Shown here one piece after another: positions 1-37,620 of a stretch of DNA of 37,620 nt (position 1 is the first letter of the stretch; each line of letters opens with the position of its first letter). The position numbers and the translations under genes were made by a program. This DNA is from a virus: IMG/VR virus record IMGVR_UViG_3300043429_000957, positions 1 to 37,620 of that record. One strand, written 5' to 3'. The notes beneath the pieces are model-generated. The model did not search any database. It saw only the letters and a list, made by a program, of their open reading frames with translations, and had not been told where the DNA came from.

Positions 1-60
1 CTCACTGACGATTATGTTGTTTCTGATTATGGATTGGATTACGACTCCGTTAGGTTTTAA
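1..60 (+). CDS. C-terminal end of a plus-strand gene (partial)
   Basis: The first 60 bases are open in plus frame 1 and give 19 residues rich in Asp and Tyr before a TAA at 58-60. An acidic, aromatic tail is plausible for a real protein, and the gene would run convergently towards the minus-strand gene that ends at 93. The start lies outside the window, so no function can be given. It could also be a chance open frame, since 20 codons without a stop is not rare. Confidence 0.35.
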   Translation, partial: LTDDYVVSDYGLDYDSVRF

Positions 61-92
61 GTACTTACCATGCAACATAGACTTACCTCGTT

Positions 93-413
93 TCATCTTC
101 CTAATGTCGCTCCGATAAGAGCCATGTCTGCCACAGCGGCAGGCTTAGGAGGAGGTCTATTGGACTTCCTTGGGCTCACATCGTCGACTATATCATCTTG
201 GATGAAAAGATTCCTGTCTATACCGAACTCAGTACAGAATGCGTTTAGGAGTGAAAGCGGTAGTTTCTGTTTGCTTCCTAGGTATCGGTTGATCTCGACT
301 GTCTTACCGAATTTAGTCACATTACAGAACCGCTCAACGGTGAACTTCTTGCGCACTCCAGATTTCTCATAGAGCTCTTGCATGACAGCTTTAAGAACAT
401 TGGAATTTGGCAT
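93..413 (-). CDS. Small XRE-like helix-turn-helix protein
   Basis: A 106-residue protein. Residues about 20-65 follow the pattern of an XRE/Cro-type DNA-binding domain: a short helix with TVERF, a second helix with TKFGKTVEINRYL, then KQKLPLSLLNAFCTEFGI, which resembles the 'Ps...L..ia..lgi' end of that fold. The C-terminal 30 residues are Pro- and Arg-rich and probably disordered. I chose the second of two close ATGs (413 rather than 419) because GGAGG abuts the first but sits about 6 nt from the second. It is the first gene after the promoter-like box at 455-462. A role as a phage regulator is inferred from the fold only. Confidence 0.6.
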   Translation of the reverse strand: MPNSNVLKAVMQELYEKSGVRKKFTVERFCNVTKFGKTVEINRYLGSKQKLPLSLLNAFCTEFGIDRNLFIQDDIVDDVSPRKSNRPPPKPAAVADMALIGATLGR

Positions 414-454
414 ATTCATCCTCCGTTGAGTGGTTTTGTTGGTGGTTCATCTAG

Positions 455-462
455 GTAATGTA
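455..462 (-). promoter_or_regulatory. TACATTAC early-type promoter element
   Basis: Read on the minus strand this is TACATTAC followed by CTAG, 42 nt upstream of the start codon at 413. It matches the box found at five other minus-strand gene starts in this window and resembles the A/T-rich early element reported for phiKZ (TATATTAC). No transcript evidence is available. Confidence 0.5.
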
Positions 463-470
463 TAATCGAA

Positions 471-719
471 TTATCGATCAGATGCCCATGCCGCATGTTG
501 CGCATCGTCGAGATTCACCAAGCCAGGAATATCTCCTCGTTGAGAAGTAACCGAGCTAGGGTCGTTGGCGATAGTGACAAGTGAAGAGCGAACCTCTTCT
601 TGCCTGATGTTCTCCATAGTCGCCTCATGCTCAGCTTTGATAGCCTTGCGGACTTTCGCATCATGACGGCGTTTTTGATTTTCGCGGATTTCGCGCTGCT
701 TGCGTTGTGATTGCTTCAT
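471..719 (-). CDS. Small highly charged protein, unknown
   Basis: 82 residues. The N-terminal half is very rich in Arg, Lys, Gln and Glu (start MKQSQRKQREIRENQKRR) and is predicted by eye to be one long helix, possibly coiled coil. The C-terminal half is less charged. An AAAGGA ribosome site precedes the ATG by about 7 nt. It lies in a row of small minus-strand genes and is followed by the box-led regulator at 413. I do not recognise it; nucleic-acid binding is possible from its basic N-terminus but unproven. Confidence 0.6.
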   Translation of the reverse strand: MKQSQRKQREIRENQKRRHDAKVRKAIKAEHEATMENIRQEEVRSSLVTIANDPSSVTSQRGDIPGLVNLDDAQHAAWASDR

Positions 720-736
720 TGTACTATCCTTTACTT

Positions 737-988
737 TTACATCTGGAGAGTTCCCTTGTCGCGAGCAAGCTCACGCTCAAGGAGTTCGGTTTTGATTTTC
801 TCTTGACGGAGTTTCTCTTTCGCGATCTCAAGCTCGATTTTCTGAACTTCAGATTGCGATGAAGACCCTCCTCCAAGAGTCGGTCTATTGTGACACGGAG
901 GCGTGTCACTATTTGAAGCACCACCCTTAACGCCACCGGGAGCAACCGGTGGAGGTCCTTTATGTTCTACCAATCCGCCTCTAGGCAT
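737..988 (-). CDS. Small protein with Pro/Gly-rich N-terminus and coiled-coil C-terminus
   Basis: 83 residues in two visibly different parts. Residues 1-47 are rich in Pro, Gly and Ser (low complexity, probably flexible). Residues 48-80 form a strongly heptad-like helix of Glu, Lys, Leu and Ile (KIELEIAKEKLRQEKIKTEL). AAGGATAA lies just upstream of the ATG. A competing minus-strand frame at 724-945 lacks a ribosome site and has a shadow-like composition, so this frame is preferred. The function is unknown; a multimerising small phage protein is a fair guess. Confidence 0.55.
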   Translation of the reverse strand: MPRGGLVEHKGPPPVAPGGVKGGASNSDTPPCHNRPTLGGGSSSQSEVQKIELEIAKEKLRQEKIKTELLERELARDKGTLQM

Positions 989-991
989 ATG

Positions 992-1291
992 TTATCCTTC
1001 AAGTTCGATTGTGTTGAAATGGTCCATGAGTATGTGGAAGATACGGCCCTCATCCTTAGTCCACATGATCGGTTGATCATTGATAGTCAGCTGGATGGCT
1101 GTCGAGGAAATTTTGTGCGCATTAGTAATGAAGCACAGATGTGAAACGACCTCAGAGAGGTTGAGCTCAGCTTCCAGTTTCAAACAAGTGTCAGTTCTCT
1201 GTATCCCACCACCAACTAAAGTGGAGTGACAAAAGAACTGATTTGTTGATCCTGGTAACGGATGACTATTGCACTTGGGACAATTGATCAT
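992..1291 (-). CDS. Zinc-ribbon-like small protein
   Basis: 99 residues. The N-terminus has CPKC at residues 4-7 and a second Cys-His pair near residue 21 (FFCH), which suggests a small zinc-binding knuckle. The rest is a mixed alpha/beta segment without a motif I recognise. The gene starts inside the end of the upstream gene (26 nt overlap with the gene ending at 1266) and has only a weak ribosome site, so it is probably translated by coupling. The upstream gene also carries CPNC, which suggests the two act together. The start at 1291 (ATG just before the CPKC) is preferred over TTG starts further upstream. Confidence 0.55.
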   Translation of the reverse strand: MINCPKCNSHPLPGSTNQFFCHSTLVGGGIQRTDTCLKLEAELNLSEVVSHLCFITNAHKISSTAIQLTINDQPIMWTKDEGRIFHILMDHFNTIELEG

Positions 1292-1988
1292 TTTCAAAGT
1301 CAATCACATGAAGATGTTGCCGCTTCTTCTTTTCCTTCTCTTCTTCGATGAGGAGGTTGTTGATGACGCGGAAGACTTTCCAGTCGGTGAAAGCAGAGAT
1401 GCTGATTCGCTCCTCGTTGAGGTAGTAAACCAGTTTAGTCGGCGAAACCCTTTCCGGCTTCAAGTTCTTGACGATGAATTTACACAACACGTCGTTGTCT
1501 TCACTGACAACAGACGCGATGCATTTATCCGAAAGAGTAACATGCCGATCTGAGGAGCGAACGTTGGATGCACAATCGAACCCGGTGTATCCGCCGATGA
1601 ACGATTTGACCGTAGCTCCACAATTCGGACAATGCATGTATCCAACAATGGATACATGATACTCTTTGTTCAGTTCGTCGACGATTAGATCTTTGAGCTG
1701 TTCCGAAGAAAGAGAAGGCTTAGCGGACTCTCGTCCAATGATGCGACTAATGGCGGCATCTGACATGTCAGCGAACCAACTGACCGGCATGGTGACCGAG
1801 AGAGTGATTTCAGTGGTGTTGGTTTCGTTGTTGATGGTAACCTGCTTAACTTCGAAGACGCAGGCACCGTCGACAGATTGATCGAGTTTAACGTCAAGCT
1901 CGCGCTCATCGACAAACCGTCCTCCCCTATCAACACCAGAGGTGAACATGATCGTCTTAGTGAGGACGTCGTAAGATGTTTGACTCAT
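1266..1988 (-). CDS. Unknown protein with internal zinc-ribbon cysteines
   Basis: 240 residues with GGAGG upstream of the ATG. Near residues 119-122 it has CPNC, followed by a Gly-rich beta stretch, a Cys in GFDCAS and a DKC further on, so a four-cysteine metal site is possible. The N-terminal 100 residues look beta-rich, and the C-terminus has a run of Glu and Lys (residues about 217-226). The gene overlaps the small CPKC protein downstream by 26 nt, which makes a shared function likely. I do not recognise the family; metal binding is inferred only from the cysteine spacing. Confidence 0.6.
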   Translation of the reverse strand: MSQTSYDVLTKTIMFTSGVDRGGRFVDERELDVKLDQSVDGACVFEVKQVTINNETNTTEITLSVTMPVSWFADMSDAAISRIIGRESAKPSLSSEQLKDLIVDELNKEYHVSIVGYMHCPNCGATVKSFIGGYTGFDCASNVRSSDRHVTLSDKCIASVVSEDNDVLCKFIVKNLKPERVSPTKLVYYLNEERISISAFTDWKVFRVINNLLIEEEKEKKKRQHLHVIDFENDQLSQVQ

Positions 1989-2005
1989 CTTCTAACCTCC
2001 TACCC

Positions 2006-2593
2006 TTACTTTGCCCATCCAGAGACGGACAAGACGAAATTACCTTCTTTCGTGACCTTGAACCCTTGTTTAGAGACGCGGAAGATGATGTCTTCAAGGA
2101 TGTATGCCAGATCGTTGACACTTCCTAGGACGATGGGAGATTCGATGGTCTCATTGTATTCTTCGATCGCTCTGACGATGCTGATCGTCACACCAGTAAC
2201 GATCTTGAGTTCCGATTCGGCTCGAACTGCATTCATGATGCTGGCAATCACGACGTTGCTGATCCTGTCAATGATCTGCTCGCGATTAGTGATTCGATCT
2301 TCGTAAATCTTTTTCACCTTATCGATAGACAACGGTTGCTTCGGGTCGACGGAACTATTGGTGGTTCTGACGGCTTCGATAACCTGCGCGATCATGATAC
2401 CGCAGGCATGAGTAGCACCTTCAAACCATACAGTATCCATGAGATCATGGATATCACCTTCCGTGAGATCTTTGGAATTTGCCAAAGCGGTAGCGGCATC
2501 CATGGCAGCAGCACCAGTTGCTTTCAACAGGAGCATCTGTTTCGCTGCGGTTTTGTAGGACGTGAGAATTCCATCTTTATCAAGATTATCCAT
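2006..2593 (-). CDS. Unknown mostly helical protein
   Basis: 195 residues starting at MDNLDKDG, chosen over an upstream in-frame ATG because AAGGAAA lies 7 nt before it. The sequence has an Ala- and Leu-rich helical N-terminal half (residues 10-70) and further helices with IISI-like hydrophobic faces. I see no signal peptide and no clear transmembrane segment. It follows the terminator-like hairpin at 2662-2689 and so may have its own promoter, but no TATATTAC-type box is visible. It heads the group 2593-737. No family is recognised. Confidence 0.6.
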   Translation of the reverse strand: MDNLDKDGILTSYKTAAKQMLLLKATGAAAMDAATALANSKDLTEGDIHDLMDTVWFEGATHACGIMIAQVIEAVRTTNSSVDPKQPLSIDKVKKIYEDRITNREQIIDRISNVVIASIMNAVRAESELKIVTGVTISIVRAIEEYNETIESPIVLGSVNDLAYILEDIIFRVSKQGFKVTKEGNFVLSVSGWAK

Positions 2594-2661
2594 GGTGATT
2601 TCCTTTTCGTGTTTTGGGTTAAGGAGATTGACGTAGAATATCATCAATCTTTAAAACAAAA

Positions 2662-2689
2662 AACTAATCGTGCTCAAGCACGATTAGTT
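2662..2689 (-). terminator. Intrinsic terminator after the gene ending at 2696
   Basis: A perfect 12-bp inverted repeat (2662-2673 with 2678-2689) with a 4-nt loop. Read on the minus strand, the stem is followed by TTTTGTTTT, the classical tail. It directly follows the stop of the minus-strand gene 2696-3445. Confidence 0.85.
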
Positions 2690-2695
2690 CTGATC

Positions 2696-3445
2696 TCAGT
2701 TTTCCTCGGAGAGGTAAGCAACGCTCTTGTTAATAGCAAACTTAGCCATGCCAAGATGCTGCTTATGCCCTTCTGGGAGGAGATCTTTTTGGTTGAACAA
2801 TTTGCTAGAAAGAAGTTTGTTGAGGATCTGACCAGCGAGATCAAGAGCTTCAACGAATTCTTTCAGTTCGACATTCTCATCAACGACAAGGTAGCCGTTC
2901 CTAAGAGCATCGATGTGGCAAGCCTGATCAGGCTTACCTTCATCAACGATTCCATCTCGGAGAAGAACGGATGACCCGTCGCAAACTGCGCCAGATCTGA
3001 ACTGGTATCGATACAGAGATGCCATATCGAATCCCTCCGCAGGTCCTTCTTCAGTCGGAGTTTCCCAAGACAGTTTCGGCTGAATGAAGATACCATGTGT
3101 AGGTTCCTTGTTGGTGTTCTCGCCTCCAGGTTTGGTGGCCGAACCTTTACCGCAAGTAAGGCACAAATGACAGTACGCCCAAGGGAGACTGTAGAAACCC
3201 AGAGCTGGCATATCCGGATGAGTGAATCCAGAAGAACGACAGTTACCTTCCTTATCGAAAGTTTCTCCACCATGGAGCTTGCTATCGTACATCTCTTTAT
3301 GCTTCTCGAGAGAGAATGGTACAGTGATGAAGTGGCGTTTGAGAACTAGTGTATCGGACACTAGTCCTTTCTCTTTAAGCATTTCCATCGAGTGATGAAA
3401 GCGCTCTAGAGGAGAACGATCGCTGAGACTGGTTGCAATTTTCAT
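2696..3445 (-). CDS. Unknown protein with CxxC pair
   Basis: 249 residues. It has Cys residues in CHLCLTC around residues 92-98, a Pro/Gly-rich central part and a helical C-terminal third. Its ATG overlaps the TGA of the upstream gene by 4 nt (ATGA), so the two are translationally coupled. It is the last gene before the strong terminator at 2662-2689, and so ends the long operon that probably begins near 7619. The cysteines could bind a metal, but only three lie close together. No family is recognised. Confidence 0.6.
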   Translation of the reverse strand: MKIATSLSDRSPLERFHHSMEMLKEKGLVSDTLVLKRHFITVPFSLEKHKEMYDSKLHGGETFDKEGNCRSSGFTHPDMPALGFYSLPWAYCHLCLTCGKGSATKPGGENTNKEPTHGIFIQPKLSWETPTEEGPAEGFDMASLYRYQFRSGAVCDGSSVLLRDGIVDEGKPDQACHIDALRNGYLVVDENVELKEFVEALDLAGQILNKLLSSKLFNQKDLLPEGHKQHLGMAKFAINKSVAYLSEEN

Positions 3446-4125
3446 GATTTTCTCTTACTTTCGATGGGTTGCATGATTCGAAGCGCTGCTGTTGGTGGGT
3501 TCTGACCGACACTGATCATATGCTCGAAGAAGAGTAGATCCAGTTCTTGCTGGAAGTTGATGAAGCTCACTCCATGACTGATTTGGGACCTCCAAAGAGC
3601 CCGGTGTAATAACAGGGACTCGTAGAGACTGATCCGTTCTCTACCAAGAACGATTCTCGTAACGCGCTGGACCGGGATCTTTGTTGCTTTTGCGATGTCG
3701 GAATTCGTAATGCCGAGTTCGTCACGACAGGAACGAATGTAGATACCGAGATATTGATGATGCTTACCAGCATCAAACAAAATCTTCCAGATCTCCCTAG
3801 GAGTGAGACAAAGATCGCCGTGACCACTCATCTCAGCGTACTGTGGACCTACAGACATAGACATCAGCTGAAGGAAGCCATGGACGTCATAAACTCGAAG
3901 CTTGAGCTTATGAACGAACACTTTGGAAACAACAATGTTGAGGTCTTTTCTGGCCAAGTCGTTTATGAGAGAAATGGCCATGCGCCCAACGTCATCCACA
4001 CCATCGCGAGCCTGAGTCATGGAAGCAATGGAAGGAATGCTGATGAGTATGAAACCATCTTCGCGCCTGAGCTTCGCATCAATTTCGAAGAATGGATTGT
4101 TGATGTCGGTGTTGTTGATTTTCAT
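3442..4125 (-). CDS. Helix-turn-helix protein, putative regulator
   Basis: 227 residues. Residues about 133-165 have the form of an XRE/lambda-repressor-type motif: DELGITNSDIAKATKIPVQRVT, followed by LGRERISL, where the second helix and the conserved hydrophobic spacing are clear. The N-terminal 110 residues are an unrecognised domain. AGGA lies about 7 nt before the ATG, and the stop overlaps the next start by 4 nt. DNA binding is inferred from the motif; the target is unknown. It may regulate phage or host transcription. Confidence 0.6.
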   Translation of the reverse strand: MKINNTDINNPFFEIDAKLRREDGFILISIPSIASMTQARDGVDDVGRMAISLINDLARKDLNIVVSKVFVHKLKLRVYDVHGFLQLMSMSVGPQYAEMSGHGDLCLTPREIWKILFDAGKHHQYLGIYIRSCRDELGITNSDIAKATKIPVQRVTRIVLGRERISLYESLLLHRALWRSQISHGVSFINFQQELDLLFFEHMISVGQNPPTAALRIMQPIESKRKS

Positions 4126-4155
4126 GAGGAAATCCTGTGTTGCTGGTTGATTGGA

Positions 4156-4380
4156 TTAACTGTATTTCTTGAGAAAGTCTTCATGAATAATCCGATGAGC
4201 TTCTCTTGTGATTCCTTCCCTCTCTTTCATGGAAGGATCGTTTTCTGTACCGCGCAATTTCTCGGCTGTCTCTGGCATCATATCAGTCAGGATGTCGAAC
4301 ATGATTTGCCCATAAGGCAACGAAGGATTGCGCTTTTTCTTATGAGCAACTTCGATCAAGAATTGGTTGTAGGCTGGCAT
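4156..4380 (-). CDS. Small unknown protein
   Basis: 74 residues, charged and probably all-helical, beginning MPAYNQFL, with AAGGAAAG about 6 nt before the ATG. The start codon follows the TAG of the upstream gene directly, so the pair is likely co-translated. It has a Lys-rich KKKR stretch near residue 14 and an acidic-basic alternating C-terminus. No motif or family is recognised. Confidence 0.6.
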   Translation of the reverse strand: MPAYNQFLIEVAHKKKRNPSLPYGQIMFDILTDMMPETAEKLRGTENDPSMKEREGITREAHRIIHEDFLKKYS

Positions 4381-4650
4381 CTAGTTCTTTCCTTTGTATG
4401 AATCAAACAGACCTCCTATGTTACCTAGTTCCGGTCCTGATGATTTGAATTCTGGTTTCTTTTGTTGCTTGTGATGGTACGGCTGTCTTTGACGAACTGG
4501 AGCGTCTGTAAGGCGAGCTTCCTCATCAAGAACATGCTGAAGCTTGCTGTGAAGTTTGAGAAGATCTGACTCGGGCATGATAAGTGCGTAAGCTCCTATC
4601 GGTCCGAGAGATAGACCGCGCCTGAAGTTTTTGATTTGTTCTGGTGTCAT
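4381..4650 (-). CDS. Small unknown protein with Gln/Lys/His-rich centre
   Basis: 89 residues. It has a helical N-terminal half with LLKLHSKLQHVLDEEA, a low-complexity polar centre (RQRQPYHHKQQKK) and a Gly-rich end. AAAAGGAAA precedes the ATG. It abuts the next gene without a gap. The basic centre could contact nucleic acid, but this is speculation from composition alone. Confidence 0.6.
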   Translation of the reverse strand: MTPEQIKNFRRGLSLGPIGAYALIMPESDLLKLHSKLQHVLDEEARLTDAPVRQRQPYHHKQQKKPEFKSSGPELGNIGGLFDSYKGKN

Positions 4651-4662
4651 TTTTATTTCCTT

Positions 4663-4962
4663 TTAGCCGGCGTTGAAGGAAGCGCAGATTACACCGGCAG
4701 CATGCTCTGTCTCGCCGAGATATACAACCGTAACCTCACTAGGGCTCTGCGCCCATGAGTCTGAGCATTTCCTAAATACATCACAGATGTTAGCTTCACG
4801 TGCCCAATAGCCGAAGATACCAAGTTCCTCATTCCACACGTACCCATGCGCTGCGGCAGGGTGTATTTTAGTCGCCTCTTCTGCGGAATTAACAGAGACT
4901 ACCGCTTTATCGTAAGTGTCGTAACCTTTGGTGGTAGATTGTGAGATAAGAAAAAGTTTCAT
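4663..4962 (-). CDS. Small unknown globular protein
   Basis: 99 residues starting at MKLFLISQ. This ATG overlaps the TGA of the upstream gene by 4 nt and lies about 9 nt after GGAG. The sequence looks like a compact alpha/beta fold (KLFLISQSTTKGYDTYDKAV, later VTVVYLG) and has several Trp and aromatic residues. The ordering strand-loop-helix-strand recalls small phage proteins that receive no annotation. Function unknown. Confidence 0.6.
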   Translation of the reverse strand: MKLFLISQSTTKGYDTYDKAVVSVNSAEEATKIHPAAAHGYVWNEELGIFGYWAREANICDVFRKCSDSWAQSPSEVTVVYLGETEHAAGVICASFNAG

Positions 4963-5390
4963 TTCAAAATTCTCCAAAAATGGGTGTTGTCTTTAAACTG
5001 AGTTCCTTGATCATTCCACTCGTAAGGGACGAATGCTTCCGCCTTACTCGGCATGACCGTGACGATATCACCAGGAAGAATAAGTTCACTAGGAACAACA
5101 GTGGCTCCAGGGAAGAGTTTACGGAGCTCTTCTTCTTCCACAGGATTGCAGTGAATGGATGCGCCATCTTGGATAGACTTAAGGATGTCCTCCGCTGTCC
5201 ACTTCTTGAGCTCTCCGATTCTCTTATCGCATTCTTTCTTGAGAGCCGCTGTACACTCTTGGATTAGCTTCTTTCCATCTTCTGTGATGCTTGCGGCATC
5301 AGCTCGAGTATGGCAATCCTCATAGAAGACATTACGACCATACGGAGCGTAGCGACTGTTGATAGCCACTTTAACATTACCTTGCGTCAT
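4959..5390 (-). CDS. Unknown protein
   Basis: 143 residues with AAGGAG 7 nt before the ATG. Residues 30-80 form a Lys/Glu-rich helix pair, possibly coiled coil, with Cys residues at about 46 and 54. Residues 90-143 look like a beta-rich domain (ATVVPSELILPGDIVTVMP). It is coupled to the downstream gene by a 4-nt overlap. No family recognised. Confidence 0.6.
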   Translation of the reverse strand: MTQGNVKVAINSRYAPYGRNVFYEDCHTRADAASITEDGKKLIQECTAALKKECDKRIGELKKWTAEDILKSIQDGASIHCNPVEEEELRKLFPGATVVPSELILPGDIVTVMPSKAEAFVPYEWNDQGTQFKDNTHFWRILK

Positions 5391-5393
5391 GAG

Positions 5394-5723
5394 TTATCTC
5401 CTTCTTCTTTTCTTATGACGTTTGAGAGCGCGGAAGAACTCAGATCTATCTAAGCTACCGCGTCTTATGGATAGGCTTTCCATCATACCCATGTCGATGG
5501 ATAGTGGTAAAGCTCTATAAGGAAAATCAAACTTAAAGTCGGCGATAGCGGAAATGGCGATGCCTTTAGCTAGAACTGAATCTATGACCGGGCAAGGGCA
5601 GTTGAGTTTGATAGGATGCTCAAGTTCGCCTCGGGATATAGACTCAAGAGAGTATTTACCCTCCTTAAAATCCTCTCGGATCTTCTGGTATAGTCGCATC
5701 TTATCATCCATTGATTGTGGCAT
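5394..5723 (-). CDS. Small unknown protein with strongly basic C-terminus
   Basis: 109 residues. The last ten residues are almost all Lys and Arg (RHKKRRRR), preceded by a central hydrophobic segment around residues 47-62 (IDSVLAKGIAISAIAD) that is too short and too broken to call a membrane helix. TAAGGAG precedes the ATG. The basic tail suggests contact with nucleic acid or acidic partners. It is part of the run of small minus-strand genes. Confidence 0.6.
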   Translation of the reverse strand: MPQSMDDKMRLYQKIREDFKEGKYSLESISRGELEHPIKLNCPCPVIDSVLAKGIAISAIADFKFDFPYRALPLSIDMGMMESLSIRRGSLDRSEFFRALKRHKKRRRR

Positions 5724-5738
5724 GATGCTCTCCTTAAA

Positions 5739-5936
5739 TTACGTTAACCAGTCATCTGATTTTGTGTCTCGTCTACCTTTAGGAGAGTCTTCGGCTAATG
5801 AGAGATTGCTCTCCATAGATCTCGCCTCTCGACGATGAGCTCTTGTGTTTTGCTTCTTCAAGAATTTCTCAGCAGCAGGAGATTTCTGCTGAGCTAGACT
5901 ACCACGAGTGTCAATCTTTCTAACACGTTTAGCCAT
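5739..5936 (-). CDS. Small basic protein, KFLKKxNxRxHR family, copy 1
   Basis: 65 residues, rich in Arg and Lys, with GGAGG before the ATG. It shares the pattern KFLKKxNxRxHRxxA (residues about 24-38) and the start MA(K/R)R with the next gene upstream (5938-6132), so the two look like a tandem duplication. No known domain is visible. Its size and charge would suit a small nucleic-acid- or ribosome-binding protein, but nothing in the sequence proves it. Confidence 0.6.
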   Translation of the reverse strand: MAKRVRKIDTRGSLAQQKSPAAEKFLKKQNTRAHRREARSMESNLSLAEDSPKGRRDTKSDDWLT

Positions 5937-5937
5937 A

Positions 5938-6132
5938 TCAGCCTCCGCTATGTAGGTTGTCTCTGCGGTTTACAAGAACACCGTCAGACTCAGGATCTTT
6001 GAGTTGTCGTTTAGCATCCAAACGATGAAGACGCGAGTTGCGCTTCTTTAGGAATTTCTTCTGCGGTCCAGTTTTAGGACCATCGTAGGGATCGTCCGGA
6101 ATGATGCCAGGAACTCGCTTCCGTCTAGCCAT
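5938..6132 (-). CDS. Small basic protein, KFLKKxNxRxHR family, copy 2
   Basis: 64 residues starting at MARRKRVPG, the ATG with TAAGGAG 7 nt upstream; the longer open frame upstream has no ribosome site and overlaps the next gene. It carries the same KFLKKxNxRxHRxxA pattern as its neighbour at 5739-5936, with a different, Pro- and Asp-rich N-terminal segment. The pair is probably a duplication. Function unknown. Confidence 0.6.
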   Translation of the reverse strand: MARRKRVPGIIPDDPYDGPKTGPQKKFLKKRNSRLHRLDAKRQLKDPESDGVLVNRRDNLHSGG

Positions 6133-6143
6133 GTTTAATCTCC

Positions 6144-6359
6144 TTAAAGAGGTTTCCAGTGAGTTGGATCGTAGTAGACATAGGATCCGCCCATCCACCA
6201 CAGATTGTCTGTCGATGCGCGCGATGAGCCATATCTCAGGACCTGGACGTTTCTGACACCTCTAGCATCGCTGACGCAGGTCATCACTTCAACTCCTCTT
6301 GGAGGAGGGTTAGCTCGAATGAGCCTGAAAGATGGATCTAAAGCAAACGGAGTACTCAT
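6144..6359 (-). CDS. Small unknown protein with aromatic C-terminus
   Basis: 71 residues with GGAGAG upstream of the ATG. The first 45 residues look like a small beta-rich unit with a CVSDARGVRNVQVLRYG stretch. The last 20 are remarkably rich in Trp and Tyr (LWWMGGSYVYYDPTHW). The overlapping plus-strand frames here lack ribosome sites and are read as shadows. No family is recognised. Confidence 0.55.
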   Translation of the reverse strand: MSTPFALDPSFRLIRANPPPRGVEVMTCVSDARGVRNVQVLRYGSSRASTDNLWWMGGSYVYYDPTHWKPL

Positions 6360-6369
6360 AATCTCTCCA

Positions 6370-6558
6370 TTACCGACAGTCGTCGATGATAGATTTCAGT
6401 TTGACGTTTTGTTCCTCGATGGCTTCGATCAGAGCTTCGACGGTAGCGCTGGTGAAGCACCAAGTATGGGATTCGTATTTGGATTTGGCGGCTTCAACAT
6501 CTTTCTTGAGATCGGCAAGAGGAACGTCAGTGCCGCGAATGTTAACACTAGTGATCAT
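6370..6558 (-). CDS. Small unknown helical protein
   Basis: 62 residues with AAGGAG 7 nt before the ATG, overlapping the upstream gene's TGA by 4 nt. After a short N-terminal strand it is two predicted helices (PLADLKKDVEAAKSKYES and ATVEALIEAIEEQNVKLKSI), a hairpin-like arrangement. Function unknown. Confidence 0.6.
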   Translation of the reverse strand: MITSVNIRGTDVPLADLKKDVEAAKSKYESHTWCFTSATVEALIEAIEEQNVKLKSIIDDCR

Positions 6559-7028
6559 GGTTGTTCTCCTTGTATTGCGAGTTGTTGATCGTTTGATGAT
6601 TTCCAGATGACCTGTTCGATGTAGTTCTGCAAGGTCTTACCTGAAATGAGTTCACTTAGCTCAGTTATCTTGGCGACAGACAGAGCATTGTGGTAGTGGG
6701 TGATGTAGCGAAGAACTTCGAAGTAAGCATCGCTAGACCCTTCCTTCATCCGATTATCCAAAGACTCTTGGAGGAGGTTGGAAAGATGGTTGTGAAGGTA
6801 CAGCCTTTCGATGTAGACGAGCGTCAACGATTGCGCTCCGGTGATGACAAACTTCGGTAACAAGATTTTAGCATTGTGCTCCTTCTTGTCGCCGACATAC
6901 ACAAGACTCAGGCCATCATCGCCGAGAGAGTAGAGTAGACGTTCTCTTACGAGAAGGTAGTACTCGTTGATCTTTGCATCATCGGTAAGGTCCTGACTTA
7001 TTTTGTCAAGTTCGTCAAGAGTCTTCAT
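6555..7028 (-). CDS. Unknown helical protein
   Basis: 157 residues with GGAGG 6 nt before the ATG. Mostly helical by eye, with a Leu/Tyr-rich middle (VYIERLYLHNHLSNLLQE) and no cysteines. It couples to the 62-residue gene downstream through ATGA. No known motif is visible; context places it in the early or accessory operon. Confidence 0.6.
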   Translation of the reverse strand: MKTLDELDKISQDLTDDAKINEYYLLVRERLLYSLGDDGLSLVYVGDKKEHNAKILLPKFVITGAQSLTLVYIERLYLHNHLSNLLQESLDNRMKEGSSDAYFEVLRYITHYHNALSVAKITELSELISGKTLQNYIEQVIWKSSNDQQLAIQGEQP

Positions 7029-7042
7029 ATCACCTCCTGCTA

Positions 7043-7267
7043 TTATTTGCTAAACCAAATTACGTGGGTGGCGTATTTAGGAGGGACAGCAGCCCCGTTA
7101 AAGAAGGCATAAGGATCAACTCTCTCGTTCCTGTGATTACCGAGAGAATCTGACCAATAGCCGCTGCCATCATCAGAACTAATGGCTCCGATTTTAACAA
7201 CCTGAGTGAATTCCTTCAGAGAGTAAATCTCCTGCTGATCGCTAACTTCATCTTCTTCATCAGACAT
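7043..7267 (-). CDS. Small acidic protein, unknown
   Basis: 74 residues with a very acidic N-terminus (MSDEEDEVSD) and GAGGT 6 nt before the ATG. The rest has Gly/Ser/Asp loops and a hydrophobic end (THVIWFSK). Acidic small proteins of phages sometimes mimic DNA, but the acidity here is confined to the first 12 residues, so I do not claim that. Confidence 0.55.
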   Translation of the reverse strand: MSDEEDEVSDQQEIYSLKEFTQVVKIGAISSDDGSGYWSDSLGNHRNERVDPYAFFNGAAVPPKYATHVIWFSK

Positions 7268-7289
7268 AAAGACCTCGTGGTTAGATTGA

Positions 7290-7619
7290 TTATCGGAACT
7301 CTTTTCGAAGACGATAGAGCTCCTTAAGATCTTTATGTTTAATTACTTTCCAGTGATCGTTAGTTCCAGGGAACTTGATATCCATCACCTTGACGAATCT
7401 GATTTTAATAGTTTCATCAACGATGAGGTACTTAAGGATATCGAGATCGTTGGTTACGATGATAGCGTAAGGGTTGGTTCTAATGAGAGCTTCGAGATTA
7501 GCTCGCTTCGATTTAGGATGCAGAGTGGTGAAGGGATGATAAAAGATCGGAGCATAATCGTTGGTGTAGTTGTTGGCATGACTTGCGATATCGCCACTTC
7601 CGTAAATCACAGTAACCAT
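7290..7619 (-). CDS. Unknown small alpha/beta protein heading the early gene block
   Basis: 109 residues starting MVTVIYGSG; the ATG at 7619 has GGAGG 5 nt upstream, better than the GTG two codons earlier. The pattern of strand (MVTVIYGSGDI), then NPYAIIVTNDLDILKYLI, then KIRFVKVMDI suggests a small three-layer fold with an N-terminal P-loop-like Gly turn, but no Walker motif is present. It lies directly after the promoter-like box at 7649-7656 and may be the first gene of a unit running to 2696. Confidence 0.6.
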   Translation of the reverse strand: MVTVIYGSGDIASHANNYTNDYAPIFYHPFTTLHPKSKRANLEALIRTNPYAIIVTNDLDILKYLIVDETIKIRFVKVMDIKFPGTNDHWKVIKHKDLKELYRLRKEFR

Positions 7620-7648
7620 AATCACCTCCGTTTTGGTTGTTCTTAAAA

Positions 7649-7656
7649 GTAATGTA
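7649..7656 (-). promoter_or_regulatory. TACATTAC early-type promoter element
   Basis: Minus-strand TACATTAC followed by TTTTAAGA, 30 nt upstream of the ATG at 7619. It is one of six such boxes in the window. It would drive the long run of small genes down to the terminator at 2662. Confidence 0.5.
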
Positions 7657-7681
7657 GATCTGAAGATGGAATCAGATAAGA

Positions 7682-7716
7682 TCCCTACTATCCACCCTTA
7701 GGGTGGATAGTAGGGA
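7682..7716 (-). terminator. Hairpin terminator after the RecA-like gene
   Basis: A perfect 16-bp inverted repeat (7682-7697 with 7701-7716) with a 3-nt loop, 8 nt past the stop of the minus-strand gene at 7725. The run after the stem on the minus strand is only moderately T-rich (TCTTATCTG), so the long stem must do most of the work. Confidence 0.75.
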
Positions 7717-7724
7717 GGCAAGTG

Positions 7725-9104
7725 TCAGCTAGTTTTGAGGAGGAAGTCCAGGATAGACATGTACTCACGACCAGAGGACTGCTCGTAGTTCCAGTAGCCA
7801 GTTGTCTGAAGAAGATCATTCATTTTGGCTTTCTTGGAATTGAGTTTATCAAAGACCTGTTCCGGTGACAGCATGAACGCATCTTGAAGAGCTGGAATGA
7901 AGGTTTTGGTATTCCAGTTATTCTTGATGAACAGGAACTGAGAAGTGAGCTCGATAGCACGATCGAGTTCGTAGTTCTTAGCCGCAAGAGAGCGGATGTC
8001 TTTGCGACCGAAGGAAACATCTGGGTACCAAATGCACGCATGCTTCGGACGAGCCGATCCGCCGTTAAGGCCGATGTACTCATTGACGCGAAGGTAGTGA
8101 AGATTGGTGCAGGTGTTGAGCATGCCAACAGACTGACTAACGACGAACGGAACAGCTTGACCGGAGCTGTTGGTCTTGTTGCGCTGGACGGACAAGATGA
8201 CTTCGTTGAGGTCGTTATCCGGTGTAGGACCGTCGGGGAACAGCGGCTCTTTGTTGGCGTCATGAAGAAGCATGCAGTTCCGAGTTTGGACCAAGGTCTG
8301 AGTAAGGAACTCGAAACGAGAACCTGTACCTTTCATCTTGTCGGATTGCTTCATGTGCTGCAACTGTTTCGAAGGAGGGTTGCGCGGATCAAGAGAAGTG
8401 TTGTCACCAGTGTGAGCGGTACATACGACGATGATACCGTACTCTTCGGCGATTTTGCGGAGGTGACGAATGAGAACGGTTTTCTTGTTACCGTCCACAA
8501 GCCAGATGGTTTTGTTCTTACCATCTTCGATGCCTTCCTTGTTCTCATTGATCATCGCATCTTCTTCGGCCGACTCGAGTTCGGTAAGACTGTCGATGAA
8601 GATGATGAACGGTTCCCACATCATCGCAGCTTGGCCTGTTCTGATATCGATGAACGGAGTCTTGATCATGATTTCCATCTTATTCTTGCGACGGATCTCA
8701 ACAATCTTTTTGACGTACTCCCAAGTACCGTTGATGCAGAATTCGGCACCGCCCTTGAGCGTGATGCGGTTGGAGATATCACGATCACCTTTGGGGTTGT
8801 TGAGTACGGTGTTGCAGAAACTGCCGACACGATGCTTCTCTTTCCGACCTTCGGTATCGATCAAGACCTCACGTGCCGACGGATAGATCCGGAGGAGACC
8901 ACTCAAGAACGACTGAATGAGAGTTGTTTTGAAGGTGTTGCCGAAACCGTGAGCACCGGTAATGAATCCACCAAAACCACCACTAAGGCGGAATTTGCCA
9001 TCTTCACAAAGATGGAAAGATCCTGTCATCAGATCGAACATAGTTCCTGTATTGTAAAGGAACTGTGGCGCACTGTCCATGGTAACTTCATCATAAATAG
9101 ACAT
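7725..9104 (-). CDS. RecA/UvsX-like ATPase with atypical P-loop
   Basis: 459 residues; RecA-type ATP-binding core. The P-loop lies near residues 50-61 (GAHGFGNTFKTT), with Phe where the Gly before Lys usually stands. Residues 80-86 (VLIDTEG) match the 'FIDAEH' segment that carries the catalytic acid of RecA. A Walker B strand ends at D171 (PFIIFIDSLTEL). IIVVCTAHTGDN near residue 225 fits the position of the RecA strand that precedes loop L2. The likely role is recombination or replication-fork repair on phage DNA, as for UvsX. It follows three related membrane-type proteins in the same direction and ends at a strong hairpin. AAGGAAAG precedes the ATG. Alternatives are a DnaB/RadA-like ATPase. 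Confidence 0.75.
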   Translation of the reverse strand: MSIYDEVTMDSAPQFLYNTGTMFDLMTGSFHLCEDGKFRLSGGFGGFITGAHGFGNTFKTTLIQSFLSGLLRIYPSAREVLIDTEGRKEKHRVGSFCNTVLNNPKGDRDISNRITLKGGAEFCINGTWEYVKKIVEIRRKNKMEIMIKTPFIDIRTGQAAMMWEPFIIFIDSLTELESAEEDAMINENKEGIEDGKNKTIWLVDGNKKTVLIRHLRKIAEEYGIIVVCTAHTGDNTSLDPRNPPSKQLQHMKQSDKMKGTGSRFEFLTQTLVQTRNCMLLHDANKEPLFPDGPTPDNDLNEVILSVQRNKTNSSGQAVPFVVSQSVGMLNTCTNLHYLRVNEYIGLNGGSARPKHACIWYPDVSFGRKDIRSLAAKNYELDRAIELTSQFLFIKNNWNTKTFIPALQDAFMLSPEQVFDKLNSKKAKMNDLLQTTGYWNYEQSSGREYMSILDFLLKTS

Positions 9105-9107
9105 GAA

Positions 9108-9467
9108 TTACTTTCCTTCTTCTTTTTTGGGAGATTCGTCTTCGGAGAATGTGATATCTCCACATAAAACGCGTTCTCTTCCGGTAGTAAGGTCTGTGAA
9201 CCTTACACTACCGCCGAACTCAACGTGCACATGTCTGCGACGAGCTTTGTACACATCAGAAGGTTTGCCGACATGGTGATGCGTGATGGTGTACACAGGA
9301 CCGAGCTCTTCCTCTTGGATGGTATGTTGATTACCAGATGATGGTGTGCTGATAAACTTCATGATGCCCATTCCTAAAAGGATGGCGAGTAAACCAGAGA
9401 TCAGAACCGCGAAAAAATGATCCGAGACAAAGAGAATGCCGTCGCGAACGCTTTCATAGAGACACAT
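9108..9467 (-). CDS. Small membrane-anchored protein, tandem family copy 3
   Basis: 119 residues. Residues about 17-37 form one hydrophobic helix (DHFFAVLISGLLAILLGMGI) close to the N-terminus. A polar linker follows, then a beta-rich end with HHHVGKPSDVYK, RRRHVHVEFG and VLCGDITF. The last part matches the ends of the two preceding genes (KGDITI and SGSFTI), so the three appear to be diverged duplicates. The last residues are very acidic and basic (EDESPKKEEGK). The gene sits 4 nt from the RecA-like gene. Topology and partners are inferred; function unknown. Confidence 0.6.
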   Translation of the reverse strand: MCLYESVRDGILFVSDHFFAVLISGLLAILLGMGIMKFISTPSSGNQHTIQEEELGPVYTITHHHVGKPSDVYKARRRHVHVEFGGSVRFTDLTTGRERVLCGDITFSEDESPKKEEGK

Positions 9468-9469
9468 GA

Positions 9470-9787
9470 TTATTTTCCTTTTTCTTTCTTGATTACGGTA
9501 ATGGTGATGTCGCCTTTTAAGATTGCAACATAATCGCCTTTATCATCTACGATGTAGATGGAGTCGAGAACTTGAACTTTGTTGGAATCTACATTGTAGA
9601 TGTTCACAGTGCCGTCACTATGACGGTGTTCTATTCTGTAAGTCTCAACCGAAGATGGGTTAATCTTGGAGGATATCCAATGAACTAACCAAACAACGAT
9701 GAAGATCACAACACTCATGACGACAATGTTGCGCAACTCTCTAAGGATCCGTGAATTGATCTTTCCCCAAGTGATGGAATCAGACAT
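9470..9787 (-). CDS. Small membrane-anchored protein, tandem family copy 2
   Basis: 105 residues with TAAGGAG before the ATG. A clear transmembrane helix lies at residues about 21-39 (IVVMSVVIFIVVWLVHWI). The C-terminal half reads YRIEHRHSDGTVNIYNVDSN, then VLDSIYIVDDKGDYVAILKGDIT, a set of beta strands shared in spacing with the genes on both sides. Probably a single-pass protein with the soluble domain on one face of the inner membrane. Function unknown. Confidence 0.65.
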   Translation of the reverse strand: MSDSITWGKINSRILRELRNIVVMSVVIFIVVWLVHWISSKINPSSVETYRIEHRHSDGTVNIYNVDSNKVQVLDSIYIVDDKGDYVAILKGDITITVIKKEKGK

Positions 9788-9804
9788 GATGACAACTCCT
9801 TAAA

Positions 9805-10086
9805 TTATTTTGGTTGCTTGATGAAACGTTGCTCTTTGTGGATGGTAAAGGAACCACTAAGAATTAGTTTGCGGTTAGGTTCGAAGATGTGAATAATCCC
9901 ATCCTTAACCTCAACATATCGCTCGTCGACGACATATTGAACCTGTGTTCCATCTGCTCTGAAATGATCAATATGCCAGAAGGTAGATTTCTTATACGAC
10001 GAAGGGCTTGCAGGAACAAACACGCTGTAGAAAACACTAGCGAATTCCCACAACCCCCATTGAACGAAAGGTTTTTTAGGAAGCAT
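9805..10086 (-). CDS. Small protein, tandem family copy 1
   Basis: 93 residues. The N-terminus (VQWGLWEFASVFYSVFVP) is aromatic and hydrophobic, shorter and less regular than the membrane helices of the next two genes. The C-terminal part, HIDHFRADGTQVQYVVDERYVEVKDGI, followed by LILSGSFTI, aligns with the HSDGTVNIYNVDSNKVQVLDS...LKGDITI of its neighbour. AAAAGGAA precedes the ATG. It heads the group that ends with the RecA-like gene. Function unknown. Confidence 0.6.
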   Translation of the reverse strand: MLPKKPFVQWGLWEFASVFYSVFVPASPSSYKKSTFWHIDHFRADGTQVQYVVDERYVEVKDGIIHIFEPNRKLILSGSFTIHKEQRFIKQPK

Positions 10087-10266
10087 GGATGTTCCTTTTT
10101 TAAATTAGAGTTTGAGGTATAAGATTACACGCTGCACTTAATCTTTAAGCTCAAAAATGGCCGATCTGGCTAGGACTATTGTATGTCTTTTGGCTAATAG
10201 AGTCAAGTAATAAACCACTAGGGCAGATCTTCCAAGATCCGTCTTAGGCAAATCAAAGGAAAGCTC
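10087..10266. promoter_or_regulatory. Divergent intergenic region
   Basis: 180 bp between the minus-strand group ending upstream at 10086 and the plus-strand fibre genes from 10267. It must hold promoters in both directions. No TATATTAC-type box is present. On the plus strand, ATTGTATGTCTTTT near 10174-10188 contains the TATG core reported for phiKZ late promoters, but four bases are weak evidence. No tRNA or clear hairpin terminator is seen. Confidence 0.3.
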
Positions 10267-10764
10267 ATGCCTACTCCTCTTCAAGGTGGCGCTGAATTGA
10301 TCAAAAGGATCGTCGGTGATGCAACCGCCGATGGTCAGGATACGCTGGTAACAGCCGCTGGTGTTCGTCTCCTTATCGCAGCTCTTGCCGGTGGTGGAGG
10401 CGGGGGTACCACAGTCATCGGCGGAAGCCAGATGCGGAGCGAAGTTCTGACAGCTGATACAGCAGCCGTTGCCAACACGAGATACTTCTCGGCCGGTGCC
10501 TACACACTCACTCTCCCTACCCCTACCGGTAGCTACACCGATCCGACGACAGGTCTGTCTACAACTTACAAGTTCGGGGACACCATCGAAGTCTATCAGG
10601 CCACCAACAAAGGTGCCGTTGTCTACTCTTCCTACGGAGAGTTTACCGACGCCACAACTTCCGCTGGCCCGCGTCGTTACGTCTACCAACTCATTCAGGA
10701 TCCTGCAACGCCGGCCAACAAGATTTGGGCTAAGGTCGTCAGTTCCACCGGCATCCAAGCTTAA
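10267..10764 (+). CDS. Small tail-fibre-like or virion protein
   Basis: 165 residues, starting after AAAGGAAAG. A helical N-terminus (residues 5-40) is followed by a run of Gly (about 41-47) and then a beta-rich domain in which TRYFSAGAYTLTLPTPTG and YKFGDTIEVYQATNKGAVV recall the compact beta domains found at the ends of phage fibres. Low charge and many Thr, Ser and Ala residues support a virion role. It lies 12 nt before the large fibre gene and probably serves with it, for instance as an adaptor or short fibre. Exact function unknown. Confidence 0.55.
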   Translation: MPTPLQGGAELIKRIVGDATADGQDTLVTAAGVRLLIAALAGGGGGGTTVIGGSQMRSEVLTADTAAVANTRYFSAGAYTLTLPTPTGSYTDPTTGLSTTYKFGDTIEVYQATNKGAVVYSSYGEFTDATTSAGPRRYVYQLIQDPATPANKIWAKVVSSTGIQA

Positions 10765-10776
10765 GGAGTTACATCC

Positions 10777-13320
10777 ATGCCTATCCCCTCTGGACCTCTT
10801 ACTCCCTTCCCGACCATCAAGTCTGATGACGGTGGTCTGCAAACCAAATCGTACATCGATGCGATCGCTGCGGCTTTGACTACAGCCATCAACTCTGCTT
10901 CGGCTGCCGCTACAGCAGCTGCAACATCTGCTGCTGCCGCTTCGACTCTCATTACCAAAACTTGGACAACCGTCACCTTACCGATCGTCACCGGTACCGT
11001 TTCTTGGGACGCCGCCTCAGGAGCTGTTGGTATTCTCACACTTAGTGAGAACGCCGCAATCAATGCGCCTACCAACCTTGTTGCCGATAAGAAGTACACA
11101 CTTATCGTTGTTCAGGATGGTACAGGCAACCGATCGCTGACCTTCGATGGAATCTTCGTTGACATTCCCAAAATCAACACTGCACCGAACTCGGTCACAG
11201 TCATCCAACTTCAGTACCACGGCTCCAAGCTTTATGGTCCTCAGGGTGTCAAAGACCTCCAGGATGCATCAGCTGCGCAAGCCGCATCGATCAACACACT
11301 GATCACTACAGTCGATGATCATGAAGTTCGTGTCACTGCTCTTGAGAACGAATCTTCTGATAAGAAGATCATGGTTCTTTGCAACCGCAAGAGTACCAAT
11401 CTGTCGACCTCTTTCAACATCACTCAATCGAAAAATGCGCTCAACGCCAAACCTGCTACCGGATGGATCTCCACTCTCGGTTTGCCTTTGCGTTTTGCTG
11501 ATGTGATGCTTAACAACATCGAAGGTGGTTCGGTGACGCACGTCGTTACCTTCAAGAATACCGCAGACGATCACTTCACTCCGACTCATGCCATCAGTAG
11601 AACCGTGGTTGACCCGGTGTTCACTTATGCCAATGGTTGGAACATCACCAACTCGCTTCCGGTTAGTGTTCCTGGCGTTGACAAGATCGTTCGAGCAATG
11701 TACACTGGCGCCACAGCCAGCATCACATCGACCAGCACAGCTATCGATGGCATTCTCGTTGCCGATGGCGAATACGTTCTTGCCACCAGCTTAACCGCAA
11801 CTGCCGACAGAGCTATCTGGCGTCGTTCCGGTTCCACATGGACTAAGCAGCCTCAGTCTGGTGGTTTCTCCAACACCAAAGTTCTCGTCACTGATGGTGA
11901 AGCTAACGGTGGTGTTGTTTACAGCATCAACGGTGGTTACAACAGTAGCGGTTCGAGTACTGCTCTCACCTTCAATAACCCTGCCGGTGGTTCTCCTTCG
12001 ACTAGCAAGATCGAATGGGACTTCACTCTCGGTAGAGGTACAGGCGGTTCTACATCCAAGGCTGGCTGGGTTGGTGGATCTTCGGGCTTCCCGACATTTG
12101 CCGGACCTGCTACTCCCAACTCAGGTTCGATGGAACTTGAATGTGGTTACAGCGCTATCAATCTGCCTGTTGGCACTTACACCATCAGCGGTAACATGCA
12201 CAAGAGCGACCAAGAAATGGCCGTTGTTGTTGCACGATACGTTGACAAGGCCACCGGCTTCGTTCCTCTGATGATGGGTGCCGTTGCCGGTATCGACACG
12301 GCTAACAAGACAACATCTGCATTCTCGTATTGCTTCTCCCTTAGTGAAGCGTCGAGTATTGCTGTCTTCCTTGGAACCGAAAAGACTTCTGGTACCAACA
12401 CCTTCGATAGTGACCTCAGCACATTCCCCGTCGGGAACAAGAACCGTCGCGGTATGGTCATCATCGAGAAAGTCTCTAACGATTTCCATCAAGTTGACAA
12501 CGATGAAGATAACATCCCTGTCGGTTATGATGTTGGCTACATCGCCACCTTCTACAACGATAGACGAGTTATTCCTTCCGGTGGCACCTTGCCGGATGAC
12601 CTAACCATTCACATTGACTACATCAAAGGTCCTCAGACTGTCGATGTCGTCAATAAGTCCGGAGACTATACAGTTTCTGATACTGGCGGTTACGGAGCAA
12701 CAAGGTTGATCGGTTACATCATCGTCGAAAACGATGGTTTGTACAACTTCTATCATTCGTCGGTCGAGGCTGGTGCTCTTAGCATGGGCTTCAAACAGGC
12801 GCCTAACTTTGCAACTTCTGGTCATGCTGATCAGTGGGCATTCATGGCTCCTTCCGATGCTGAGATGGCAACCAACATCAAACCCTTGACGCAGCGCGTT
12901 ACTGCTATCGGTGATAGTGGTGGTTCCGAAATCTTCTTCGATGCTGCCGGTGGAAGAACATGGTTCAACAACAACACGCTCAGCTTCGCGAGCGCCACCA
13001 ACGCAGTTGCTCCTGGTAAAACAGGCGTCAATCGCAGAATCAAACTCAAGGCTGGCGTTTATCCGTTCTTCCTTGATGCTGGTGACAACGTTGGCGGTAG
13101 CGTCAATAGCATCAGAGCTCGTATCGGCTGGGTTCACCCGACTCGCGGTAAGGAAATCATTCCTTCTGCGTATCTCGTTCATAAAGCCGCTCAGGTCACA
13201 GATCTTACAACTAGAATTCTCCCGAGTTCTGATGCTCAGACTCTCCCTGTTGGCTACGTGAACGGTAGCTATACTGCTCCGACTCAGTTCCCCACGATTC
13301 CTCCTCACGGATACGTTTGA
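10777..13320 (+). CDS. Large tail-fibre-like protein
   Basis: 847 residues with TTAAGGAG 8 nt before the ATG. The N-terminal segment has an Ala-rich helix (residues about 27-50). It is followed by a beta domain with TGTVSWDAASGAVGILTLSE, then GNRSLTFDG, a pattern common in fibre N-terminal regions. A short coiled coil follows (VDDHEVRVTALENE), then long Ser-, Thr- and Gly-rich beta segments to the end. Low Cys and repeated short strands fit a trimeric fibre. The two strand-rich stretches near residues 295-440 and 620-680 may be separate tip modules. It ends before a strong terminator. Receptor binding is inferred from composition and context. Confidence 0.65.
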   Translation: MPIPSGPLTPFPTIKSDDGGLQTKSYIDAIAAALTTAINSASAAATAAATSAAAASTLITKTWTTVTLPIVTGTVSWDAASGAVGILTLSENAAINAPTNLVADKKYTLIVVQDGTGNRSLTFDGIFVDIPKINTAPNSVTVIQLQYHGSKLYGPQGVKDLQDASAAQAASINTLITTVDDHEVRVTALENESSDKKIMVLCNRKSTNLSTSFNITQSKNALNAKPATGWISTLGLPLRFADVMLNNIEGGSVTHVVTFKNTADDHFTPTHAISRTVVDPVFTYANGWNITNSLPVSVPGVDKIVRAMYTGATASITSTSTAIDGILVADGEYVLATSLTATADRAIWRRSGSTWTKQPQSGGFSNTKVLVTDGEANGGVVYSINGGYNSSGSSTALTFNNPAGGSPSTSKIEWDFTLGRGTGGSTSKAGWVGGSSGFPTFAGPATPNSGSMELECGYSAINLPVGTYTISGNMHKSDQEMAVVVARYVDKATGFVPLMMGAVAGIDTANKTTSAFSYCFSLSEASSIAVFLGTEKTSGTNTFDSDLSTFPVGNKNRRGMVIIEKVSNDFHQVDNDEDNIPVGYDVGYIATFYNDRRVIPSGGTLPDDLTIHIDYIKGPQTVDVVNKSGDYTVSDTGGYGATRLIGYIIVENDGLYNFYHSSVEAGALSMGFKQAPNFATSGHADQWAFMAPSDAEMATNIKPLTQRVTAIGDSGGSEIFFDAAGGRTWFNNNTLSFASATNAVAPGKTGVNRRIKLKAGVYPFFLDAGDNVGGSVNSIRARIGWVHPTRGKEIIPSAYLVHKAAQVTDLTTRILPSSDAQTLPVGYVNGSYTAPTQFPTIPPHGYV

Positions 13321-13330
13321 TCTATCCAAA

Positions 13331-13376
13331 CACCTACTGCTGCACCCTTTCGGGTGCAGCAGTAGGTGCTCTTTTT
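13331..13376 (+). terminator. Intrinsic terminator after the fibre gene
   Basis: A perfect 17-bp inverted repeat (13331-13347 with 13352-13368), a TTTC loop and then CTCTTTTT, 10 nt after the stop of the plus-strand fibre gene. A textbook terminator. Confidence 0.9.
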
Positions 13377-13379
13377 AAC

Positions 13380-13415
13380 AAAAAAAAATAACCCATCCAC
13401 ACTTAAGCGGACGGG
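13380..13415 (-). terminator. Intrinsic terminator after the kinase gene
   Basis: Read on the minus strand, CCCGTCCGC pairs with GTGGATGGG (nine pairs, two G-T) across a 6-nt loop and is followed by a T-rich tail with eight Ts in a row. It lies just past the stop of the minus-strand kinase gene, back to back with the plus-strand terminator at 13331-13376. Confidence 0.8.
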
Positions 13416-13423
13416 AGTATTTC

Positions 13424-14086
13424 TTACACCGTAACCTCATCAGAAGATTCAGCTTTATTCTGCTGTCTCTCCAGACGAACCAGTTCACGAATGGCACGGT
13501 AATTGGAAGTGAATTGCTCGGTCGACTCTCCTTTGATCTGAGCCTCATGGAACTTACGCATAACGCGAATCTCGCTCAGCGTAACCCAAGGGGCACGATC
13601 TTCAGGATCAGCAACGACATTAGTCCCACGAATGACCGTCTCGACAGGATCAAGACTTTCGAACATGTGACGCATGCGCGCGATAGTCTGAACAGGAACA
13701 CCATGAACATTGCGTTCAGCCAACGCCTCATTGGAGAGGTTGGTGTTAACATGAACGATTTCGATTTTGTAGCCGCCCATCTGTTTAGCAATAGCGACAT
13801 AACGACGCACTTGCCAGAGGAGAATGTTCGTATTATCGATGATGATGCGCTCGGTACCACGCAGCATTTCAAGAATGCACCGCATCTGATTGGCAGCATG
13901 CATGCGAACGTTGAGATCAGGATCGAAGTTGTAGACACCGTCTTTGTAGAAGTAATCATCAGTCGAAAGGACGACGGTATTCTTACCGACAGACAAATTA
14001 TCTTTAGCGAGCTTGGACTTCCCACTGCCGGGAAGGCCGCGAAGGATGATGATTTCATTTTCTTGCTGAGCAGATTTTTGGGTCAT
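13424..14086 (-). CDS. P-loop kinase, N4BP2/polynucleotide-kinase-like
   Basis: 220 residues starting at MTQKSAQQ, with AGAGGAA before the ATG; the longer frame upstream would overlap the promoter-like box. It has a Walker A motif at residues 17-24 (GLPGSGKS), STDDYF at 41-46, IIIDNTNILLW at 81-91, and an arginine-containing lid-like segment LAERNVHGVPVQTIARM. This order is that of AAA_33 proteins such as the N4BP2 kinase domain and the kinase half of T4 polynucleotide kinase. The likely activity is phosphorylation of a nucleic-acid 5' end, perhaps in RNA or DNA repair. No phosphatase or ligase partner is seen nearby. It has its own promoter-like box and terminator. Confidence 0.8.
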   Translation of the reverse strand: MTQKSAQQENEIIILRGLPGSGKSKLAKDNLSVGKNTVVLSTDDYFYKDGVYNFDPDLNVRMHAANQMRCILEMLRGTERIIIDNTNILLWQVRRYVAIAKQMGGYKIEIVHVNTNLSNEALAERNVHGVPVQTIARMRHMFESLDPVETVIRGTNVVADPEDRAPWVTLSEIRVMRKFHEAQIKGESTEQFTSNYRAIRELVRLERQQNKAESSDEVTV

Positions 14087-14150
14087 GTTGTCGTTCCTCT
14101 TAATTGGGTTGGTCTTCGCTTCGAGGTCAATTTTCATTTTCCTCAATAAA

Positions 14151-14158
14151 GTAATATA
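14151..14158 (-). promoter_or_regulatory. TATATTAC early-type promoter element
   Basis: A full match to TATATTAC on the minus strand, 65 nt upstream of the kinase start at 14086. The unit it would drive is a single gene closed by the terminator at 13380-13415. Confidence 0.6.
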
Positions 14159-14274
14159 TGTTCGTTATTAAATGAAATACTCTACTCCTAGCTAGGTCTG
14201 TATAGAAATATTTCTTTCTCTTTTTCTCGCTGTGAGAGATACTACTTGTTATCAAAAAATAAAGAATAGAAGAT

Positions 14275-14306
14275 CTACCCACCGGCTCATCTGAGCCGGT
14301 GGGTAG
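14275..14306 (-). terminator. Hairpin terminator after the small membrane protein
   Basis: A perfect stem of about 14-15 bp (14275-14289 with 14292-14306) and a very short loop, followed on the minus strand by a pyrimidine-rich run (ATCTTCTATTCTTTATTTTTTG). It lies next to the stop at 14310 and ends the operon that starts at 16088. Confidence 0.85.
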
Positions 14307-14309
14307 AGA

Positions 14310-14633
14310 TCAGTTTTTGCCGAAGATTAGCTTGCAAAGCCCGACACATCCTAGTGCTATGAGAGCTCCACAAGCAAACATCTTGACATTCCTCCATGGT
14401 TTACTAACTGCCGTGTTGGCGGATTGTGACCAATGGTTGATGAGGTTGTTGTAAGTGAAGATAAGGTTGGGATCAACCTCAGGATCGTTGTACAACGGAG
14501 CCGCTTTCTTGACGGCTTCATTGTATTTGCTTTTAGCCATGGGCGTCTTGTAGGTATAAGACGCCTCAGTGACAGCAGCAGATAATAGACTAACAGCTTC
14601 AGCCATCAATCTATTCTTTTCTAAACTGAGCAT
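14310..14633 (-). CDS. Small tail-anchored membrane protein
   Basis: 107 residues with GGAGG before the ATG. The first 80 residues are polar and helical. Residues about 84-104 form one hydrophobic helix (MFACGALIALGCVGLCKLI), with only GKN after it, so a C-terminal membrane anchor is likely. It is the last gene of the unit with the HigA-like protein. It could be a holin-like, membrane-remodelling or exclusion protein; the sequence gives no basis to choose. Confidence 0.6.
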   Translation of the reverse strand: MLSLEKNRLMAEAVSLLSAAVTEASYTYKTPMAKSKYNEAVKKAAPLYNDPEVDPNLIFTYNNLINHWSQSANTAVSKPWRNVKMFACGALIALGCVGLCKLIFGKN

Positions 14634-14651
14634 TGGTCCCTCCTATCTTCC

Positions 14652-15221
14652 TTACGGAAGGTTAGCGAAGTCAACCATGATTTCCGGCTGACATTCATCA
14701 TTGCCCTTCAGTTTCAGGATGATGTTGATTTGGTTTCGCTCCTGATTGAATCCGGATTCCTCTGCGACCCAGAACATATCAGGAACAACGGCTGTGATCT
14801 TGTTGTAGATTTCGGTGACGCTTTTGCCGAAGAAAGCACGATCAAGAGCATCATCGATGATCTTGATGGTCTTTTCACGATATTCGTCATCCGCGCCACC
14901 AGAAACGAATGTAGCACTGTGGCGGAAGATAAGGGATTCTTCTGAGACCTGGTTGGCGATTTCAGATCGGCTCGAAATCGTAATCGTGAAGCCGAAGAAA
15001 TCCTCAGCTCCGAAGGTGAAGATGGTTTCACCCGAAGAGACGGTTGCCCCAGTGACTTGATTGATGTTGTAGTCGCGACTGACACAGATAAGACGGTGAG
15101 TCAGATCTGCCAGCCAAGCGCGAGCCGCAATCGCCTGTGAAGACCAGTCTTTGGTGAGACGTTCGACCAGGTTTTTCAGTTCAGGGGTGGTAGCACTGAC
15201 GTTGATGATTTTTGCGCTCAT
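14652..15221 (-). CDS. Unknown protein
   Basis: 189 residues. The ATG lies 12 nt after GGAG and overlaps the TGA of the HigA-like gene by 4 nt, so the two are coupled. Residues 1-50 are helical, 50-85 beta-rich (ETIFTFGAEDFFGFTITI), 110-150 helical and the end beta-rich (NQINIILKLKG). It has two Cys residues, no membrane segment and no motif that I recognise. Close coupling suggests a shared job with the HTH protein, but it does not look like a HigB toxin (about 90 residues, basic). Confidence 0.6.
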   Translation of the reverse strand: MSAKIINVSATTPELKNLVERLTKDWSSQAIAARAWLADLTHRLICVSRDYNINQVTGATVSSGETIFTFGAEDFFGFTITISSRSEIANQVSEESLIFRHSATFVSGGADDEYREKTIKIIDDALDRAFFGKSVTEIYNKITAVVPDMFWVAEESGFNQERNQINIILKLKGNDECQPEIMVDFANLP

Positions 15222-15601
15222 GTCTCTTCTTCTCCTTCGGTGTCTGTTGCATGTTCATCGATTGTTCCAAGTTGGTAAGCGGTCTTGATGCCGCGCAAGA
15301 AGCCTCGAACCACATTGCTGTAGTAGCTTCGGTTGAAGTTGATTTGGTATTCCAACCAAGTATCGACCTCGGTCTGGAAGAATTGAGCCAAACGGATGGC
15401 AAGATCACATGTCAGTGGATGCTCGCCGCTGACAACATCATCCAGTTCCTTGACATCAACACAAATGGCTTCAGCGACTGTAGCGGTATCGAGATGGAAA
15501 AGCTCGATGTTCTTGCGGAGAATGTCACCAGGATGGTAGACAGCTCTCCCAAAACTGGCAATCATAGATTCTTTCATTTCGCGATTAGAGAGCAGTTTCA
15601 T
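15218..15601 (-). CDS. HigA-like helix-turn-helix protein
   Basis: 127 residues. The sequence HPGDILRK at 23-30, a helix-turn-helix at about 38-58, and PLTCDLAIRLAQFFQTEVDTWLEYQ at 62-86 follow, segment by segment, the HigA/VapI antidote family (PGeiL...; s..isrii.Gkr.it...alrLa..fgtsp.fWl.lQ). The C-terminal 40 residues are an extra acidic tail. GGAGA lies about 9 nt before the ATG, and the start overlaps the upstream gene by 17 nt. HigA members bind DNA and neutralise the HigB RNase. No HigB-sized gene is adjacent, so it may counter a host toxin or act only as a repressor. Confidence 0.75.
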   Translation of the reverse strand: MKLLSNREMKESMIASFGRAVYHPGDILRKNIELFHLDTATVAEAICVDVKELDDVVSGEHPLTCDLAIRLAQFFQTEVDTWLEYQINFNRSYYSNVVRGFLRGIKTAYQLGTIDEHATDTEGEEET

Positions 15602-16088
15602 TGACAGGTATCTCCTTGGGTTCTGGGTTGAGAAGTTTGGCTATGGAAGGGAATTTGATTTTGGTTGAAGGTTTTTCTGCCTTGACCAGGACGGCGTCAA
15701 CAACGGCCATCTTTTCGTTAACTACATCAAGTGAGTCCTCGGACCCATCAGTGAGGTAATAATCAACAAGCAAATCGTTATCGACTTCATCGCGCGACCA
15801 GCTAATGTAGCAAGTGTTTAATTTCATGCTTCTGGTGGCTTGGAAAATGAAACCGATGGTTTTTGATCCAGGATTCTTAAATGAATGAATGATCGTTGTA
15901 TCCAGAACTTGAGTGATACTCCTAACGATGGGAGTCATGGATTTTGGATTAGTCTCCATCGGGAGCATAAGCACTGTGTGGCATTTTTCAAAATGTGATG
16001 ACAAGATACGAATGATGGCTTCTGAAACCGTGTTCACCTTGATAAAACCATATTGACATTTATCAGATATGGCATTTGACTTGGCCAT
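15585..16088 (-). CDS. Unknown protein heading the HigA-like operon
   Basis: 167 residues with AAGGAGGAG before the ATG. It looks like an alpha/beta protein with strands TVLMLPME and KTIGFIFQAT, a central polar part, and an acidic C-terminal region with low complexity. It is the first gene after the promoter-like box at 16130-16137. No known motif is visible. Confidence 0.6.
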   Translation of the reverse strand: MAKSNAISDKCQYGFIKVNTVSEAIIRILSSHFEKCHTVLMLPMETNPKSMTPIVRSITQVLDTTIIHSFKNPGSKTIGFIFQATRSMKLNTCYISWSRDEVDNDLLVDYYLTDGSEDSLDVVNEKMAVVDAVLVKAEKPSTKIKFPSIAKLLNPEPKEIPVNETAL

Positions 16089-16129
16089 TTTTAAACTCCT
16101 CCTTGTAGGTTGTAGTTAGGATCACTTAG

Positions 16130-16137
16130 GTAATATA
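16130..16137 (-). promoter_or_regulatory. TATATTAC early-type promoter element
   Basis: Minus-strand GGGTATATATTACCTAAG, 42 nt upstream of the start at 16088. The 15-nt core GGTATATATTACCTA is identical to the box before the RNase H gene (18774-18781). Strong candidate for the promoter of the 16088-14310 operon. Confidence 0.65.
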
Positions 16138-16163
16138 TACCCAAGAGATTAAAGAGATTAAAA

Positions 16164-16191
16164 CCCTAGTGCAACGTACGTTGCACTAGGG
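16164..16191 (-). terminator. Hairpin terminator after the DNA polymerase fragment
   Basis: A 28-nt perfect palindrome centred on ACGT, directly after the polymerase stop at 16200 and followed on the minus strand by TTTTAATCTC. It shows that the short polymerase frame is a transcriptional end, not an interrupted gene that resumes downstream. Confidence 0.8.
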
Positions 16192-16199
16192 GGTAGATT

Positions 16200-17843
16200 T
16201 CATCCTCTGGAGGCCATAAAGCCGGTGAGCATTTCCTCATATCCTGGTAGATTGAAGAACTTTGAACATAAGGCTACAGCGTTTTCTTGCGGAGCAGCAG
16301 CATGACCGAAGAAGTCGACGATGTCTTCAGGTGGTCTACCCTCGATGGTCAACATATTGGCTTTCTTAGTCTGACGACTGATGTTGGAACAGATGTTCAT
16401 GTTGGGATAAAAGGAGACGACGTCCAAGTCTGAAACAAGAGCACATAGCCCAGTTTCCTTATTCATCTCCTTAACCTTCTTCGTTCCTGTACCTCGTGCC
16501 AAGAGTGGACTAAGTACAGCACCACCAACGTTCTTGATCAGACTGTCGTATTCGCGTTCAAGGCTACCTTTACAGGATGCACTAACCGCACCTTTGCGAC
16601 GGCAGTAATCATGGAAGATATCCATGAGCTGAGCTGTTTGTTTGGCGAAACTCCCAATGGAAGTGAGCGGGATAAGTAGTAGCATGCTACTAACGTCATT
16701 GATAACCTTCTCCATGATCGGAAGGAGGAGGGCGTCAACGATGTTGTAGGCGCAGTACTCTTCGAATCGTGTGCGCTGCATCTCATGGTGACCGGCTTCG
16801 CCGAAGTCTAGCTTAGACGCACCGATAACATCAGAGGAGATGTCTTTGAGTTTGTAAGATGTGAGGTTACCATCAACTTTGCGAAGACGGCTGTACAATG
16901 CCATCGAGTCGTAAAACTGAGTGTACCCGCTCAGTTCGAACATATGCCAGCGGTGACTATAGTGAGCAATCAGTTCACTCTTGTCTTCGATGAACTTACA
17001 CACACGATATTCCCAAGGAACATCCGGATGACACATGATCTGGAAAGGATTAGCGTTGAAGAACTTGAGTCGGTTCAGGATGTAAGGAATATCGAAGTTC
17101 ATGTTCCAGACACTGATGAAATCATCCTTCTCTTTGTGGATATTAGCCATGATCCACTTGATGAGGTCGAGCTCGTTTCTGGTAACGTAGTACTCGATTT
17201 GAGGTCTGTATTTCTGGTAGACTTTCTTACCATCAGCGTTGAGCGATGCTTCGAATTTAACTAAGGCTGCATCAGTAATCTTCTTGATGTTTTCCAAACT
17301 GTTTTCATGAGGTAAGAAAGCAGCATGGATGGCGCAAAAGACTTTATGTTCATGAGAAACGTAAGTACATAGCTGGATTTCCTGGCCACCGAGAACTGAT
17401 GTCTCAATGTCGAGACCACCTACCCTATACTCGGAAGGTTCCTTTTCCGTAGAGTTGGCGAACGACTGCTTGATGATAACATCCATGTCAATTGATGCGC
17501 CATAAACATAAGGGCTATTGAGAAGGTCCGATTCTTTGACGAACTGGTTCGGTTTGTATCCGAGCAATCTTTTCAGTTCATCTTTGAGCTGGTAGTTTTG
17601 GACCTTGTATTCATCAAGTTCGCGCTTGTAAGCGAATTCTTTTTTGCGATCATGAAGATCTCTTAATCCAGGTTTAGTAACGAAGATGCTGCGACTGGGA
17701 TTCTTCCAGATCTTGAGTGTCGATTCGTTGGTTGCCACATTCTTAACGACGCCAATGACAGCATCGCCTGCATTGTCCTTAAGAGCTTTGTAAACTCCAT
17801 GGACATACTTGAATTGAGGTTTGTCTGTTTTGGTTTCCGACAT
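16200..17843 (-). CDS. Family B DNA polymerase, exonuclease domain and motif A only
   Basis: 547 residues starting at MSETKTDK (TAGGAGAAG 2-4 nt before the ATG). Exo I is at 143-149 (GLDIETS, D145 and E147), Exo II at 246-255 (WNMNFDIPYI, N249 and D251) and Exo III at 366-370 (YNIVD, Y366 and D370). GGAVLSP at 440-446 matches the 'GG.V..P' link of family B enzymes, and motif A lies at about 474-482 (DVVSFYPNM). The protein ends 65 residues after motif A, without motif B (KxxxNSxYG) or motif C (DTDS). Usual members run to 800-900 residues. It therefore holds proofreading and half of the palm; the rest must be a separate gene outside this window if the enzyme polymerises. It has its own promoter-like box and terminator. 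Confidence 0.85.
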   Translation of the reverse strand: MSETKTDKPQFKYVHGVYKALKDNAGDAVIGVVKNVATNESTLKIWKNPSRSIFVTKPGLRDLHDRKKEFAYKRELDEYKVQNYQLKDELKRLLGYKPNQFVKESDLLNSPYVYGASIDMDVIIKQSFANSTEKEPSEYRVGGLDIETSVLGGQEIQLCTYVSHEHKVFCAIHAAFLPHENSLENIKKITDAALVKFEASLNADGKKVYQKYRPQIEYYVTRNELDLIKWIMANIHKEKDDFISVWNMNFDIPYILNRLKFFNANPFQIMCHPDVPWEYRVCKFIEDKSELIAHYSHRWHMFELSGYTQFYDSMALYSRLRKVDGNLTSYKLKDISSDVIGASKLDFGEAGHHEMQRTRFEEYCAYNIVDALLLPIMEKVINDVSSMLLLIPLTSIGSFAKQTAQLMDIFHDYCRRKGAVSASCKGSLEREYDSLIKNVGGAVLSPLLARGTGTKKVKEMNKETGLCALVSDLDVVSFYPNMNICSNISRQTKKANMLTIEGRPPEDIVDFFGHAAAPQENAVALCSKFFNLPGYEEMLTGFMASRG

Positions 17844-17873
17844 AACTTCTCCTATTACGATGCGGGGTGTGAG

Positions 17874-17881
17874 GTAATACA
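17874..17881 (-). promoter_or_regulatory. TGTATTAC promoter element before the polymerase
   Basis: Minus-strand GATTGTATTACCTCAC, 31 nt upstream of the polymerase start at 17843 and just after the terminator at 17924. It differs from TATATTAC in one base. Confidence 0.5.
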
Positions 17882-17923
17882 ATCACTGCCAGCAATAAGA
17901 ATAAAAAAGACAAAGAAGATAGT

Positions 17924-17956
17924 CCTCTCCTCTCTCCCATCGGGAGAGAGGAGAGG
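17924..17956 (-). terminator. Intrinsic terminator after the RNase H operon
   Basis: A perfect 15-bp stem of purine/pyrimidine strands (17924-17938 with 17942-17956), loop of 3 nt, then on the minus strand ACTATCTTCTTTGTCTTTTTTAT. It lies 7 nt past the stop at 17963. Confidence 0.9.
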
Positions 17957-17962
17957 GTGATG

Positions 17963-18202
17963 TCATTCGTAAGAGATCAAAACTTCCTGAAGGAAATTGC
18001 GTCGACTGAGCTCCATCTTTACAGCTATTTCTGGGACCGTGATGTCGATCTGACTTGCAACAAGACACATCGATTCTTTGATGTCGGAAGCGTACGATTG
18101 GCAAACGCCAACTCGATTACCGGAAGCCATTCGATCAGAAACTTTATTTCTGTAAACAACGGCTACGAGATCCTCGACTTCAATTCCTGCCATTTTCGAC
18201 AT
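17963..18202 (-). CDS. Small unknown protein downstream of RNase H
   Basis: 79 residues with GGAGATG before the ATG. The sequence starts with a strand (IEVEDLVAVVY), then has two helices; the end, ITVPEIAVKMELSRRNFLQEVL, has the look of a helix-turn-helix but is not a clear match. It shares a transcript with RNase HI, from the box at 18774 to the hairpin at 17924. The plus-strand frame over the same bases lacks a ribosome site. Function unknown. Confidence 0.55.
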   Translation of the reverse strand: MSKMAGIEVEDLVAVVYRNKVSDRMASGNRVGVCQSYASDIKESMCLVASQIDITVPEIAVKMELSRRNFLQEVLISYE

Positions 18203-18232
18203 GTACTCATCTCCATGTTGTTTATGTTAACA

Positions 18233-18739
18233 CTAACTGCGTAAATCGAAGCCTGTATCGATAAGCTCTTTTTTGGTTGAGATAGCCAAATTAGCCAACT
18301 TATCAACTCGTTCATTCCCAACGTTACCAGCATGACCTTTTACCCAAGTGATCATGACCTTGTGCATTTCTACCTGATGTATCAATCGTTGCCAAAGATC
18401 CTTGTTCTTGACGGGATCGCCCATGCGAGTTCTCCAGCCATTACGCTTCCATGAAGTGTACCACTTGTTGACCAAAGTGTCGACAATATACTTACTGTCG
18501 GTGAACACCTGAACCTCACAAATGACTTTCAATTCTTCGAGCGCCGCGATAAGACCCAACAACTCCATGCGATTATTGGTAGTGTGGCGATAACACTCAC
18601 ACAACTCCAACTCTTCATCGTTCCAGATGAGCAAAGATCCGTATCCTCCTTTACCAGGATTACCTTTAGCAGCACCATCGCTGTATATGGTAACCTTAGG
18701 AAGATCACCAAGAGGTAATTTGCTTTTCTTCTTAGCCAT
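18233..18739 (-). CDS. rnhA: Ribonuclease HI
   Basis: 168 residues starting at MAKKKSKL (GGAG 10 nt upstream); the ATG ten codons earlier has no ribosome site and lies close to the promoter box. All active-site residues of RNase HI are present: D21 in YSDGAAKGNPG, E59 in NNRMEL, D81 in VFTDSKY, H136 in VKGHAG and D146 in ERVDKLA. The basic segment SWKRNGWRTR at 96-105 matches the handle loop of E. coli RNase HI. The enzyme cuts RNA in RNA-DNA hybrids, such as primers of phage DNA replication. Length is normal for the family. It is the first gene behind a full promoter-like box. Confidence 0.95.
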   Translation of the reverse strand: MAKKKSKLPLGDLPKVTIYSDGAAKGNPGKGGYGSLLIWNDEELELCECYRHTTNNRMELLGLIAALEELKVICEVQVFTDSKYIVDTLVNKWYTSWKRNGWRTRMGDPVKNKDLWQRLIHQVEMHKVMITWVKGHAGNVGNERVDKLANLAISTKKELIDTGFDLRS

Positions 18740-18773
18740 AAGTTGCGTACTCCAAATTAGGTTGTTCAACTAG

Positions 18774-18781
18774 GTAATATA
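18774..18781 (-). promoter_or_regulatory. TATATTAC early-type promoter element
   Basis: Minus-strand GGGTATATATTACCTAGT, 35 nt upstream of the RNase H start at 18739. It shares its 15-nt core with the box at 16130. It sits between the capsid-gene terminator (18809-18846) and RNase H, so it must serve the latter. Confidence 0.65.
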
Positions 18782-18808
18782 TACCCAAGACTAAAAAGAA
18801 AAAGAGAG

Positions 18809-18846
18809 CTCTCCCTCTCCTAGCCTCGCGGCTAGGAGAGGGAGAG
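18809..18846 (-). terminator. Intrinsic terminator after the putative capsid gene
   Basis: A perfect 17-bp stem (18809-18825 with 18830-18846) with a TCGC/GCGA loop; on the minus strand it is followed by CTCTTTTTCTTTTTAG. It separates the highly expressed capsid candidate from the RNase H promoter. Confidence 0.92.
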
Positions 18847-18867
18847 TAGCACTAGGCTACAAGTCTA

Positions 18868-20982
18868 TCAGACGTTGTAGGTAACGCCGGCAACACCAGT
18901 GACGTCGATGATAGCACCGATCGCGTTGGTGACAACGGGGAGCTCACGAGCGCTGGCGAACAGACGCTGGTTGGCACCACCATTGTTCTGGTAGTTGAAC
19001 TGGCTGACGAAGGTACCGCAGTCGAAGTTGATACCGAAGTTGAGTTCGGGTTGGGCATCGGCACCGATGAAGGGGATGAGGAGCATTTTGGTCTTCATCG
19101 AATCAAAGGTGGTGGTGATGACTTCGAGGATGGCACCGCCGGGGAGAACCAGCTTGTACTCGACGCCGTCGGCGTTGCTCACAGACTCACCACTTTGGAG
19201 GTGGTTGTGGATGTGAGGCTGGCCAAGGATGTTGGCGAGCAGCGAGGGCGAGGTGATGAGGCGGTAGGTAGGCTTCGAACCAGCAACCAGCTGAGTGGTG
19301 AACTTCGAGTCTTGGTGCAGCTTGGCGATGACACCGTTCAGGAAGGTGGTGGTACGAGCGATGATGTCGCCGGAACGGTCAGAGTCGCGGATAGCGGTCA
19401 GACCGGCGAAGGCGAGAGTAGCGCTGACGGAGGTCGGGATGACCTTGCCACCGAGAGCATAGAAGCGGCCGGGTTGTTCAGCGGCTTTCTTGCCACCGGC
19501 GATCCAGGCAGCGTTTTCAGCGGCAACTTTGTCCAGGCTGGTTTCGATGACGTCGACGAGACGCTTGTCGAGACCGATGCGGATGATGTTGCTGAGGGTA
19601 GCAGCGTTTTCGCTGTTCTCAGAGCGGCTGTCGCCCATGGCGTAGTCCATGACGAACACACGACCGACGGGGATCGGGTAGGTCAGTTGCTTGCGACGGG
19701 TCTGGACGGCGATGTCCGACTTGCGAAGGTTTTCTTCGCTGAAGCGGGCGTCGACGGTCCAAGCGGTAGCGACCGAGGTAGCTTCGGCGGCGATGGCAGC
19801 GGCTTTGTTGTTGGCAGCGGTGGTGACAGCAGCACCTTGCATGTTGCCGCCAGCGAAGGTAGCGAGAGCCATGGCGCTGACGATACCGGCACGGAGGTCG
19901 GCGGTAGCGGAGAGCTTGACGGTGATGGAAACGGCGTCATCGACAGCCATCGAGCCGAGGAGGACGGAAGCAACACCGGCCGAAGTCTTGGCATTCTTGT
20001 CAAGAGAAACGGTGAAGGTGGTGTTGAGAGCGCGCTCGACGGAGTCGCCGTTGGTGGTACGAGTCAGACGATCGCGGCTTTCCGGAACGGGAAGAGCGAA
20101 GGTTTCGGCGGTGGTACCGTCGTCCATGGTGACGTAGACGTACTCAGCCTTGATGCCGTCAGCGATGTGGTCGGTGCGGTTGATCTTGGCGTAGCCGGGG
20201 ATCGAGGAGTTGATCGAGAGTTTGACGATGTTGGCATCGCGACCGAGCTTGATCAGACCGTCAGCAACCAGTTCGCCGGAGGCGTTGGTGAGGAGGGGAA
20301 CGATGCGCTTGAGCTGAGCGTTCACCAGGCTGGGGTTGCTGTAGAGGTCAACCAGAGTGGTGGTGACGTCGCTGTTGGAGTCGTCGAGGGTGTAGATCTC
20401 GTTGGTCTCGCGGACCAGGACCACTTCGGAACCGGCGGCGCCACGGGTGGCGAAGGCGCGGGGGACGATGGTGGTGTGCCATTTCAGCATGGAGATGACG
20501 ATCGCGGTTTTGACGTCGATGGTCAGTTTGTCGGTGTCGATACCGAAGCTTTCCAGACCGGAACGGAAGGAGTTCATCAGTTCGGGAACGTAGAGGCTCT
20601 CGAGACCGATGCCGTTGCTGGCTTGAGAGACGCTGCTGTGGCCGATCCAGCCGGACTTGCCAGCGGCGGCACGAGCAACGATCACGGCGACTTGCTTGGC
20701 AGCTTCAGCCTGGCAAGATTGGGGGATGCCGGCTTCGCGGACGAGGGTGAGGATCTTTTCGGTGCCGATGGCGGAGGCGCCTTCAGCGCCGGCGTTGACG
20801 AAGGACTCTGTAGCGGCGAAGCGACCGCGATCATCAGCGCGGAAGCTGTTGGTGCTGGTCAGGAAGCCATCGACTTGTTTGCCGAGATCAGCGGCCAGGC
20901 CGGCGAGCGAGCCTTTCTTGCCGTTGACTTTGGCGTCGGTGGTGAGTTGATCGAGGAAGCTTTCGAAAGCAGACTTAGACAT
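18868..20982 (-). CDS. Putative major capsid protein (phiKZ-like)
   Basis: 704 residues, rich in Ala, Thr and Val, with few Cys and no membrane segment. GGAG lies 10 nt before the ATG. The size fits phiKZ-type capsid proteins (about 700-750 residues). The N-terminal 110-170 residues are Ala- and Lys-rich and would suit a cleaved delta-like region; AGAE at about residues 64-67 is one candidate for a phiKZ-type protease site, but cleavage is inference. The gene is visibly richer in G+C, with a narrow codon choice unlike its neighbours, as expected of the most expressed phage gene; the opposite strand is open for over 2 kb because of that bias. It stands alone between a long leader and a strong terminator. 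Another abundant structural protein, such as a sheath, remains possible. Confidence 0.65.
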   Translation of the reverse strand: MSKSAFESFLDQLTTDAKVNGKKGSLAGLAADLGKQVDGFLTSTNSFRADDRGRFAATESFVNAGAEGASAIGTEKILTLVREAGIPQSCQAEAAKQVAVIVARAAAGKSGWIGHSSVSQASNGIGLESLYVPELMNSFRSGLESFGIDTDKLTIDVKTAIVISMLKWHTTIVPRAFATRGAAGSEVVLVRETNEIYTLDDSNSDVTTTLVDLYSNPSLVNAQLKRIVPLLTNASGELVADGLIKLGRDANIVKLSINSSIPGYAKINRTDHIADGIKAEYVYVTMDDGTTAETFALPVPESRDRLTRTTNGDSVERALNTTFTVSLDKNAKTSAGVASVLLGSMAVDDAVSITVKLSATADLRAGIVSAMALATFAGGNMQGAAVTTAANNKAAAIAAEATSVATAWTVDARFSEENLRKSDIAVQTRRKQLTYPIPVGRVFVMDYAMGDSRSENSENAATLSNIIRIGLDKRLVDVIETSLDKVAAENAAWIAGGKKAAEQPGRFYALGGKVIPTSVSATLAFAGLTAIRDSDRSGDIIARTTTFLNGVIAKLHQDSKFTTQLVAGSKPTYRLITSPSLLANILGQPHIHNHLQSGESVSNADGVEYKLVLPGGAILEVITTTFDSMKTKMLLIPFIGADAQPELNFGINFDCGTFVSQFNYQNNGGANQRLFASARELPVVTNAIGAIIDVTGVAGVTYNV

Positions 20983-21307
20983 AGCTGTAATCTCCAGGAT
21001 GGATTTTTTTGTTTGTGTTCGAACGATGTCTCATGTCGAATAGCCGAGTCTTATGAGGATAGGCTAATTCGGTAGGACGTAGAGTGTTTATGCTCACAAC
21101 CTCTATATACAATCTTTAACCTCTTGCACACACACGCACAATTTAGGAGGCTATTGACAAGATTGATGTAGACGTTGCTATGCACATGGTCACCGACGAT
21201 GCTACTGACTTCGCATGTCCGCAGAAACTCGTTGTCTACATAACATGTAGTGACAAGGGAGAGACTGTCTCTCCTGTCGTCAACGAAGATGCGTTGATTG
21301 TTTTGGG
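20983..21307. other. 325-bp intergenic region upstream of the capsid candidate
   Basis: It probably holds the capsid promoter and leader: on the minus strand ATTGTATATAGAGG occurs near 21099-21112, but no TATATTAC-type box is present. Two inverted repeats lie further up: CTACAT/ATGTAG with 3 nt between (about 21234-21249), and GGAGAGA/TCTCTCC with 3 nt between (about 21259-21276), the latter a possible weak terminator for the gene ending at 21308. A plus-strand frame 21180-21311 (43 residues) is open, with AGGAGG well upstream at 21145 but no well-placed start; I do not call it a gene. Confidence 0.4.
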
Positions 21308-22927
21308 TTAGATGATGTTGTTGCTGGGTTGGATACCCAGGACACGTTCAAGGATTTCGTGTACAACTTCGACATTGATGACGAAGAGCCACTGAGCCTT
21401 GAGACGCTTCAGAAGAAGTTTGTCTTCAGCGCTGATCCCACTCGCATCGTTAGCCAGAACTCTTTCGATGATGAAGAGAGCTTCGGAGCGATAGGTGTAG
21501 GAGTCGAGAGTGTCAGGATCTGGGAGTGTGAGCTTGTATCCTCCATCATCATTGCTTGATTTGGGATCTGTATCCTTAGCACCGATGGCAAGACCATCTG
21601 TGTTTTCAGGAGTAGAACCGGTATCGGTATCCTTGGATTGACTATCCGGATCGTAGATGATGTCATCGACATCATCATCGTCGTCCTGATCTTCATCATC
21701 ATCGTTATCATCACTGATATCGATGTTGTTGGGATCGGAACTCGGATCATAAGGGACGAAGTCGAGGCTGCTGTCGTCAACACCGGAATCATCTTCAACG
21801 GCCTTGAAGAGTTGAGAACCGACATCGAGACCAGTCACATACCACTTATGCTGAGGCTTGAAAGCCTCGGTAGCGGAGACGGTAATGTCATCCTTGATGG
21901 TAGGATTAGACAGCGCTTGAGTCAGATAGGAGAAGAGTTTGGAGAATGTGTCTTTGTATCGAGCTTCTGTGGCCAGATACTTGAAGATCCTGGATGTGAC
22001 CGGACCGAGAGGGTATCTACGGACATTGAGGAGTTGAGTCAGCATGACAGCGTAGCCTTCAATCCAGTAAGGCTTCAACTCTTCATCGAGGAACTTATCC
22101 ACGTCGAAGTAGGCAAGAGTAATCTTGTCTTTTGGTACATCGCAGTAGATGCCTTGAATGATGAGCGGCATGGCATCCGATGAAAAGACGCCAGCCTTAC
22201 GCAGAGCGTAATTGTCGCTTTCCATGTTGGCAAGACCGACGTAACCGAGGAGCTCGTCAACTGATCCTTTAGGGAAGTCGAAACAAAGATAATAGCGGAG
22301 AAGTCTCCCAATACCTGCGGCAAAGAAGCTATCCTTAGCAACATCTCCGCTCTTGAGTGTAAATGTTGCACTCTGGGTACCAGCATAAGCGCTAACGCTA
22401 AGGTACTCAGGGCAACAGACCAGGGCTCTGACGTCTTCAAACTCAAGGTCTTCAAGTTTCTCGCCAGCGAGAGACTTAGCTACAAAGAGAATGTATGAGG
22501 CGTAGACGCCGAGGTTGTTGCGGTAAGAATTGGTCCCAACCGCACCGAGACAGTATTGGAGATCTTTGATGGAGAAATTGACAGGAACAACTGCTCTGTC
22601 TCCGATGAGGTAGGAGCAGAAAGACAGAACTTCCATCTGCTTCTCGAGGATGAAGTCATCAGCTCTAGGCTGATAGTCCTTCCAGACAGAGTCTTTCTTC
22701 AGAGGATCGTTGTTGAGACGCATGATCTCGAAACTAAGTTCCTCTCGCATCTCTTTGATAAAAAATACAGGTGCTTTATGGTATACGTCAACCATAGAAA
22801 AGACCAAGCACCGATGCAAGATACTCAGAAGTCTATCCTTAGTCGGGTAGAGTCGAGTAGCGAAGCGATCAGGAAGGCCATCGGCGTTCCTGGTGTAAGT
22901 GAGCTCACATGAAGGAAGATTTCTCAT
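21308..22927 (-). CDS. Unknown protein with Asp-rich linker, next to capsid candidate
   Basis: 539 residues with AAGGAA before the ATG. Residues 1-375 form a large, mainly helical domain. Residues about 377-437 are an extremely acidic linker (for example DDNDDDEDQDDDDD near 406-419). Residues 475-532 form a final helical unit with IIERVL and VHEILERVLG. The position next to the putative capsid gene and the two-domain build would suit a virion, scaffold or packaging-related protein, but no known motif is visible. The acidic linker could act as a flexible spacer or calcium-binding tract. Function unknown. Confidence 0.65.
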   Translation of the reverse strand: MRNLPSCELTYTRNADGLPDRFATRLYPTKDRLLSILHRCLVFSMVDVYHKAPVFFIKEMREELSFEIMRLNNDPLKKDSVWKDYQPRADDFILEKQMEVLSFCSYLIGDRAVVPVNFSIKDLQYCLGAVGTNSYRNNLGVYASYILFVAKSLAGEKLEDLEFEDVRALVCCPEYLSVSAYAGTQSATFTLKSGDVAKDSFFAAGIGRLLRYYLCFDFPKGSVDELLGYVGLANMESDNYALRKAGVFSSDAMPLIIQGIYCDVPKDKITLAYFDVDKFLDEELKPYWIEGYAVMLTQLLNVRRYPLGPVTSRIFKYLATEARYKDTFSKLFSYLTQALSNPTIKDDITVSATEAFKPQHKWYVTGLDVGSQLFKAVEDDSGVDDSSLDFVPYDPSSDPNNIDISDDNDDDEDQDDDDDVDDIIYDPDSQSKDTDTGSTPENTDGLAIGAKDTDPKSSNDDGGYKLTLPDPDTLDSYTYRSEALFIIERVLANDASGISAEDKLLLKRLKAQWLFVINVEVVHEILERVLGIQPSNNII

Positions 22928-23008
22928 GAACGGATTCCTTAATTTAGACGCTTCGCGCCGGTTCAGATTTTCTATATAATAATCCCACCCCCAAGGAGAG
23001 CTTCACAC
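22928..23008. promoter_or_regulatory. Divergent intergenic region with TATATAAT
   Basis: 81 bp between two divergent genes. On the plus strand TTTTCTATATAATAATCC lies near 22966-22983, about 30 nt before the helicase ATG, and could be its -10-like element; it is not a match to TATATTAC. The minus-strand reading of the same A/T-rich tract could serve the gene starting at 22927. Confidence 0.3.
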
Positions 23009-24541
23009 ATGGACATTGGCCCAGACTTCTTCCTAGACATTCTCTGTTTGGCTATATTCTCACAAACAGCAGATAGTAAAAAAATCGTAGCTAAAGCTCT
23101 TGAGTTGTACAATGCCGAGAGCGCAGAAAACTCAATGATGAATGATGGTGCTACCAAACTGTATATGGGCATTCTTCGAGAGATGGTCTCTTCCGATCTC
23201 GATGTCGATAGTCCCTCAGATGTTGCAGCACTTATGATGAAATTCAAACACAATCCTTTGGCTGATAAAGATCCTAATCTTATCAAGACCATCGAATCCG
23301 TTTTCACCAATAGGAAAGATGTTCCTCAGCGACGCGTTCAAGCTATTCAAAAGAAAGTGAGAACATGGTTGGTATGGGCAGCTAGCAATGCACGCCTTCG
23401 CAAAGCTTTTGCCATCAACAACAAGATTGCTCAGACTACTGACCCGATCAAACAAGATGCTCTTCTCAACCAGATGGCCGATCATGGTCGAGAGTTCGTC
23501 AAGACCTTTGACGAAACCTCCATCGATGCAGGATCGTCTAACTTAGGCTTCATCGACCTTAGCTGTCCTAACAGCGTTGCCAAAACCATCGAACAACATG
23601 CCAACAAGAAACGCGGCGGTGTTCTGAAGATGGGATGGCAAGGGTTCAATAAAGCCATGGGTGTTGCTGGTGGTATCACCATCGGAGAATCCTGCGGCTT
23701 CGCTGCATCCTCACACAACTACAAATCCGGTATCCTTATGGATATCCTGCGTTGGACAGTAACTCTCAATGACGCTCCTAGGAAAGATGATAGAACACCT
23801 TGTGTCGTCTTCATCTCTCTGGAGAACGAACTCGATGAAAACATGATGAACTGGTTCAAGTCGGCTTATGCCAACATGTTCAACCGTCCTCCTTCTGGAG
23901 ACATGAGTCATCAAGATATCATCAACTTCGTTGTTGATGTGTTCTCTCGTAGGGGATGGAAAGTTTTCGTCTATCGTGAGATGGGTGAAACATTCGGTTA
24001 CCCTGAATGGGTTAAGCTACACGCCGATCTCGCTAGCAACGGCTTCAACGTTGTAATGTCTGTCCTTGACTACATCACCCTGATGAACATGGGTGAGGGT
24101 GAAGGTACCAGCGCATCGAAAGCTCAACAGATGGCTAACCGTATCAGCAACTACGGTCGGCATAACAACTTCGCCTTCTGCACAGGTCTTCAGTTGAACA
24201 CTGACGCCCAGATCCTCGAATCCTCTGGTCAGATTAACATCGTTAAGCGATACGGTGCAAGTCACCTTGCCGACAGTAAAGGCTACAAACGCGAGTTTGA
24301 TGTCTTGTTCTTCTTGTACATCCAAAAGAACCACCTAGGCAGGTCTTACCTGACCATGCGTCTCGATAAACACAGATACGAGCACCACACTCCTGAAGCA
24401 GACAAAAGCTTCGCGTATTTGTTCCCGGATGCCGGCACGAAAATGCCCATCCTAGATGACATCAATGAACCTATCAGCAGGGCTGTCTACGACATCTACG
24501 CTGATGGTACTGCGGATAGCAACGAAATTGCAAGTTTCTGA
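23009..24541 (+). CDS. DnaB-like replicative helicase
   Basis: 510 residues with AAGGAG 10 nt before the ATG. The first 200 residues are helical, as in the DnaB N-terminal region. The C-terminal RecA-type core shows an altered P-loop near 233-240 (AASSHNYKSG; K239, S240), VVFISLENELDE at 266-277 with the catalytic-type Glu at 272 (DnaB 'fSlEms'), Walker B VVMSVLDYITLM at 348-359 (D354; DnaB 'iDYLqlm'), and TGLQLNTDAQ at 392-401 (DnaB 'sQLnR', sensor Gln at 395). KNHLGRS and LDKHRYE near the end fit the last core strands. It would unwind DNA at the phage fork with the polymerase and RNase H. The P-loop lacks the usual GK pair. Confidence 0.8.
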   Translation: MDIGPDFFLDILCLAIFSQTADSKKIVAKALELYNAESAENSMMNDGATKLYMGILREMVSSDLDVDSPSDVAALMMKFKHNPLADKDPNLIKTIESVFTNRKDVPQRRVQAIQKKVRTWLVWAASNARLRKAFAINNKIAQTTDPIKQDALLNQMADHGREFVKTFDETSIDAGSSNLGFIDLSCPNSVAKTIEQHANKKRGGVLKMGWQGFNKAMGVAGGITIGESCGFAASSHNYKSGILMDILRWTVTLNDAPRKDDRTPCVVFISLENELDENMMNWFKSAYANMFNRPPSGDMSHQDIINFVVDVFSRRGWKVFVYREMGETFGYPEWVKLHADLASNGFNVVMSVLDYITLMNMGEGEGTSASKAQQMANRISNYGRHNNFAFCTGLQLNTDAQILESSGQINIVKRYGASHLADSKGYKREFDVLFFLYIQKNHLGRSYLTMRLDKHRYEHHTPEADKSFAYLFPDAGTKMPILDDINEPISRAVYDIYADGTADSNEIASF

Positions 24542-24550
24542 CAGTAAACC

Positions 24551-24584
24551 TTACTCCTTCCTCCCGTGTGGGAGGAAGGAGTAA
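24551..24584 (+). terminator. Hairpin terminator after the helicase
   Basis: A perfect 15-bp stem (24551-24565 with 24570-24584) and a GTGT loop, 9 nt past the helicase stop. The tail (GTATCATCTTATGTTT) is only partly T-rich. The tail contains TTATGTTT at about 24593-24600, a possible TATG-type late promoter for the next gene. Confidence 0.75.
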
Positions 24585-24635
24585 GTATCATCTTATGTTT
24601 ACAACTCACCAACTGTAATCTAAGGAACTTCGACT

Positions 24636-25595
24636 ATGTTGAAACTCAATGCTCTCCGTGCTTCAGTTGCTGGAAGTCAGCGTAAGCCGACTCCGAATCA
24701 ACCTCCTGCCGCTGCTCCTGCTGCCAAAAAGCAAGACATCACGGCCACCATCGAATCCCTCAATGCTATCATCTCTGCTGTGTCTAGCGATACATCAGAT
24801 CCGAGCAAAGAAGGAATGATGGACTTCTTCGTTGGTATCCTTGATGGGGCCATCGGAGTTGCCAAGAACATTTCTGCTGTTATCGCCAAAGGCGGCGAAC
24901 GCAGCGAACTCAGATACTGGTGCGATCAGAACACTGTGAGTGTTACTCGCATCGATGCTGAAAGCATCAGCAAATACATGAAACTTGAAGTCGACATTCC
25001 TACTGGTATGACCGGTAAATACATTGATGTTGTTGATAGCATCAAAGATGTCTACTCAGCCATCGACTTCAAGAAGATCACTGATCACTTGAAAAAGTAC
25101 AGCGATGCCATCCTGGTGTCCATGTCTCGAGGATCGAAAGATCATGAGACTATCTTGGCTAATGCCATCAAAGAACTCGCTCCGACTCTGGCGGCTGTTA
25201 CCAAAGCTTCCGGTGCACTGAATGCTAAATTCAAACCCGATGCTACCTCTGAGAAAGTTGAACTTGGTAAAGTTACCAACAGCTTCGCTGAACTCAAAGA
25301 AGCTCGTACGACTTCCTTGTCCCTTGAAGAGAAACTCCTTGCCATCAACAAATTCGGTGAGGCTCTCGCTGAAGCCGATAAGTCAGTTGATCTAGCCATT
25401 GACTTCATCAAGAAGACTCAGGCCAACGGTGGTGATCTTGCCCCTTCCAAGATCTTCATCAAAGACTACGCGACCTACGTTCGCAATATTGCGATCATCG
25501 CCGATAGCTATGCCGCATGCTGCACTAAGCATCTGGCAGTTGAGCACAACCTCGTGCTCACTTACACAACCGTCGGTGACTATAAGGTGCAATGA
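24636..25595 (+). CDS. Unknown, probable virion protein
   Basis: 319 residues with AAGGAAC before the ATG. A Pro/Ala-rich N-terminal segment (residues 15-32) precedes a mostly helical protein. Residues about 60-85 contain MDFFVGILDGAIGVAKNISAVI, a hydrophobic stretch that is more amphipathic than transmembrane. The composition (many Ala, Lys and Ser), G+C-rich codon choice and position among structural genes suggest an abundant virion component. It couples by ATGA to the next gene. I do not recognise the family. Confidence 0.55.
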   Translation: MLKLNALRASVAGSQRKPTPNQPPAAAPAAKKQDITATIESLNAIISAVSSDTSDPSKEGMMDFFVGILDGAIGVAKNISAVIAKGGERSELRYWCDQNTVSVTRIDAESISKYMKLEVDIPTGMTGKYIDVVDSIKDVYSAIDFKKITDHLKKYSDAILVSMSRGSKDHETILANAIKELAPTLAAVTKASGALNAKFKPDATSEKVELGKVTNSFAELKEARTTSLSLEEKLLAINKFGEALAEADKSVDLAIDFIKKTQANGGDLAPSKIFIKDYATYVRNIAIIADSYAACCTKHLAVEHNLVLTYTTVGDYKVQ

Positions 25596-26347
25596 TTATG
25601 CCAGAATCAGCAACCGATAGAAGTGTTCAGGCAGTTGCCGAAGCAACACACGCTCTGGCACAAGTGGTCGTCGGTCAAGTTGCCGAAAACGTGAAGCGTC
25701 AGGACATGGAGCTCAGAGAACTGAGACAAGGTCACTCCGAACTATGTACTTCAATGAACAAGTTCATCAACGACACCAACCTGACACATCAAAAGATCGT
25801 CAATTTGATCGAAACTTCCTTAGCCGCTAGCCGCAAGGATATTGAAGCCATTAGCACCGTTGTCGGTGAGATGCGCATCATCATGACATCTAGCGGAGAG
25901 AAGATCGGTAAGATCCCTACACTCGTTGATCGTATGGATAAACATAACGAGCAACTGAACATTCTCTTCTTGCACAAGAATTCGCAAGAAGTTCTGAACG
26001 TCACTCATATCGCAGCCATAGACAAACTCAAGGCTGAATACGACAGACGTCAAAGTGAACTTGAGCTCAAGCTCTTGCATGCCACTCAAATGGCTGCTAG
26101 AGACAAAACTGATGCATCCAAAGCTCTTGCTGACGCTGAGGCCGATGCGCAACGCAAATACGATGCATTGTTGGCCAAAAGCGAAGCTGAAAAGAAAGCT
26201 GCCGACGAAAGAATCATCACTCTTGAAAACGGTAAGATCGAGTTCGATAAGGCTAAGTCCAACGCCAGTCTTCTCAAGTTGATCGTTGCTGCAATTTTCG
26301 GTCTGTTGACTCTAGCTGTCGGTATCCTCGCTGTCATCTTCCATTGA
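25592..26347 (+). CDS. Coiled-coil protein with C-terminal membrane anchor
   Basis: 251 residues. The ATG at 25592 overlaps the previous stop by 4 nt; a second ATG at 25598 is 10 nt from AAGG and may be the true start. Residues 20-225 are one long run of helical, heptad-like sequence rich in Glu, Lys, Ala and Gln. Residues about 228-250 (LLKLIVAAIFGLLTLAVGILAVIF) are a clear membrane helix with only His after it. A tail-anchored rod of this kind could be a spanin-like, membrane-tethering or injection-linked protein; sequence alone does not decide. It ends before a strong terminator. Confidence 0.6.
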   Translation: MIMPESATDRSVQAVAEATHALAQVVVGQVAENVKRQDMELRELRQGHSELCTSMNKFINDTNLTHQKIVNLIETSLAASRKDIEAISTVVGEMRIIMTSSGEKIGKIPTLVDRMDKHNEQLNILFLHKNSQEVLNVTHIAAIDKLKAEYDRRQSELELKLLHATQMAARDKTDASKALADAEADAQRKYDALLAKSEAEKKAADERIITLENGKIEFDKAKSNASLLKLIVAAIFGLLTLAVGILAVIFH

Positions 26348-26358
26348 CAAAATCCTCT

Positions 26359-26393
26359 ACCCCTAGTCTGTCCCATTGGGACAGACTAGGGGT
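26359..26393 (+). terminator. Intrinsic terminator after the membrane-anchored coiled coil
   Basis: A perfect 16-bp stem (26359-26374 with 26378-26393), loop ATT, then TCTTTAGGTATTTTATAG. It separates the 24636-26347 pair from the fibre gene at 26444. Confidence 0.85.
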
Positions 26394-26443
26394 TCTTTAG
26401 GTATTTTATAGCCTATACTTTTAACAATCTTGGGAGAATTATC

Positions 26444-28033
26444 ATGATTCCAGTTGCAATCGATCTCACAGTCATCAACAGCACAACTAACACCGTTAGC
26501 ATCTCTGGGGACGTCGCTGGCGTTCCTGGAACACGGTACACTATCACTGGCGATGCGGTTGTCACTCTGCCCGATGCTCTGACCACTCCGGTTGGTTCGG
26601 TTATCTACATTGATCAGATTTCTGGTGTCGGGTCATTCCTGGACACTTCTTCTGAATCGCCTGATGAGTTCATAATCCCTCGGTACCAAAACGTTTACCC
26701 GAACATGGTTCAGGGATGCATACTTCTCCAGGTTATGGGTTATATGCAGTGGTGGATGATCAAAGCTGAGTCTTCTCTGTCCGGGGCCAATGCAGACATT
26801 ACTGTCGTTGAATCCACGCTTACTGCCTTGCAAAGCATGGTTGACGACATTGAAGTTAATGTCGACACCTTGACTACCGATCTGAGCGGTCTGACTACAC
26901 GAGTAGGGGCCTTAGAAAGTAGCTCGTCATCAGCCGCTTCTTCTATCACCTCTCTGCAAACGTCATACGCTAGTCTCAACACTAGGATGGGGACTGCTGA
27001 GGCTAACATCACCAACCTCCAATCTACATCAGCTGCCAACTCTTCGGCCATCACCGCTCTTCAAGCCAGTGTAGCATCAAACACAAGCTCCATCAACGCC
27101 AATACCTCCAGCATCAACTCCATAAATTCAAATCTCGCTAGTCTACAAAGTAGCTACAATGCTTTCGTGACAGCAACAAATGCATCCATTGGAACAATCA
27201 ACACTCAGGCGTTCACGCCTACAAAGTTTGATTTTGTTGCCTCGTCTCCTACCTCAGGAAGTGATGGCTCTTTGTACTTTGACAGTGCGACTAAGAGTAT
27301 GAGTTATTGGAGGAATGGGATTTCTTTACGCCTAGGCTTCGATCAGACTAGGATCGTTCACAACGCCACTGGCGCTACGATTCCTAAAATGTCGCTGATC
27401 TACTACAGCGGTTCCGATGGAACTTACGCCAATGCAGTTCTGGCCAGAGCCGACTCAGCACTCAGTAGTACAGTTGCCGGTTGGACGACAGCCGATATAG
27501 CCGACGGCGCTGATGGTCTCGTCATCCAAGCCGGCCTCCTCAAGAACGTTGATACTTCAGCTTTCACTCTCGGTCAAAGTTTATACCTTAGCCCGACTGT
27601 AGCCGGTGGCGTTGTAACTTCCATGCCGAGTTATCCGAATGCACCTATACTTGTTGGTGTTGTTGTATCGGTTGGTACTTCTGGATCTATCGCGGTTCAG
27701 ATCACTCGAGTATACACACCTCAAGTTGCCGTTAGTTCAACTCCTTCTGCCGCCACAACGATCAACATCGATGATACCAACATCGGCTTCGGTCATGGCA
27801 ACATCATCTACTGCACAGCCAACTCGCCTATCACAGTCAATAGCTCCTTCGCCAACACAAAAGTAGGTACCGTTAAGGTTATCCAACTTGGTACAGGTCA
27901 GATAACTTACGCCGGTGCCGATGTTTCTCCTGGTGTTGGATTGACTGGTAAGAGCAGAGCTCAGAAGACTGTTGCTGAACTGATTTACTATGCAGCTTCA
28001 ACCGCACCTCTCTTAACTGGAGACATCGCATAA
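26444..28033 (+). CDS. Coiled-coil tail fibre
   Basis: 529 residues, GGGAGAA before the ATG. Residues 1-110 form a compact beta domain; residues 51-73 (GSVIYIDQISGVGSFLDTS...) match, at the same positions, the N-terminus of the fibre at 34486-35766. Residues about 115-250 are a long run of heptads rich in Leu, Ser, Asn and Thr (for example ITSLQTSYASLNTRMGTAEA), a trimeric coiled-coil stalk. Residues 260-529 form one or two beta-rich tip domains with PTSGSDGSLYFDSATKSMSYW. The stop overlaps the next ATG by one base. Role: receptor binding or fibre stalk, inferred. Confidence 0.7.
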   Translation: MIPVAIDLTVINSTTNTVSISGDVAGVPGTRYTITGDAVVTLPDALTTPVGSVIYIDQISGVGSFLDTSSESPDEFIIPRYQNVYPNMVQGCILLQVMGYMQWWMIKAESSLSGANADITVVESTLTALQSMVDDIEVNVDTLTTDLSGLTTRVGALESSSSSAASSITSLQTSYASLNTRMGTAEANITNLQSTSAANSSAITALQASVASNTSSINANTSSINSINSNLASLQSSYNAFVTATNASIGTINTQAFTPTKFDFVASSPTSGSDGSLYFDSATKSMSYWRNGISLRLGFDQTRIVHNATGATIPKMSLIYYSGSDGTYANAVLARADSALSSTVAGWTTADIADGADGLVIQAGLLKNVDTSAFTLGQSLYLSPTVAGGVVTSMPSYPNAPILVGVVVSVGTSGSIAVQITRVYTPQVAVSSTPSAATTINIDDTNIGFGHGNIIYCTANSPITVNSSFANTKVGTVKVIQLGTGQITYAGADVSPGVGLTGKSRAQKTVAELIYYAASTAPLLTGDIA

Positions 28034-30762
28034 TGTCTGCACACCTCCTCATCATTCCAACTCCGTCTCAGGCTGAGTTGGTATGGGATGCCGCTCCCAG
28101 AGATGGGAGCAACAACCCTACTTCAGGAACATGGGACAACGCTTTGTGTAACTGGACTCCGGATGGAGGATTTCACAATATCCCGTGGGTTGCTGGTAAG
28201 AATGCCAAGTTACTTGGCGCTACAACCCTAACCATTTCAGGTACGGTAGATGTCGGTAATCTGGACATGTCATCCGCCTCAGACACAATTACCGGCGGCA
28301 CGATTAACTTCGCTGCCGCTGTTACTATTGCCGATGGTTCCACTAATGATGTCATATCATCGATAATTGCTGGTGCGGCAACTAGCATAACCAAGACCGG
28401 TACTGGCACGTTAACTATTTCTAGCGCACTTTCAACTTTCATCGGTAATCTTTTGATTACTGCCGGCACATTGAAGGGAGCCACGGGAACAGTAAACGGG
28501 TCTACCGGGTTCGCTGGTCCGGCTAACTTTGCTGCCACCAAAATCCAACTAAGCGCTGGGGCGGTTTTCGACAACGGTGGTGCCGGATCGGGCGCATCGG
28601 ACATACCTTACGGGCTAACACTTAACGGAACCGGTATAAACGGTTCTTGCTGGGTAAACTCAGGATCCGGCGCCGCTCTCGGACAAATTCAAACTCCAAA
28701 CATAGCTCTTAGTGCTAATGCTACGATTGGCTCTGTTACAGGAGCCACTGGTAATATGGCAATGATTGCTCCTAGTTTCGGAGTCACAACAATTGTTCTG
28801 GTAACGTTCAAGCTGACTAAAATTGGTAGCAACACAATCACGCTAATAGGAACCAGCATCACTAAGACTGGCGTACTAACTGCAAATGATGTAACAATCA
28901 GCGGCGGTAAACTATCGACGGCAACGACAGCTTTGGCTGCTTCAACAATAGGTATCACCCTATCCAATACGGCTGGTGTGATATTGGAGTGTTTGATTGC
29001 ATCAGCCATCGGTGCACTTAGCACTAGCGGCAATTCCTCATCGGTAACGATGGCATCTGGAATCACACTTACTGTTGGTAACTCCAACGGGGTGGCATCA
29101 ACATTCTACAACCTTAGCGGTCTTGGCAGTCTAACTGTAACCGGATCGGCTAACACATTCTTCTATTCTAATTCTTACTCCGGAACAACAACGTTTTCTG
29201 TTTCCGGCATTAGTAGAGTTGGAAATACAGATACTCCCTTCGGCACTTCAGCCCTAGTCGTTGCATCATCTTTCACATTGGCGACAAATACAGATAGTGC
29301 CGCAACGCGAACATGGAGTAACGCGATTACCATCAACTCAGGGGTCACTCTCTCGGTTGACGGGGGCTACTTCTCCATAGTTTTAAGTGGTAAGATATCT
29401 GGTCCCGGTAACTTGAGTGGTGCATCTTCAGGCTCGGTGTCCTTAACACATACAGGCAACGATAACACTGGTACCCTTACTAGCGGTAACATGGCAGGTA
29501 TGATATTAAGTTTCGCTTCATGGGCAGGGGCTGTAAGCATCAACGTTGCTAATTTCGTCATAACGGCAACATGTACTTCAGGGAACTTGACATCAGCAAG
29601 TTCTACTGGTACAATAACAATCAATGCATCAGTCACCTGGTCAGTCACTAAGACAACATCATCGACTGTCAACAATGTCCTAGCTGGAGCTGGAAATTTT
29701 GTTCTTCTAGGGACTGCAACGTTGACGATGGGTGGAGTTAACACATGCTCCGGTACGTTTAGAATCGGGGCCTCTAACGGCTCGATGTCGTTCTCGACTT
29801 ATTCTGCCGCAGCGGCTTTCGCATCTCTTGGTTTCTTAGCCAATGGTTACATAAGATTCACGCAAGCGTCTGCTGTAACTATGAGCAGACCTTTGGTCCT
29901 CGCTGATGTGGTTGGTACCACAGCCAGTGCAGCAGGCTCTTCTGTGCAGGCCTTCCAGTTCCAAACTGTCGCCACAACACACACTATCTCTGGGTTGATT
30001 AGTGGCGGTGGTGCAACAGCTATCCTCCTACTGCGGTGTTCTAGTTCAGCAGACGCCTCTACGATTATCGTGATGGCAACGTCGAATACTTACACCGCTC
30101 TTGAAACACTGCTCTACAGTGGTAGATTCATCATTTCTGCTGGGGTAGCTAATCCGTTCGGTTCTTCTACGATGGTGAGACTGTGGCTCAATGCAAGTGC
30201 CTCAGGGGATCTTGTTTTCAATGAAACACGAACATTTTCCTACAACCTAAACTTCTACGGCAGCACGAGTACGATCAATGCCAACGGATTTACCGTTACT
30301 CTTTCCGGAGTCGTAAGCGGAGGAGCAACTGCTAGTTTGGTTGGTACAGGTAAGTTCATCTTTACTGCCGCTAACACCGTTGCTTCAATCCTTGTTGGTA
30401 GTTCTGCTGACATCACCGGATCTACTCCAGCATTGACGGTTTCTTCTGGTGGTAGACTTAGTGGTGGGTCGGCTCAGACAGGGGTAGTTACAGCATTGAC
30501 AATGAGTGCTGTTGGATCTATTCTTGATGTCAACTCGATCACTACCTCTTCCTGTTCTATGATAAGTATTACAACGTTAACAGCCGCTAGTGGGTTCTCG
30601 GTAAACGTTCTTGGTGCGTTAAACCTTGGTACATACACGCTAATTGCATGTTCTGGTGCATTACCGAGTACTGTACCAACATTGACGACCAATAACTCGG
30701 GACACACATGTACTCTCATGTGGACTCCAGGTATCGGTCTTGAGCTACTCGTCTCCGTCTAA
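28033..30762 (+). CDS. Autotransporter-associated-repeat fibre or adhesin
   Basis: 909 residues, almost entirely Ser, Thr, Gly, Ala, Val and Ile. Residues 17-55 have the Trp-spaced pattern VWDAAPRDGSNNPTSGTWDN...NWTP...W seen at the start of autotransporter-repeat proteins. Residues 119-149 (ITKTGTGTLTIS...LLITAGTLKG) fit the PATR motif (TIGR02601: 'l.K.GaGtLtLsg.nty.G.t.i.aGtl'), and looser copies such as GAGNFVLLGTATLTMGG recur to the end. This build predicts a long right-handed beta-helix. There is no signal peptide or autotransporter barrel, so it is not a bacterial autotransporter. Adjacent to a coiled-coil fibre gene; most likely a long fibre or adhesin of the virion. Confidence 0.7.
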   Translation: MSAHLLIIPTPSQAELVWDAAPRDGSNNPTSGTWDNALCNWTPDGGFHNIPWVAGKNAKLLGATTLTISGTVDVGNLDMSSASDTITGGTINFAAAVTIADGSTNDVISSIIAGAATSITKTGTGTLTISSALSTFIGNLLITAGTLKGATGTVNGSTGFAGPANFAATKIQLSAGAVFDNGGAGSGASDIPYGLTLNGTGINGSCWVNSGSGAALGQIQTPNIALSANATIGSVTGATGNMAMIAPSFGVTTIVLVTFKLTKIGSNTITLIGTSITKTGVLTANDVTISGGKLSTATTALAASTIGITLSNTAGVILECLIASAIGALSTSGNSSSVTMASGITLTVGNSNGVASTFYNLSGLGSLTVTGSANTFFYSNSYSGTTTFSVSGISRVGNTDTPFGTSALVVASSFTLATNTDSAATRTWSNAITINSGVTLSVDGGYFSIVLSGKISGPGNLSGASSGSVSLTHTGNDNTGTLTSGNMAGMILSFASWAGAVSINVANFVITATCTSGNLTSASSTGTITINASVTWSVTKTTSSTVNNVLAGAGNFVLLGTATLTMGGVNTCSGTFRIGASNGSMSFSTYSAAAAFASLGFLANGYIRFTQASAVTMSRPLVLADVVGTTASAAGSSVQAFQFQTVATTHTISGLISGGGATAILLLRCSSSADASTIIVMATSNTYTALETLLYSGRFIISAGVANPFGSSTMVRLWLNASASGDLVFNETRTFSYNLNFYGSTSTINANGFTVTLSGVVSGGATASLVGTGKFIFTAANTVASILVGSSADITGSTPALTVSSGGRLSGGSAQTGVVTALTMSAVGSILDVNSITTSSCSMISITTLTAASGFSVNVLGALNLGTYTLIACSGALPSTVPTLTTNNSGHTCTLMWTPGIGLELLVSV

Positions 30763-30775
30763 CAAAAAAGATAAG

Positions 30776-30813
30776 CCTCCCTCTACCATCCCGAAAGGGA
30801 TGGTAGAGGGAGG
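30776..30813. terminator. Bidirectional terminator between convergent genes
   Basis: A perfect 17-bp stem (30776-30792 with 30797-30813) and a GAAA loop. On the minus strand it is followed by CTTATCTTTTTTGTT; on the plus strand by TATCCATCTATTCT. It serves the plus-strand repeat protein ending at 30762 and the minus-strand gene ending at 30821. Confidence 0.9.
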
Positions 30814-30820
30814 TATCCAT

Positions 30821-31789
30821 CTATTCTAACGGCAGGGAATTGTAGTCGTAAACTTGCATCGCGGTTCTGATATCAAGACGAATCTCAGAAACGATGTAAT
30901 CTTTGATCTGACCATTAAACCCCAGATGCGAAACGTTAGTCGTCAGCCAAGGGAATCTTCCCATAGTTGCCGGCATGACGACTTTATCGGCTAAATCTTC
31001 TGAACCATGATCCCTGAAGTTGTTAACATCGATCATGTATTTGGTTAAGAAGTTCTGACCAAGAGCGATAGCCGCTTTCTTAGCAGCTACAAGTTCTTCT
31101 TGAGTCGGTGCAAAAGGATTGTTAGCCACTTCCATCAATGTTTTTGTACAAATCAGGAAGTAGATAACTTTCTTCGACATATCCGTGATTACGTTGTCTC
31201 TGCGACGCTGAATTTCAGCGATTTTCATGTCGTCAGAGGTGTAGTATTTGTACACGGTTTTCGTGAACGGGAGAAGCAAGGAAGAGCCATCTTCAAGTTT
31301 GTCCTTCGCGTACCATTGGATCTTAATTGTCCTGGTGGTGGCGAAGTTTGTACTAGGTTCCATATCCCACGTCCAAGTCTCTCTAACTACCGGGTTGGAG
31401 AACAGCCCAGTAACAGGATCGTAGTTGGCATAGTGAATAGCTTGAGTGACAAGTCCGTGATGGATCCAATACTTCGACTGTAACCTAACGGTAAGATAGT
31501 TGTCGAAGTAGTTGATCCCATCAGGATCAGATGATCTATTCCCTGTAGGGATTTTGTCGACCGTGACATAGTCATAGATTCGATAGCCGCCATGTAACGA
31601 TGCGGCATCGGCGTCGTTCGAAGTGTTAGGAATTTGAAGGACTCTACTGAATCCTGCTTCCTGAGCTTCGGCGGTGTAGTCAGGTCCGAGCGAAATGAGG
31701 TGCTGTAAACATTCCGAATCGTTTGCGAATTCGAGAACTGCTACGCAACTACCACTCGCTTCACGCCATTCGTAAATGTTGTATCGCAT
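30821..31789 (-). CDS. Unknown virion-associated protein
   Basis: 322 residues. The start overlaps the stop of the 889-residue fibre-like gene by one base (TAATG). The N-terminal half is beta-rich with many aromatic residues (YWIHHGLVTQAIHYANYDPVTG), and the C-terminal half is helical (residues 190-260) with a final mixed segment. Unlike its neighbours it is not low in charge, so it may be a fibre assembly factor, baseplate piece or connector rather than a fibre. No motif recognised. It ends at the bidirectional hairpin. Confidence 0.6.
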   Translation of the reverse strand: MRYNIYEWREASGSCVAVLEFANDSECLQHLISLGPDYTAEAQEAGFSRVLQIPNTSNDADAASLHGGYRIYDYVTVDKIPTGNRSSDPDGINYFDNYLTVRLQSKYWIHHGLVTQAIHYANYDPVTGLFSNPVVRETWTWDMEPSTNFATTRTIKIQWYAKDKLEDGSSLLLPFTKTVYKYYTSDDMKIAEIQRRRDNVITDMSKKVIYFLICTKTLMEVANNPFAPTQEELVAAKKAAIALGQNFLTKYMIDVNNFRDHGSEDLADKVVMPATMGRFPWLTTNVSHLGFNGQIKDYIVSEIRLDIRTAMQVYDYNSLPLE

Positions 31790-34452
31790 TATTCACACCC
31801 GTAGATATGGATTGCGGTTACAAGTTGAGATGTACCGCCTGCGGTACACTGAACACGGAGGAACCTTCCGTAGACACCGGCCGTTACAGGGATGATCGTC
31901 ATACCAGCCGATGTTGATGGGATAGTTGTAGCAGCAGAGGCATCATACCAGTTAGTACCATCCATAGACATTTGGACTTTGAACGAACCGTTCAACGATG
32001 CGGTACCAGTTTGCATAACAACAGTGAAGGCTTTACAGCCGTTGATGTTGTAAGCGGCAGAGTTGGTGTTAGTTGAGGCCGTGCCCGAACCTACACCGGC
32101 AGTTCTATCGAACCATTGAACCTGCTTCGAGGGTGCAGAACTGAGATCCATCGCGGTAACCGTAACCGTTGCAGTTGTTGCTGCACCTGAAAGGTTAACC
32201 CAGCGCATCCGACGACGTCCGTTAACGGGGATAGCCGGAATGCGATAGTGACCTGTTGCAGTGATGGCTTCAGTTTGCCAAATGTCAAAGAACGTTGTGC
32301 CGTTATCAGGAGATTCCTGAAGATAAACGACAAGCCCTGTGGATGATCCAGCGGTCCATGCTGTAACGTTAATATCGAACGAACATGCTAGACCGAGACC
32401 GCTGGCGTTGGCGATAACCGCACCGTTACCGGAAGCAGCTGCCCATGCCTGGGCCGAGTAGTCGGTGTTAGCCAGAGGTCCTGAGATGCCAACAGTCAGA
32501 GCTTTGTTGGTGGCGCCGTTGGGCGAATGCGTGATCGGCGTCGAGCCAGCGAGCTGGTTAACGTTGACAGAACTGTTGGATGTGATCGAAACAGTGTTGC
32601 TAACGGTAACGTTTTGGTTGTTAGTCAGGTAAACAGGAACAGCAGCAGACTGATCGATTCTAGTCATACCACCGAAGCATTCGGTGACGTTGCGAGTGAA
32701 TTCAGCAGCGCGACAAAGATCGATACGGAAGTCTGTCCGCTTGACAACAACGCCGCCGCAGGCAACGGATGCGATGTCGCCAGTTGCTCCGGAAAGAGAT
32801 TCGAGAGTGAGTGTTGTTGTGGAAATACTGTAGACTCGATAAGCGCCGTCAACACCAACGTTAGCACCTGTTGTATTGTCCCTGCATCCGTAGACGTTAA
32901 CAAAATCACCAACCAATATACCTGTCCAGCTGGCCGAGCCGGTCAGTACGAGAAGACCATCAGAAGAAGATCTGACTGCGTTCTGGATAGATTGAGTGAC
33001 CATGCCCTGAACGCCTTGGCTACCATTGACCTTGACGATGGCTCCGCCGTATGTTGTAGCAGTAGCACTAACGCCATCGATAACTGTGAAGTTATACTGG
33101 TCGACCACGGAGGCGATGATAGCAGCTGTTGTCAGGTTAGCGAAGTTTGTCGTATCACGACGACCATACAGTTGCACATAGTCGCCGGTTGTGTAGGTAA
33201 TCGTGCCATCATGTTGAACGTTGGATGTTGTCGATGCAGCCTTTGAGCACGAGATGATCGAACTTGTAACACGGGTTACACTCTTGCCGTTCTTGGCAAG
33301 GAAGCGCACCTTGTATTTTTTAGACGGGTCAGGCAAGCATCGATCTTTCTTGTAGCGCACCGTGTAACCGGCAGTAGAAGAGTCGATCGGCTTACTCAAC
33401 CACTCAATGGATTCCGGCTGATGAATCAGTTCGTAAACTGAAGACGGGTTGAAGGCGTATCCACCGGGCATGCCCGCAACCGGTTGAACCGAAGCTGTCG
33501 TGTCAATACCAGTAGAGTGTCTAGTGGCGATTGTACCAGAAGGGAACGAACCGCGACCAACACCACTCTTCGTATAGAAGCTAGCGTTCGTTGCTGTCGT
33601 ATCTTCGATGACCATGGCCGTACCGTCAGAGAAACCGCTGAGCGGTCTACGGAAAGCAACATAGCCTTGGGTAATACCGGAGATCGTCAGAGATGGAAGG
33701 TTGGCCGATGCGGTAGAGGTGCAGGTGAACGATGTTGACGTTGGTACAGTATTGACTGTAACGTTGCTGTAATTAGCGCGGCTATCGCCGTTGATGTCGC
33801 TAATCGACACTTTATCACCGACAGAGAATCCGTGAGGGGTCGCCGTGTTGATTGTAATCGTTGTTGTCGTCTGGCTAGCAGATGAAATGGCAACCGGAGC
33901 CGGTAAGGCCGTAGGAGCTTCATCGCAGACGTACTGAATGGCACACTCTTGACCAAGGGCCCTTTGTGAAACACTAACGTTGAAGCCTAGTCTAACCGGA
34001 GGTGTCCAGACCTTTTTGGAAGTGATCACAGTTTCCGTGTCTTCTGCCAATGGGTCGAGAGAAATCGTCAGGTAAGATGAACCAAGCAAGTTACCTTCGG
34101 CTCTGATAAGGTCGCCCGATGCCTGAGATGTAATCTCCCAGTTGTTTGCATTAAACGTCTGGAACCCGTCTTGGAAACCAAGAGGAGAGTTGCCAGGGGC
34201 CATGTCACCGTTGTACCGGATTTGAAGAACGTCATTGGCGTTCATCGTTGTGGTATCGTAGGTGAGCGTGAGCACGCCAGAGGAGAAGGTACCACCAAAA
34301 GCTGCACCTAAGGCGGGTGCATAAATCACCGATCCCGAAGTCTGGTTAACAATGCTAACCAGTTGCGGAAATTTGAAAGTGGCGATCTTGGAAAAATCAA
34401 CCTGCTTACTGGCAGGGATAAACAAAACGACGTCATTCAAGATTTGTTGCAT
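31789..34452 (-). CDS. Large tail-fibre or adhesin-like protein
   Basis: 887 residues starting at MQQILNDV (GAGG 7 nt upstream; an ATG two codons earlier directly abuts the ribosome site). The N-terminal 110 residues form a beta domain with FIPASKQVDFSKIATFKFP. The central part is a long Ser/Thr-rich beta region. The last 250 residues contain two similar beta-sandwich units: LVVYLQESPDNGTTFFDIW...RRRMRW and FKVQMSMDGTNWYDA...GRFLRVQ. This 'q.S.DGt.w.d....gryyR.r' pattern is common in phage fibre and adhesin tips. Coupled by one base to the 322-residue gene. The role in receptor binding is inferred. Confidence 0.65.
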   Translation of the reverse strand: MQQILNDVVLFIPASKQVDFSKIATFKFPQLVSIVNQTSGSVIYAPALGAAFGGTFSSGVLTLTYDTTTMNANDVLQIRYNGDMAPGNSPLGFQDGFQTFNANNWEITSQASGDLIRAEGNLLGSSYLTISLDPLAEDTETVITSKKVWTPPVRLGFNVSVSQRALGQECAIQYVCDEAPTALPAPVAISSASQTTTTITINTATPHGFSVGDKVSISDINGDSRANYSNVTVNTVPTSTSFTCTSTASANLPSLTISGITQGYVAFRRPLSGFSDGTAMVIEDTTATNASFYTKSGVGRGSFPSGTIATRHSTGIDTTASVQPVAGMPGGYAFNPSSVYELIHQPESIEWLSKPIDSSTAGYTVRYKKDRCLPDPSKKYKVRFLAKNGKSVTRVTSSIISCSKAASTTSNVQHDGTITYTTGDYVQLYGRRDTTNFANLTTAAIIASVVDQYNFTVIDGVSATATTYGGAIVKVNGSQGVQGMVTQSIQNAVRSSSDGLLVLTGSASWTGILVGDFVNVYGCRDNTTGANVGVDGAYRVYSISTTTLTLESLSGATGDIASVACGGVVVKRTDFRIDLCRAAEFTRNVTECFGGMTRIDQSAAVPVYLTNNQNVTVSNTVSITSNSSVNVNQLAGSTPITHSPNGATNKALTVGISGPLANTDYSAQAWAAASGNGAVIANASGLGLACSFDINVTAWTAGSSTGLVVYLQESPDNGTTFFDIWQTEAITATGHYRIPAIPVNGRRRMRWVNLSGAATTATVTVTAMDLSSAPSKQVQWFDRTAGVGSGTASTNTNSAAYNINGCKAFTVVMQTGTASLNGSFKVQMSMDGTNWYDASAATTIPSTSAGMTIIPVTAGVYGRFLRVQCTAGGTSQLVTAIHIYGCE

Positions 34453-34485
34453 TTGCATTCCTCATTTGTTTAAGCGAGGATATTC

Positions 34486-35766
34486 TCACCACAGGGTCAT
34501 TGCGATGGCATAGGCCTTCATCGTGTCGATGGGATCGGATGCGCCTGTTTTGATGAGAATATATCCTAAGCCGGTTTCGTAACTGTAGTAACCGATGGTA
34601 CCTTGACCATCATAGTTGAGGACTTTCACAACATCGCCAGGTGAGACTTCACCAACAGCATCACCGATGGTTAGTGCGTTTCTTTCAGCGATGGTGTTGA
34701 CAGTGTAGGCTTCTTGCACCATCTTGGAGGCTAAGATAGATATTTTGCTATCAGTGTAGGACTGAGCCGATGCGATGGCTTCTGTCTTTTTAGTCTCAGC
34801 GTAAGACTGAGCGCTGCTCAGGATAGTGGTGTCAGCCGTTGACGCGTAACTTTGTGCTGCCGTCTGAGCATTTGTAGCTTTTGTTGTGGCATCTGATGCA
34901 GCAGCATCAATAGCCTCAGCTTTCTTTGTATCGGCATATGAATTAGCCGAGGCAAGAATAGCTGTGTCGGCAGACGTAGCAAAAGCCTGAGCTCCGGATT
35001 GTGCCGTGTTGGCTTTTGTGGTCGCATCTGAAGCGGCGGCATCAATAGCTTCTTGCTTTTTGGAATCGGCATAGCTTTGAGCACCAGCCTGGGCAGAATT
35101 GGCCTTAGACGTCGCATCGGCAGCGGCAGCTGCGATGGCTTCTGCTTTCTTCGTATCAGCGTAAGACTGTGCATTCGATTGTGCAGTATCTGCCTTGGTT
35201 GTTGCGTCGGAGGCGGCAGCACTAATGGCTTCTGCTTTCTTCGTATCTGCATACGCGTTAGCAGAGGAAAGAACCGTAGCGTCAGCTGCCGTAGCGAAAG
35301 CCTGAGCGGCGTTCATTTTGATCGTGGCGTCGGTAGCTGCGGCAACGATGGCTTCTTGCTTTTTGGCGATGGCGAAGTTTTGGTCAGCTGTAGAGTTGCT
35401 AGCCAGGTCGCTAGATGAAACTCCATCAAATGAGGAGCTCGGGAACATCACCCATTCAAGACGACCGGAGAGGTACGCTAAGTAGAAAACCTGAGACGTT
35501 CCTTCAACGATGGAGGCCGATCTTGTATAACCACCTTTAGGGTAGTCAGGCAGTTGAGAAGTAGAATCGAAAACTTGAGAAATCCCAGATACCTGAGAAA
35601 CTCGCACTGCCGAGCCTGCCTCAACACTCTTAACATCGGCAAGATCGATGATGACAGAACCGGTTACCTTGATTTCAGTATTGATCGGCGCTGTAATGTT
35701 TGAAGACACATCGGTACTACCAACAATGGAGTACCCAAGTCCTTCAGGGTCGTAAGTTGTGAACAT
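34486..35766 (-). CDS. Tail fibre with Ala-rich 30-residue repeats
   Basis: 426 residues with GGAGAA 11 nt before the ATG. Residues 1-112 are a beta domain that resembles the N-terminus of the fibre at 26444. Residues about 130-342 are built from a roughly 30-residue repeat (SYADTKKAEAI.AAASDATTKA..AQ..AQ) with shorter variants, a helical, probably trimeric stalk. Residues 350-415 (VNTIAERNALTIGD...GDVVKVLNYDGQGTIGYY) form a small beta tip of a kind frequent in phage fibres. It follows the lectin-like gene in the same direction, with a hairpin in between. Confidence 0.7.
   Translation of the reverse strand: MFTTYDPEGLGYSIVGSTDVSSNITAPINTEIKVTGSVIIDLADVKSVEAGSAVRVSQVSGISQVFDSTSQLPDYPKGGYTRSASIVEGTSQVFYLAYLSGRLEWVMFPSSSFDGVSSSDLASNSTADQNFAIAKKQEAIVAAATDATIKMNAAQAFATAADATVLSSANAYADTKKAEAISAAASDATTKADTAQSNAQSYADTKKAEAIAAAAADATSKANSAQAGAQSYADSKKQEAIDAAASDATTKANTAQSGAQAFATSADTAILASANSYADTKKAEAIDAAASDATTKATNAQTAAQSYASTADTTILSSAQSYAETKKTEAIASAQSYTDSKISILASKMVQEAYTVNTIAERNALTIGDAVGEVSPGDVVKVLNYDGQGTIGYYSYETGLGYILIKTGASDPIDTMKAYAIAMTLW
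34741..35379 (-). repeat. Tandem repeat array coding for the fibre stalk
   Basis: Imperfect repeats of about 90 bp within the fibre gene, corresponding to residues 130-342. The clearest copies cover residues 171-200, 201-230 and 231-260; a longer variant with an inserted AFATSADTAILASAN-type segment follows. Copies differ at many third codon positions, so the array is old or recoded. Repeat-number changes would alter stalk length. Confidence 0.7.
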
Positions 35767-35790
35767 GATAAATCATTCTCCTAAAAAGAA

Positions 35791-35822
35791 TTCGGCTCTC
35801 AGGTATCCCCCTGAGAGCCGAA
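35791..35822 (-). terminator. Intrinsic terminator after the lectin-like gene
   Basis: A perfect 13-bp stem (35791-35803 with 35810-35822), 6-nt loop, then TTCTTTTTAGG on the minus strand. It lies 6 nt past the stop at 35828 and just before the next gene's ribosome site, so it may give partial rather than full termination. Confidence 0.8.
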
Positions 35823-35827
35823 GGTGG

Positions 35828-36667
35828 TTAAGATGCATCACCAAGGTCGTTGAACGTAACTGTTCCCGAGATGGTGGCCCCGGCAGGAGCTGCGGTCATC
35901 TCATCAAGGAAAATGACAACAGAATCCTTTTCGAAGTACGGGTTGGAAATGACAAGCTTTCCTCCGGTAGGAGACGCAGCTCTGCTGAAGTAGCAGTGAG
36001 ACGAGAGATTCATCCTCAGGTTGTCGTTTCTTGTCAGAACAAGAACCCCATCGATGTAACAAGTGATAACACCTGCGTTCTCTTGGATTTCGAATGCTAC
36101 CCATTTGGATGTAGTCACGGCAGCCGCAGCAACCGCTCCTTCATGGTAGCCATCGCTATTTCGTGTAATCACGATGACTGGATGATTGCTTCCGTCCTTG
36201 TAAACTTGGATAAACGATGTGCCATCCTGTGTTCCGGAACCTGTCGGAGAAAGGGTGTCGGAAAAGAGAGTGGCGACGAAGCCGGATGGTAAAGCCGCGT
36301 CGAAGTAGCAGTTGAATCGAACCTTCTTAGTTCCGGCAGAACTGTAGTTGCCGATGATGCCAACATCAATGTTGGCTCCGGCGGCGATGAGAGCCCCGCG
36401 ATCACGGACGTTAACGGTGAAGCTATGGTTTTTGGTAACCCAGCCAGCACGCGCCATTTGAACTGTGATGTTGTAGGTGTCGACGGGATAGTAGATGGCT
36501 TTGAACTTGACATCATCTCCGACGATATCGAAAAGGTCATTATCGCCAACTCCAGCAGGTAAAGTAAAAGTCCACCCGTCGGCAGTTCCATAACCGTTGG
36601 GAACACCAACGGATTTATCAACTCTGATGTTGGCAGCAACGTTGCCAGCAGCTGTGCTTGTAGCCAT
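35828..36667 (-). CDS. LamG/concanavalin-like virion protein
   Basis: 279 residues with TAGGAGAA before the ATG. The N-terminal 85 residues are a beta domain with NGYGTADGWTFTLPAGVGDND. Residues about 95-255 fit a laminin-G or concanavalin-type jelly roll: KVRFNCYFDA, FIQVYKDGSNHPVIV, then KWVAFEIQENAGVITCYIDGVLVLT, the last having the 'W..f.i....g.i..YiDG' signature of the family. The C-terminal 30 residues are a short tail. The neighbour upstream has the same signature twice, so the two are probably related tip or decoration proteins that bind surface glycans. Confidence 0.6.
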   Translation of the reverse strand: MATSTAAGNVAANIRVDKSVGVPNGYGTADGWTFTLPAGVGDNDLFDIVGDDVKFKAIYYPVDTYNITVQMARAGWVTKNHSFTVNVRDRGALIAAGANIDVGIIGNYSSAGTKKVRFNCYFDAALPSGFVATLFSDTLSPTGSGTQDGTSFIQVYKDGSNHPVIVITRNSDGYHEGAVAAAAVTTSKWVAFEIQENAGVITCYIDGVLVLTRNDNLRMNLSSHCYFSRAASPTGGKLVISNPYFEKDSVVIFLDEMTAAPAGATISGTVTFNDLGDAS

Positions 36668-36683
36668 TTGATTCTCCTAATGA

Positions 36684-37620
36684 TTAAGTGTTGTACGTTG
36701 GCGAACCAACGGTGTTGAGTTTTGAAGGTCCGCCGTTGAGCTGTTCAGCTAGGTAGACGACTCCATTGATCTTAAGGTAGAGGTCTTGGAACTTCATACC
36801 GCTATGGGTAGATCCGATACGGAGGTTACCGGACGGGATCGTCGGCTTGTATGTCGGAGCGGAAAGAGTCATCCAAGCATACCCATCGATATACAGAATG
36901 CTGTCTGTTCCATCGAATGTGTAACGAATCTCGTGCCAACCACCACTAAGGTTAATGTCCTTATAGACCGTCGATCCATAGGCTGTATCCCAGTTGGAGT
37001 ACTGATAGATCCTCGTCATACCGTAAGCTTCTCCAATGTGGATAAGACCGTGGTATACTGCATTCTGAAGGAGGTTATTTGGATCGGTGCCTAAGATCTG
37101 TGCTGTGTTGTAAGGCGTCGAAGTCCAGTTACTAGGGATGTAGACATCGAATCTAAGTTCCATGGAACTAGGAACGCCAGTTGGAAGTTTACCGTCGCCA
37201 AGATAGAGATAGTTGTTCTGATATTCATCAAAACCGCCAACACCAAGATATCCCTTCTTACCAGGAGTAACTCCGTTGAAAGTCAGAATGCCAGAGTTGC
37301 TCGAAAGTTGTTCGGCGACGTACGGAGTACCGTTGAGAGAGAAGTCTAAGTTACTAACAACAAACTTCAGGTTGTTGGCAACAAGATATCTCGTAGATAC
37401 GCCACCGGCGACGATATTCAAATAATCGTTTGATGACTGGAGCCGGATGGTGCCATCAACGTAGCATCGGTATTCGTTACCTGCGGCGCTAATTTCGATG
37501 TAGTGCCATCCTGGAGTAAACCAAGTTGTACCAGCAGCCGACCAGGTGTAGGTACCGCTACCGGAAGGCTTCTTCCAGGTGATATCAACATCACCGTTAG
37601 TTTTGAAGGCGAAAATGGTT
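36684..37620 (-). CDS. LamG/concanavalin-like protein, cut by window edge
   Basis: The frame is open through base 37620, so the start lies outside; at least 311 residues are visible. Two jelly-roll-like units can be seen: the first with GWHYIEISAAGNEYRCYVDGTI near the edge, the second with LYLGDGKLP..., MELRFDVYIP, GWHEIRYTFDGTDSILYIDGYAW and NLRIGSTHSG. Both carry the 'W.(Y/E)I...Y(V/I)DG' pattern of LamG/ConA-type lectins. An apparent start at 37421 is only an in-frame TTG inside the protein. It is the upstream partner of the lectin-like gene at 35828-36667. Glycan or surface binding is inferred. Confidence 0.65.
   Translation of the reverse strand, partial: TIFAFKTNGDVDITWKKPSGSGTYTWSAAGTTWFTPGWHYIEISAAGNEYRCYVDGTIRLQSSNDYLNIVAGGVSTRYLVANNLKFVVSNLDFSLNGTPYVAEQLSSNSGILTFNGVTPGKKGYLGVGGFDEYQNNYLYLGDGKLPTGVPSSMELRFDVYIPSNWTSTPYNTAQILGTDPNNLLQNAVYHGLIHIGEAYGMTRIYQYSNWDTAYGSTVYKDINLSGGWHEIRYTFDGTDSILYIDGYAWMTLSAPTYKPTIPSGNLRIGSTHSGMKFQDLYLKINGVVYLAEQLNGGPSKLNTVGSPTYNT

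Follow-up and report, generated by a model that had tools for sequence, protein, structure and literature searches.

The gene at 16200..17843, on the minus strand of a 37,620-nucleotide stretch of viral DNA (the window), raises the question of what a family B DNA polymerase that ends just after motif A can be: one subunit of a split enzyme, an exonuclease that works alone, or a broken gene. The open reading frame (16200-17882) is open from a TTG codon, and ATG 17843 was chosen as the start because a GGAG ribosome-binding site backs it, which gives a 547-aa protein with its stop at 16200. Based on profile searches, alignment and an AlphaFold model, this chain contains an N-terminal domain, a 3'-5' exonuclease and the beginning of the palm, including motif A. 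The catalytic motifs can be read directly on the minus strand and compared with 34 relatives: Exo I is D145-I-E147 (17403..17411; D145 and E147 invariant), Exo II is N247-M-N-F-D251 (17091..17105; N247 and D251 invariant), Exo III is Y366-N-I-V-D370 (16734..16748; Y366 and D370 invariant in the alignment), and polymerase motif A is D472-L-D474-VVSFYPN481 (16401..16430; D472, D474, Y479 and P480 invariant), which aligns with SFDLTSLYPS of RB69 gp43. The only domain recognised by Pfam in the chain was the PolB exonuclease domain (PF03104, 2.3e-10). The chain ends 73 residues past the catalytic Asp474, and the 65 residues given in the earlier note are right when counted from the end of motif A. 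The same note had called all three exonuclease motifs and motif A intact, and both the sequence and the invariant columns bear this out; its observation was correct in each detail that we checked.

The end of the gene is marked by an intrinsic terminator on the same strand (16164..16191), which lies directly 3' of the stop codon and has a perfect 12-bp stem, a tetraloop and a T-run (CCCTAGTGCAACGTACGTTGCACTAGGG-TTTT). The perfect closing hairpin described earlier was thus confirmed, with a folding energy of -21.9 kcal/mol and z = -6.3. Another terminator-like perfect hairpin lies 5' of the polymerase gene (17924..17956, minus strand), and with hairpins on both sides the gene looks like its own transcription unit. 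Long perfect intergenic hairpins are unusually frequent in this DNA: 25 terminator-like sites were counted in 10.5 kb, compared with 8.9 expected from shuffles, and several stems reach 15-17 bp. Besides the two that flank the polymerase gene, long examples are located at 13331-13368 (plus strand), 18809-18846 (minus strand) and 14274-14307.

The absence of motifs B and C from the frame could mean that a longer polymerase gene was shortened, either recently by mutation or through an error in sequencing. The probability of this is negligible, since the whole family ends at the same position and a frameshift is thereby excluded. PHROG 3011, a phiKZ-group 'DNA polymerase' family of 576 aa, matches the protein practically end to end (residues 10-545 of 547, profile 11-567 of 576, E = 7.8e-100) and shares its end point. 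Where the frame of a relative runs through motif A without interruption, the chain stops approximately 70-150 residues past the motif, with one exception (L054). The terminator directly after the stop also argues against truncation, and no continuation into the fingers was found in the reading frames downstream of 16200, so that the suggested check for a frameshift near this position gave none. When the window was searched with PF00136 and with a profile of the C-terminal partner built from 40 members, neither gave a match, which agrees with the earlier statement that the gene lacks motifs B and C and that they were not seen in other genes of the window, and also speaks against a shortened frame. 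A complete one-chain family B polymerase was rejected as well, because motif A stands alone in the chain and PF00136 has no match. The exceptional relative L054 (4657-5772) carries approximately 370 acidic, unrelated-looking residues past the normal end of the chain, in an open frame of 950 aa, and its C-terminal partner chain is located elsewhere on the same contig. A search of the retrieved loci for a fused gene of both chains gave none.

Several neighbouring genes indicate the type of virus from which the fragment comes. A major capsid protein of phiKZ type (18868..20982, minus strand; PF25620, 1.9e-25) assigns the fragment to the phiKZ group, and two further markers of this group are present in the window, a divergent DnaB-like helicase (divDNAB; 23009..24541, plus strand; PF20307 1.4e-52, PHROG 3213 2e-58) and RNase HI (18233..18769, minus strand; PF00075, Pfam and PHROG). 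According to PMC7824862, divDNAB and the divergent polymerase occur together in phages of the phiKZ group, which also carry RNase H1. The same fragment encodes a UvsX-like recombinase (7725-9104, minus strand; PHROG 97, 6.8e-21) and a P-loop kinase-like protein (13424-14146, minus strand; AAA_33 6e-13, PHROG polynucleotide kinase 5e-13), together with large proteins of 426-909 aa that have no family match above the curated cut-off (21308-22927, minus strand; 28033-30762, plus strand; 34486-35766, minus strand). Among the scanned part of the fragment's ORFs, no match to multisubunit RNA polymerases or to the chimallin of nucleus-forming members was obtained.

In relatives, the missing half of the polymerase is encoded by a separate gene. 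In phiKZ, the N-terminal chain (N chain) is PHIKZ082 and the partner (C chain) is PHIKZ050, a separate and distant gene. PHIKZ050 comprises fingers and thumb and lacks motif A; recognisable in it are motif B (K..NNSYSG), motif C (SDTDS) and, further downstream, KNE and KHY motifs. Separate N and C chains were found in five named phages (phiKZ, SL2, Vibrio vB_pir03, Erwinia SNUABM_54 and Burkholderia FLC9), and in 26 of 28 IMG/VR contigs with an N chain the C chain is a separate gene; the two contigs without a C chain are 82 and 114 kb long. In the five nearest relatives having both genes, the distance between them is 78-112 kb. At a coverage of at least 80%, each chain was detected in 261 phage records (261 and 261), with matching counts across the main host groups. 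Motif A is invariant in the 34 N chains, which have 21-37% identity to the window protein; among 40 C chains, no Asp is invariant except the pair in motif C. Since motif A occurs only on N chains and the Asp pair of motif C on C chains, neither chain alone can form a two-metal polymerase site. The missing motifs B and C are most simply explained by the size of the record, a 37.6-kb fragment of a genome type that is at least 200 kb in relatives, and for this reason the absence of a C-chain gene from the window carries no weight.

The two chains could also be placed on a known structure. RB69/T4 gp43 is the best match for both by profile and by fold, and whereas gp43 is one continuous polypeptide, its parts are here divided between two chains. 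Against the PDB, the N-chain profile matched RB69 gp43 93-431 (E 2.6e-9), with motif A inside the alignment in a stretch that is weak by itself, and the C-chain profile matched 433-757 (E 9e-9) in the segments 433-505, 531-593 and 705-757. The AlphaFold model of the N chain superimposed on RB69 1-429 (Z 28.8, rmsd 3.5, 360 residues), and that of the C chain from the closest relative on 448-894 (Z 12-13, about 4 angstroms, about 370 residues). The two chains therefore complement each other without overlap on RB69 gp43, covering about 1-431 and 433-894, which puts the split point precisely at about residues 432-448 of that structure. The RB69-like part of the C chain is preceded by approximately 80 additional residues at the N-terminus, and a long helical stretch separates motif B from motif C, in agreement with the insert that PMC7824862 describes. 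In the model of the N chain alone, the exonuclease reached a pLDDT of about 90 or more, and the palm part with motif A (426-498) stayed below 50. Such low values would be expected if this part needs the partner chain, and the shallow alignment (34 sequences) could give the same result.

The intact Exo I-III motifs would also suit a free-standing 3'-5' exonuclease for repair, nucleotide recycling or separate proofreading, in which the motif A region is a vestige. This alternative, raised in the earlier note, has a precedent in Iyer et al. 2021, who describe the exonuclease as a stand-alone protein that is possibly associated with the polymerase (PMC7824862). We regard it as improbable, because a vestige would hardly keep D472, D474, Y479 and P480 invariant in 34 divergent homologues, and because the C chain has no motif A and there would be no polymerase site without the N chain. 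In the passages of Iyer et al. 2021 considered here, no mention of motif A on the exonuclease was found. The finding that the 'stand-alone exonuclease' of phiKZ-group phages carries an invariant strand of the polymerase palm sharpens that account and agrees with the annotation of Bacillus phage AR9.

Polymerase genes can also be divided by mobile elements. A split PolB with an intein is reported for MIJ3 (PMC6892783), gene 43 of the T4-like Aeromonas phage 44RR is split into 43 and 43B, and group I introns invade the N-chain gene in relatives; accordingly, a split intein could unite the two halves once they are translated, or a recently inserted mobile element could have divided the gene, with MIJ3 and the T4-like Aeromonas phages as models. 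The chance of this is very slim. The family match from end to end leaves no space for an intein half, and in 44RR2.8t, although the N chain (gp43) likewise holds motif A and the C chain (gp43B) motifs B and C, the break lies inside the fingers (RB69 511-519) of an otherwise ordinary T4 gp43, with the halves adjacent at a distance of 49 bp. In contrast, the break is here at about 432-448, and the genes are tens of kb apart in relatives. The different break position and the family-wide end point led us to reject a split of the MIJ3 or 44RR type.

Taken together, we consider, with a probability of roughly 0.94, that the gene product is one subunit, the N-terminal one, of a family B replicative polymerase that a phiKZ-type jumbo phage assembles obligately from two chains, both of which contribute to the palm. 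The anatomy of the gene, the lineage-wide split, the partner genes of relatives and the complementary mapping on RB69 gp43 are observations, and together they strongly favour the earlier proposal of a natural split inside the palm which a second polypeptide must complete. In the proposed mechanism, the N chain would fold as N-terminal domain and 3'-5' exonuclease and would contribute to the palm its first strand, on which the motif A Asp lies. A second polypeptide, presumably encoded by a distant gene of this same virus, would supply the fingers, motif B with the dNTP-binding Lys, the Asp pair of motif C and the thumb. The two chains would associate physically with no covalent joining, so that the two-metal polymerase site would be assembled in trans and proofreading would arrive with the N chain. 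Published structures or biochemistry of the complex of both chains were not found. Indirect support comes from phiKZ, in which the hits of an antisense knockdown include both PHIKZ050 and PHIKZ082; in the same study, knockdown of PHIKZ082 induced transcription of the prophage Pf4, and a suppressor role was speculated (PMC12571901). As a tentative and rather doubtful suggestion, the division of the polymerase between motif A and the fingers may have been kept across this deep lineage because it is functional, for example through separate synthesis or import of the chains or through swapping of the N chain. If this is true, an active replicase with proofreading may form only once both chains meet in the phage replication compartment, or, alternatively, the C chain may be able to exchange its N chain during replication.

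The two-gene arrangement is already published as the lineage-wide state of phiKZ-type phages, and the copy in the window is a new, divergent member. A 'split subunit DNA polymerase' of phiKZ was reported in 2012 by Cornelissen et al. (as cited in PMC5105663), and the phiKZ polymerase cluster was described by Kazlauskas et al. 2020 (PMC7544198). PHIKZ082 resembles the window chain in having the exonuclease and motif A and in ending at the same point, and motifs B and C are on a C chain encoded far away (PHIKZ050). The N chain of the window has only about 25-27% identity to those of phiKZ-type isolates, and its partner is seen in relatives only. In AR9, which infects another host group and was compared by its published description, the division of labour between two genes is the same, with gp132 as exonuclease and partial catalytic domain and gp152 as catalytic subunit (PMC5312081). 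The closest relatives of the window N chain (35-45%) are uncultured phages. With this gene, the phiKZ-type split replicases gain a deeply divergent branch from uncultured phages, and the biology is otherwise as expected.

Introns invade the N-chain gene in several relatives. When 16 interrupted-looking N-chain loci were compared with Rfam, group I introns (RF00028, above the gathering score) were found in 10 of them, twelve introns in all; no group I intron was found in the window. In uncultured relatives, single introns are located at L093:4668-4973, L077:4407-4722, L084:4325-4638, L065:4317-4573, L083:4284-4737 and L023:4540-4897, and two introns each at L071 (4322-4673 and 4827-5160) and L085 (4202-4508 and 4648-4997). 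Several of these (L093, L077, L023, L065, L083 and L084) are placed at the motif A aspartate codons or next to them, and others lie further upstream; in L093 and L077, for example, the intron is placed between 'HVADLD' and 'IVSTYPN'. For essential phage genes, intron insertion at active-site codons is a recognised pattern (PMC12908238), and in the passages considered we found no earlier mention of introns in this polymerase subunit. In addition, inserts with long ORFs occur at nearby positions of the N-chain gene, at L021:4462-5425 and, downstream of the break, in L095, L096, L051, L067, L087 and L026. They are possibly intron-borne homing endonucleases, and the candidate in L021, the closest relative of the window, contains HNH-like sequence and interrupts the gene beside motif A.
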